From the NCBI GenBank assembly GCA_021805545.1, contig JAJZFB010000038.1:1-43521 (forward strand): a DNA stretch of 43,521 nucleotides, in the 5' to 3' direction. Each line of letters begins with the position of its first letter. Position 1 is the stretch's first letter. Origin of the DNA: Pseudomonadota bacterium. Lineage in GTDB: Bacteria; Pseudomonadota; Alphaproteobacteria; Acetobacterales; Acetobacteraceae. Position numbers and translations under genes: made by a program. The notes under the pieces are model-generated. The model saw only the letters and a list, made by a program, of their open reading frames with translations, searched no databases and was not told the DNA's origin. Positions 1 to 43,521 of the stretch are shown one piece after another.

Positions 1-125
1 AAACTTCTTCGCCAAAATCAAGCAATTCCGCGCCATCGCAACGCGCTATGACAAAACCGCCAGAAACTTCCTGGCCGGTGTACACCTCGCAGCCGTCGTA
101 ATCTGTCTCAAATGACCACAGGCCC
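1..125 (+). mobile_element. Right end of an IS5-family insertion sequence (partial)
   Basis: The window opens inside an insertion sequence whose left part lies outside. The end of the transposase reading frame (stop at 113-115) is followed within about 10 bases by CCACAGGCCC. Read on the other strand this starts GGGCCTGTGG, the style of terminal inverted repeat seen in several IS5-family subgroups. The next bases are TAA, compatible with the short TA/TNA-type target duplications of that family. The exact boundary at 125 is inferred, because the other inverted repeat cannot be seen. Confidence 0.6.
2..115 (+). CDS. IS5-family DDE transposase, C-terminal fragment (cut by window edge)
   Basis: Thirty-seven residues remain before TGA, including FRAIATRYDKTARNFLAGVH. 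This is the characteristic C-terminus of IS5-family DDE transposases: the catalytic Glu region followed by the RYDKTA..F segment and a hydrophobic tail. The visible part has no frameshift, so the element may be intact, but the DDE triad and the start are outside the window. It cuts and pastes its own element; no host role is implied. Confidence 0.8.
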   Translation, partial: NFFAKIKQFRAIATRYDKTARNFLAGVHLAAVVICLK

Positions 126-132
126 TAATACC

Positions 133-155
133 AGCGCATCTCACCTCATCGCGCT
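133..155 (+). repeat. Truncated copy (3' part) of the 76-bp dispersed structured repeat
   Basis: The 23 bases from AGCGCATCTCA to CATCGCGCT match 20 of 23 positions of 30189-30211 and resemble 15777-15799, the 3' portion of a dispersed element whose full copies lie at 15730-15805 and 30142-30217. The 5' two thirds are missing here, and the IS5-type end lies only about 7 bases upstream. This suggests that the IS insertion, or a deletion next to it, removed the rest. Confidence 0.5.
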
Positions 156-284
156 CTGATGCTCTCCCTTTTCGTGCCCCGTTTGGGGTATTCCAGGCCA
201 GCATGTCATCCGTGCGTGTGCGTGGTATTGCCCGTTTATCTTTCAAGCCTATGACGGCGGATTGAGTGATTCGCTTGAGATGCC

Positions 285-500
285 ATGCTGATGATTGAAA
301 CATACGAAGAATGGCTCGTGGAAGCCGCCAAGAACGAAACCTTCTCGCTGCTGGCTAAAGTGCCGGGATATACCGAGGCGCATTGTGGCAAAATGCGCAA
401 CCCGGCGGCGGAGCGCCGGCGGCTTGCGGATTATATCCGCGACTATGCGCCCCGTACCGCCTTCACCGCCATGCTCATCACCGCGGTTATGGGGCAGTAG
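285..500 (+). CDS. Small hypothetical protein (71 aa)
   Basis: An uninterrupted 71-residue frame starts MLMIETYEEW and has a plausible soluble composition: an acidic amphipathic start, a basic RRRLADYIRDYAPRT segment and a short hydrophobic end. I do not recognise a family. No convincing Shine-Dalgarno sequence precedes 285; an alternative ATG lies two codons further on. The frame overlaps the 3' end of the convergent glycosyltransferase gene by 14 bases. It sits just beyond an IS end, so it could be a remnant of a larger gene. Composition favours coding over noise, but only moderately. Confidence 0.4.
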   Translation: MLMIETYEEWLVEAAKNETFSLLAKVPGYTEAHCGKMRNPAAERRRLADYIRDYAPRTAFTAMLITAVMGQ

Positions 501-1971
501 CCGGGGGGGCGCGCAGCAAATCCTTACCGGTAAAAGTGGGAATGACCAGCAGCACCGTGCCCAGGTGCTGCACAACAAGCGCGGGGCCAGGTTTAAGGCT
601 ACGGAAATAAGCGGCGTAATGCTCGTAGGTGCTGGTTACATTGCCGGGCATGGCGATGAGCAGCACGTTTTTACCAATAAGCGATGCGGGCGGAACGGAA
701 AAGCCGAACTGGTGCGGGTCTGCCCCGAACACGGTAATGGCAATGTGCTGGTTGCGTAGCGCGTAGCCCAGCTTACCGGCATCAAACCAGCGCTGCGCCG
801 CCAGGGCATCGATTCCCGGCGGGATTTGCGTGGCTACCGAATCCCAGTCCACGGCCTGTAACAAGGGCGATTTGCCAGGCGGGAAGGCTTGGTTAAGGCG
901 CGGGATGATACCGAAAGAGACCTCGCCAGCCAGGATAAGCACGGCACCACCAAGTAATATTGCCGTAACGCGCGCCACCGCATTACGCAGGCGCGGGCGC
1001 CAGCGCGTGGCCCAGTCACCCAGCGCGGGAAACAGCATGAGATAGCCGGGCGCGGCCCAATGGTAGAGTACATGCGTGGAGGTCCACAGCCCCACCAGTG
1101 AGAAAAGCACAACCGGCACCACCGCGGCCCAGGAGAGCAGCCAGCCCGTGCGCGCCGCCGCGCCGCGCCAAAAGCCGCGCAGCAGCAGATAGATGATGGG
1201 AAGCCAGAGCCAGGGCAGGATGAACAAGGCCTCGCCGCCCCAAATAATGAACGGCATGGCCGGGCGCAGGCGCAGCCCCTCGGCACGGCCGCCCTGGTAG
1301 TGGAAGCTGGCCCAGCCATGTTGGGCATTCCAGTATAAAACCGGGGTGAAGAGCAGAAAGGCCAGCACCACCGCGCCCCATGGGGCGAAGCGGCGCAGCT
1401 CACGCCGTCCCGCGGGGTCGAACAGCACACCAAGCGCGGCACCCAGCAATACCAGTGCGGCGTTGTACTTGGAGAGCATGGCCAGCCCGGCGAACAGCCC
1501 CGCCGCCCACCACCAGCGCGGCGCGGGCTTGCCGCCCGGCAGGCCCAAGGCGCGGATAAGCGCGTAGAGGAAGGCGAGCAATGCCGTGTCCATCGGGCCA
1601 TCGGGCAGCACCCAGCTACCAGCGGCGAGCGAGAAAACCGGTGAGAGCGAATAGGCCACCACCGCCCAGAAGGCGGCGCGCTGGCCGTAAAGCCGCGCGG
1701 TGATGAGCCAGAGCAGCCAGGATGAAACGGCTGAGAGCACGACGAAAGGCAGCCTCACCACAATCGGCGCGGCGCTGCCGGTTATGTGCCGCGCCGCCAG
1801 CTCCAGCCACCAGGAGGCGAGCGGGTGGTCGAAATATGAGAGCGCGAAATGCGGCGAGGCCGCGATCATGTAGCTCTCATCCATGCCAAGCCCGGTGAAG
1901 CCAGCCAAAATCAGCCGGAACACCACTGCCACCGCCACAACCGCAAATGCTGCTTTCATGCCCGTGTGCAT
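487..1971 (-). CDS. GT39/PMT_2-type membrane glycosyltransferase (ArnT-like)
   Basis: This is a polytopic inner-membrane protein of about 494 residues. After a first membrane helix it carries GMDESY, the acidic motif of the first periplasmic loop in GT-C enzymes, and then YFDHPLASWWL, the loop signature of the PMT_2/ArnT/dolichyl-phosphate-mannose transferase superfamily. Roughly ten further hydrophobic segments follow, with a C-terminal soluble tail. Such enzymes transfer a sugar from a polyprenyl-phosphate carrier to lipid, glycan or protein on the periplasmic side; donor and acceptor cannot be told here. The frame stays open upstream into the preceding gene, so I place the start at the ATG at 1971 (ATG 1959 is an alternative), 25 bases after the DUF1223 stop. 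It is the last gene of the minus-strand b561 operon. Confidence 0.8.
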   Translation of the reverse strand: MHTGMKAAFAVVAVAVVFRLILAGFTGLGMDESYMIAASPHFALSYFDHPLASWWLELAARHITGSAAPIVVRLPFVVLSAVSSWLLWLITARLYGQRAAFWAVVAYSLSPVFSLAAGSWVLPDGPMDTALLAFLYALIRALGLPGGKPAPRWWWAAGLFAGLAMLSKYNAALVLLGAALGVLFDPAGRRELRRFAPWGAVVLAFLLFTPVLYWNAQHGWASFHYQGGRAEGLRLRPAMPFIIWGGEALFILPWLWLPIIYLLLRGFWRGAAARTGWLLSWAAVVPVVLFSLVGLWTSTHVLYHWAAPGYLMLFPALGDWATRWRPRLRNAVARVTAILLGGAVLILAGEVSFGIIPRLNQAFPPGKSPLLQAVDWDSVATQIPPGIDALAAQRWFDAGKLGYALRNQHIAITVFGADPHQFGFSVPPASLIGKNVLLIAMPGNVTSTYEHYAAYFRSLKPGPALVVQHLGTVLLVIPTFTGKDLLRAPPATAP

Positions 1972-1996
1972 GGCAAGCGGGCGCGGACTTGGCAAG

Positions 1997-2662
1997 CTAC
2001 TGCGTGGCCAGCCCCAGCACCGTGCCATTTTGGGCCTGTAGCAGCAGTGCCAGATGCTGGCCCGCCGGATGCGGAATGGTAAAGCGTTCATCCCAGCCAT
2101 TCCAGGGGCCAAGCGCGGTTATGCTGCGCACCACGTTCACCTCGGTAATGGTGCTGCCGCGGTTTTCCCCTCCCGTGATTTTGGTCTGGCTCTGGGAATC
2201 ATAACCAAACAGGATAATCTGCCCGGCGCCCTGGCCCTGAGGCACTTCAAGCGAGACCATGGCTCCGCCTTTAATGCTGAGTGGCACGGGTGGCAGCATG
2301 GCGGCCTTGGCGGACGCTATGGCGGCGGTGAGCTTGGCCTTGTTGCTGCCCACGAGCTGGGTTTTGCCATCCACCACCGCCTCGGGCGTGTAAACCTGGT
2401 TGTTGCTGAGCCTGGCATAATAAAATTGCCGCAGCGTGGTGTTCTTCGTGGCGTCGGTATCGTGCCAGCCGGGATTGTTCCAGTAGGTAACGTTGAGACT
2501 GAGCGGAAGAATATCCTTGTCCTGTGCCGCTAATTGCTTGAGCAGCGCATCCGCGGGAGGGCAGGAGGAACAGGCTTGCGATACAAACATCTCCACCAGA
2601 ACCGGACGGGCCTGGGCGGCGGGAGCGAGCAGCAGAAGCGCAATTATGGCAAGCCGCCTCAC
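1997..2662 (-). CDS. DUF1223 thioredoxin-fold secreted protein
   Basis: A 221-residue protein with a clear Sec signal peptide (MRRLAIIALLLLAPAAQA, cleavage after AQA). The motif VEMFVSQACSSCPPADALL near residues 23-41 holds a CxxC pair. This is the hallmark of the DUF1223 family, which adopts a thioredoxin-like fold and is exported. Its function is unestablished; a periplasmic thiol or redox role is inference from the motif. The start ATG overlaps the stop of the molybdoenzyme gene (ATGA), so the two are translationally coupled, which ties it to the cytochrome b561/molybdoenzyme pair. Confidence 0.85.
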   Translation of the reverse strand: MRRLAIIALLLLAPAAQARPVLVEMFVSQACSSCPPADALLKQLAAQDKDILPLSLNVTYWNNPGWHDTDATKNTTLRQFYYARLSNNQVYTPEAVVDGKTQLVGSNKAKLTAAIASAKAAMLPPVPLSIKGGAMVSLEVPQGQGAGQIILFGYDSQSQTKITGGENRGSTITEVNVVRSITALGPWNGWDERFTIPHPAGQHLALLLQAQNGTVLGLATQ

Positions 2663-3366
2663 GAACCAGAGAACCAGTTATAACCCTGGTCCTCCCAATA
2701 ACCGCCCGGATAGATATTCGTCACCGCCAGTTGCACCAGATTCTTGGGGTTCTTGAAGCCGAGCTTGGTGGGAATGCGCAGCCGCACCGGCGCGCCAAAG
2801 GCCGGGGTAAGCGGCGCGCCCAGGAAGGTAAGCGCCAGAATGGTTTGCGGGTGCAGGGCGGACTCCATGTCGATGGAAGAATAATACCCGTCGGCGCATT
2901 GGAAGGATACGTAACGGCATTTGGTATCGGCCCCCACGCGGTGCAGAAAATCGCTCAGCCTCACGCCGCCCCATTGGCCGATCACGCGCCAGCCCTCCAC
3001 GCAAACAAGCCGGGTAATCTGCTCCTGCTGCGGCAGAGCGCGCAGTTGGGTCAGGCTCCAGGGAGTCTTGTCCGTAATCTGCCCGCCCAGCTCCAGCTTG
3101 TAGGTGGTTTCATCCACCACGGGAGCTTGGGATATATCGTAAAACGCATTGAAGCGCGGGGGGCGGGTGATCTGGTCCGGCCGGAAGGTGGGGGCGAGGG
3201 TGTGCGGGTCGAACAAAGCCGCCTGCACGCGGTCATTCCAGGCGGACATGGCATGGAGAAATTTATCCGCGAGGTCCGGGTGCTGGGGGTCTTCGTAATC
3301 GCAACCCGTAAGGCTGGGGATAAGCCCCAGCGCCATGGCACGGAGCATGAGCTGGCGGCGGTTCAT
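2659..3366 (-). CDS. Molybdopterin-dependent oxidoreductase, sulfite oxidase/MsrP-like
   Basis: 235 residues. The N-terminus MNRRQLMLRAMALG ends in LIPSLTGC, which looks like a lipobox after a weak twin-arginine signal, so a membrane-anchored periplasmic protein is likely. The sulfite-oxidase-type molybdopterin domain fills the rest. RLVCVEGWRVIGQWGGV contains the Cys expected to ligate molybdenum, as in CVEAW of MsrP/YedY. The protein is shorter than YedY (about 330 aa). Family members reduce methionine sulfoxide (MsrP) or oxidise sulfite; the substrate is not determined here. The start ATG overlaps the stop of the cytochrome b561 gene (ATGA), so the b-type cytochrome is the probable electron partner. 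The frame is open upstream, but the overlap and lipobox fix the start. Confidence 0.85.
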   Translation of the reverse strand: MNRRQLMLRAMALGLIPSLTGCDYEDPQHPDLADKFLHAMSAWNDRVQAALFDPHTLAPTFRPDQITRPPRFNAFYDISQAPVVDETTYKLELGGQITDKTPWSLTQLRALPQQEQITRLVCVEGWRVIGQWGGVRLSDFLHRVGADTKCRYVSFQCADGYYSSIDMESALHPQTILALTFLGAPLTPAFGAPVRLRIPTKLGFKNPKNLVQLAVTNIYPGGYWEDQGYNWFSGS

Positions 3367-3962
3367 TGGCGGCCTCCCGTAACCATGGGGGGCAACACTT
3401 TGGGCACCAGCGCCACCAGCATGAGATGTACGGCCAGAAACGCCACAATGGCGGCCATGGCGAAGAAATGCACATAGCGCGACACAATATAGCCGCCGAG
3501 CAGGTCGCTCAGGGGCCAAAGCTGCACCGGCTTCCATATAGCCAGGCCCGAGAGCACCACCACCACGCCTGCCAGCAGCACACCGCAATAAAGCAGGCGC
3601 TGCACGGCGTTATAGGCGCCTGTATCGTGCTTCAAGCGGAAGCTGAGGGCGAGCTTCATATCCGCCCAGATGGCGCGCGGGCCGGGCGGCGCCAGCTTGC
3701 GCCAATGCCCGCTGGCGCCGGTCCAGACAAAGTAGATAAGCCCGTTGGCCACCAGCAGCCACATCATGGCCAAATGCCAGGCAATGGCCGCGCCCAGCCA
3801 TTGGCCGATGGTAATGGTGCCGGGAAAGGTGAAATTGAACAACGGCGAGGCATTATAAATCTGCCAGCCGCTGCCGATCATCATGACAATGGCAAAGGCG
3901 TTGAGCCAATGCGTTACCCGTAAAACCAAGGGGTGGATCGCCTGTTTTTTTGTGCCGCGCAT
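3363..3962 (-). CDS. Cytochrome b561 family protein
   Basis: 199 residues with four to five membrane helices. Histidines are placed as in di-heme b561/Ni-Fe-hydrogenase-type cytochromes: HPLVLRVTHWLNA near the N-terminus, AWHLAMMWLLVANG, and YVHFFAMAAIVAFLAVHLMLV near the C-terminus. It should pass electrons between the quinone pool and the molybdoenzyme encoded immediately downstream, taking the place of MsrQ/YedZ in the MsrPQ system. ATG 3962 is chosen because GGAG lies 8 bases upstream on the minus strand and homologues begin near this KKQAIHPLV segment. It is the first gene of a four-gene operon with ATGA overlaps. Confidence 0.85.
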   Translation of the reverse strand: MRGTKKQAIHPLVLRVTHWLNAFAIVMMIGSGWQIYNASPLFNFTFPGTITIGQWLGAAIAWHLAMMWLLVANGLIYFVWTGASGHWRKLAPPGPRAIWADMKLALSFRLKHDTGAYNAVQRLLYCGVLLAGVVVVLSGLAIWKPVQLWPLSDLLGGYIVSRYVHFFAMAAIVAFLAVHLMLVALVPKVLPPMVTGGRQ

Positions 3963-4041
3963 GGTGCTGCTCCAAAATTTGCCTTGTTTTGCGCCCAGTT
4001 TTGCCTTTGCCGCAAGGCATTGAAACGATGCCCATACGGCA

Positions 4042-4071
4042 TTGGGCATTGCGCCCACCCCGCACCATATA
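4042..4071 (+). promoter_or_regulatory. Possible promoter of the Met-rich protein gene
   Basis: TTGGGC (4042-4047) and CATATA (4066-4071) are separated by 18 bases and lie about 45 bases upstream of the ATG at 4117, within the divergent intergenic region shared with the cytochrome b561 operon. This is a match by eye to a sigma70-type pattern; an alternative sigma factor is not excluded. Confidence 0.3.
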
Positions 4072-4116
4072 GGCGCTGCGGGGCTAATCCCGTGCCATCA
4101 TAACAGGAGTTTGCCA

Positions 4117-4386
4117 ATGTCACGTATTTTTGCCGCCGCCTGCGCCCTGGCCCTGCTGGGTCCGGCCGCTTTTGCCCAAAACACCATGAGCAATACCATG
4201 GGCAGCACCATGGGTAACGGCATGAGCAGCGGCTCAGCCAGCACCCTGCCCAATGGCGGCACGGGCATGAAGCCCGCGAATGCCATGAAGCCTTTGCAAA
4301 ACAAGGCTCAGTCTACCATGGGGAGCGCCATGTCCAACACCATGGCCCCTGCGAATAACATGGGGAACGGTACCACCAGCCCGTAA
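4117..4386 (+). CDS. Small secreted methionine-rich protein
   Basis: 89 residues with a textbook signal peptide (cleavage after residue 20, GPAAFA|Q). The mature 69-residue chain has ten methionines, spaced every 4-7 residues in Ser/Thr/Asn/Gly-rich sequence (NTMSNTMGSTMGNGMSSG), and no Cys, aromatic or acidic residues. It is low complexity and probably disordered. AGGAG at the usual distance supports ATG 4117 rather than upstream codons. Divergent transcription from a cytochrome b561/MsrP-like operon recalls MrpX, a periplasmic Met-rich hypochlorite scavenger recycled by a YedY-type reductase in Azospira. A Cu(I)-binding Mets-motif role is the main alternative. Function is inference; coding potential is strong. 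Confidence 0.8.
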   Translation: MSRIFAAACALALLGPAAFAQNTMSNTMGSTMGNGMSSGSASTLPNGGTGMKPANAMKPLQNKAQSTMGSAMSNTMAPANNMGNGTTSP

Positions 4387-4396
4387 GCATTGAAGT

Positions 4397-4433
4397 CCGG
4401 CGGCTCTAATGGCTAAATCATTAAAGCCGCCGG
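4397..4433 (+). promoter_or_regulatory. Stem-loop enclosing the peroxiredoxin start codon
   Basis: CCGGCGGCT (4397-4405) is perfectly complementary to AGCCGCCGG (4425-4433). The 19-base loop holds the ATG at 4409. The stem could end transcripts of the Met-rich gene (there is no T tract) or hold the peroxiredoxin start in a structured context. The perfect 9-bp GC-rich pairing is directly visible; a regulatory role is inference. Confidence 0.5.
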
Positions 4434-5083
4434 GGGAGGGCGCCATCAGCACGCTCAATTCACGTCTGGCCGATCTTCTGGCTTCGCGCTGCGAGAACCC
4501 GGATTGGGCGGCGGCCTACCAGCAGATTATCGGTACGCTGCACCGCGATGGGTTCTACGAAGGCATGATCGGCCCTGGCCAAGCCTTCCCGGATTTTATG
4601 CTGCCCAGCGCCACGGGGCTTCTGGTGAGCCTGCGCGAGGAGCTGGCGCGCGGCCCGGTGGTGCTCACCTTTTTCCGGGGCGAATGGTGCCCGTTCTGCA
4701 AGCTCACCGCCGCCGCGCTGGCCGGGGCAGCGCCCCGCATTACCGCCGCGGGCGGGCGCATATTGGCGCTGACACCCGAAGGCGGGGAATGGCCGCTGCG
4801 CCTGCAACAGCGCGATAACAGCGCCTTCCAGGTTCTGGCGGATATAGATTTCGGCGTGGGGCTGGCCGCCGGGCTGGTGTTCAAAATCCCCCCGCTCTAC
4901 CGCGCCCGCGTGCAGGGGCTGCGGCTGGATTTACGCCAGGGCAACGCCGCCTGGTGCCTGCCCGTGCCGGCGGTGTTCGTCATCCGGCAGGATGGCGTTA
5001 TCGCCTGGCGCTTTGCCGATGTGGATTTCGCGCGCAGGCCCGAGCCGGATGAAATTCTGGCCGCGCTGGCGAGGCTGGGCTGA
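4409..5083 (+). CDS. Peroxiredoxin-like (AhpC/TSA family) protein
   Basis: 224 residues. A helical N-terminal extension (to about residue 50) precedes the thioredoxin-fold domain, which opens with GPGQAFPDFMLPSATG. VVLTFFRGEWCPFCKLT places C94 and C97 in a WCPFC active site, as in the peroxiredoxin-like AhpC/TSA subgroup that has a CxxC instead of the classic PxxxTxxC. The C-terminal PVPAVFVIRQDGVIAWRF strand matches the family. It probably reduces hydroperoxides in the cytoplasm (no signal peptide). No strong ribosome-binding site is visible before ATG 4409, which lies inside a stem-loop. The stop overlaps the start of the LysR gene (TGATG), so the two are coupled, 22 bases after the Met-rich gene. 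Confidence 0.85.
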   Translation: MAKSLKPPGEGAISTLNSRLADLLASRCENPDWAAAYQQIIGTLHRDGFYEGMIGPGQAFPDFMLPSATGLLVSLREELARGPVVLTFFRGEWCPFCKLTAAALAGAAPRITAAGGRILALTPEGGEWPLRLQQRDNSAFQVLADIDFGVGLAAGLVFKIPPLYRARVQGLRLDLRQGNAAWCLPVPAVFVIRQDGVIAWRFADVDFARRPEPDEILAALARLG

Positions 5084-5952
5084 TGGAGCTTGTCCAGGTC
5101 CGGTATTTTCTGGCGCTGGCGCGCACGCTTAATTTCACGCGCGCGGCGGCTGAGTGCAACGTCACGCAACCGGCCTTCTCGCGCGCGGTTCAGCGGCTGG
5201 AGGACGAGCTTGGCGGCGCGCTTTTGCACCGCGAGCGCAACGCCACGCAGCTATCCGCCTTGGGGCGCGAGATGCACCCGCATTTGCAGGCCATGGCGGA
5301 TGCCGCCGAGGCCGCCCAGGCCCTGGCCGCCACACACCGCGCGCCACGCGCGGGTAATTTGCGCATCGGCCTGGCGCCGGGCATCTCCACCACGCCCATC
5401 GCCAGCGCCATTACCGAGGTGCTGCGGGTTTTCCCCAGCGCGGAGCTTCATTATTCCGAATCATCAGCACCCGCCCTGGCGGATGCGATGCTGGCCGACG
5501 CGCTGGATTGCGCGCTGGTGCCGGAAGAGGCGGTTTTGCCCGAGCGCTGCAACCGCTGGCCGCTTTATACCGAGCTGGCCGTACTGGTATGCCCCGTCAC
5601 GCACCGCCTGGCGCGGCAGAATGATTGTTCCGCCGCCGACCTTGCGGGTGAGACGCTGCTGGTTGGCGAAACATGCGGCGGGTTCGGGAAAATGCTCGTG
5701 GAATCAAGGGGAGTTCAGCCCCGCCTGCAACAATGCCGCGGCTCCGCCACGCAGATTTGCGAGCTGGTGGCCGCAGGGCTGGGTATTGCATTGCTCTCCA
5801 ACCGCCTGCCCATCGCCGCACCGCTCACCAGCCGGGCCTTTACGGAGCCGGAACTTGCGCGGCGGATTCAGCTAACCGCCCTGGCCGGGCGGCCACTGGC
5901 CCCGGCGGCGGCGAGTTTCGTAAGATTGTGCCGCGCGCAGATGTTTTCATAA
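5083..5952 (+). CDS. LysR-family transcriptional regulator
   Basis: 289 residues. The winged helix-turn-helix occupies residues 1-60 (VRYFLALARTLNFTRAAAE, TQPAFSRAVQRLE), followed by a linker helix and a periplasmic-binding-protein-like effector domain from about residue 92 (GNLRIGLAPGIS). Length and layout are typical. Translation is coupled to the upstream peroxiredoxin-like gene through a TGATG overlap, so it may autoregulate this unit or respond to oxidants. Cysteines occur in the effector domain (GETCGGFG, LQQCRGSATQICEL), but not in the arrangement that would identify OxyR. Target and ligand are unknown. Confidence 0.9.
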   Translation: MELVQVRYFLALARTLNFTRAAAECNVTQPAFSRAVQRLEDELGGALLHRERNATQLSALGREMHPHLQAMADAAEAAQALAATHRAPRAGNLRIGLAPGISTTPIASAITEVLRVFPSAELHYSESSAPALADAMLADALDCALVPEEAVLPERCNRWPLYTELAVLVCPVTHRLARQNDCSAADLAGETLLVGETCGGFGKMLVESRGVQPRLQQCRGSATQICELVAAGLGIALLSNRLPIAAPLTSRAFTEPELARRIQLTALAGRPLAPAAASFVRLCRAQMFS

Positions 5953-5991
5953 AGGCTGATCCCCACGCCCCGGCATCCCCGCGCGGTGATT

Positions 5992-7123
5992 TTATTCCGC
6001 CATCGCCGAGGCTTCAGACCGTGTCGCCCCCACCCGTGCCGCCAGTGATGCCGCCATGAACGGGTCCAGCCCGCCATCCAGCACGGCTGCCGGGTTGCCG
6101 GTTTCGTGGCCGGTGCGCAAATCTTTCACCAGCTGGTACGGTGCCAGAACGTAGGAGCGTATCTGGTGGCCCCAGCCAATATCGGTTTTCGCGGCTTCGG
6201 TGGCCGCCGATGCCGCTTCGCGCTTCTGCAGCTCCATCTCGTACATGCGCGCCTTCAGCATGTTCATGGCCGTGGCGCGGTTACGGTGCTGAGAGCGGTC
6301 CGTCTGGCACGCCACGATAATGCCGGTGGGCACATGGGTAATGCGGATGGCGGACTCGGTCTTGTTAACGTGCTGGCCGCCAGCGCCGGAGGCGCGGAAC
6401 GTGTCCACCTTCAAATCCGCCGGGTTGATCTCGATCTCGATGCTGTCATCCACCACCGGATACACCCAGACCGAGGCGAAGCTGGTATGCCGGCGCGCGG
6501 CTGAATCGAACGGCGAGATACGAACAAGGCGATGCACGCCGCTTTCGGTCTTCAGCCAGCCATAGGCGTTGGGGCCGGAAATTTGCAAGCTGACAGATTT
6601 AATTCCGGCCTGCTCGCCCTCGGATTCATCCAGAACCTCGACCTTGAAGCCCTTGCGCTCCGCCCAGCGCGCATACATGCGGTAGAGAATGGCGGCCCAA
6701 TCCTGCGCTTCGGTCCCGCCGGACCCGGCGTTGATTTCCACGAAGGCGTCGCGCCCATCGGCCTCGCCGGACAGGAGGGATTCGATCTCTTTCTGCTTCG
6801 TGGCCTCGGCCAGGCGCTCCAGCGTGGCGATGCCGTCAGCCACCATGCCCTCATCGCCCTCGGCCTCGGCCATGGCGATCAGCTCCACCGTGTCTTTGGC
6901 CTCGGCCTCGATGGCCTGCACGCCTTCAATCATGCTGGCAAGCTGGTTACGCTCGCGCATAACGGCCTGCGCAGCCTCGGCGTCGTTCCACAGGTTGGGG
7001 TCTTCGGCGCGGTGGTTCAGCTCGGCGAGCTTTAGGGTTGCGGCATCCCAGTCAAAGATGCCTCCTCAGCAAGGCGGCCGAGCGGCCGATCTGCTCATTC
7101 AGTTGGTCGGATTCAGCGGACAT
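5992..7123 (-). CDS. prfB: Peptide chain release factor 2, with programmed +1 frameshift
   Basis: RF2 ends translation at UGA and UAA. The gene is split in two frames. Codons 1-23 run from ATG 7123 ([11 protein letters not shown]) to CTT, then an in-frame TGA (7054-7052); after a +1 shift, reading continues [12 protein letters not shown] to the stop at 5992, giving about 376 residues. RF2 signatures are clear: SPF tripeptide in [14 protein letters not shown] for stop-codon recognition and GGQ in [13 protein letters not shown] for peptidyl-tRNA hydrolysis. The shift site has the conserved AGGAGG-CAT-CTT-TGA-C layout, so this is autoregulation and not a broken gene. It is downstream of PBP1A and a small unknown gene on the same strand. 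Confidence 0.95.
7051..7066 (-). promoter_or_regulatory. prfB programmed frameshift signal
   Basis: On the minus strand the order is AGGAGG (7066-7061), CAT, CTT (7057-7055), TGA (7054-7052), C (7051). The internal Shine-Dalgarno-like hexamer three bases before the CUU slippery codon, and the poor UGAC stop context, reproduce the E. coli arrangement. When RF2 is scarce the ribosome pauses at UGA and slips +1 into the RF2 frame. Confidence 0.95.
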
Positions 7124-7170
7124 TAGCGCCCCTTACTCCAGCATGGCGCGTTCGTACAGTATGGAGCAGG

Positions 7171-7413
7171 CTACCCTGGGATGATCGTGTTATGGTTGCT
7201 CTGCGGCCTTTGCGTTGTCCAGCCTGGGTTATCGCCAATCAGCATATCCAGCGTCAGTGCCAGATCAGCCCCTTGATAGCGGAAATCGCCCGTATAGATG
7301 GCCTGGCCCGGGCGCAGGCGTATTGTTTTGCCATTATCCAGGGTGAGTTGCGCGCCGCGTTTGCAGACCCATCCGGCATCGAGACCTTTGCGGAAATAAT
7401 CCTGCAAGTCCAT
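7171..7413 (-). CDS. Small hypothetical protein (80 aa)
   Basis: The frame from ATG 7413 gives MDLQDYFRKGLDAGWVCKRG followed by a beta-rich segment (GAQLTLDNGKTIRLRPGQAIYTGDFRYQGADL). It reads like a compact mixed alpha/beta protein with one Cys. A G-rich stretch (GGGGG) precedes the start, and the upstream extension lacks a ribosome-binding site. It lies between PBP1A and prfB on the same strand, 47 bases before prfB. I do not recognise a family; composition suggests it is genuinely coding. Confidence 0.5.
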   Translation of the reverse strand: MDLQDYFRKGLDAGWVCKRGAQLTLDNGKTIRLRPGQAIYTGDFRYQGADLALTLDMLIGDNPGWTTQRPQSNHNTIIPG

Positions 7414-7550
7414 TGTTCTGCCCCCATCGCGTGCAAGGCCGAGTCTTGTTGTTAGAACGACTATGCAAGTTGCTTGCAAAAATTCAAGAAAATACCGCGC
7501 GGCTCTGGGGTGGGCAAAGCCACAGGTTTTGTGAGCGGCGCGGATATTTC

Positions 7551-7580
7551 ATACCAATCAGCCGTGAGGCTGATTGGTAT
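7551..7580 (-). terminator. Perfect 13-bp inverted repeat downstream of PBP1A
   Basis: ATACCAATCAGCC (7551-7563) pairs without mismatch with GGCTGATTGGTAT (7568-7580) around a GTGA loop. It starts 14 bases beyond the PBP1A stop on the minus strand. There is no T tract, so it may be a processing or stability hairpin, or a dispersed palindrome, rather than a classical intrinsic terminator. Confidence 0.5.
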
Positions 7581-7593
7581 GGGTGCGGGGGGG

Positions 7594-10227
7594 TTAGTAC
7601 AATCCGCCCAGCGAATTATCGATAGCCTGGGGAGTGGCCGCGGGCGCGCCAGGCGTACCCGGGGTGCCGGGTTGTGTGCCGCTGGCATTGGGCAGCGTGT
7701 CTGTGCCGCCCAGCAGCGTGTTATTGCTTTGCGCGCCTGGCGTCTGATTATATTTGAAGGCTTCGGTCACCATCGTGCCGTCGGGCTCGGGTACTTTTTC
7801 CAGCGTCATGCCCTGGGGCATGGCCCAGCCCAGGTCTGGCTGGTTTTTTAGCGCCACCTTCATGTAGGCGTTCCATATTGGCCCGCACACATTGCCGCCC
7901 GTCTCGTTATTGCCAAGATCGGCGGGCGTATCGTAGCCAACCCAGCAGCCGGTAACGATGCCGGGGGTAAACCCGATGAACCATGCGTCGTAGAAATTAT
8001 TGGTGGTGCCGGTTTTACCCGCCACGGGCTGGCTTATGCCTTGCACTGCCGGCACGCCCGTGCCGCGCTTCACCACGCCTTGCATCATGGTCACAATCTG
8101 GAAGGCCGAATCCGGGTCCGCCAGTTGCTTGCCGGGGAGATCGAGCTGAGGCGGCTGGCTGGGGCTGGCATTGGTCTGGCAATTATCGCAAGCCTGGCCT
8201 GGTGTCTGGTACAGCACATTACCGTCCGGCCCGGTAACGCTGTCTATCAGGCTTGGCGTAACCTGGCGCCCATATTCATCCAAATCCGCGTAGGCATTGG
8301 TCATCTTCCACAAGGTTGTGTCGATGGCGCCAATGGCAGACGGGTAGTAGGGCGGCACATGCCTTACAATGCCAAAGGCCTTGAAGTTTTTAGCGACATT
8401 GTCCAGCCCAATCTGCCGTGTCAGGTGCAGGGTGGCGAGGTTGAGTGACTGTTCCAGCGCGTGGAACATGGGCACCGGGCCTTGGAAACTGTCTTCATAA
8501 TTACCCGGCCGGTACACCGTGCCGTTTGGCATTTGTTGCACAAAAGGGGCGTCCAGCACGGTCGCGTCGGGCTGTATGCCTTGTTCCAGCGCGGTGATGT
8601 AAACCAGCGGTTTTACCGACGAGCCGGGCTGGCGCTTCGCCTGTATGGCGCGGTTATAGGGCGATTCATCATGGCTCCAGCCGCCCACCATGGCCAGTAT
8701 GCGGCCGGTGACGGGATCCATGGAGATCAGCGCTCCCTGAACCTTGGGAATTTGCTCCAGCGCCAGGTTTTTGCCGCTGCCTGAAACCATGATCACATCG
8801 CCAGCCTTCAGCACGTCCGATACCGCGCTGGGCCATGGCCCAAAACCGCCTTTAACAGGCGGGCGCGCCCAGCGCATATTGGCCAGTGGCAGTGTGCCGG
8901 CCATGGTTTTGCCCGTGGCCGGATCCAGCATTCCAATCCTTGCCGCCTGCGTTCCGGCATCCAGCACAATGCCAAGGCGCCAATCCGCGCGCATGCCAGC
9001 CGGGTTTTGCTGTTTGCCCAGGTCAGCGGCCCAGTTCGCGGCCAGGTCCGGGTCGTTCAAATGTGTTACCAGCCCGTGCCAGCCATCATATTCATGGTCG
9101 TAGGTTTCCAGCTCGTTGCGCACCGCGTCGGTGGCGGCCTTTTGCAGCGCCGGGTTCAGGCTGGTTTGCACCACCAGGCCGCCCGTATCCACCTCCGCCT
9201 GGCCGAATTGCTGCACAAGCTGCGCCTGCACCGCGTCGGCGAAATAGCCGCCATCCACCACGCTGTGGTTATTCACCACCGTGCGCGGCAGCAGCGGCTC
9301 GGCAATGGCGGCATCGGCCTGGGCTTTTGTGATGACGCCATCCGCCAGCATGCGGCCGATGACGAAATTACGCCGCCCGAGCGCTGCGCGGGGGTGCAGG
9401 AATGGGTTGTAGCTGGTTGGCGCCTTGGGCAGCGAGGCCAGTGTGGCGGCCTCGGCGATGTCAATCTGGCTGAGCGGTTTACCGAAATAGGTTTGCGCCG
9501 CGGCGGCGATGCCGAAGGAGTTCTGCCCGAGATCAACCTCGTTGAGATAAAGCGTGAGAACCTGCTTTTTGCTCATCACCTGGTCCACGCGCATCGCCAG
9601 GATCGCCTCCTTGATCTTGGTGGCGAAGGTGATGTGGTTGTCCAGCAGCATGTTCTTTACCACCTGCTGGGTGATGGTGGAGGCCCCGATGGGGCGGCGG
9701 CCAGTGCCGATGAGCGAAATATCGGTAATGGCGGCGCGGATGATGGCAAACGGGTTTATCCCCGGTTCAACCCAGAACAGCCGGTCCTCCGCCGAGATGA
9801 AGGCTTCCGCCACAATGGGGGGTATCTGGTCGTAGGTCACGTAAATGCTGTGCCGCGTCCCCACCTCGTCCAGAAGCTGGAAATTGCTGGTATAGATACG
9901 GCTTTCCAGGGGCGGCTTGTAGTCCTTCAGGCTGTCCACGCTCGGCAGGCCGGACGAGAAATATAAAAATGCACCCGAGGCACCGAGAATCCCGGCGATA
10001 ATAAACAAAAACACCAGGCTGTAGAGGCCCGTGACGGCCCCGCTGAATAGCCGCCCGAGCAGGCTGCGCTTGCGCTTGGGCTGGGGCTGAGGCTGAGGCT
10101 GTTTTTTGCCCCTGCGCGGCGGCGGTGGCGCCGCACGCCGGGCGCGCGCCAGGCGCGGACCAGCGGAAAAACCGCCGCTTTCATCTTGCGGGCCGTGGGG
10201 GAGATTCGGATCGTTCGGGTCAGGCAT
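7594..10227 (-). CDS. mrcA: Penicillin-binding protein 1A (bifunctional class A PBP)
   Basis: 877 residues. It has a Pro/Gln/Lys-rich cytoplasmic tail (1-55), one membrane anchor (about 62-90), a GT51 transglycosylase domain (FISAEDRLFW with E147/D148, and GASTITQQVVKNMLL), and a transpeptidase domain with the active serine in PGSSVKPL (about residue 533), SLN (SLNLAT) and KTGTTNNFYDAWF (about 738). It polymerises and crosslinks peptidoglycan in the periplasm. GT51 motif 1 is unusual: the common H-x-G-x-D reads E-P-G-I-N. The C-terminus ends in a Gly/Pro/Thr-rich low-complexity tail. The amidase gene lies 97 bases upstream on the same strand. Confidence 0.95.
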   Translation of the reverse strand: MPDPNDPNLPHGPQDESGGFSAGPRLARARRAAPPPPRRGKKQPQPQPQPKRKRSLLGRLFSGAVTGLYSLVFLFIIAGILGASGAFLYFSSGLPSVDSLKDYKPPLESRIYTSNFQLLDEVGTRHSIYVTYDQIPPIVAEAFISAEDRLFWVEPGINPFAIIRAAITDISLIGTGRRPIGASTITQQVVKNMLLDNHITFATKIKEAILAMRVDQVMSKKQVLTLYLNEVDLGQNSFGIAAAAQTYFGKPLSQIDIAEAATLASLPKAPTSYNPFLHPRAALGRRNFVIGRMLADGVITKAQADAAIAEPLLPRTVVNNHSVVDGGYFADAVQAQLVQQFGQAEVDTGGLVVQTSLNPALQKAATDAVRNELETYDHEYDGWHGLVTHLNDPDLAANWAADLGKQQNPAGMRADWRLGIVLDAGTQAARIGMLDPATGKTMAGTLPLANMRWARPPVKGGFGPWPSAVSDVLKAGDVIMVSGSGKNLALEQIPKVQGALISMDPVTGRILAMVGGWSHDESPYNRAIQAKRQPGSSVKPLVYITALEQGIQPDATVLDAPFVQQMPNGTVYRPGNYEDSFQGPVPMFHALEQSLNLATLHLTRQIGLDNVAKNFKAFGIVRHVPPYYPSAIGAIDTTLWKMTNAYADLDEYGRQVTPSLIDSVTGPDGNVLYQTPGQACDNCQTNASPSQPPQLDLPGKQLADPDSAFQIVTMMQGVVKRGTGVPAVQGISQPVAGKTGTTNNFYDAWFIGFTPGIVTGCWVGYDTPADLGNNETGGNVCGPIWNAYMKVALKNQPDLGWAMPQGMTLEKVPEPDGTMVTEAFKYNQTPGAQSNNTLLGGTDTLPNASGTQPGTPGTPGAPAATPQAIDNSLGGLY

Positions 10228-10324
10228 GGCGCGCTCTTAGCATTCCATGCCGCCAACGGCGAGGCAGGGCCGGTATATTCATGTAAGTTACTGTAATTTC
10301 ACGGCCCGCACGGGCTGCTCCCGG

Positions 10325-11107
10325 TCAGCCCGCCATGCGGCGCTGGGCCGCGTGGCCAAAATAGTTGTTAATGGCGGCGGTAACGCGCCATAGCAGCTTC
10401 TCGCGCTCGGCGGTGTTGCGCAGCCTGGATTCATCCCGCTTATTGGTCAGGCAGCCCATTTCCAGCAGCGCGGCTGGGGTGGAGGGGTCGCGCAGCACGG
10501 CGAAATTGGCCGCGCGGGTGGGGTTGGGCAGCATGGGCACAACACCGTTGAAGCTGGCCGCCAAATCCTGCGCCAGATTATGCGAGCTGATCTTGGTTGC
10601 CCGCGTTTCCAGGCTGGCCAGAATATCGGCTACCTGCGGCGGGGCGCTGGCAACCTGCCGGCTATCCGCGTCGTCGCCATTCTCATCCTGCGCCAGGGCC
10701 GCCGCCAGCTTGTCGGTAGCGTTGTTGGACAGGGTGAAGATGGAGGCGCCGCGCAGATTATTCTCGGGCAGGTGGTCACAATGCAAGGAGAGGAACAGGT
10801 CGGCTTTATGGTCCATCGCATCGGCCACGCGGTGGTCGAGCGGCACAAAAACATCGCGCGAGCGCGTCATCGCCACGCGGTAGCGGCCCGTGTATTCCAG
10901 CATCCGGCGCAGCTCCAGCCCGGCATCCAGCGCAATGTATTTTTCGTAGTATCCATCAAGCGCGATGGCGCCCGGGTCGTGCCCGCCATGGCCGGGGTCG
11001 AGCATGATAAGCGGCTTTTCCTGCCGTGCCGGCGCGGGAGATGCCTGCGCGGCAAGCGCCACCGGCCCGCCCAGCGCCAGGGCCGCGCCGCCAAAAGCCC
11101 GCCGCAT
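10325..11107 (-). CDS. N-acetylmuramoyl-L-alanine amidase (Amidase_3)
   Basis: A zinc-dependent periplasmic amidase that cleaves the bond between MurNAc and the stem peptide during cell separation. After an RR-containing export signal (MRRAFGGAALALGGPVALAA) the catalytic domain shows MLDPGHGGHDPGA (zinc His), a Glu in YYEKYIALD, LSLHCDHLP (second His) and ALLEMGCLTNKRDE (catalytic Glu). About 260 residues, the usual size of a catalytic domain without a large AMIN module. ATG 11107 has AAGGCGGG upstream. ATG 11143 would add MCLQCDSTRRVF, giving a better Tat motif (TRRVFM) but lacking a ribosome-binding site. Upstream of mrcA on the same strand. Confidence 0.9.
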   Translation of the reverse strand: MRRAFGGAALALGGPVALAAQASPAPARQEKPLIMLDPGHGGHDPGAIALDGYYEKYIALDAGLELRRMLEYTGRYRVAMTRSRDVFVPLDHRVADAMDHKADLFLSLHCDHLPENNLRGASIFTLSNNATDKLAAALAQDENGDDADSRQVASAPPQVADILASLETRATKISSHNLAQDLAASFNGVVPMLPNPTRAANFAVLRDPSTPAALLEMGCLTNKRDESRLRNTAEREKLLWRVTAAINNYFGHAAQRRMAG

Positions 11108-11247
11108 GAATACCCGCCTTGTCGAGTCGCATTGAAGGCACATGCGGGTCTGTTAGCACACAACCTTTACTTTTGGCTAGGACTCCTTGAAATAGCATGG
11201 ATTCGTGAGTCAATTTCGCCACAGTACGGAATATCTCTCCGGCCCAC

Positions 11248-11277
11248 TTGCTAAGCCGCCCGCGCTTCAGCTATAGC
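11248..11277 (+). promoter_or_regulatory. Probable tRNA-Pro promoter
   Basis: TTGCTA (11248-11253) and TATAGC (11272-11277) are separated by 18 bases. Initiation about 7 bases downstream would fall just ahead of the tRNA at 11287. Found by eye; the placement directly before a stable RNA gene supports it. Confidence 0.45.
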
Positions 11278-11286
11278 CAGCCCGCC

Positions 11287-11364
11287 CGGAGTGTAGCTCA
11301 GCCTGGTTAGAGTACTGTGTTCGGAACGCAGGGGCCGGAGGTTCGAATCCTCTCACTCCGACCA
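11287..11364 (+). tRNA. tRNA-Pro (anticodon CGG)
   Basis: A 78-base cloverleaf with encoded CCA. Acceptor stem CGGAGTG/CACTCCG, D arm starting GCTC, anticodon stem CTGTG/CGCAG around loop TTCGGAA (anticodon CGG, reading CCG), five-base variable loop, and T arm GGAGG-TTCGAAT-CCTCT. All stems pair, with G-U allowed in three places. Confidence 0.95.
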
Positions 11365-11484
11365 TTTTTACATTATATTTCATTGTGTTATACAGCCGCA
11401 TCGCGCCGGCGCGGCGAGCGGCGAGCGCCTGGTTGCCATGCGGCGGAACATGGCTTCCGCGCGGCGCCAGAAGCGGCCTGGCGC

Positions 11485-11512
11485 TTGTATGCGGCCATAA
11501 CCGCCCTATGCT
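11485..11512 (+). promoter_or_regulatory. Possible promoter of the MFS transporter gene
   Basis: TTGTAT (11485-11490) and TATGCT (11507-11512) with a 16-base spacer lie about 30 bases before the ATG at 11543, which itself has a GAGGGGAG ribosome-binding site. A match by eye only. Confidence 0.3.
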
Positions 11513-11542
11513 CCTCCCCATAAGTTTCACGAGGGGAGCCGT

Positions 11543-12772
11543 ATGAGCCAGACCGTTTCTGTGCCTGAAGACCTGTCCCACGCGCGCAGCGCCATCGCCG
11601 CGGCATTTTTGGGCTGGACCCTGGATGCGTTCGATTTCTTCATTCTCATTCTTACCTTCGATGAGGTGGCCAAAACCTTCGGTGTGTCCATCACGGCCAT
11701 AACCACCGCCATCACTCTCACCTTGGCCACCCGCGCCGTGGGGGCTTTCATCTTTGGGCGGCTGGCCGATATTTACGGCCGCAAGCCCATCCTCATCCTC
11801 GTCATCTTGCTTTACGCGCTGTTCGAGGCATTGTCCGGCTTCGCCTGGTCTTTTGTATCCTTCCTCGTCATCCGCACCTTGTTTGGCATTGCCATGGGCG
11901 GCGAGTGGGGCATCGGCTCGTCGCTGGTCATGGAAACCATCCCCGTGCGCTGGCGCGGCTGGGTCTCGGGCCTGCTGCAAGCGGGCTATCCGGCCGGCTT
12001 TCTGCTGGCCACCGCCTTGTTCGGCTTCGCCGGCCCAGCGCTGGGCTGGCGCGGCATGTTTTTTGTTGGCGCCACACCCGCCCTGCTCGCGATTTTCGTT
12101 GCCATCTTCGTCAAGGAAAGCCCGGCCTACGAGATTCTGCACAAGGGGCCGAAAATCTCCATCAGCCAAGTACTGGCGAAGAACGCCAAGCTCGTCATCT
12201 ACGGTGTGGTGATGATGGCGGCGTTCAATTTTTTCTCGCATGGCACACAAGATTTGTATCTCAAGGCGTATCTCGGCAAGCAGTTGCACCTGCCTCCTGT
12301 GCAAATCGCCGATGCCGGGATTATCTTCAACATCGGCGCCATCGCGGGCGGTGTTCTGTTCGGCTTGCTCAGCCAGAAAATCGGACGGCGCCGCGCCATT
12401 ATCCTGGCCTGCCTGCTCTCGCTGGCGGCGGTTTATCCCTGGTCGCACAGCGCCAGTTATACAATCCTGGTCATTTCCGCTTTCGTTATGCAGGTGGCGG
12501 TGCAGGGGGCCTGGGGCGTGGTGCCGGTGCATCTTAACGAGCTGTCCCCGGCGGAAATCCGCGGCACGTTTCCCGGCTTCATCTATCAGCTTGGCAATTT
12601 CATCGCCTCGGTCAACGCGCCCATGCAGGCGGCCATCGCGGCCAGCCGTGGGGGCGATTACGGCTTCCCGCTTATGCTTGTGGCCGGTAGCGTGGCGGTG
12701 CTGCTTATTCTGCTCATGCTGTTTGGCCCCGAGGCGCGTAACGTGCCCATGGCAGGGCGGGCGGTACCGTAA
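11543..12772 (+). CDS. MFS transporter, sugar/carboxylate-proton symporter type
   Basis: 409 residues with about twelve membrane helices. FLGWTLDAFDFFIL in helix 1 is typical of the metabolite/sialate/lactate:proton symporter branch of the major facilitator superfamily. GRLADIYGRKP is the loop 2-3 motif and MGGEWGIGSSLVMETIP the helix 4-5 motif of that branch. It probably imports a monocarboxylate such as lactate, or a related acid; the substrate cannot be read from sequence. A strong GAGGGGAG precedes the start. The stop overlaps the ATG of the CPBP gene (TAATG), so the two are coupled. Confidence 0.85.
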   Translation: MSQTVSVPEDLSHARSAIAAAFLGWTLDAFDFFILILTFDEVAKTFGVSITAITTAITLTLATRAVGAFIFGRLADIYGRKPILILVILLYALFEALSGFAWSFVSFLVIRTLFGIAMGGEWGIGSSLVMETIPVRWRGWVSGLLQAGYPAGFLLATALFGFAGPALGWRGMFFVGATPALLAIFVAIFVKESPAYEILHKGPKISISQVLAKNAKLVIYGVVMMAAFNFFSHGTQDLYLKAYLGKQLHLPPVQIADAGIIFNIGAIAGGVLFGLLSQKIGRRRAIILACLLSLAAVYPWSHSASYTILVISAFVMQVAVQGAWGVVPVHLNELSPAEIRGTFPGFIYQLGNFIASVNAPMQAAIAASRGGDYGFPLMLVAGSVAVLLILLMLFGPEARNVPMAGRAVP

Positions 12773-13686
12773 TGGACATGGGCGTGAATGGCTGGCTGGA
12801 ACGGCCAGGGGCGGGCAACTGGTGGCGCGGCGCGGGCGGTGTGCGCGCGGGCTGGCGCTTGGGGCTGTTTCTACTGCTCACGGCGGCATTCATGCTGCTC
12901 GCGGTATCGCTGGCGCGCCTGGTGCCGCGCGCGCTGGTGCTGTCACTGATGCATGATGGCGCGCTCAGCCCGGGCTTTATCATGTTCAACGAAACGCTGC
13001 TGCTGGTGCCGGTGGCGCTGGCCACGCTGGTGATGACATCGCTTGAAGGGCGGCGCTTCCGCTCATGCGGGCTGGGCGGGCAGCGGCGGCTGGCGCGCTT
13101 GGCACAGGGGGCGCTGGCCGGGCTGTTGTTTATTGGCCTGCTGGTGGCCCTGCTGGTGGCAACGGGCCATGCAAGCCTGGCCTGGGGCGGGCTAGGGGCA
13201 AGGGGGATTGCGGTTTTCGCGCTGGGCTGGGCGCTGGCCAGCTTGCTTACCGGGCTGGCGGAGGAGTTTTGCCTGCGCGGCTACCTGCTGCAGGTTGTCA
13301 GCAAGGGGCTCGGCTTCTGGCCGGCGCTGGTTGTCACCAGCCTGTTGTTTGGCCTGTTGCATATCAGCAATCATGGCGAGGGCGGCATGGGCATCGCCAC
13401 GGCGGTAATGGGCGGGGCCATCATGGCGCTGGGTGTGCGCGGCACCGGGGCGCTTTGGTGGTCCATAGGCATGCACAGCGCCTGGGATTATGCCGAGAAT
13501 TTTCTCGCCGGAACGCCTGATAGCGGACAGATTTGCCTTGGCACGCTGCTGCATTTTACCCCGCGCGGCCCAGCCTATCTTTCTGGCGGCACCACGGGGC
13601 CAGAGGGCAGCCTGCTCGCGGTGGCGCTGCTTGTCCCCGCGCTGCTGCTGGCCTGGCGTGCGTTCACCCGCCCCCCTGGGGTTTGA
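12772..13686 (+). CDS. CPBP-family intramembrane metalloprotease-like protein
   Basis: 304 residues with about eight membrane helices. The three CPBP/Abi motifs are present: LAEEFCLRGYLLQ (EExxxR), SLLFGLLHISN (FxxxH) and WSIGMHSAWDYAENFLAG (conserved His plus Asn/Asp). Family members are CAAX-protease-like intramembrane proteases, some acting in peptide maturation or self-immunity; the substrate is unknown. Start overlaps the MFS stop (TAATG). The stop codon at 13684-13686 lies inside the FNR box of the next gene. Confidence 0.85.
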   Translation: MDMGVNGWLERPGAGNWWRGAGGVRAGWRLGLFLLLTAAFMLLAVSLARLVPRALVLSLMHDGALSPGFIMFNETLLLVPVALATLVMTSLEGRRFRSCGLGGQRRLARLAQGALAGLLFIGLLVALLVATGHASLAWGGLGARGIAVFALGWALASLLTGLAEEFCLRGYLLQVVSKGLGFWPALVVTSLLFGLLHISNHGEGGMGIATAVMGGAIMALGVRGTGALWWSIGMHSAWDYAENFLAGTPDSGQICLGTLLHFTPRGPAYLSGGTTGPEGSLLAVALLVPALLLAWRAFTRPPGV

Positions 13687-13696
13687 TTTGGATCAA
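13683..13696 (+). promoter_or_regulatory. FNR box of the fnr gene
   Basis: TTGAT-TTGG-ATCAA is a perfect match to the FNR/FnrL consensus TTGAT-N4-ATCAA. Its centre (13689.5) is 41.5 bases upstream of 13731, the A of the fnr ATG. TAAACT (13718-13723) is correctly placed as a -10 element for that start. Class II activation of a leaderless fnr mRNA is therefore implied; autorepression from another start site is the alternative. Confidence 0.8.
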
Positions 13697-13730
13697 ACCC
13701 GGGGGGCACAGATAGGCTAAACTGCCTGTT

Positions 13731-14504
13731 ATGACGATACTGAACAAAATTGTGGAAATGCGCCGCCCCGTAACCATTGGGGTGCCGGCGCGTCCCGCCC
13801 TTACCCATTGCGATGAGTGTGCCGCGCGCCATGTGGGGCTGTGCGAGGTGCTTTCCGACGAAGAACTGGCCGGGCTTTCGCGCATTGCCCAGCATATCGC
13901 CTTGCCGGCGGGTGCTGTGTTCATCGAGGAAGGCGAGCCGGCACCCCATGTGTATAATGTCAATTCCGGCTTCATCCGCCTGTTCAAATCGCTGCCCGAT
14001 GGCCGGCGCCAGATTACCGGCTTTGCCGGGCCGGGGCATTTTCTGGGCCTGGCGGCGGGCAGCGCCAACATCATCTCGGCCGAGGCCATGGAGCCGGTGA
14101 AGCTCTGCCGCTTCACCCGCGCCGCCATGGCGCAGATTTTTGCCGAGCTGCCGCAGCTTGAGCGCAAATTGCTGGATGTGACCATGCACGAGCTGGTGCT
14201 GAGCCAGCAGCAAATGCTGCTGCTGGGGCGTAAAACGGCGATGGAGCGCATCGCCACCTTCCTGCTTAGCTGGGCAGCGCGGGAAGCACTCTGCGGCGAG
14301 GGCAAACTGCCCCGCCCCGGCACGCGCCTGCCATTGCCGGTCTCACGCACCGACCTCGCCGACCATCTCGGCCTGACCATCGAGACCGTGTCGCGCTCGC
14401 TTTCCGCGCTTAAGCGTGACGGGTTGATTGATATTCCTAACATGCGTGAAATAACCTTGCTGCGCCCGCATGCCCTGGCGGGCATTGCGGATGCCATGGG
14501 CTAG
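13731..14504 (+). CDS. fnr: FNR-type oxygen-sensing transcriptional regulator
   Basis: 257 residues of the CRP/FNR superfamily. N-terminal HCDECAARHVGLC supplies C27, C30 and C38, and C126 (EPVKLCRF) supplies the fourth ligand, as expected for a [4Fe-4S] oxygen sensor (spacing Cx2Cx7C as in FnrL). A cyclic-nucleotide-binding-like beta barrel and dimer helix follow, then a helix-turn-helix with SRTDLADHLGLTIETVSRSLSALKRDG (E..SR contacts TTGAT half-sites). Under low oxygen it should activate or repress genes with TTGAT-N4-ATCAA boxes, three of which are visible in this window. No Shine-Dalgarno lies before the ATG, in keeping with a leaderless message. Confidence 0.92.
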   Translation: MTILNKIVEMRRPVTIGVPARPALTHCDECAARHVGLCEVLSDEELAGLSRIAQHIALPAGAVFIEEGEPAPHVYNVNSGFIRLFKSLPDGRRQITGFAGPGHFLGLAAGSANIISAEAMEPVKLCRFTRAAMAQIFAELPQLERKLLDVTMHELVLSQQQMLLLGRKTAMERIATFLLSWAAREALCGEGKLPRPGTRLPLPVSRTDLADHLGLTIETVSRSLSALKRDGLIDIPNMREITLLRPHALAGIADAMG

Positions 14505-14525
14505 CAATATTCACGCAAGAGTGCT

Positions 14526-14539
14526 TTGACCTTCATCAA
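14526..14539 (+). promoter_or_regulatory. FNR box upstream of the CBS-BON gene
   Basis: TTGAC-CTTC-ATCAA differs from the consensus at one outer position and keeps TTGA-N6-TCAA. TTAAAA (14561-14566) is a good -10; initiation near 14574 would put the box centre (14532.5) at about -41.5, the class II activation position. Confidence 0.7.
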
Positions 14540-14639
14540 GGAATATCCCGGCTGACGCCCTTAAAACCAGCCAGTTAAAGTCAGCCAGGGGCGTCATTGG
14601 CTGGCGCCTGCCCCAATCAGGGGCCGAGAGGAGATCGTC

Positions 14640-15344
14640 ATGAAAGTCGCCGAGCTTATGAACCGCAACACACTCTCCGTGCTGCCCGCCAGCCTGGTGG
14701 CCGATGCCGCGCGCATTATGGTGGCGCACCGCATAAGCGGCCTGCCGGTGCTGGATGAGCAGGGCAAGCTGGTGGGCATTGTAACCGAGGGTGATTTGTT
14801 GCGCCGCGCCGAGATCGGGACGGATGGCGCGCGGGCCGGGTGGCTTAAATCGCTGCTCATGCCCTCTTCCGTGGCCGCCGATTACGTGCAGACCCATGCC
14901 CGCCATGTTTCTGGCGTGATGACGCATAACCCCGTATTCGTGACCCCGGATACAGGCATAGATGAGGCGGCGCAGCTTATGTTCCGCAAGCACATAAAGC
15001 GCCTGCCTGTGCTGGATAACGGCAAGCTGCTGGGCATTATCAGCCGCAGCGACCTGATGCGTATCCTGGCCCGCAAGCTCATCAACACCCCGGCGGAAAG
15101 CTCGGATGAATCGATTGCCAACTACATAAAGGCCGAGATCAGCCATGCGAACTGGGCGCCCAAATCGGGCTTGCGCGTGGTGGTTAAGGGGCATGTGGTG
15201 GAGCTTAACGGCACTGTGTTCTCCGATGAGGAGCGCCAGGCCGTGATCTGCATCGCGGAGAACGCGCCAGGCGTTAAGGAGGTTAAGGATAACCTTATCT
15301 TCGTCGATCCCGGCTCGGGCCTGGCCTTTCCGCCGGGCGGTTGA
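14640..15344 (+). CDS. CBS-pair and BON domain protein
   Basis: 234 residues: CBS domain 1 (about 5-60, RISGLPVLDEQGKLVGIVTEGDLL), CBS domain 2 (about 90-145, KRLPVLDNGKLLGIISRSDLM) and a C-terminal BON domain (about 155-225, VVVKGHVVELNGTVFSDEERQAV). CBS pairs bind adenine nucleotides; BON domains bind membranes or other proteins. Stand-alone CBS-BON proteins often sit in stress or low-oxygen regulons, but their molecular role is not settled. GAGGAG precedes the ATG. The FNR box and its position after fnr suggest anaerobic induction. Confidence 0.88.
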   Translation: MKVAELMNRNTLSVLPASLVADAARIMVAHRISGLPVLDEQGKLVGIVTEGDLLRRAEIGTDGARAGWLKSLLMPSSVAADYVQTHARHVSGVMTHNPVFVTPDTGIDEAAQLMFRKHIKRLPVLDNGKLLGIISRSDLMRILARKLINTPAESSDESIANYIKAEISHANWAPKSGLRVVVKGHVVELNGTVFSDEERQAVICIAENAPGVKEVKDNLIFVDPGSGLAFPPGG

Positions 15345-15413
15345 GCTTGCATGGCGCGCCCGGCTATAGGAAGATTATACCGAGAGGCTGATAAAGGGGC
15401 GGATACGGGAGAG

Positions 15414-15722
15414 ATGAGCAGTTTTACCGCCCTGACGGTTGTTATGGGTATCGAGCTGCTGGCCCTGCTGGCCTTGCTGGGCGAAAGGCAGTTTGCCTTG
15501 CATGAGGTCATCCCGGTTTACTGGCGCAAGGGTAAACCCTCCCGGCTTTACATTAAGCGCCGCGCCGGGCTTGCTGTGTTTCCGGTGCTTGGCACGGCGC
15601 TGCTGGTGGCCATGGCGGCGGCCAAAAAGCCCGTTTACCTGCTGGCCCTTACCCAGCTCACCCTGGTTGCGCTCAACATGCTTTATTTCCGCGCCATCAA
15701 CCGGGCGGTGAACGATTCCTGA
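15414..15722 (+). CDS. Small hypothetical membrane protein
   Basis: From ATG 15414 the product is 102 residues: a first hydrophobic segment (FTALTVVMGIELLALLALL), a basic polar stretch (VYWRKGKPSRLYIKRRAG) and two further hydrophobic segments, so about three membrane helices. I do not recognise a family. The frame is open upstream to an ATG at 15351, but that extension is unlike a protein N-terminus; GGGAG lies close before 15414. It follows the CBS-BON gene at short distance and may be cotranscribed. Confidence 0.6.
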   Translation: MSSFTALTVVMGIELLALLALLGERQFALHEVIPVYWRKGKPSRLYIKRRAGLAVFPVLGTALLVAMAAAKKPVYLLALTQLTLVALNMLYFRAINRAVNDS

Positions 15723-15729
15723 CACTAAA

Positions 15730-15805
15730 TCAATGAGGTAGAGCGCGCTTCAGACTTTCTAATCGCTCGCAAAGCGCGCGAATCTCAAATCATCGCGCTT
15801 TAACG
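15730..15805 (+). repeat. 76-bp dispersed structured repeat, copy 1
   Basis: It aligns without gaps to 30142-30217 with 14 mismatches by hand (about 82% identity). The outer ends AGCGCG (15742-15747) and CGCGCT can pair, and an inner GC-rich arm (CGCTCGC-AAA-GCGCGCG) forms a second hairpin. The outer stem of copy 2 has changed on both sides (AGCGTGAT/ATCACGCT), preserving pairing. A truncated third part lies at 133-155. Confidence 0.75.
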
Positions 15806-15885
15806 GGCCTGACTCTGGCCGCAGGCGCTTGCCTGCGCCCGCCGCCCTGCTTAGGAGCGGATAAAATACGGGAGATATAAGTTCA

Positions 15886-17136
15886 ATGACCGAGCAGCAA
15901 GCAGATGTTGTGATTATTGGCGGCAGCCATGGCGGCAGCGAGGCGGCGTTCCGCCTGCGCCAGGGCGGCTTTACAGGCAGCATCGCGCTGCTCTCGTCCG
16001 AGCCATATCTGCCCTATCACCGCCCGCCGCTCTCCAAGGCGTTTCTGGCTGGCGAGGTTACGGTTGAGTCGCTGCTGCTGCGCGGCCCAGCCTCTTACGA
16101 GAAGGCGAATATTGCGTGGCGCCCCTCCACCACGGTTACCTCCATCGACCGTGTGGACCATCTGCTGGCCCTGGCCGATGGCAGCCATTTGAAATATGGC
16201 AAGCTGATTATCGCCACGGGCGGCCGCCCGCGCGTGCTGCCCTTGCCGGGCGCCGAGCTGGGCGGGCTGCATGTCATGCGCACCATTGCCGATGTGGACA
16301 AGCTCCGCCCCGAATTTAAGCCCGGCAAGCGGCTGGTGATTGTCGGCGCCGGATATATCGGGCTGGAAGTTGCCGCCGTGGCGGTGAAAACCGGGCTGGA
16401 TGTCGAGATTGTGGAATTCGCCCCGCGCGCCCTGGCCCGCGTGGCCGGGCCGGAGCTTTCGGCCTTTTACGAGGGCGTGCACACCAAGGCGGGTGTGACA
16501 TTCCGCTTCAATACCGGGGTGGAAGGCTTTGTACCCGCCGCGCATGATGGCTCGCGCGTGGGCGCGGTGCGCTGCTCGGGCGGGGTGGAGCTGCCCGCCG
16601 ATTTGGTGCTGGTGGCCGCCGGGCTGGTGCCGAATGTGGAGCTGGCCAAGGATGCCGGGCTGGACATGGGCAACGGCATTATGGTGGACGAGTTCTGCCG
16701 CACCTCCGACCCCGATATTCTGGCCATCGGCGATGCCGTGGAATTCCCGCTGCCTTGTGCCGGGCGCCGGGTGCGGCTGGAATCCGTGCCCAACGCGCTG
16801 GAACATGCGCGCGTGGCGGCATCGGTCATCAATGGCGCGCCCAGCGCCTATAATGCCGTGCCGTGGTTTTGGTCCGACCAGTATAATTACAAGCTGCAAT
16901 CCGTGGGGCTGGGCCAGGGCTACGACGTGGCGGTAACCCGCCCTGGCCGCACGCCAGAGGCATTTATCGTGTTTTACATCAAGGACGGCGTGCTGCTGGC
17001 GGCGGATTGCGTGAATGCGGTGGCGGAATTCAACGCCGCCAAGAAGCTGGTGACCAACAAGGTGGCCGTGGATGCCGCAGCGCTGGCCGACCCGGCCACG
17101 GATTTGAAGGCGCTGGCCGCGGCGCCTGTGGCTTAA
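15886..17136 (+). CDS. FAD-dependent NAD(P)H ferredoxin reductase-like oxidoreductase
   Basis: 416 residues. N-terminal FAD-binding VVIIGGSHGGSEAA, then LPYHRPPLSKAFL, the signature of the rhodocoxin/putidaredoxin/ferredoxin reductase branch. A central NAD-binding RLVIVGAGYIGLEVAAVA and the second FAD motif TSDPDILAIGDAVEF follow, and a C-terminal reductase domain begins near WFWSDQYNYKLQSVGL. Such flavoproteins pass electrons from NAD(P)H to a [2Fe-2S] ferredoxin, feeding P450s or oxygenases, or act as nitrite/rubredoxin-type reductases. No ferredoxin or oxygenase gene is adjacent, so the partner is unknown. The stop overlaps the end of the convergent Sel1 gene by 4 bases. Confidence 0.9.
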   Translation: MTEQQADVVIIGGSHGGSEAAFRLRQGGFTGSIALLSSEPYLPYHRPPLSKAFLAGEVTVESLLLRGPASYEKANIAWRPSTTVTSIDRVDHLLALADGSHLKYGKLIIATGGRPRVLPLPGAELGGLHVMRTIADVDKLRPEFKPGKRLVIVGAGYIGLEVAAVAVKTGLDVEIVEFAPRALARVAGPELSAFYEGVHTKAGVTFRFNTGVEGFVPAAHDGSRVGAVRCSGGVELPADLVLVAAGLVPNVELAKDAGLDMGNGIMVDEFCRTSDPDILAIGDAVEFPLPCAGRRVRLESVPNALEHARVAASVINGAPSAYNAVPWFWSDQYNYKLQSVGLGQGYDVAVTRPGRTPEAFIVFYIKDGVLLAADCVNAVAEFNAAKKLVTNKVAVDAAALADPATDLKALAAAPVA

Positions 17137-17894
17137 GGGTTACGTTCATGTTTGGCGGCTGGCTTCCAACTTGCCGCCAAACCGTCGCCCTGGGCGATTT
17201 GTTCGGAAGTCATCTCTGCCTGTAATGCGTTTAATTTGGCCTCGGATAGTCTCTTGAACACTGGATTCGAGGCGTTTTTACACGCCAGCTCCATCCACAT
17301 ATCCGCCTGAACCATGTTGCGCGCCTCTCCTCGCCCGGTTTGCGCCAGCAAACCAAGATTAAGTTGCGCCATTGCATTGTTCTGGTTTGCCGCGAGGGTG
17401 AACCATTTGATGGCCTTTACGTCATCTTGCGGTACACCCATGCCATAATCATACATTACCCCAACATTGACCTGGGCTTCGGCCCACCCCGCCTGGCCGT
17501 CTGCTTTGAAAAGCTGCATCGCGGCAGTGTAGTTTTTTGGCAGGCAGATTCCATGCAGATAAAACACGCCAACATTATAGATGGCCTGCGGGTCGCCCTG
17601 GCGTGCCGAGGGCATAATCCAGTTTATTGCTTTCTGGCAATTTTGTGGCTCTCCCTTGCCGGTGAGGTACATGAGGCCCAGGTGCAACTCGGCCTGGGCG
17701 TTGCCTGCAATGGCTGCCGTTGAAAAATCCTTCGCTGCCGCGGCAAAGTCACCGCTATTTATGGCGGCATATCCAGCGGCAACCAGATTGGCATCCGTTG
17801 TGTAGTCGGGCGTTGTGTAGTCGGGGGCAGCCTGTGAAATGCCGGGCATAGAGGCAAGAAGGGCAATCAAGGCGGCAATGGTGAGGCGTGGCAA
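17133..17894 (-). CDS. Secreted Sel1-repeat (TPR-like) protein
   Basis: 253 residues with a signal peptide (cleavage after SQAA). Three to four Sel1-like repeats follow, e.g. AELHLGLMYLTGKGEPQ, AIYNVGVFYLHGICLPK, AQVNVGVMYDYGMGVPQDD and AQLNLGLLAQTGRGEA. Sel1 repeats form alpha-solenoids for protein-protein contacts, commonly in envelope or signalling proteins; the partner here is unknown. CTGGAG lies before the ATG. Near residues 24-32 the peptide PDYTT occurs twice in a row, a small in-frame tandem duplication. Confidence 0.85.
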   Translation of the reverse strand: MPRLTIAALIALLASMPGISQAAPDYTTPDYTTDANLVAAGYAAINSGDFAAAAKDFSTAAIAGNAQAELHLGLMYLTGKGEPQNCQKAINWIMPSARQGDPQAIYNVGVFYLHGICLPKNYTAAMQLFKADGQAGWAEAQVNVGVMYDYGMGVPQDDVKAIKWFTLAANQNNAMAQLNLGLLAQTGRGEARNMVQADMWMELACKNASNPVFKRLSEAKLNALQAEMTSEQIAQGDGLAASWKPAAKHERNP

Positions 17895-17971
17895 TGGCGT
17901 CTCCAGTCGCTAAATACAATGCTGCCGCAATGAATACACGGTTTTGCCGATGCTGTCATACAGGCTGCGTT

Positions 17972-18616
17972 CTATTCCCCCGCTGCCCGCAGCGCCGCCC
18001 CGGCGCCCAGCGGGGCCAGCGGCAGGGCGGCGCAGAAAATGGCGCCCAGCATGTAAAGCGGCGCCGCCGGGTGCGGGCTGGCGGCAGCGGCGCTGCCGAA
18101 AATGAGGGCCGGGATCATCAGCGGCAAAGTGATAAGCGGCATGAGAATGGAAGCCCGGCGCGCCCCCAGCGTGACCGAGGCCGCCAGCGTGCCGAGCAGC
18201 GAGAAAATAGCCGTGCCGGGAATAAGGCTGGCGATCAGCAGCGCCATTTCCCCCTGCGGCAGGCGCAGCATAACCGCCAGCAGGGGGGCGGCGATAAGCA
18301 AAGGCAGCCCGGTGGTCAGCCAATGGGCGATGGTCTTGGCCAAAGCCACCTCGTAGGCGGGCAGGCCGGAGAGCAGCAGCAAATCCAGCGTGCCATCCTC
18401 GAAATCGGGCGCGAAGAGCCTGTCCAGCGGCAGAAGTGCGGCCAAAAGCGCACAGACCCACACCACCCCCGCCGCCAAATGTGCCAGCAGGGCGGGGGAT
18501 GGCCCCACGGCGAAGGCGAACAGGCTGCCCGCGATAAGGAAGAACACCAAGGCCGCCACGCTGTCCGCCCCCTGACGCAGCGTCAGCATCAAATCCCGGG
18601 CGATAAGGGCCTTCAT
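17972..18616 (-). CDS. ccmB: Heme exporter CcmB (cytochrome c maturation)
   Basis: 214 residues with six hydrophobic segments. RDLMLTLRQGADSVAALVFFLI and FAPDFEDGTLDLLLLSGLP are typical CcmB sequences. It is the membrane subunit of the CcmAB ABC transporter, which works with CcmC to release heme-loaded CcmE in system I cytochrome c maturation. ATG 18616 overlaps the ccmA stop (ATGA); upstream codons in frame belong to ccmA. ccmC, which usually comes next, is not present on the downstream side. Confidence 0.92.
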   Translation of the reverse strand: MKALIARDLMLTLRQGADSVAALVFFLIAGSLFAFAVGPSPALLAHLAAGVVWVCALLAALLPLDRLFAPDFEDGTLDLLLLSGLPAYEVALAKTIAHWLTTGLPLLIAAPLLAVMLRLPQGEMALLIASLIPGTAIFSLLGTLAASVTLGARRASILMPLITLPLMIPALIFGSAAAASPHPAAPLYMLGAIFCAALPLAPLGAGAALRAAGE

Positions 18617-19179
18617 AGCCGTATTTCCTGCACATCGCGCGCCGTCAGCGGCAGATGCGTGCTGGCCACGATCATGCCGCCGCCCGCCCGGTGCGTGGCG
18701 CATAGGGTTTCGAACCGGGCCACGGATTCAGCGTCCAGCCCGGTGGTAGGCTCATCCAGCAGCCATAGCGCGCGGCCCGAGGCCGCCACGCGGGCAAGGG
18801 CCAGGCGGCGCTTCTGCCCGGCGGAGAGCATGCGGGCGGGCAGGGCGGCAAAACGCTCCAGCCCCACCAGCGCCAGGGCGGAAACCGGTACATGCTCGGC
18901 CGCCGTAAGGGCGGGTTTCACGGCATCCTGGTGCCCGAGCCAGGCCAGGCGCTGGGCGTGGGCGGCACGGTCCGCCAGGGCAGGGGCGCCATTCCACAGT
19001 AATTGCCCCGCGGCCAGCGGCGTAAGCCCGGCCAGGGCGCGCAGCAGGGTAGATTTGCCCGCGCCATTCGCCCCGCGCAGCACCACCATGCCGCCCGGTT
19101 TTAGCACAAGGGAGATTCCGCTGAGCACCAGCCTCTCGCCACGGAATACCGCCAATTTTTCAGATGTGAGCAGGTGCAA
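18613..19179 (-). CDS. ccmA: Heme ABC exporter ATP-binding protein CcmA
   Basis: 188 residues, slightly shorter than typical (about 200). Walker A RGANGAGKSTLLRALAG, ABC signature LSAGQKRRLALARV and Walker B LWLLDEPTTGLD are intact, with an H-switch in STHLPL. The ATPase drives CcmB in heme handling for c-type cytochromes. It is divergent from acnA across a 91-bp gap that must hold both promoters. Confidence 0.93.
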   Translation of the reverse strand: MHLLTSEKLAVFRGERLVLSGISLVLKPGGMVVLRGANGAGKSTLLRALAGLTPLAAGQLLWNGAPALADRAAHAQRLAWLGHQDAVKPALTAAEHVPVSALALVGLERFAALPARMLSAGQKRRLALARVAASGRALWLLDEPTTGLDAESVARFETLCATHRAGGGMIVASTHLPLTARDVQEIRL

Positions 19180-19270
19180 AAATCCTCTTGGACGTAATAG
19201 ACTAGCCTGCCCGGCTATGGTTTAAGCCGCACCAAATCGCAAGCGGCAACAAGCAGAAAGGTTTTGCCCC

Positions 19271-21961
<2,691 letters not shown>

Positions 21962-21990
21962 TTTAGCTGCCAAAGCCACCTAAGGCTTTA

Positions 21991-22020
21991 ACGGCGCCCT
22001 CCGGGGCGCCGTTTTTATTT
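21991..22020 (+). terminator. Intrinsic terminator of acnA
   Basis: ACGGCGCC (21991-21998) pairs with GGCGCCGT (22004-22011) around a short loop, directly followed by TTTTTATTT, about 30 bases after the acnA stop. The clearest rho-independent terminator in the window. Confidence 0.92.
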
Positions 22021-22131
22021 CCGCTTCAATCTCAATTACTTTTCGATGAACTCTGCCTCACCCCGCTTGCCAGCCTGGCCCTGAGAACGGCATTTGCTGC
22101 GCGGTTACCCTATTAAGCCGGGGAGTGCGCC

Positions 22132-22650
22132 ATGGGTTTGTTCGACACGATTTTGGCCTCTTCGGGCACTCCGGCGAACGGCATCGTGTCAATCGGCCAG
22201 TTGCAGAGCTGGGACAGGTCTATAAGCCTGCATACAAAAGCCGCTGATGTGGAGCGCGCTTTTCTGGATGATCCGGCGCTGCCCGGCTTTATTGTGCGCG
22301 AAGGGCAGGATGTATTCGGCATCCTCTCCCGGCGCCGGCTGTTCACCACCATCAGCCAGCCTTACGGGCGCGAGGTATTTGTCAAACGCCCCTTGCGTGA
22401 GATGGCGCCAAAGATCGACACTGCCCCGCTGATGCTGCCCAGCAGCACCCCGCTTGCCGCGGCGTTGAAATACGCCATGACGCGGGATGACGAACTGCGG
22501 TTTGAGCCGTTCCTGGTGCATTCCGCCACCGGTATACGGCTTCTGGAAATCCATGTGCTGATGGTGGCGCAGGCTAATTTGCTGGAAGAGGCGCTGACCG
22601 CGCGTGACAGGCTGCTGGATAAAATTAAGGCCGTGGTGGGGAGCAGGTAG
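22132..22650 (+). CDS. CBS-like domain protein of unknown function
   Basis: 172 residues, no signal peptide or membrane segment. FIVREGQDVFGILSRRRLFTTISQPYGREVFVKRP resembles half of a CBS-type sensory domain as found at the N-terminus of some GGDEF or histidine-kinase proteins, but no output domain follows. The C-terminal ANLLEEALTARDRLLDKIKAVV is an amphipathic helix, possibly a dimerisation segment. GGGGAG precedes the ATG. It stands alone between the acnA terminator and tRNA-Val. Confidence 0.7.
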   Translation: MGLFDTILASSGTPANGIVSIGQLQSWDRSISLHTKAADVERAFLDDPALPGFIVREGQDVFGILSRRRLFTTISQPYGREVFVKRPLREMAPKIDTAPLMLPSSTPLAAALKYAMTRDDELRFEPFLVHSATGIRLLEIHVLMVAQANLLEEALTARDRLLDKIKAVVGSR

Positions 22651-22728
22651 ACGCCACTTGGCGCGGCGCAAGATTACAAACTTAATGTAAATATATAATA
22701 ATTGATGTAAATATGTAATATTGAGGAA

Positions 22729-22803
22729 TGGTGGGCGCGACAGGGATTGAACCTGTGACCCTTCGCGTGTGAAGCGAATGCTCTACCGCTGAGCTACGCG
22801 CCC
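22729..22803 (-). tRNA. tRNA-Val (anticodon CAC)
   Basis: A 75-base cloverleaf on the minus strand with encoded CCA. Acceptor GGGCGCG/CGCGCCC, D arm GCTC-AGCGGTA-GAGC, anticodon stem TTCGC/GCGAA around TTCACAC (anticodon CAC, reading GTG), and T arm with GGTTCAATCC. Confidence 0.96.
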
Positions 22804-22813
22804 GGTGGGCGGG

Positions 22814-22842
22814 TGGATAGAAGCAGGGGCAGGGCGTGTCAA
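22814..22842 (-). promoter_or_regulatory. tRNA-Val promoter
   Basis: On the minus strand TTGACA (22842-22837), a 17-base spacer and TATCCA (22819-22814) form a near-consensus sigma70 promoter; initiation would fall a few bases before the tRNA 5' end at 22803. Confidence 0.78.
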
Positions 22843-22863
22843 GCCGGGCGCAAGATTTATCCG

Positions 22864-23007
22864 AGATTGTCTGCAAACGCCGCTTTGTGGCTGCCCGGGG
22901 CAGTTTTTTCCGCATCGGTGCGCATGTATTTAATGTACGCGTATTTAATGTACACGCCGCTCCGGTGCCCAAAAATCGCCCCTGGGCGGCTTGCCGGAAA
23001 ACAATCT
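22864..23007. repeat. Long imperfect palindrome (MITE/REP-like), copy 1
   Basis: The ends AGATTGT and ACAATCT are inverted, and the arms pair imperfectly inwards to CATCGG/CCGGTG. The right arm (CCGGTGCCCAAAAATCG...) closely matches the right arm of 34874-34984. The apex here is expanded by two tandem copies of GTATTTAATGTAC (22926-22938 and 22941-22953). The element lies between tRNA-Val and yebC and has no gene of its own. Confidence 0.7.
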
Positions 23008-23085
23008 TTCAGCCAACCGGCTGGGGCGGTGGCGCCAGCAGCTTCCGCCTTCCGGTACGCGGCGGGCAATGCTAAAGCGCCCGGT

Positions 23086-23835
23086 ATGGCTGGACATTCA
23101 CACGCAAAGAACATCATGCACCGCAAGGGTGCGCAGGACGCCAAGCGCGCGCGCATCTATGCCAAGCTCATTCGCGAAATTACCGTGGCGGCGAAGGAGG
23201 GTCTGCCCGACCCCAACTTCAACCCGCGCCTACGCGCCGGCATCGGCGCCGCGCTGAAGGCCAATATGACGCGCGATTCCATCGACCGCGCCATTAAGAA
23301 GGCCACCGGCGCGGGCGCAACGGAGAATTACGAGGCCGTGCGCTACGAGGGTTACGGCCCGGCTGGCGTGGCCGTTATCGTCGAGGCGCTGACGGATAAC
23401 CGTAACCGCACGGCTTCCACCATTCGTGCCGCCTTCAACAAATCCGGCGGGGCGCTGGGGGAGACGAACTCAGTTTCCTTTATGTTCAACCGGTTGAGCG
23501 TCATTTTTTATCCCGCCAGCGCGGCTTCGGCCGATGACATGCTGGAAGCCGCCATCGAGGCCGGGGCTGACGACGTGGTGAGCGATGAGGACGGGCACGA
23601 AATCCTCGCCGCACCCGATAATTTCTTCGCGGTGCGTGATGCGCTGGCGCAGAAATTTGGCGATCCGGCGGAGGCCAAGGTGGAATGGCGCCCCAGCATG
23701 ACCGTGGCGCTGGATGAGGAAAAAGCCGCTTCGGTGCTGAAATTGCTGGATACTCTGGAGGATGATGACGACGTCCAGAATGTTTATGCCAATTTTGAGG
23801 TGCCGGACGAGGTTATGGCGAAGCTCTCCGCTTGA
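23086..23835 (+). CDS. yebC: YebC/PmpR-family regulatory protein (TACO1 family)
   Basis: 249 residues, the usual length. It starts [25 protein letters not shown], the invariant N-terminus of the YebC/TACO1 family, followed by [32 protein letters not shown] and an acidic middle domain. Members act as DNA-binding regulators (PmpR) or promote translation of polyproline stretches by the ribosome (TACO1/YebC role). The frame is open for 91 codons upstream through a palindromic repeat, but homology fixes ATG 23086. The stop overlaps the ruvC start; the yebC-ruvCAB order is conserved in proteobacteria. Confidence 0.95.
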
Positions 23836-24329
23836 TCCGCTTATTGGGCATCGACCCTGGCCTGCGCTTTACGGGCTGGGGCGTGCTGGAAGCCGAGGGC
23901 AACCGTCTGCGCCATGTGGCGGATGGGGTGATTGCGACGGATGGTGACGAATCGGTGCCGCTCCGCCTTAAATCGCTGGATGACCAGTTGGCCGAAATTC
24001 TGGCGCGCTACGCCCCGGCGGAGGCAGCCGTGGAAGAGACCTACGTGAACCGCAACGCCACCGCGACGCTGAAGCTGGGCTATGCCCGCGGCGTGGCGCT
24101 GCTGGCCCCGGCGCGGCTGGGGATTCCGGTGTTTGAATACGGCGCCAAGACGGTGAAAATGGCCGTTGTGGGCACGGGCGGGGCTGATAAGGAGCAGGTG
24201 GGGCTGATGGTGCGCCGGCTTCTGCCAGGTGCCGCGCAAAAACGTGCCGACGCGGCGGATGCGCTGGCCGTGGCCATCTGCCACGCGCATCATCGCGCCA
24301 CGAAAAACGTCTGGAAGGCGCCGGTATGA
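23832..24329 (+). CDS. ruvC: Holliday junction resolvase RuvC
   Basis: 165 residues. [15 protein letters not shown] carries the first catalytic Asp, [19 protein letters not shown] the Glu, and [19 protein letters not shown] the C-terminal acidic pair of the RNase-H-like nuclease. It cuts Holliday junctions with RuvAB. The start is TTG at 23832, overlapping the yebC stop; the next in-frame ATG is too far inside. The stop overlaps the ruvA ATG (ATGA). Confidence 0.95.
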
Positions 24330-24919
24330 TTGCAAGGTTGCGCGGCATTGTGGATTCCATTGGTGATTCAAGCTGCGTCATCGACGTGAACGGTGTCGGC
24401 TACCTGGTTTTCTGCTCCTCCCGCACGCTGGGCGCCCTGCCCGAAGGGGCGGCGACCCTGCTGACCGAGATGCAAGTGCGGGAAGACGCCATCACCCTTT
24501 ACGGCTTTGCCACGGCCTCGGAACGTGAATGGTTCCGGCTGCTGACCACCGTGCAGGGCGTGGGGGCCAAGGTGGCGCTGGGGATATTATCCGCCCTCTC
24601 GCCAGACCAGCTGATTGCCGCCATTTCGTCGCAGGACAAGGCGGCCCTGACCCGCGCGCCCGGCGTGGGGCCGAAGCTGGCGGTGCGGCTGGTGACGGAG
24701 CTGCGTGAAAAGGCCGGGGTAATGCCGGGTGGTGGCGCTGCCGCGCTGCCTATGCCGCAGGCCAAGGGCCATGCGGCGGACGCGCTCTCGGCGCTGGTGA
24801 ATTTGGGTTACCGCCGGGCGGAGGCCGAAGCCGCGCTGGCCAAGGCGGTGGAACAGCATGGCGAGGATGCGGGGCTGGATGTGCTCATTCGCACCGGTTT
24901 GCGGGCATTGAGCAAGTGA
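24326..24919 (+). CDS. ruvA: Holliday junction branch migration protein RuvA
   Basis: 197 residues: OB-fold N-terminus ([24 protein letters not shown]), tandem helix-hairpin-helix motifs (LLTTVQGVGAKVALGIL, LTRAPGVGPKLAVRLVTEL) and a C-terminal RuvB-binding domain (DALSALVNLGYRRAEAEAAL). A tetramer binds the four-way junction and recruits RuvB. Coupled to ruvC by ATGA. A short dispersed repeat separates it from ruvB. Confidence 0.96.
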   Translation: MIARLRGIVDSIGDSSCVIDVNGVGYLVFCSSRTLGALPEGAATLLTEMQVREDAITLYGFATASEREWFRLLTTVQGVGAKVALGILSALSPDQLIAAISSQDKAALTRAPGVGPKLAVRLVTELREKAGVMPGGGAAALPMPQAKGHAADALSALVNLGYRRAEAEAALAKAVEQHGEDAGLDVLIRTGLRALSK

Positions 24920-24935
24920 TTACGGCGCGAAAGAT

Positions 24936-24963
24936 GGATTGCTTTGCTGCCGCTCGCAATGAC
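24936..24963. repeat. Short dispersed inverted repeat between ruvA and ruvB
   Basis: GGATTGCTTTGCTGCCGCTCG followed by CAATGAC resembles a widely scattered bacterial intergenic repeat whose reverse strand reads GTCATTGCGAGC...AGCAATCC, with ATTGC/GCAAT ends inverted. It fills most of the 55-bp gap in what is otherwise a tight operon. Confidence 0.5.
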
Positions 24964-24974
24964 ATGGGTGGGGC

Positions 24975-26003
24975 ATGAGCGAGGACCGCATAACCTCTGG
25001 CGAGCGTCTGCCCGATGATACGGGCGAGGCCACGCTGCGCCCGCAAACGCTGGATGATTTTACCGGGCAGCAGGGCAGCCGGGAGAATTTGAAGATTTTC
25101 ATTGGCGCGGCCAAGGCGCGTGGCGAGGCGCTGGACCATGTGCTGCTGCACGGCCCGCCGGGGCTGGGTAAAACCACGCTGGCGCAGATTGTGGCGCGCG
25201 AGATGGGCGTGGGCTTCCGCGCCACATCCGGGCCGGTGATCCAGAAATCGGGCGATCTGGCTGCGATTCTCACCAATTTGCAGCCCAAGGACGTGCTGTT
25301 TATCGACGAAATCCACCGCCTGCAGCCGGCGATTGAGGAAATTCTGTACCCCGCGATGGAGGATTTCCAGCTCGACCTGATTATTGGCGAGGGGCCGGGC
25401 GCGCGCACTGTGCGGATAGATTTGCCGCCCTTCACTTTGGTGGGCGCCACCACGCGGGCCGGGCTGCTGGCCACGCCTTTGCGCGACAGGTTCGGGATTC
25501 CGCTGCGGCTGGTGTTTTACACGCCGGATGAGCTGACCGGGATTGTGATCCGCCTGGCGGAAAAGCTGGGTATGGACCTTTCCTATGAAGGCGCGCAGGA
25601 AATCGCCAAGCGCTCACGCGGCACGCCGCGCGTGGCAGGGCGGCTGACGCGGCGCGTGCGCGATTTTGCCACCGGCACAAAGGGGCCGGTAACCCAGGCC
25701 CAGGCCGATGCGGCGCTGACCCGGCTGGATGTGGACCATAAGGGGCTGGATGCGATGGATATTCGCTACCTGAAGCGCCTGGCGGAGCACCATGGCGGCG
25801 GGCCGGTGGGGGTGGAGACGCTGGCGGCGGCCCTGGCCGAGGCACGGGACACGCTGGAGGATGTGGTGGAGCCGTTCCTTATACAAGAGGGGCTGTTGCT
25901 GCGGACCTCACGCGGGCGGATGCTGGGCGAGCCGGGCTGGCGGCATTTGGGGCTGGAGCCGCCAAGGGGGCGGCCGGAGCAGTATGATCTGCTGGGGGAT
26001 TAG
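24975..26003 (+). CDS. ruvB: Holliday junction DNA helicase RuvB
   Basis: 342 residues of the AAA+ family. It has the RuvB N-terminus ([14 protein letters not shown]), Walker [14 protein letters not shown], Walker [11 protein letters not shown], sensor/arginine-finger region [18 protein letters not shown] and a winged-helix C-terminus ([19 protein letters not shown]). A hexamer pumps DNA through the RuvA-bound junction. It starts at ATG 24975 within GGGGCATGAG, where no strong Shine-Dalgarno is visible; the repeat upstream may have replaced it. Confidence 0.97.
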
Positions 26004-26053
26004 GCATTTCCGCGCCACAGAATCGCCCCACTCTCCACCCAGATAGGCCCGGC

Positions 26054-26449
26054 ATGATCTATACCTACACCACCCGCATCTATTACCAGGATACAGACGC
26101 CGGCGGCATTGTGTACCACGCCAATTACTTAGCCATTGCCGAGCGCGCCCGCACGGAAGCCCTGCGTGAGATGGGCGCCCCCCATGCCGAATTAATTGCG
26201 GAATTCGGCGTCATGTTCGTGGTGCATCGCGTCAATTTGCACTATCAGCGCCCCGCACGCATCGATGAGCTGATCCGGGTTGAGACGGAATTTACCGAAG
26301 TGAACGGGGCAACTGTAACGCTTCGCCAAAATTTCATCCGAGACAGCGACTCGCTGGCTGTGCTTGAGCTGGGGCTTGGGTGCGCGCGGGTCTCGGATGG
26401 GAGGGCGGCGCGCATTCCGCGTGCCTTCGCGGCGCGGCTGAAAATTTGA
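26054..26449 (+). CDS. ybgC: Tol-Pal-associated acyl-CoA thioesterase YbgC
   Basis: 131 residues of the hotdog fold. YYQDTDAGGIVYHANYLAIAERARTE holds the catalytic Asp of the 4-hydroxybenzoyl-CoA-thioesterase family. It hydrolyses acyl-CoA or acyl-ACP thioesters in the cytoplasm and is regularly encoded first in the tol-pal operon; a role in phospholipid metabolism near the Tol complex is suggested in other species. It is 50 bases after ruvB and 15 bases before tolQ. Confidence 0.94.
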   Translation: MIYTYTTRIYYQDTDAGGIVYHANYLAIAERARTEALREMGAPHAELIAEFGVMFVVHRVNLHYQRPARIDELIRVETEFTEVNGATVTLRQNFIRDSDSLAVLELGLGCARVSDGRAARIPRAFAARLKI

Positions 26450-26464
26450 ACGGGGTGTAAGACA

Positions 26465-27184
26465 TTGAACGATACTGTAACGCAAAGCGCGGTTGCGGCA
26501 CCTGGCGGCTCCAGCCTTTCGCTGCTCAGCCTGTTCCTGCATGCGGACGCGGTGGTGAAGCTGGTGATGATCGTGCTGCTGCTCGCCAGCATCTGGGTCT
26601 GGACCATTATCATCGAAAAAACGGTGAGCCTGCGCCGCGTGAACCGCGAGGCCAACCAGTTCGAGGATGAATTCTGGTCCGGCGGCAGCCTGGATACGCT
26701 GTTCGACCGCGAGGGCGCGGACCCCGCCAACCCCATAGCCGCCGTGTTTGGCGCCGCCATGAGCGAGTGGAAGCGCACAGCGCGCATCGCGGGCAGCGAG
26801 ATTGGCAAGACCAGCGTGCGCGAGCGCGTGGACCGGGCCATGAACGTGACCATCATGCGCGAGATGGAGCGCCTGGAGCGGTTCATCATGTTTCTGGCCT
26901 CGGTCGGCGCCACGGCGCCGTTCATCGGCCTGTTCGGCACGGTTTGGGGCATCATGCACTCATTCTCGGCCATTGCCGCCATGCATAATACCGACCTCGC
27001 GGTGGTGGCGCCGGGCATTGCCGAGGCGCTGTTTGCCACCGCCATCGGCCTTGTGGCCGCCATTCCGGCGGTGCTGGCCTATAACAAGCTCTCCACCGAT
27101 CTGGCGCGCTTTGCCGCCCGGCTGGAGGGGTTTGCCTCGGAATTTTCCGCCATTCTGTCGCGCCAGACCGAGGAGCTTAAGTAA
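26465..27184 (+). CDS. tolQ: Tol-Pal system protein TolQ
   Basis: 239 residues of the TolQ/ExbB/MotA family with three membrane segments (LVMIVLLLASIWVWTIIIEK; GATAPFIGLFGTVWGIMHSF; APGIAEALFATAIGLVAAIPAV). It forms the proton-channel stator with TolR, energising TolA for outer-membrane constriction in division. The start is TTG 26465, with GGGGTG upstream; no suitable ATG is near the N-terminus. Confidence 0.95.
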   Translation: MNDTVTQSAVAAPGGSSLSLLSLFLHADAVVKLVMIVLLLASIWVWTIIIEKTVSLRRVNREANQFEDEFWSGGSLDTLFDREGADPANPIAAVFGAAMSEWKRTARIAGSEIGKTSVRERVDRAMNVTIMREMERLERFIMFLASVGATAPFIGLFGTVWGIMHSFSAIAAMHNTDLAVVAPGIAEALFATAIGLVAAIPAVLAYNKLSTDLARFAARLEGFASEFSAILSRQTEELK

Positions 27185-27610
<426 letters not shown>

Positions 27611-27632
27611 TAAAGGCCAGGAGTAATAATAC

Positions 27633-28583
27633 TTGGACCGCGATTTACGCCGCAGCGCCTATATTTCTGGCTTCGCGCATATCGCCTTGATTGTGGCGGC
27701 GATTGTGACGCTGCCGCTGCAGCCGCTTGCGACCGCGCCGGATATGGCTGTTGATGTGGATTTGATCGGCCCGACGGCGCCGCAGCAATCGCTGACCAAA
27801 GGGCCTGTGGCTGCCGTGAACAACACGCCCGTGGCGCACCAGGGGCCGCTGGCGGTGAGCAAGCCGCTGCACAAGCCCATTGAGGCGCCGCCGCCGCCGC
27901 CACCCCCGCCGCCGCCCGCGCCCAAACAGCCGCCGACGCAAACGCCGCCGAAAGCCGCGCCGCCACCCCCGCCGCCCAAGCCGAGCGAGCAGGTGGTGCC
28001 GAAGCCGCCGCCGCCGCCAAAAAAGACAGAGAAGCAGAGCACTGTTACGCCGCCGAAGGAAAAGCCGCAGGAGGTGAAAAAGCCGCCCGCGCCGATGCAA
28101 AGCCCGACGCACCAGCAGCACGAGGTAAAAACCCCCGCGCCGTTGAGCCAGAGCGTGCAGAACACGCTGCTGAAGCTGAAGGCGCTGCAGAAACAGCAGC
28201 AACCGCCAAAGGCCGTGTATAACCCCGATGCCGGTGGCGCGCCCAATGGCGGCGGCTCGCCTAATTCCACGGCCAATTCCGGCCTTACCGGGCCAGACCG
28301 CGCGGCCATTGGCAACCATGTGCGGCCATGCTGGAGCGTGGATGCCGAGGCGCAGGGGCTGAACGGGTTCTCGGTGCTGCTGCAGGTAACGACCGACCCC
28401 ACCGGCACGGTGCGCGAGGCTGAAATATCTCCGCAAAATACGGGTGATATGAGCGATCCGCTGTACTACGCCTTTACCCAGCGTGCCTTGGCCGCGGTGC
28501 TTAACGCGCAATGCGCCACGCTGCCGCTGCCCTCGAACATGCTGGGGCAGAACCAGACGTTTACGTTCTTGTTCTCGCCATGA
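27633..28583 (+). CDS. tolA: Tol-Pal system protein TolA
   Basis: 316 residues. One N-terminal membrane helix (SGFAHIALIVAAIVTLPL, with the conserved SxxxH), a long Pro/Lys-rich spacer (about 85-170) including runs of 8-10 prolines, and a C-terminal TonB/TolA-like domain (DRAAIGNHVRPCWSVDAEAQ to the end) with two cysteines that could form a disulfide. It spans the periplasm from TolQR to TolB/Pal. The start is TTG 27633 with AGGAG upstream. Alphaproteobacterial TolA proteins often have such Pro-rich spacers in place of the helical one of E. coli. Confidence 0.92.
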   Translation: MDRDLRRSAYISGFAHIALIVAAIVTLPLQPLATAPDMAVDVDLIGPTAPQQSLTKGPVAAVNNTPVAHQGPLAVSKPLHKPIEAPPPPPPPPPPAPKQPPTQTPPKAAPPPPPPKPSEQVVPKPPPPPKKTEKQSTVTPPKEKPQEVKKPPAPMQSPTHQQHEVKTPAPLSQSVQNTLLKLKALQKQQQPPKAVYNPDAGGAPNGGGSPNSTANSGLTGPDRAAIGNHVRPCWSVDAEAQGLNGFSVLLQVTTDPTGTVREAEISPQNTGDMSDPLYYAFTQRALAAVLNAQCATLPLPSNMLGQNQTFTFLFSP

Positions 28584-28629
28584 GGGAAACGGCCTTCATG
28601 GCGGTGACGAATTATCAATGTGCAACTTC

Positions 28630-28657
28630 ACCCGGCTCCCTTTATGTGGAGCCGGGT
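28630..28657 (+). other. Stem-loop between tolA and tolB
   Basis: ACCCGGCTCC (28630-28639) pairs perfectly with GGAGCCGGGT (28648-28657) around an 8-base loop. There is no T tract, so it may modulate or process the tol transcript rather than terminate it; tolB starts 42 bases downstream with its own GGGAG. Confidence 0.55.
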
Positions 28658-28698
28658 TACGCCTCACAGTTCAATTCTCGCCGTAAAAGGGAGTTACC

Positions 28699-30078
28699 AT
28701 GCTGAAATTGCCGCCCTATTCTCGCCGCCGCCTTATTGGCACTGGCGCTGCATCGCTTATTGGCGCGCCCGCCATGGCGCAGAGCATGATTGGGGGCGGC
28801 TCCGCCGCGCCGGCGGCGCAGCCTGGCGCCGGCACGGGGGCGAATGCGCCTATCGCGGTGAGCGGCGCGCAGAATGCGCCTATTCCCATTGCCATTACGC
28901 CATTCGCCACGCAGGGCGTGGGGGCGCAGATTACGCAGGTGATTACGGATGATTTGAACCATTCGGGCCTGTTCCGCAGCATCGACCCCGGCAGCTTTGT
29001 GCCCAACTCCATCAATAACGGCACGCCGGTATGGCAGAACTGGACGCTGCTGGGCGCGCAATGGATTGTGGTGGGCGATGTGCAGGACGCGGGCGGCGGG
29101 CAGCTGCATGTGGAATTCCGCCTGTGGAACGTACAGAACCAGAGCCAGGCGCAGGGCACGGCCTATACCACAACGCAGAGCAACTGGCGCCGTATTGGGC
29201 ATATTATCGCCGATACCATCTACCAGCAGGCCATTGGCGTTAAGGGGTATTTCGACTCCCGCGTGGCTTTCATCTCCGAATCCGGGCCCGACACTTCCCC
29301 CATACGCCGCCTGGCGGTGATGGATTATGATGGCGCCAATGTGCAGTTCCTGACGGATGGCTCATCGATGGCGATTACGCCGGAATATAACCCGACGCGC
29401 CAGCAGCTTGCGTTTGTGAGCATGGAGAGCGGCGGGCCGCGGGTTTATCTGTTTGACTTGCAGAACGGCACGAAGCGGCTTGTTGGGGCGTTTGGCCAGC
29501 AGACCATCGGGCCGCGCTTCTCGCCGGATGGCAATTCGCTGCTTATGTCGGTTTACGAGGATGGCGGTTCCGCGATTGTGAAGGTGGGGCTTGATGGCAG
29601 CATTATCGGGCATCTGACGGATACGTCCTCGATCAACGTCACACCCTGCTATTCGCCGGACGGGTCGCAGATCGTGTTCAATTCCGACCGCGACGGCGCG
29701 CAGCAGCTTTTCGTGATGAATGCGGATGGCTCGGGCGTGAAGCGTATCAGCTTCGGTAACGGGAGCTATGCCGAGCCGTGCTGGTCGCCGTCCGGAGATA
29801 TGATCTCTTACACGTTCTGGGGGTCGGATGTTGGCGGGTTCTCGATTGGCGTGATGGCGCCGGATGGCACGGGGGAGCGTATTCTCACCCAGGGCTATCT
29901 GGTGGGTAATTCCACCTTCTGCCCGAATGGGCGTGTGCTGATGTTCTACCGCCAGACGCCGCAGGGCAGCGGCACGGGAGACAGGATTTCCAGCATCGGC
30001 ATAGACGGGTTTAACGAGCGGCTGGTGCCGACCCCTAGCTATGCCTCGGACCCAAGCTGGGGGCCGCTGCTGGCTTGA
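28699..30078 (+). CDS. tolB: Tol-Pal system beta-propeller protein TolB
   Basis: 459 residues: export signal (SRRRLIGTGAASLIGAPAMAQ region, possibly Tat because of RRR), a low-complexity Gly/Ala linker, the alpha/beta TolB_N domain (IPIAITPFATQGVGAQITQV) and a six-bladed propeller built of WD40-like PD40 repeats (IGPRFSPDGNSLLMS, VTPCYSPDGSQIVFNSDRDG, AEPCWSPSGDMISYTF). A periplasmic partner of Pal and TolA. GGGAG precedes the ATG. The gene is followed by a strong hairpin, and no pal gene is found downstream. Confidence 0.95.
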   Translation: MLKLPPYSRRRLIGTGAASLIGAPAMAQSMIGGGSAAPAAQPGAGTGANAPIAVSGAQNAPIPIAITPFATQGVGAQITQVITDDLNHSGLFRSIDPGSFVPNSINNGTPVWQNWTLLGAQWIVVGDVQDAGGGQLHVEFRLWNVQNQSQAQGTAYTTTQSNWRRIGHIIADTIYQQAIGVKGYFDSRVAFISESGPDTSPIRRLAVMDYDGANVQFLTDGSSMAITPEYNPTRQQLAFVSMESGGPRVYLFDLQNGTKRLVGAFGQQTIGPRFSPDGNSLLMSVYEDGGSAIVKVGLDGSIIGHLTDTSSINVTPCYSPDGSQIVFNSDRDGAQQLFVMNADGSGVKRISFGNGSYAEPCWSPSGDMISYTFWGSDVGGFSIGVMAPDGTGERILTQGYLVGNSTFCPNGRVLMFYRQTPQGSGTGDRISSIGIDGFNERLVPTPSYASDPSWGPLLA

Positions 30079-30136
30079 AGCCGGATGAGTTCAGGCCGGA
30101 TCATGTTGTGATCCGGCCTGAACTCTGAATCCGGCT
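30079..30136 (+). terminator. Long stem-loop after tolB
   Basis: GAGTTCAGGCCGGATCA (30087-30103) pairs perfectly, 17 bp, with 30109-30125, and an outer AGCCGGAT/ATCCGGCT stem extends it. It begins directly after the tolB stop. There is no T tract; it probably protects the mRNA 3' end or ends the transcript. Confidence 0.6.
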
Positions 30137-30141
30137 CTCAA

Positions 30142-30217
30142 CCAATGAAGTAGAGCGTGATTCAGACGTTCGAATCGCGCGCAAAGCGAGCGCATCTCAA
30201 GTCATCACGCTAAAGCG
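30142..30217 (+). repeat. 76-bp dispersed structured repeat, copy 2
   Basis: Gapless match to 15730-15805 (14 mismatches by hand). The outer arms AGCGTGAT (30153-30160) and ATCACGCT (30204-30211) pair perfectly; an inner CGCGCGC-AAA-GCGAGCG arm pairs with one mismatch. Directly after it, CTAAAGCGGGC recurs within about 15 bases. Confidence 0.75.
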
Positions 30218-30264
30218 GGCGCTCTAAAGCGGGCACGGTAAAGCAATGGCGGGAGGCGCAAACC

Positions 30265-30759
30265 TCATGGTGCCGCCGCCCGCCCCATGCCCATGGCTTG
30301 GCCAAAGCCGTTGGGGCGCGGCAGTACGGCATGCAGCGCTTGCGTTGCCCGCAACTTCGCGCCAACACCGCCAGCCCAGGGGGTGGAGCGCCCGGTGGCG
30401 CGGCTGACGCTCACGGCCAGCATTTCAGCAAAGCAAATGCGCTTGGGGCCGCCCTCGCGGTACATCTCGATGGCGATATGCGCACGCTTGGCATCGGCAT
30501 CGGCCAGGACGAAATCGATCAGCGCTGTGTCACCGCCAAAAATTTCGCGCTCGTAACGCACATTCAGCCCGCCAAAAACGTAGATTTGCTGGTGTTCCTC
30601 TTTATATGCCTCGTCCAGCCCGTGGGCGGCGAAGAAGCCGCGCGCGGCCTCGTTGAACAGCATGACATAGTTGGCGACGAAAAGATGACTGGTATTGGCG
30701 CTGAGCCATTCCGGCTTGATGACAACGTTAAGGGCACGAAACGGCGCGGTGGCGGGCAT
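30265..30759 (-). CDS. Hotdog-fold thioesterase family protein
   Basis: 164 residues. VIKPEWLSANTSHLFVANYVMLFNEAARGFFAAHG corresponds to the EWxDxNGHxNxxxY segment of thioesterase-like (4HBT/FatB-like) proteins, with N and S in place of the usual D/N residues. QQIYVFGGLNVRYEREIFGGD and ICFAEMLAVSVS complete the fold. Probably hydrolyses a short acyl-CoA; carnitine/betaine-type thioesterases are one possible subgroup. ATG 30759 is preferred (AAGGAG 8 bases upstream) over a TTG two codons earlier. Confidence 0.75.
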   Translation of the reverse strand: MPATAPFRALNVVIKPEWLSANTSHLFVANYVMLFNEAARGFFAAHGLDEAYKEEHQQIYVFGGLNVRYEREIFGGDTALIDFVLADADAKRAHIAIEMYREGGPKRICFAEMLAVSVSRATGRSTPWAGGVGAKLRATQALHAVLPRPNGFGQAMGMGRAAAP

Positions 30760-30869
30760 GGGCAAATCTCCTTGAGCGGGTGTTTACCGCGCGTGCGGCC
30801 TGGCCGGAAGCCCAGGCTGGGGCTGGGTGTTTTATGAAGATAAAATTTTTGATGATGACCAGAAAAATT

Positions 30870-30911
30870 TTGGTGTAGATCAATGAGTAGGGGGGCGGCG
30901 GGACGTATTCA
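30870..30911 (+). promoter_or_regulatory. FNR-box promoter of ompW
   Basis: TTGGT-GTAG-ATCAA (30870-30883) is one base off the FNR consensus. TATTCA (30906-30911) is a -10 element; initiation near 30918 would place the box centre at -41.5. E. coli ompW is known to be FNR-dependent, which supports the reading. Confidence 0.65.
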
Positions 30912-30946
30912 GGCGGGATCGAACCTGAAATGGGAGACTTCCGCCA

Positions 30947-31624
30947 ATGAAATCCAGTCTTCGCCTGGCCGCCGTCGCCGGGCTGTTGGCCGCCACGGCC
31001 ATTACCCCAGCCCGCGCGCAGAATTTTCTGACCGGCCCGACAGGGTATGAGAGCGGCGATGTTCTTGTGCATCTCAGCCTGCTGGGGGTATTCCCCATGA
31101 ATTACGCCAGCCATGTGGGCGGGGCGCTGGCGGGTAGCAGCGTGCATGTTTCGGCCGGGGTTTCGCCAGAGCTGGACGGGTCTTACTTCCTCACGCCGCA
31201 TTGGTCGTTGCAGCTTATTGCCGCCAGCTCGCGGCATAATGTGTGGGTGGATGGCGGTGCTGCTGGCAAGGTGAAGGTGGGTTCCACCTGGGTGCTGCCG
31301 CCCACGCTTACGGCGCAGTACCATTTTGCCCAGATTGGGCCGGTGCGCCCCTATGCCGGGCTGGGCCTGACGGTGGCGTTTTTCTATGCGCCGGATGCGT
31401 CCTCTTACCTTAAGGAAAACGGGTTGAAGATGGGCGGGCTTTCCACGGCCGTGGGACCAACGCTGAATGTTGGCTTCGACGTGCCGATAACCGGTAACTG
31501 GAGCGCCAATGTGGATGTGAAGCAGATGTTCCTGGTGACCGGCACCCATGTGGCCGGCTCGATAGGCGCGCTGACCGAGCTGGACCCGCTGACCGTGGGT
31601 CTGGGTGTGGGCTACAAGTTCTGA
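30947..31624 (+). CDS. ompW: OmpW-family outer membrane protein
   Basis: 225 residues with a signal peptide (cleavage after ARAQ or ARA). Alternating hydrophobic beta strands follow; GPVRPYAGLGLTVAFFY and the terminal LTVGLGVGYKF, ending in aromatic Phe for BAM recognition, are OmpW hallmarks. It forms an eight-stranded barrel with a hydrophobic channel for small apolar compounds. GGGAG precedes the ATG. An FNR-type promoter upstream and an intrinsic terminator downstream make it monocistronic. Confidence 0.9.
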   Translation: MKSSLRLAAVAGLLAATAITPARAQNFLTGPTGYESGDVLVHLSLLGVFPMNYASHVGGALAGSSVHVSAGVSPELDGSYFLTPHWSLQLIAASSRHNVWVDGGAAGKVKVGSTWVLPPTLTAQYHFAQIGPVRPYAGLGLTVAFFYAPDASSYLKENGLKMGGLSTAVGPTLNVGFDVPITGNWSANVDVKQMFLVTGTHVAGSIGALTELDPLTVGLGVGYKF

Positions 31625-31628
31625 AATT

Positions 31629-31655
31629 GCAGGGGGCAGCACCCCCTGCTATTTT
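31629..31655 (+). terminator. Intrinsic terminator of ompW
   Basis: GCAGGGGG (31629-31636) pairs with CCCCCTGC (31642-31649) around CAGCA, followed by TATTTT. The right arm overlaps the stop codon of the convergent esterase gene, so one element may serve both ends. Confidence 0.88.
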
Positions 31656-32689
31656 AAGTGCTTGCGGAAGAAGCGGATGATGGTGGCGTTGGCGTCCGCG
31701 CTTTCGGGCAGCCAGGGGTCGTTGTAGAAGCAATGGCCCATGCCATCGAATACATGCAGTTCGGCCTCTACCCCGGCTTGGCTAAGGGCGCGGTGCAGGG
31801 CGAGGGCTGGGCTCATATCGAAAGCGCGCGTGCCGGTGATGAGCAGGGCGGGCGGGAATTTGGCGCGGAATTCCGGCGGAGCGCGGTGCGGGTGGGCAAG
31901 GATGTCATCCGGGCTGCTGCCGTCGAAATAGCCGTATTTCATGGTATGCAGGTTGCCCATCAGGTCCATGGGCGGCTGGCGCCCGGTGCCGATGGCGGAG
32001 AAATAGGCCGAATCGCCCGTGCCGCCCGTGCCTGCGCCCAGCACGCCAATGGCGCCGGGGGCTGGCAGGCCTTTATTCAAAATCCAGGCCGTGGCCTGCG
32101 CGGTAAGCGCGCCGCCGGCCGAGCCGCCGTAAATGCCTATGCGTTCAGCCGGGTAGCGGGTGAGCAAGGCTCGGTACACGGCCTCCACATCCTCGCTCGC
32201 CGCCGGGTAGCGGTGCTCGTAGGCTTGCCGGTAATCGACGGAAACAACCCGGAATTTGCCGAGATGGGCAAGGGGGATGGATTCCAGCCGCCCGCCCAGC
32301 ACGGCGCCCGAGATGAAGGCGCCGCCATGCAGGTTGATAAGTACGCATTTATCGTCATCGCCGGATAAGGGGGTGAATTCCTCGACATTTACCCCGTTCA
32401 GCACATTGCCCTGCATATGTACGGGAAAATCGGCGGCCATGCGCGCCAGCATGGGTTTGAGAAAACCTTCATCCAGCCCGTGGCGAAAAATATCCACCAT
32501 GGCGCGGAACTGGGTTTCATCCTTCGCGGATGAGAGGTCTGGCATCATGCCGGCTTGTTGCAGCGCCGTGGCCTGCGCCTTGGCCGCCGCCGGGCTAAGG
32601 GCGGCGGAAAGCGGCAGAAAAAAGGGCTGGACGGCGACAATGCCCGTGCTGCTCACGGGCAATTTGCCGCCAGGTGCCAAATTTGTCAT
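31649..32689 (-). CDS. Alpha/beta hydrolase, hormone-sensitive-lipase (HSL) type esterase
   Basis: 346 residues. INLHGGAFISG is the HGG(G) oxyanion motif of the HSL family, IYGGSAGGALTAQ contains the nucleophile Ser (GxSxG), TRAFDMSPALALH the catalytic Asp, and DGMGHCFYN the His. A roughly 100-residue N-terminal cap region precedes the core. It probably hydrolyses short-chain esters in the cytoplasm (no clear signal peptide); the natural substrate is unknown. CGGAGGATCC precedes the ATG. Divergent from rpsB. Confidence 0.87.
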   Translation of the reverse strand: MTNLAPGGKLPVSSTGIVAVQPFFLPLSAALSPAAAKAQATALQQAGMMPDLSSAKDETQFRAMVDIFRHGLDEGFLKPMLARMAADFPVHMQGNVLNGVNVEEFTPLSGDDDKCVLINLHGGAFISGAVLGGRLESIPLAHLGKFRVVSVDYRQAYEHRYPAASEDVEAVYRALLTRYPAERIGIYGGSAGGALTAQATAWILNKGLPAPGAIGVLGAGTGGTGDSAYFSAIGTGRQPPMDLMGNLHTMKYGYFDGSSPDDILAHPHRAPPEFRAKFPPALLITGTRAFDMSPALALHRALSQAGVEAELHVFDGMGHCFYNDPWLPESADANATIIRFFRKHLK

Positions 32690-32723
32690 GGATCCTCCGT
32701 TTTTATTGCCATTACGCCCATAC

Positions 32724-32752
32724 TTGCCTTTTTAGGCGTGGTGCGCCATATG
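32724..32752 (+). promoter_or_regulatory. Possible rpsB promoter
   Basis: TTGCCT (32724-32729), a 17-base spacer and CATATG (32747-32752) lie about 130 bases upstream of the rpsB ATG, leaving room for a regulatory leader as is usual for rpsB. A match by eye. Confidence 0.35.
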
Positions 32753-32881
32753 CGGCCCGTCCGCATGGTGCGGGCAAATTCACACGCGGGGGCCTTTCCG
32801 GCGCAAGCCTATTGGTCCGGTGCCTCATGGTGCTTCCCCCGCGGAGGATAGAACCGGAACTTATAGGAAAGAGAACTGCCA

Positions 32882-33655
32882 ATGGCACTTCCCGATGTTT
32901 CTTTGCGCCAGCTTTTGGAAGCCGGCGTGCATTTTGGCCATAATACCCGCCGCTGGAACCCGCGCATGGCGCCGTACCTGTTTGGCGTACGCAACCAGGT
33001 GCATATTATCGACCTGCAGCAAACCGCGCCGCTGCTGGAGCGCGCCCTGAAGGCCGTGCGCGATGTAACCGCCGCTGGCGGCCGCGTGCTGTTTGTGGGC
33101 ACCAAGCGCGCCGCGGCTGATTATGTGGCGGAATCCGCGCAGCGCTGCGGCCAGTATTACGTGAACCACCGCTGGCTGGGTGGCATGCTGACCAACTGGA
33201 AGACCATCACCGGCTCCATCAAGCGCCTGCGCCAGATGGACGAGCTGCTGGCGGGCGAGACCCAGGGCTATTCCAAGAAGGAAGTGCTGAACATGACGCG
33301 CGACCGCGAGAAGCTGGAGCGCGCGCTGGGCGGCATCAAGGACATGGGTGGCCTGCCGGATATTTTGTTCGTGATTGACACCAACAAGGAGAAGCTGGCG
33401 GTTGAGGAAGCCAATAAGCTGGGCATCCCCGTCATCGCCATTCTGGACTCCAACTCCGACCCCACGGGCGTGACCTTCCCCGTGCCAGGCAATGACGACG
33501 CGATTCGCGCCATTACCCTGTATTGCGACATGGTGGCCGGTGCGGTGCTGGATGGCATTTCCGCCGAGCTGGGTTCCTCTGGGATTGACCTGGGTGCCGC
33601 CGCCGCGCCGATTTTGGACGCGGTGCCGGAAGCCGGGGCTGAGGCGCACGCCTGA
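32882..33655 (+). CDS. rpsB: 30S ribosomal protein S2
   Basis: 257 residues. [27 protein letters not shown] opens the protein as in all S2 proteins, with [29 protein letters not shown] and the C-terminal [21 protein letters not shown]. It joins the small subunit late and helps recruit S1. The GGAAAGAG site precedes ATG 32882. Cotranscription with tsf, as in nearly all bacteria, is likely. Confidence 0.97.
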
Positions 33656-33748
33656 TTTGCCGCCGGGGCCGCGTGCCCCGGGTGATTGTTGAATGAAGCG
33701 CGCGGGGGCAAAACCTCCGCGCGCAAACGCATCGTAAGGAGCATACAC

Positions 33749-34657
33749 ATGGCTGAAATTACCGCTGCCCTGGTGAAGGACCTGCGCGAGACGACCGGCG
33801 CCGGCATGATGGATTGCAAAAAGGCGCTGACCGAGAGCAATGGCGACGTGCAGGCCGCCATTGACTGGCTGCGCAAGAAGGGGCTTTCCGCCGCCGCCAA
33901 AAAATCTGGCCGCGTGGCCGCCGAGGGGCTGGTTGCCGTGGCGCTGGCGCCGGGCAAGGTGGCGCTGGTGGAAGTGAATGCCGAAACCGACTTCCTGGCC
34001 CGCAACGAGACCTTCCAGAATTTCGTCGAGGGTGTTGCCAAGGTGGCGCTGAGCGTGGGTGAGGATGTGGAGGCCATCAAGGCCGCCGCTTACCCCGGCA
34101 CGGGCCGCACCGTGGCGGAAGAGACCGTGCACCAGATCGCCACCATCGGCGAGAATATCGCGCTGCGCCGCGCCGCCGTTATCGAGGTGCCGGGTGGCGT
34201 TGCCGCCGCCTATGTGCATGGCGCCGTGAAGCCGGGCCTGGGCAAGATTGGCGTTATCGTCGGCCTGACCGGCAAGGCGGATGCCGCGATTGAAGACCTG
34301 GGCAAGAAGGTTGGCATGCATGTTGCCGCGACGCCGGGCACCACCGCGCTGACCATTGCTGAAGTGGACCCGGCCACGCTGGAGCGCGAGAAGAACGTGC
34401 TGACCGAGCAGGCCCGCGCCTCTGGCAAGCCCGAGAACATCATCGAGAAGATGGTCGAAGGCCGCGTGAAGAAGTTCTACGAGGACGTGGTGCTGCTGGA
34501 GCAGGTGTGGGTGCATGATGGCGAGAGCAAGGTGAAGGATGTGGTGAAGAAGGCTGGCGCCGAGATTGCCCGCTTTGTGTGCTTCCGCCTTGGCGAAGGC
34601 ATTGATAAGGAAGCCACCGACTTTGCCGCTGAAGTGGCGGCTGCCGCCGGGGTGTAA
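33749..34657 (+). CDS. tsf: Elongation factor Ts
   Basis: 302 residues. [34 protein letters not shown] is the universal EF-Ts N-terminal UBA-like start, followed by the TDFVA-type segment [17 protein letters not shown] that contacts EF-Tu and a coiled-coil region. It exchanges GDP on EF-Tu. The frame is open upstream; ATG 33749 is chosen by homology and AAGGA. Confidence 0.97.
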
Positions 34658-34688
34658 TGGGTAACGGCCAGGGGTGCTGCCCCAGGCG

Positions 34689-34754
34689 CTAGTGTGATGG
34701 TGCTGAAATTCGTGATGTGAAATATCGCGAATTTCAGAAGCTGAATCACATTAG
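34689..34754. repeat. Nested palindrome A (CTAGTGTGAT type)
   Basis: Outer arms CTAGTGTGAT and ATCACATTAG pair with one G-T mismatch; inner arms CTGAAATTCG and CGAATTTCAG pair perfectly. The architecture is shared with palindrome B 13 bases downstream. Confidence 0.7.
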
Positions 34755-34767
34755 CTTATTGATTTTT

Positions 34768-34820
34768 CTAGTGTCCACCATGGTTCTGAAATCCAACGGA
34801 TTTCAGAACCGGGACACTAG
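34768..34820. repeat. Nested palindrome B (CTAGTGTCC type)
   Basis: Outer arms CTAGTGTCC and GGACACTAG pair perfectly; inner arms GGTTCTGAAATCC and GGATTTCAGAACC pair perfectly around AAC. It shares CTAGTGT and CTGAAAT blocks with palindrome A. Confidence 0.75.
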
Positions 34821-34873
34821 ACAAGGGGCCATGCCTTGCCCGTGGAAACACGGCTGGGATGGCCCTTTTTTTA

Positions 34874-34984
34874 GAGATTGTTTGCAAAGTCTACTCTGGC
34901 GGCCGTCCAAGGGCGATTTTCTGCGCGCCGGTGCTCAAAAATCACCCCTGGACGACTCACCAGAGCGGCTTTTCAAACAATCTC
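34874..34984. repeat. Long imperfect palindrome (MITE/REP-like), copy 2
   Basis: GAGATTGTTTG at the left end is the exact inverse of CAAACAATCTC at the right, and the arms (CTCTGG..CGTCCA.GGG.GATTTT) match at about 80% over 45 bases. The right arm shares CGGTGC(C/T)CAAAAATC with copy 1 at 22864-23007. It carries no ORF and is MITE-sized. Confidence 0.75.
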
Positions 34985-35100
34985 GTAGAGCCGTGCTGGT
35001 GCCGTGCGGCGCGCGCGAAACCCGAATCGGGCGCCATTGTTACAAACCACGCCGCCGGGGGTGGTTTGCCTGGTGCCGTCCATACTGTATGAGCGAGGCC

Positions 35101-35826
35101 ATGACGCAGATTCCGCAATATAAGCGCGTACTTCTGAAAATCTCTGGCGAGGCCCTGATGGGCAGCCGCGATTATGGGCTGGATACGGATACTGTAAGCG
35201 CCATTGCCGCCGATGTGCGGGATGTGATTGCCATGGGCATAGAGGTTTGCCTGGTGATTGGCGGGGGCAATATTTTCCGCGGCGTGGCCGGGGCCAGCGC
35301 GGGGATGGACCGGGCGCAGGCTGACTATATGGGCATGCTGGCCACGGTGATGAACGCGCTGGCCATGCAGTCGGCGCTGGAAAAGCTGGATGTGCCGACG
35401 CGGGTGCAGACGGCTATTCCCATGTCCTCGGTTTGCGAGCCGTATATACGCCGCCGGGCGATGCGGCATATGGAAAAGGGCAGGGTGGTGATTTTTGCCG
35501 CCGGCACGGGCAACCCGTTTTTTACCACCGACACCGCCGCCGCTTTGCGCGCCGCCGAGATGAACTGCAACGCCATGCTGAAGGGCACGCAGGTGGATGG
35601 GGTGTATTCCGCCGACCCGCGCAAGGACGCCAATGCCAAGCGTTACGAGGAGCTGACATATTTGGACGTGCTGGCGCGCGATTTGAATGTGATGGATGCC
35701 TCCGCTATTTCGCTGAGCCGCGAGAACAAGCTGCCGATTATTGTGTTCAACATTCATGCCCCTGGTGCTTTTGCCGCCGTTATGCGCGGCGAGGGACTGT
35801 TTACCCGCATTACGGAACCAAGCTGA
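35101..35826 (+). CDS. pyrH: Uridylate kinase
   Basis: 241 residues from ATG 35101 ([21 protein letters not shown]), the same length as the E. coli enzyme; ATG 35089 would add MSEA. It phosphorylates UMP to UDP as a hexamer of the amino-acid-kinase fold: [13 protein letters not shown] binds phosphate, [21 protein letters not shown] the nucleotide, and [20 protein letters not shown] completes the ATP site. It is 444 bases after tsf, with repeats between, and 12 bases before frr. Confidence 0.96.
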
Positions 35827-35838
35827 GGAATGCCGGAC

Positions 35839-36402
35839 ATGGCTGATATTGCCGATATTAAGACCGACCTGACCCGCCGCATGGATGGCGCGCTTGAGTC
35901 GCTGAGGCGCGAGTTTTCGGGCCTGCGCGCCGGGCGCGCCAGCCCGGCGCTGCTGGAGCCGGTGAAGGTGGAAGCCTATGGGCAGTATATGCCCATCAAC
36001 CAGGTGGCCACCATTGCCGTGCCCGAGGCGCGCATGATTACCGTGCAGGTATGGGACCGCTCGATGGTGAATAGCGTGGTGGCGGCCATACGCGATTGCG
36101 GGCTGGGCCTGAACCCGCAGCCGGACGGGCAGATTGTGCGCGTGCCGCTGCCGATACTGACCGAGGAGCGCCGCAACGAGCTGGCCAAGGCCGCCGGGAA
36201 ATATGCCGAGGCCGCCCGCGTGGCCGTGCGCGGCGTGCGCCGCGATGGCATGGAGCAGATCAAGGGTTTGCAGAAGAAGCACGAAATCTCGGAAGATGAT
36301 GAGCGTGACTGGTCGGACCATGTGCAGAAGCTCACCGATGGTTATATTAAACGCATTGATGAGGCCCTGGCCGAGAAGGAAAAGGACATTCGCCAGGTCT
36401 GA
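35839..36402 (+). CDS. frr: Ribosome recycling factor
   Basis: 187 residues. [28 protein letters not shown] is the RRF signature, and [29 protein letters not shown] the second long helix of domain I. With EF-G it splits the post-termination ribosome. GAGGA lies 9 bases before ATG 35839; an ATG three codons earlier touches that site and is less likely. The stop overlaps the uppS start (TGATG). Confidence 0.97.
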
Positions 36403-37112
36403 TGGCTGATATTTCTTCCCACCCTATTCCGCGCCATGTCGCCATCATCATGGATGGCAATGGCCGCTGGGCTGCCGCCCGTAAATTGCCGCGCGCTGCC
36501 GGGCATCGCGAGGGTGCGAAGTCGGTACGCCGCGTGATTGAGGCGGCGATTGGCGCGGGGGTGCATTATCTCACTTTGTTCGCGTTTTCCTCCGAGAACT
36601 GGGCGCGCCCGGCGGAGGAGGTGTCGGACCTGACGTTTTTGATGAAGCATTATTTGCGCTCGGAACTGGCCGAACTGCACGAGCAGGGTGTGCGGCTGGT
36701 GGTGATTGGCGAGCGCGAGCGCTTTGGCCCGGCCTTGGCCCAGGAGCTGGAGGCGGCGGAGCGCAAGACGGCGGAAAATGACCGGCTGGTGCTGGTTATG
36801 GCGCTTTCCTACGGCGGGCGGGCCGATATTGTGCGGGCCGCGCGCCGGGCCATAGAGGCGGGGATTCCAGCGGTGGAGCTGACGGAAAAGGCATTCTCGC
36901 ATTTGCTTTATACCGATGGGATTCCCGACCCTGACCTGCTGATCCGCACCTCGGGCGAGCGGCGTATTTCCAATTTTCTGCTTTGGCAGTTGGCCTATGC
37001 GGAGATGGTGTTCACGCCCGTGCTGTGGCCGGATTTCGGGGCGGATGAATTTGCCGCGGCGCTGGAGGATTACGCGCTGAGGGAGCGGCGTTTTGGTGCG
37101 CGCCCTGCCTGA
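36402..37112 (+). CDS. uppS: Undecaprenyl diphosphate synthase
   Basis: 236 residues of the cis-prenyltransferase family. HVAIIMDGNGRWAAARKLPRAAGHREG contains the catalytic Asp and FPP-binding residues; TLFAFSSENWARPAEEV and DLLIRTSGERRISNFLLWQLAYAE are the other conserved blocks. It makes the C55 carrier lipid for peptidoglycan and other glycans. Coupled to frr by TGATG and overlapping cdsA by about 17 bases. Confidence 0.97.
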   Translation: MADISSHPIPRHVAIIMDGNGRWAAARKLPRAAGHREGAKSVRRVIEAAIGAGVHYLTLFAFSSENWARPAEEVSDLTFLMKHYLRSELAELHEQGVRLVVIGERERFGPALAQELEAAERKTAENDRLVLVMALSYGGRADIVRAARRAIEAGIPAVELTEKAFSHLLYTDGIPDPDLLIRTSGERRISNFLLWQLAYAEMVFTPVLWPDFGADEFAAALEDYALRERRFGARPA

Positions 37113-37920
37113 CGCCCTGCCCAAGCCGGTGGACCCGCGATGGTCGGATTTGCGCACGCGCCTGGCTTCGGCGCTGGTGCTGGGGCCGCTTGCGGTTTTT
37201 TGTGTGTGGTATGGCGGCTGGGCCTGGGTGGCGCTGCTGCTGGTGGCCATGGCGGGGCTGGGCGGCGAATGGGGCAGGCTGGCGGGGGTTGGGCATCCTT
37301 ATCGGCTGGGCTTTATTCTGGGGCTTGTTTGGCTTGGTGCGGTGCTGCTTGGTCCGCTGGGCGGGCTGGTGTGCCTGGGTGTGCTTTGGGCCGGTGTGGG
37401 GTTGAGCTGGGGTGGTTTTGCCGGGTATGGCGTGCCTTATGCCGGGTTGGCCGGTGTGGTCGTGCTCATGAGGGGGGAAGAGCCCGGCGGGCTGGCTGAT
37501 ACGGCGTTTCTTGTGCTGGTGGTGTGGGGTACGGATATTGGCGCCTATCTGGCCGGCCGGCTGATTGGCGGGCCTAAGCTGGCGCCGCGAATTTCGCCGG
37601 GCAAGACCTTGGCTGGCTCGGCGGGCGGGCTGCTATTTGCTGCCGCCATTGGCGCGGTTTTTGCCGCGATACCCGGAAACATGGTGCTGGGAACTGGCTG
37701 GAAAGCCGCTTTCATGGCGGGCATGCTGCTTAGTTTTGTGGCCCAGGGGGGCGATTTGCTGGAAAGCGCAATCAAGCGCAAACTGGGGGTTAAGGATTCT
37801 GGCCGGACCATTCCCGGGCATGGCGGATTATTTGACCGGCTGGATGGGTTTTTGGCGGCTGCCCCGGTGATGGCGCTGCTGGCATTATGTGTGCAAGGAG
37901 GTGTGGCCCCATGGCGGTGA
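37096..37920 (+). CDS. cdsA: Phosphatidate cytidylyltransferase (CDP-DAG synthase)
   Basis: 274 residues, about eight membrane helices. SAIKRKLGVKDSGRTIPGHGG followed by LFDRLDG matches the CDP-diglyceride synthase signature in full. It converts phosphatidate and CTP to CDP-diacylglycerol for all phospholipids. GGGAG at 37081 serves either GTG 37096 (chosen) or TTG 37093. The 3' end overlaps dxr. Confidence 0.93.
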   Translation: MRALPDALPKPVDPRWSDLRTRLASALVLGPLAVFCVWYGGWAWVALLLVAMAGLGGEWGRLAGVGHPYRLGFILGLVWLGAVLLGPLGGLVCLGVLWAGVGLSWGGFAGYGVPYAGLAGVVVLMRGEEPGGLADTAFLVLVVWGTDIGAYLAGRLIGGPKLAPRISPGKTLAGSAGGLLFAAAIGAVFAAIPGNMVLGTGWKAAFMAGMLLSFVAQGGDLLESAIKRKLGVKDSGRTIPGHGGLFDRLDGFLAAAPVMALLALCVQGGVAPWR

Positions 37921-39071
37921 AACGGATAACCATACTGGGTTCCACCGGTAGCGTTGGTACACAAACACTTGATATTATAGCAGAAAACCCAGAATACTAC
38001 GAGGTTTGCGCGCTGATTGGCGGGCGTAACGTGGCGCTGCTGGCGGCGCAGGCAAGGCAGTTCCGCCCGGCGATGACCGTGATTTCCGATGAGGCGCTGC
38101 TGCCTGCCTTGCGCGAGGCTCTGGCGGGGGAGAATCTGGCTGTTTCCGGAGGGCGTGAGGCCGTGCTGGAGGCGGCGGGGCGCAAGGTGGATTGGACCAT
38201 GTCCGCCATTACCGGCGTGGCGGGGCTGGAGCCCACTTTGGCGGCCATTAACCATGGCGGCGCCATTGCCTTTGCCTGCAAGGAGGCGCTGGTTTCAGCA
38301 GGCGATGTGTTTCTGCGGGCCGTGGAGCAGGCGGGGGCAACGCTGCTGCCGGTGGATTCCGAGCATAATGCCATTTTTCAGGCCATGGCGGATGGCAATG
38401 GCAAGCAGGTGGAGAAAATTGTGCTCACCGCTTCGGGCGGGCCATTCCGCAACCATTCGCTGGACGAAATGCGCGGCATAACGCGCGAGGCGGCGCTGCG
38501 GCATCCGGTGTGGTCGATGGGCGCGAAAATTTCGGTCGATTCCGCGACCATGTTTAACAAAGGCTTGGAGGTTATTGAGGCTGCGAGACTTTTTGGCCTA
38601 ACCTCCGAGCGGATCGAGGTGCTGGTGCATCCGCAATCCATTATCCATGGTATGGTCTGCTACCAGGATGGATCGGTGCTGGCGCAGCTTGGCTCGCCGG
38701 ATATGCGGATACCCATTGCGCACACCCTGGCCTGGCCGGGCCGGATTGCCACCCAGGCGCCCCGGCTGGACCTGGCCGCCGCGGCGAGGCTGGAATTCGC
38801 GGCGCCGGATGAGCTGCGCTTCCCCGCCTTGCGCCTGGCACGCGAGGCTTTGGCCGCCGGCCATGGCGCGCCCACGGTGCTGAATGCCGCGAATGAGGTG
38901 GCGGTGGCGGCGTTCCTCGACCGGCGGATAGGATTTCTCGACATTGCCCATATTGTCGAATCGGTGATGACCCGGCTGGGCGCGCCGGCCGCCGATGATC
39001 TGGCCGCCGTGCTGGCGCTGGATGCGCAGGCCCGCGCCCAGGCCCAGGCGCTGACCGCGAAGGCCGCGTGA
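37911..39071 (+). CDS. dxr: 1-deoxy-D-xylulose 5-phosphate reductoisomerase
   Basis: 386 residues. ITILGSTGSVGTQTLDII is the NADPH-binding start; LLPVDSEHNAIFQAM and TASGGPFRNHSLDEM hold the metal and substrate residues, and KISVDSATMFNKGLEVIEA the central helix. It is the committing step of the MEP isoprenoid pathway, which supplies precursors to UppS encoded two genes upstream. AAGGAGG 6-7 bases before ATG 37911, inside the end of cdsA, fixes the start. Confidence 0.97.
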   Translation: MAVKRITILGSTGSVGTQTLDIIAENPEYYEVCALIGGRNVALLAAQARQFRPAMTVISDEALLPALREALAGENLAVSGGREAVLEAAGRKVDWTMSAITGVAGLEPTLAAINHGGAIAFACKEALVSAGDVFLRAVEQAGATLLPVDSEHNAIFQAMADGNGKQVEKIVLTASGGPFRNHSLDEMRGITREAALRHPVWSMGAKISVDSATMFNKGLEVIEAARLFGLTSERIEVLVHPQSIIHGMVCYQDGSVLAQLGSPDMRIPIAHTLAWPGRIATQAPRLDLAAAARLEFAAPDELRFPALRLAREALAAGHGAPTVLNAANEVAVAAFLDRRIGFLDIAHIVESVMTRLGAPAADDLAAVLALDAQARAQAQALTAKAA

Positions 39072-40147
39072 TGCTGCATTTTCTCATCCCGGTTCTTGGG
39101 TTTGTTGGTTGCATCGGGCTGCTCATTTTTTTCCATGAGCTGGGGCATTATCTGGCGGCGCGCTCGCAGGGTGTCACGGTGGAGGTGTTTTCCATCGGCT
39201 TTGGCCCGGCGCTGCTGAAATACCGGGCGCGCTCCGGCACTGTGTGGCAGCTTTCAGCCTTGCCGCTGGGCGGATACGTGAAGATGCAGGGCTGGGGAGA
39301 CACCGAAGATACCACCCCGGTTGAGCCCGGCTCGTTTGCCGCCGCGCCGCTCAGCGCCAAGGCGGTTATCGTGGCGGCTGGGCCGCTGGCCAATCTGGCG
39401 CTTGCGGTGCTGCTTTATGCGTTTTTGTTCATGAGCGCGGGCAAGCCTGTAACACCGGCGGTGTTCACCAGCATCCAGCCCCATTCCGCCGCCGCCGCCG
39501 CGGGTTTTATGCCGGGCGACAAAGTGGTGGCCATTGGCGGCACGAGGGTTAGCGATTTTTCGCAATTACAGAGGATTGTGACGCAAAACCCCGATGCGGA
39601 GCTGGACTTCACCATTCTGCGTGGCGGGCGTGAATTTAGCCAGCAGGTGGATTTGGGGGCGGTCAGGCAGGATGGAACCCATATCGGGCATCTGGGCGTG
39701 ACGGCGAAGCCGGTTTTCATCAGGCTGGGGCCGGTTAGCGCCATTGGCGCCGCGTTTCAGCAAACGGGCGCGGTTATCACCAGCTGGGGTGCGGAGATGC
39801 GCCGGCTGATTGTGCGGCACCAGGGGTTGTCTGACCTGTCTGGCCCTATTGGTATTGCCGAGGTAACGGGGCAGGTGGCGGCGATGGGCTGGGGGCCGCT
39901 GGTGGATTTACTGGCGTTTCTGTCCATCAATCTTGGCCTGGTCAATCTTATTCCCATTCCCATCCTCGATGGCGGGCATTTGCTGTTTTATGGCTGGGAG
40001 GCCGTAATGCGGCGCAAGGTTTCAGGGCAGGCCCGGGAAATGGGATTGCGGCTGGGAGCCTTGTTGATTCTAACTTTGTTCCTGGTGACCACCTTTAACG
40101 ACCTGACGAGGATCGGGGTGTTCGCCTGGTTCTCGCATTTACTCTAG
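39071..40147 (+). CDS. rseP: Site-2 intramembrane zinc metalloprotease RseP
   Basis: 358 residues. FFHELGHYLAARSQGV in the first helix supplies the HExxH zinc site, LPLGGYVKMQGW follows, a single PDZ domain occupies about 120-205 (HSAAAAAGFMPGDKVVAIGG), and LGLVNLIPIPILDGGHLL holds the third ligand Asp. It cleaves anti-sigma factors and signal-peptide remnants within the membrane. One PDZ domain is clear; E. coli RseP has two. ATG 39071 overlaps the dxr stop (GTG 39068 possible). Confidence 0.95.
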   Translation: MLHFLIPVLGFVGCIGLLIFFHELGHYLAARSQGVTVEVFSIGFGPALLKYRARSGTVWQLSALPLGGYVKMQGWGDTEDTTPVEPGSFAAAPLSAKAVIVAAGPLANLALAVLLYAFLFMSAGKPVTPAVFTSIQPHSAAAAAGFMPGDKVVAIGGTRVSDFSQLQRIVTQNPDAELDFTILRGGREFSQQVDLGAVRQDGTHIGHLGVTAKPVFIRLGPVSAIGAAFQQTGAVITSWGAEMRRLIVRHQGLSDLSGPIGIAEVTGQVAAMGWGPLVDLLAFLSINLGLVNLIPIPILDGGHLLFYGWEAVMRRKVSGQAREMGLRLGALLILTLFLVTTFNDLTRIGVFAWFSHLL

Positions 40148-40246
40148 GGCCGCACCTTGCCGGGTGACTTGGCCCGTGCCAAACGCCTCGCGACGGGACT
40201 CCTGCAGCTAGAGCGGGAGGATTCTAATTGGGTTGGGAGATATCGA

Positions 40247-42658
40247 TTGCTTAAGCCGCGCTCCGTCCTTCTGGCGTCCGTTTGCCTGCTGCCGGCCATG
40301 CTGGCGGCCCCTTCGCCACGCGGCCTTGCCTGGGCGCAGAGCGCGCCGGGCGAGGCGGGTAACACCAGCCAGATTGTAACTGGCGGGACAATTGCCGCGA
40401 TCAATGTCACGGGAAATCGCCGTATCGAGACCTCGACCGTGCTGGCCTATATGGTGGCGCAGGTGGGCGATCCGTTCAACCAGCAGCAAATCAACCAATC
40501 GGTGAAGACGCTTTATGCGACCGGCCTGTTCAAGAGCGTGAACATTACCCGTACCGGGAATACGCTGAACGTGGCGGTGGTTGAGAATCCGACGGTTACG
40601 CAGATTTTTTTCACCGGCAACAAGGAGCTGAAGGATAAGGATGCGCAGGCGGCCATAAGCCTGAAGCCGAACTCGGTTTATACCCCGCAGGCGGCCGAGG
40701 CGGACCGTGCCGCGCTGCTGGCCGCTTATGCCCAAAAAGGATATTATAACGCCGATGTTGAGGTGAGCGTCATCAAGCTGCCCGACAACCGGGTGAATGT
40801 GGTGTTCAACATCACCGAAGGCGAGGTGCCCAAAATCAGCCGCATTCTGTTCAGCGGCAATCAGCATTTCAGCCAGGGCAGGCTGCGCGAAGTGGTGTCT
40901 TCCCGCCAGAATGTGTGGTGGCGCTTCCTTTCAGGGGCCACCACATACAATTCGCAGCGCGTGGAGTATGACGAGTATCTGCTGCACAAATTTTATCTGC
41001 ACAAGGGCTATGCCGGCATGCAGATTATCAGCGCCAATTCCAGCATGGCGCCAAACCGCAAGAGTTTTTACCTGACATATACGATCCAGGAAGGACCGCG
41101 TTACAAGGTTAAATCCATCAAGGTTGTTTCGGGTATACGCACGCTTTCCAGCAAGGAGCTGCGCGGGCTGGTGCCGCTTTCAGCCGGGGATTGGTTTGAC
41201 GGCGATGCGATACAGGAAGGCATAAAGGCCATCAACAAAAAGGCGCTTGACCTGGGTTACGCGTTTGCCACCGTGAACCCGGATGTTGAGACCGACCCGA
41301 AGACACATGAGGCGACGGTGACGCTGAATGTGGTGAATGGGCCGCGTGTGTGGATTCAGCGCATCGATATTACCGGCAATACCCGCACGGAGGACAAGGT
41401 GATCCGCCGCCAGCTTACCGTGGCGGAGGGGGATGCCTATAACCAAAGCCGGATTGACCAATCCACCCAGAATTTGAAGAATCTGGGCTTTTTCAAAAGC
41501 CAGAATATTACCACCAGCCCGGGCAGCACGCCGAACCAGGTGGTGCTGAATACGGCGGTGACCGAACAGGCAACCGGGCAGTTCAGCTTAGGTGGCGGCT
41601 ATTCATCCTCGCTGGGTGCGCTGGTGAATGCGGGCTTGTCGCAGAATAACATTCTGGGCACGGGCAATAATGCGTCCATCAACGCGTTGCTGGCGCAGTA
41701 TGGAACGCAGATCAATCTTGGTTTCACGGACCCGTATTTTCAGGACCGTAACCTGATTGTGGGCGGAGATTTGTTCCGCACCGTGACGGATTCGTACACT
41801 GCCGCCGGGCAGAGCTATGCTTACTCAGAAAGCTCGATGGGCGGCGATGTGCGTCTGGGTTACCGCTTCAACGCGCATGTGATGCAGAGCTTCACCTATA
41901 CGTTAAGCCAGCGTAATATCTATAATGTGCCGACGGGCAGTGCGACAAACCTTTATATCGTAAATGAGGAAGGCTATAGCTCGCTGTCTCAGATCAGCCA
42001 GGATCTGAGCTTCGATTATCTCGATGACGACCAGAACCCGACATCTGGCCTGCTGCTGGATCTTCAGGTGGATCTCGCCGGGCTTGGCGGCAATGCCAAA
42101 TATATACGCTTTACGCCCAGCATGACCTATTATATCCCGCTGGAGCGCATATTTGGCGATCCGCGCTGGGTGCTGAAACTCAGCGCCTCGGCAGGGTATT
42201 TGAAGGATCTTGGGGGGTATCAGGACAGAATTGAAGACCGGTTCTTCCTGGGCGGCAATAGCCTTCGCGGCTTTGCCGATGGCGGCGTGGGGCCTTATGC
42301 CGAGAACGTGCCGGCGGGGGTGTTGGGCGCTCCTTATCAAAATGGGTTAACCGGCGGCCAGGTGGGCGGGCGCTATATGTGGACCCAAAGCACCGAGCTG
42401 CATTTCCCGCTGCCTGTTTCGCCAGATTTTGGCATGACAGGGTTTGCCTTTGTCGATATGGGGTCGCTCTGGGGCGCGAATGCCGTGAGCCCCTATCAGC
42501 CGCTATACGATAGCGCCGCGCTGCGCATGGGTGTTGGTGTTGGTGTGTCGTGGAATACGCCGTTTGGTCTTATCAATCTGTCTCTGGCCGACCCTGTGAT
42601 AAAGCAGAAGGGTGACCAGGTGCAGCAATTCCGTGTTGATTTTGGTACGAGGTTCTAA
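40247..42658 (+). CDS. bamA: Outer membrane protein assembly factor BamA
   Basis: About 803 residues: a signal peptide (LKPRSVLLASVCLLPAMLAA...WAQ), five POTRA domains (about 40-390; e.g. INVTGNRRIETSTVLAYM, IFFTGNKELKDKD, ISRILFSGNQHFSQG) and a 16-stranded barrel (FSLGGGYSSSLGALVNAGL to the terminal QFRVDFGTRF) with the loop 6 motif LRGF. It inserts beta-barrel proteins such as OmpW. I place the start at TTG 40247 because GGGAG stands 7 bases upstream and the signal peptide begins there; the frame is open to 40157, but that stretch is not protein-like. Confidence 0.95.
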   Translation: MLKPRSVLLASVCLLPAMLAAPSPRGLAWAQSAPGEAGNTSQIVTGGTIAAINVTGNRRIETSTVLAYMVAQVGDPFNQQQINQSVKTLYATGLFKSVNITRTGNTLNVAVVENPTVTQIFFTGNKELKDKDAQAAISLKPNSVYTPQAAEADRAALLAAYAQKGYYNADVEVSVIKLPDNRVNVVFNITEGEVPKISRILFSGNQHFSQGRLREVVSSRQNVWWRFLSGATTYNSQRVEYDEYLLHKFYLHKGYAGMQIISANSSMAPNRKSFYLTYTIQEGPRYKVKSIKVVSGIRTLSSKELRGLVPLSAGDWFDGDAIQEGIKAINKKALDLGYAFATVNPDVETDPKTHEATVTLNVVNGPRVWIQRIDITGNTRTEDKVIRRQLTVAEGDAYNQSRIDQSTQNLKNLGFFKSQNITTSPGSTPNQVVLNTAVTEQATGQFSLGGGYSSSLGALVNAGLSQNNILGTGNNASINALLAQYGTQINLGFTDPYFQDRNLIVGGDLFRTVTDSYTAAGQSYAYSESSMGGDVRLGYRFNAHVMQSFTYTLSQRNIYNVPTGSATNLYIVNEEGYSSLSQISQDLSFDYLDDDQNPTSGLLLDLQVDLAGLGGNAKYIRFTPSMTYYIPLERIFGDPRWVLKLSASAGYLKDLGGYQDRIEDRFFLGGNSLRGFADGGVGPYAENVPAGVLGAPYQNGLTGGQVGGRYMWTQSTELHFPLPVSPDFGMTGFAFVDMGSLWGANAVSPYQPLYDSAALRMGVGVGVSWNTPFGLINLSLADPVIKQKGDQVQQFRVDFGTRF

Positions 42659-43402
42659 GTGTCAGTTTTTCATCGTTATGCCCTGCTCCTGCCTGTCCTG
42701 ACCCTCGGTGCCGCGCCTGCGGCCTGGGCACAGGCTTCTTCTGGTTATTTTATGCCGCCTTCGGCCCAGGTGCCGGCTAAGCCGGCCCATGTAACCCAGC
42801 CATCGCCCGTGCAGGCGGCGGTGCCGGTCAAACCCCCCCAGGCGGAAATTCCCAATCTGCCGCCGCTGCCGCCTGAAAATGCGCCGCCGACGGCGATTAT
42901 CGGCGTGTTGTCCGTGCCGGAAGTAATGCAGCAATCCACCGCGGCCCAGGCCGTGCAGGCGGAAATTCAGAAGCGCCAGGCGGTGCTGAAGAAGGAAGAA
43001 GATACGGCGCAGGCCGGCCTGCAGGCCCAGCAGCAGCAAATTCTGGCTGAGCGCGGTAAAATGCCGCAGGCCGAATTTGAAAAGAAGGTGCAGGATTGGC
43101 AGAATCAGGTGGCTGCCGCGCAGACCAAGTTCCAGGAAGAGAACCAGTCCATCCAGAATGCCGGGCAGGCTGCCCTGAGCAAAATTGAGGCTGAGTTGAT
43201 TGGCATTATCCGCCAGGAGGCTCAGGCCCATGGGATGAACCTGATCCTGCATCGCGAGCAGGTGGTGCTGAATGTGGCGGCCTTCGACCTGACCGACGAG
43301 ACGGTGAAGGAGTTGAACAAGCTGCTGCCGCACGTGACGGTGCCGCCGGATTTTAATACGCCTGACGATACCTCTCAGCCTGAGCAGGGTGTTGGCCAGT
43401 AA
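42659..43402 (+). CDS. skp: OmpH/Skp-family periplasmic chaperone
   Basis: 247 residues starting with GTG immediately after the bamA stop. Signal peptide (cleavage after AWAQ or AWA), then an unusual Pro-rich stretch (about 28-80: PPSAQVPAKP, LPPLPPENAPPTA). The OmpH core follows: the beta strand IIGVLSVPEVMQQS and a long coiled coil (about 105-185, Gln/Lys/Glu-rich), ending in HGMNLILHREQVVL. Skp trimers hold unfolded outer-membrane proteins for BamA. Position between bamA and lpxD is conserved. Confidence 0.92.
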   Translation: MSVFHRYALLLPVLTLGAAPAAWAQASSGYFMPPSAQVPAKPAHVTQPSPVQAAVPVKPPQAEIPNLPPLPPENAPPTAIIGVLSVPEVMQQSTAAQAVQAEIQKRQAVLKKEEDTAQAGLQAQQQQILAERGKMPQAEFEKKVQDWQNQVAAAQTKFQEENQSIQNAGQAALSKIEAELIGIIRQEAQAHGMNLILHREQVVLNVAAFDLTDETVKELNKLLPHVTVPPDFNTPDDTSQPEQGVGQ

Positions 43403-43404
43403 GC

Positions 43405-43521
43405 ATGGCCGAAACCGCTAAACCCGGCGATCCGCGGTTTTTTACGCGCACCGGGCCGCATAGCCTTGCCGCCATTGCCGCCCTGCTGGGCTGCAAGGTG
43501 GCGGCGGGGGAGCGGGTAGAT
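43405..43521 (+). CDS. lpxD: UDP-3-O-acylglucosamine N-acyltransferase LpxD, N-terminal part
   Basis: 39 codons before the window ends: MAETAKPGDPRFFTRTGPHS and LAAIAALLGCKVAAGERVD, the start of the uridine-binding domain of LpxD, which adds the second acyl chain in lipid A synthesis. ATG 43405 lies two bases after the skp stop. Identification rests on this segment and the conserved bamA-skp-lpxD order. Confidence 0.85.
   Translation, partial: MAETAKPGDPRFFTRTGPHSLAAIAALLGCKVAAGERVD

Follow-up and report, generated by a model that had tools for sequence, protein, structure and literature searches.

Genes and operator at the locus

The window, i.e., the whole stretch of 43,521 nucleotides analysed here, derives from an acid-loving bacterium whose genus is Acidocella-like. 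The locus of interest consists of two divergent arms, one encoding a Met-rich exported protein followed by a peroxiredoxin-like (Prx) protein and a LysR-family regulator, and the other encoding a cytochrome b561, a molybdoenzyme, and a DUF1223 protein:

1997..2662, minus strand: DUF1223 exported protein with a GTG start and a CSSC motif (PF06764, 1e-50); optional partner
2659..3366, minus strand: MsrP-like molybdoenzyme of 235 aa with a CVEGW motif (PF00174, 4.4e-29)
3363..3962, minus strand: cytochrome b561 family membrane subunit of 199 aa (PF01292, 2.6e-21); predicted quinol-side electron donor
4016..4045, plus strand: conserved operator GGCAT-N7-ATGCC-N5-GGCATTGG, located in the promoter region that the two divergent arms share
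4117..4386, plus strand: Met-rich exported protein of 89 aa with a signal peptide at ~1-20 and a mature part of the low-complexity type MSNTMGSTMGNGM
4409..5083, plus strand: AhpC/TSA-family Prx-like protein with a WCPFC motif (PF00578, 6e-16), starting 22 bp past the Met-rich gene
5083..5952, plus strand: LysR-family regulator, overlapping the Prx gene by 1 base

All elements of the layout given in the initial annotation are present as described. The ATGA overlaps it reported hold for the b561 and molybdoenzyme genes, whereas the molybdoenzyme and DUF1223 genes overlap through GTGA, because the start codon of the latter is GTG.

The Met-rich exported protein

The Met-rich open reading frame has an AGGAG 7 bases 5' of its ATG. 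Its mature peptide contains 10 Met per 69 residues and consists solely of A, G, K, L, M, N, P, Q, S, and T, leaving it without Cys, His, aromatic, or acidic residues. Assuming Met background frequencies of 2.2% and 3%, the probability of at least 10 Met per 69 residues is ~3e-6 to 4e-5. In the single quartet tested for selection on Met, the excess was not significant. The peptide scores 17.5 bits (E 0.0029) against TIGR02953, the MXKDX repeat family, which is below the cut-off of 41, and its mature part contains no Asp; membership of that family was dismissed. In the scripts, signal peptides were called by a crude rule.

Clusters of Met bind Cu(I), and the peptide could accordingly serve copper handling, with the redox genes protecting or loading it. 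His and Met occur together in some relatives (L084, L088, L089, and L102), and in genome G007 the gene of a PCu(A)C chaperone immediately precedes an operator-msrA-msrB unit. Yet, the module holds no copper gene, the window peptide offers neither His nor Cys, and the published response of a corresponding Burkholderia gene set is to oxidants (PMC2830190, as far as its available text goes), making a role in copper handling very unlikely.

The molybdoenzyme and its membrane partner

The molybdoenzyme has a sulfite-oxidase-type molybdopterin fold with the Mo-ligand Cys in a CVExW motif, the predicted ligand being Cys122 within CVEGW. It combines a twin-arginine motif with a lipobox (RR...LTGC-D), and the look of a Tat-exported lipoprotein is seen in all 96 molybdoenzyme rows examined. 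The enzyme reaches 83.1 bits against the NCBIfam model of MsrP (NF003767), under the cut-off of 207, and none of the 38 genus genomes contains an MsrP above this cut-off. Likewise, scores of 41.5, 15.7, and 34.5 bits for SorA, SorT, and SoxC fall short of the respective NCBIfam cut-offs of 600, 570, and 420. The best structural sequence match is PDB 1xdq (E 1.4e-14). In the membrane protein, PF01292 is the sole match at E up to 1, and the ferric-reductase-like domain of MsrQ/YedZ is absent, while the DUF1223 protein matches PDB 2axo (E 5e-28).

By description, the same b561-molybdoenzyme pair was named nSor (novel Sulfoxide-Q oxidoreductase) in 2023 and said to be widespread in Acidocella, with a proposed electron flow to quinone, opposite in direction to a recycling of methionine (PMC10715153, available part). 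The text of that part has no match for 'methionine-rich' or 'DUF1223'. The pair would then oxidise a sulfur compound, reduce ubiquinone, and add to respiration, with the Met-rich gene as an unrelated neighbour. In line with this, the cytochrome b was reported to resemble formate dehydrogenase gamma (PMC10715153, same part). Among solved structures, FdnI (1kqf_C, E 1e-4) is indeed the sole relative found for the b561 subunit, and the sulfite dehydrogenase 2blf comes out level with YedY. Sulfite oxidases carry Arg at Cys+5, and by eye the corresponding residue 127 is Arg in the window enzyme and five more of the 25 rows of alignment A1; in the other 19, however, it is Ser. In an alignment with YedY, CVEGW is also near the CVEAW of that enzyme and unlike CAGNRR. 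Furthermore, the linkage to Met-rich genes in several lineages and the NaOCl and H2O2 induction in Burkholderia, known from part of the published record and described below, fit repair better than respiration. Operator sites also precede some MsrA and DsbD/thioredoxin genes. A purely respiratory pair thus appears unlikely.

Conservation in the genus and in other lineages

The molybdoenzyme is present in 30 of 38 genus genomes, with G002 counted as negative despite a 29-residue fragment match. Conservation of the neighbourhood, a check proposed with the initial annotation, was found in relatives, and the Met-rich gene of Acidocella loci is divergent from the b561-molybdoenzyme genes. In more distant lineages, a Met-rich exported gene lies directly downstream of the pair (20-76 bp) in 29/30 Pseudomonas, 2/2 Pigmentiphaga, and 2/2 Pandoraea loci, and in other Acetobacteraceae it is found downstream in 10/30 loci, which are the 10 best-matching ones. 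Across 80 related loci (1.2 Mb), all 52 strict Met-rich exported ORFs map no farther than 1.6 kb from the molybdoenzyme gene. Of these, 37 lie downstream in the same orientation and 11 upstream in the opposite one; a further opposite-strand ORF overlaps a molybdoenzyme ORF that was over-extended (L084), and the remaining three are antisense artefacts. Among the locus handles, L068-L147 partly repeat genomes also counted under G handles, L254 duplicates L153, and L278 and L089 are one locus. This positional control, together with the conserved synteny, led us to reject chance adjacency. A TIGR02953 search of 385 genomes of the class matched 15, of which eight were above the cut-off, and the b561-molybdoenzyme pair adjoins three of these eight loci (L148 and L149, from one genus, and L153). 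In G034, as judged by eye, the module has been lost from its place, while the operator, a Met-containing remnant, and the LysR tail remain.

The accessory genes are less constant. DUF1223, regarded as a system partner in the initial annotation, was found by tblastn in only 18 of the 30 module-bearing genomes (G028 is cut there by a contig end) and was undetected beside the Pseudomonas, Pigmentiphaga, and Pandoraea pairs; it was rejected as a core part. Orthologs of Prx (at least 243 bits) occur in 22/38 genus genomes and those of LysR (E 1e-60 or better) in 21/38, corresponding to 22/30 and 21/30 module-bearing genomes, respectively, and to 0/8 without the molybdoenzyme in both cases. At E 1e-3, Prx matches extend to 31/38 genomes, those beyond the orthologs being distant paralogs. 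At another position, G028 carries a Prx-like fragment of 57% identity that is preceded by an operator.

Within the genus, the occurrence of the Met-rich peptide follows that of Prx (19/22 vs 0/7, Fisher test). The peptide could thus belong with the Prx-LysR unit as a peroxide or thiol defence, with the molybdoenzyme operon merely co-regulated and not recycling it. The Met-rich and Prx genes are also co-directional at their distance of 22 bp, and Prx and LysR are found nearby in Roseiarcus locus L105 too. However, in Pseudomonas, Pigmentiphaga, and Pandoraea it is the molybdoenzyme that the Met-rich gene accompanies, and those loci yielded no relative of the window Prx, which renders such an assignment highly improbable.

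The operator and its wider regulon

Of the module-bearing genus genomes, 29 are readable at the main locus, and 27 of these carry the operator there; it is absent from G035 and G028, and G005 is unreadable. Since it is shared and conserved, both divergent arms are probably co-regulated through this predicted element. LysR-type boxes follow the rule T-N11-A, and the ATGCC-N5-GGCAT part of the operator fits this rule. LysR was nevertheless not accepted as a proven binder, as the operator is kept in four genomes (G015, G017, G021, and G032) where no LysR match reaches E 1e-60, although a more distant LysR may occur there.

In relatives, a second family of exported proteins rich in Met, unrelated to the first, has the operator ahead of its gene in 5/5 cases. 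The operator also precedes a DsbD/thioredoxin gene in two of three copies (the third, L247, is without it) and MsrA in 3 of the 26 readable loci among 28 surveyed, with L223, L226, and L236 affected by contig ends. Such sites point to a putative function in extracytoplasmic redox chemistry of methionine and thiols. A site ahead of the paralogous b561-molybdoenzyme operon did not hold up in general, being clear in L067 (24.6), borderline in L061 (11.3), and weak in L062 and L063. Background scores for the operator matrix came from loci of the same genus, and one real site (23.8) entered them repeatedly. In L064, a good site (23.8) precedes a Prx-like frame and not the paralogous operon. A family-wide role was rejected, as, of the scored loci from outside the genus, only L084, L088, and L089 reach a score of at least 15, and the operator is missing from the 10 Acetobacteraceae loci whose Met-rich gene lies downstream and from the 15 TIGR02953 loci. 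Other operator-like sites were seen in L212 (histidine-specific methyltransferase / SDR-patatin) and L208 (patatin), and several sites with two mismatches are likely due to chance.

Comparison with published systems

The initial annotation regarded the exact combination as undescribed, which was too strong, as both the nSor pair (PMC10715153) and an oxidant-induced Burkholderia cenocepacia set, BCAL1105-1106-1107 (PMC2830190), are in print, as seen in the available parts of these papers. In the latter, H2O2 induced the three genes 6.8, 4.1, and 2.7 fold and NaOCl 12.7, 8.3, and 3.4 fold (PMC2830190). The set comprises a Met-rich exported protein, with a peptide reading DAMGHDAMAK (PMC11054960), a b561, and a molybdoenzyme that primers match to the window's family: in translation, the BCAL1107 primers give ESTYRL and KNPKHI, which are 377 bp apart on the window gene, equal to the printed product size (PMC2559838). 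It can therefore be argued that the oxidant induction expected for the window is in effect already on record, for a Burkholderia set that matches it (PMC2830190). In what is available of these papers, the set differs in that a methionine cycle is not proposed and no Prx, LysR, or DUF1223 is named (PMC2830190, PMC2559838, PMC11054960). Among open-licence PMC papers, none joining the nSor pair and the Burkholderia set was found; a Cupriavidus paper containing both 'cytochrome b561' and 'methionine-rich' concerns other genes.

Periplasmic methionine cycling against hypochlorite is known for MrpX-YedYZ of Azospira under SigF/NrsF (PMC8315932, PMC4623255, available parts), where an exported Met-rich peptide likewise has a molybdoenzyme of sulfite-oxidase fold and a membrane haem protein as neighbours. 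In contrast, the window has a b561 family partner (PF01292) instead of YedZ/MsrQ, a predicted lipoprotein far under the MsrP cut-off, and LysR plus operator instead of an ECF sigma/anti-sigma pair, none of which was found next to the peptide gene, whose neighbours are LysR and Prx. It also adds DUF1223 and Prx, and its peptide is without the Lys-Asp repeat. In Brucella, the HOCl-induced BcrXQP operon (BcrS/AbcS) unites an MXKDX peptide with MsrP/MsrQ homologues and adds to HOCl resistance (PMC8315932, available part); its ECF16 control and cytochrome family are unlike those of the window. E. coli MsrPQ shares the SUOX-fold enzyme with CVExW and provides the best sequence match (PDB 1xdq), yet the window enzyme stays at 83 bits against a cut-off of 207, has a lipobox, and is partnered by b561.

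A predicted methionine-cycling oxidant scavenger

As in MrpX/BcrX-type systems, the gene of a Met-rich exported peptide is found here in linkage with those of a SUOX-family molybdoenzyme and a membrane haem subunit. The locus probably encodes a methionine-cycling system of that type, built with another cytochrome and a molybdoenzyme of a different clade, the reaction being predicted from sequence. The MrpX-like reading of the initial annotation remains the best one, as the Met-rich/b561/molybdoenzyme linkage recurs in other lineages. Given this recurrence in distant bacteria and the published bleach and peroxide induction, the peptide probably quenches oxidants outside the cell before being regenerated; overall, a periplasmic methionine-cycling oxidant scavenger is predicted with fairly good confidence.

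In this scheme, Met residues of the exported peptide would react with strong oxidants, such as hypohalous acids and peroxides, to form Met-sulfoxide, and the MsrP-like molybdoenzyme, a predicted Tat-exported lipoprotein at the inner membrane, would reduce the sulfoxides back. As suggested by its family, the b561 subunit may hand quinol electrons to the molybdoenzyme, while conservation of the one operator argues for joint expression of both arms. Prx, with no signal peptide by eye, probably handles peroxide in the cytoplasm, and DUF1223 may be an optional thiol-redox accessory. The scheme would parallel MrpX-YedYZ and BcrXQP with another cytochrome and a distinct molybdoenzyme clade.

More broadly, it could be speculated, with about even chances, that GGCAT-N7-ATGCC-N5-GGCATTGG marks an envelope methionine-redox regulon in Acidocella-like bacteria. 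Its products would include Met-rich exported proteins that are unrelated in sequence yet interchangeable, represented by the module peptide and by the second family. Alongside them would come an MsrP-like reductase, a membrane-anchored lipoprotein supplied with electrons by b561, and, in certain species, also MsrA and DsbD/thioredoxin. The nSor pair would then be a methionine-buffer recycler across several lineages, hence a Met-sulfoxide reductase and not a quinone reductase. If true, nSor, a published enzyme, would gain a testable substrate, and the finding would account for the BCAL1106-1107 pair showing the highest rises in the B. cenocepacia sputum dataset (PMC2559838, available part). Sacrificial methionine peptides with dedicated recycling enzymes would likewise represent a broad strategy employing unrelated cytochromes and regulators, and the operator may provide a handle for Met-rich scavengers missed by sequence similarity, as with the second family here.

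Gene content and genomic context

The window corresponds to contig C80 of a 2.79-Mb genome that has Acidocella strains among its close relatives according to named records. The initial annotation had proposed a Met-rich exported gene, a cytochrome b561, an MsrP-like molybdoenzyme, a DUF1223 protein, a peroxiredoxin-like protein (Prx) and a LysR regulator, and all of these genes are present, with family matches. The ATGA overlaps claimed along the operon held for b561 and the molybdoenzyme, whereas the molybdoenzyme and DUF1223 genes overlap by GTGA. On the opposite strand, the Met-rich gene is followed in the same direction by prx after 22 bp and then by lysR, which overlaps prx by one base. 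The module is flanked by a PMT_2 glycosyltransferase gene at one end and, beyond lysR, by a gene read by eye as prfB. Elsewhere in the window, a Met-rich-looking ORF at 9554-9835 (+) lies antisense inside a long ORF at 7594-10227 (-), an artefact recurring in relatives.

The molybdoenzyme

Twin arginines and a lipobox were present in all 96 molybdoenzyme rows inspected, with Asp or Asn directly after the lipobox Cys in 90. Asp at position +2 of a lipoprotein leads to retention at the inner membrane, and because of these three features the molybdoenzyme is predicted to be a Tat lipoprotein retained there. Among solved structures, YedY (1xdq) is the closest in sequence. An AlphaFold model of the enzyme (mean pLDDT 80.2, with a C-terminal stretch under 50) matches the whole sulfite-oxidase fold family, YedY and sulfite dehydrogenase lying close together, and the reaction direction is therefore not decided by the fold.

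Conservation within the genus

The neighbourhood, which the initial annotation had proposed to survey, is kept in relatives: the molybdoenzyme occurs in 30 of 38 genus genomes (G061 included; G002, with a 29-residue fragment only, scored as lacking it). No protein exceeded the MsrP cut-off in any of the 38. DUF1223 accompanies 18 of the 30. Orthologs of Prx (243 bits or more; 22/38) and LysR (E 1e-60 or better; 21/38) were found only together with the molybdoenzyme. Of the 22 genomes with Prx, 19 carry a Met-rich exported gene between b561 and prx, as do none of seven readable genomes having the molybdoenzyme without an adjoining prx; G005, unreadable at the locus, was left out. Three genomes (G004, G015 and G020) carry Met-poor homologues at its position. 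What weighs most against reading the module as a methionine buffer is that the enzyme occurs by itself in some genomes, that these homologues are poor in Met, and that within the genus the peptide follows Prx more closely than it follows the enzyme. Inspected by eye, G034 (locus L205, 1799-2100) holds a scar or decayed module copy, in which the PMT_2 gene is followed by the operator described below and by a short Met-containing remnant that continues into the last LysR residues.

A conserved operator

Alignment of the divergent intergenic regions revealed an operator, GGCAT-N7-ATGCC-N5-GGCATTGG, placed in the window as follows:

4016-4045: operator, between both start codons (intergenic alignment)

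Of the 29 module-bearing genus genomes that are readable at the main locus, 27 have it there. With a slightly relaxed pattern and no mismatches it was found in 17 of 38 genomes, and the reversed control, relaxed likewise, gave no match over the 38; allowing two mismatches, the control gave 2. A matrix built from 26 sites scored these at 31-51, and 1500 random 330-bp stretches at no more than 10.9, the sole exception being a real site (23.8). The LysR protein may bind the operator, yet is only a candidate because the operator is kept in genomes without that LysR.

A second exported Met-rich family, unrelated to the module peptide, has the operator ~75 bp upstream in all five genomes having the family (G004, G006, G010, G018 and G031; scores 27-36). 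Its copies, of about 85-92 aa, are:

L213, 1781-2059 (+): second Met-rich family, without Pfam match
L209, 1426-1683 (-): second Met-rich family
L250-L252: second Met-rich family

Replacement of the main-locus peptide by this family is suggested by G006 and G018, which have no Met-rich gene at that locus, and by G004, whose gene there is Met-poor. The operator also precedes a DsbD/thioredoxin gene in two of three cases (G015 and G034, both missing LysR) and MsrA at 3 of 26 readable loci with scores above 15 (G007, G061 and G017), two further loci having weak sites; in the window genome, the corresponding MsrA gene has no operator. At locus L210, 415-2035 (-), a PCu(A)C chaperone gene is followed by those for MsrA and MsrB, the operator separating the chaperone gene from that of MsrA, and all three N-termini look signal-like by eye. 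An operator-like site at locus L212, 1822-1851, lies between an SDR/patatin pair and a histidine-specific methyltransferase gene, presumably of the ergothioneine type.

Paralogous b561-molybdoenzyme pairs were seen at loci L061, L062, L063, L064 and L067. The operator ahead of them is clear in L067 only and borderline in L061. Those of L061 and L063, when read out, lie within a longer gene row with an SBP_bac_11 protein and a 215-aa membrane-type protein, the L061 copy of which has no Pfam match.

Conservation beyond the genus

A wider genome-contig search gave at least 586 loci, of which the best 80 were analysed. Among these 80, a Met-rich exported gene follows the molybdoenzyme on the same strand in Pseudomonas (29/30 loci), Pigmentiphaga (2/2) and Pandoraea (2/2), mostly of the MXKDX type and starting 20-76 bp past the molybdoenzyme gene; Methylobacterium (0/5), Serratia (0/4), Collimonas (0/1) and Roseomonas-type (0/2) loci had no such downstream gene. 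The 80 loci contain 52 strict Met-rich exported ORFs, three of them antisense artefacts, and none is more than 1.6 kb away from the molybdoenzyme gene. Among relatives of genome G371, 91 of 120 match the molybdoenzyme; the first 10 of their best 30 loci have a downstream Met-rich gene, and the remaining 20 have none at the strict threshold. Locus L278 (the same locus as L089) carries a divergent Met-rich gene slightly below that threshold.

The Roseiarcus locus L105 (5327-9422) has a Prx relative and a LysR gene in the vicinity of its b561-molybdoenzyme pair, as well as two Met-rich ORFs, one of which contains runs of Met. Loci L151 and L154 carry MXKDX genes followed by apparent ECF sigma and anti-sigma genes, as in MrpX and BcrX, and no molybdoenzyme within the 1.5-kb flanks. 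Of 385 genomes of the class, 15 had a match to the MXKDX profile TIGR02953, 8 of them above cut-off; three of these eight loci (L148 and L149, from a single genus, and L153) adjoin the b561-molybdoenzyme pair. Asaia is another Acetobacteraceae genus. An MXKDX repeat protein is listed among proteins released by Asaia (table in PMC12502724).

Published counterparts and interpretation

Oxidant induction is published for a matching set of Burkholderia cenocepacia, in which the exported protein BCAL1105, the cytochrome b561 BCAL1106 and the oxidoreductase BCAL1107 each rise with H2O2 and with NaOCl (PMC2830190). Sputum raised BCAL1106 about 90-fold and BCAL1107 about 66-fold on arrays (PMC2559838), and a surface-shaving study lists the BCAL1105 peptide DAMGHDAMAK (PMC11054960). 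The BCAL1107 primers (PMC2559838) translate to ESTYRL and KNPKHI, sites lying 377 bp apart on the window molybdoenzyme, the printed product size, in a comparison with the Burkholderia gene by primers alone; on the Pandoraea molybdoenzyme, which has a 3-residue insert there, they are 386 bp apart. The Acidocella pair has been named nSor, with quinone reduction preferred (PMC10715153). Methionine cycling is represented by BcrXQP (PMC8315932) and by Azospira MrpX, as cited in PMC8315932 and PMC4623255.

Compared with MsrP/MsrQ, the module enzyme falls below the MsrP membership score and has a membrane partner other than MsrQ. The simplest account of the observed linkage, motif-based export signals, operator and co-occurrence is an extracytoplasmic methionine buffer that would work like MrpX-YedYZ: the Met-rich exported protein would buffer oxidation, and the MsrP-like lipoprotein enzyme, with electrons presumably fed by b561, would recycle its methionine by reducing the sulfoxide.
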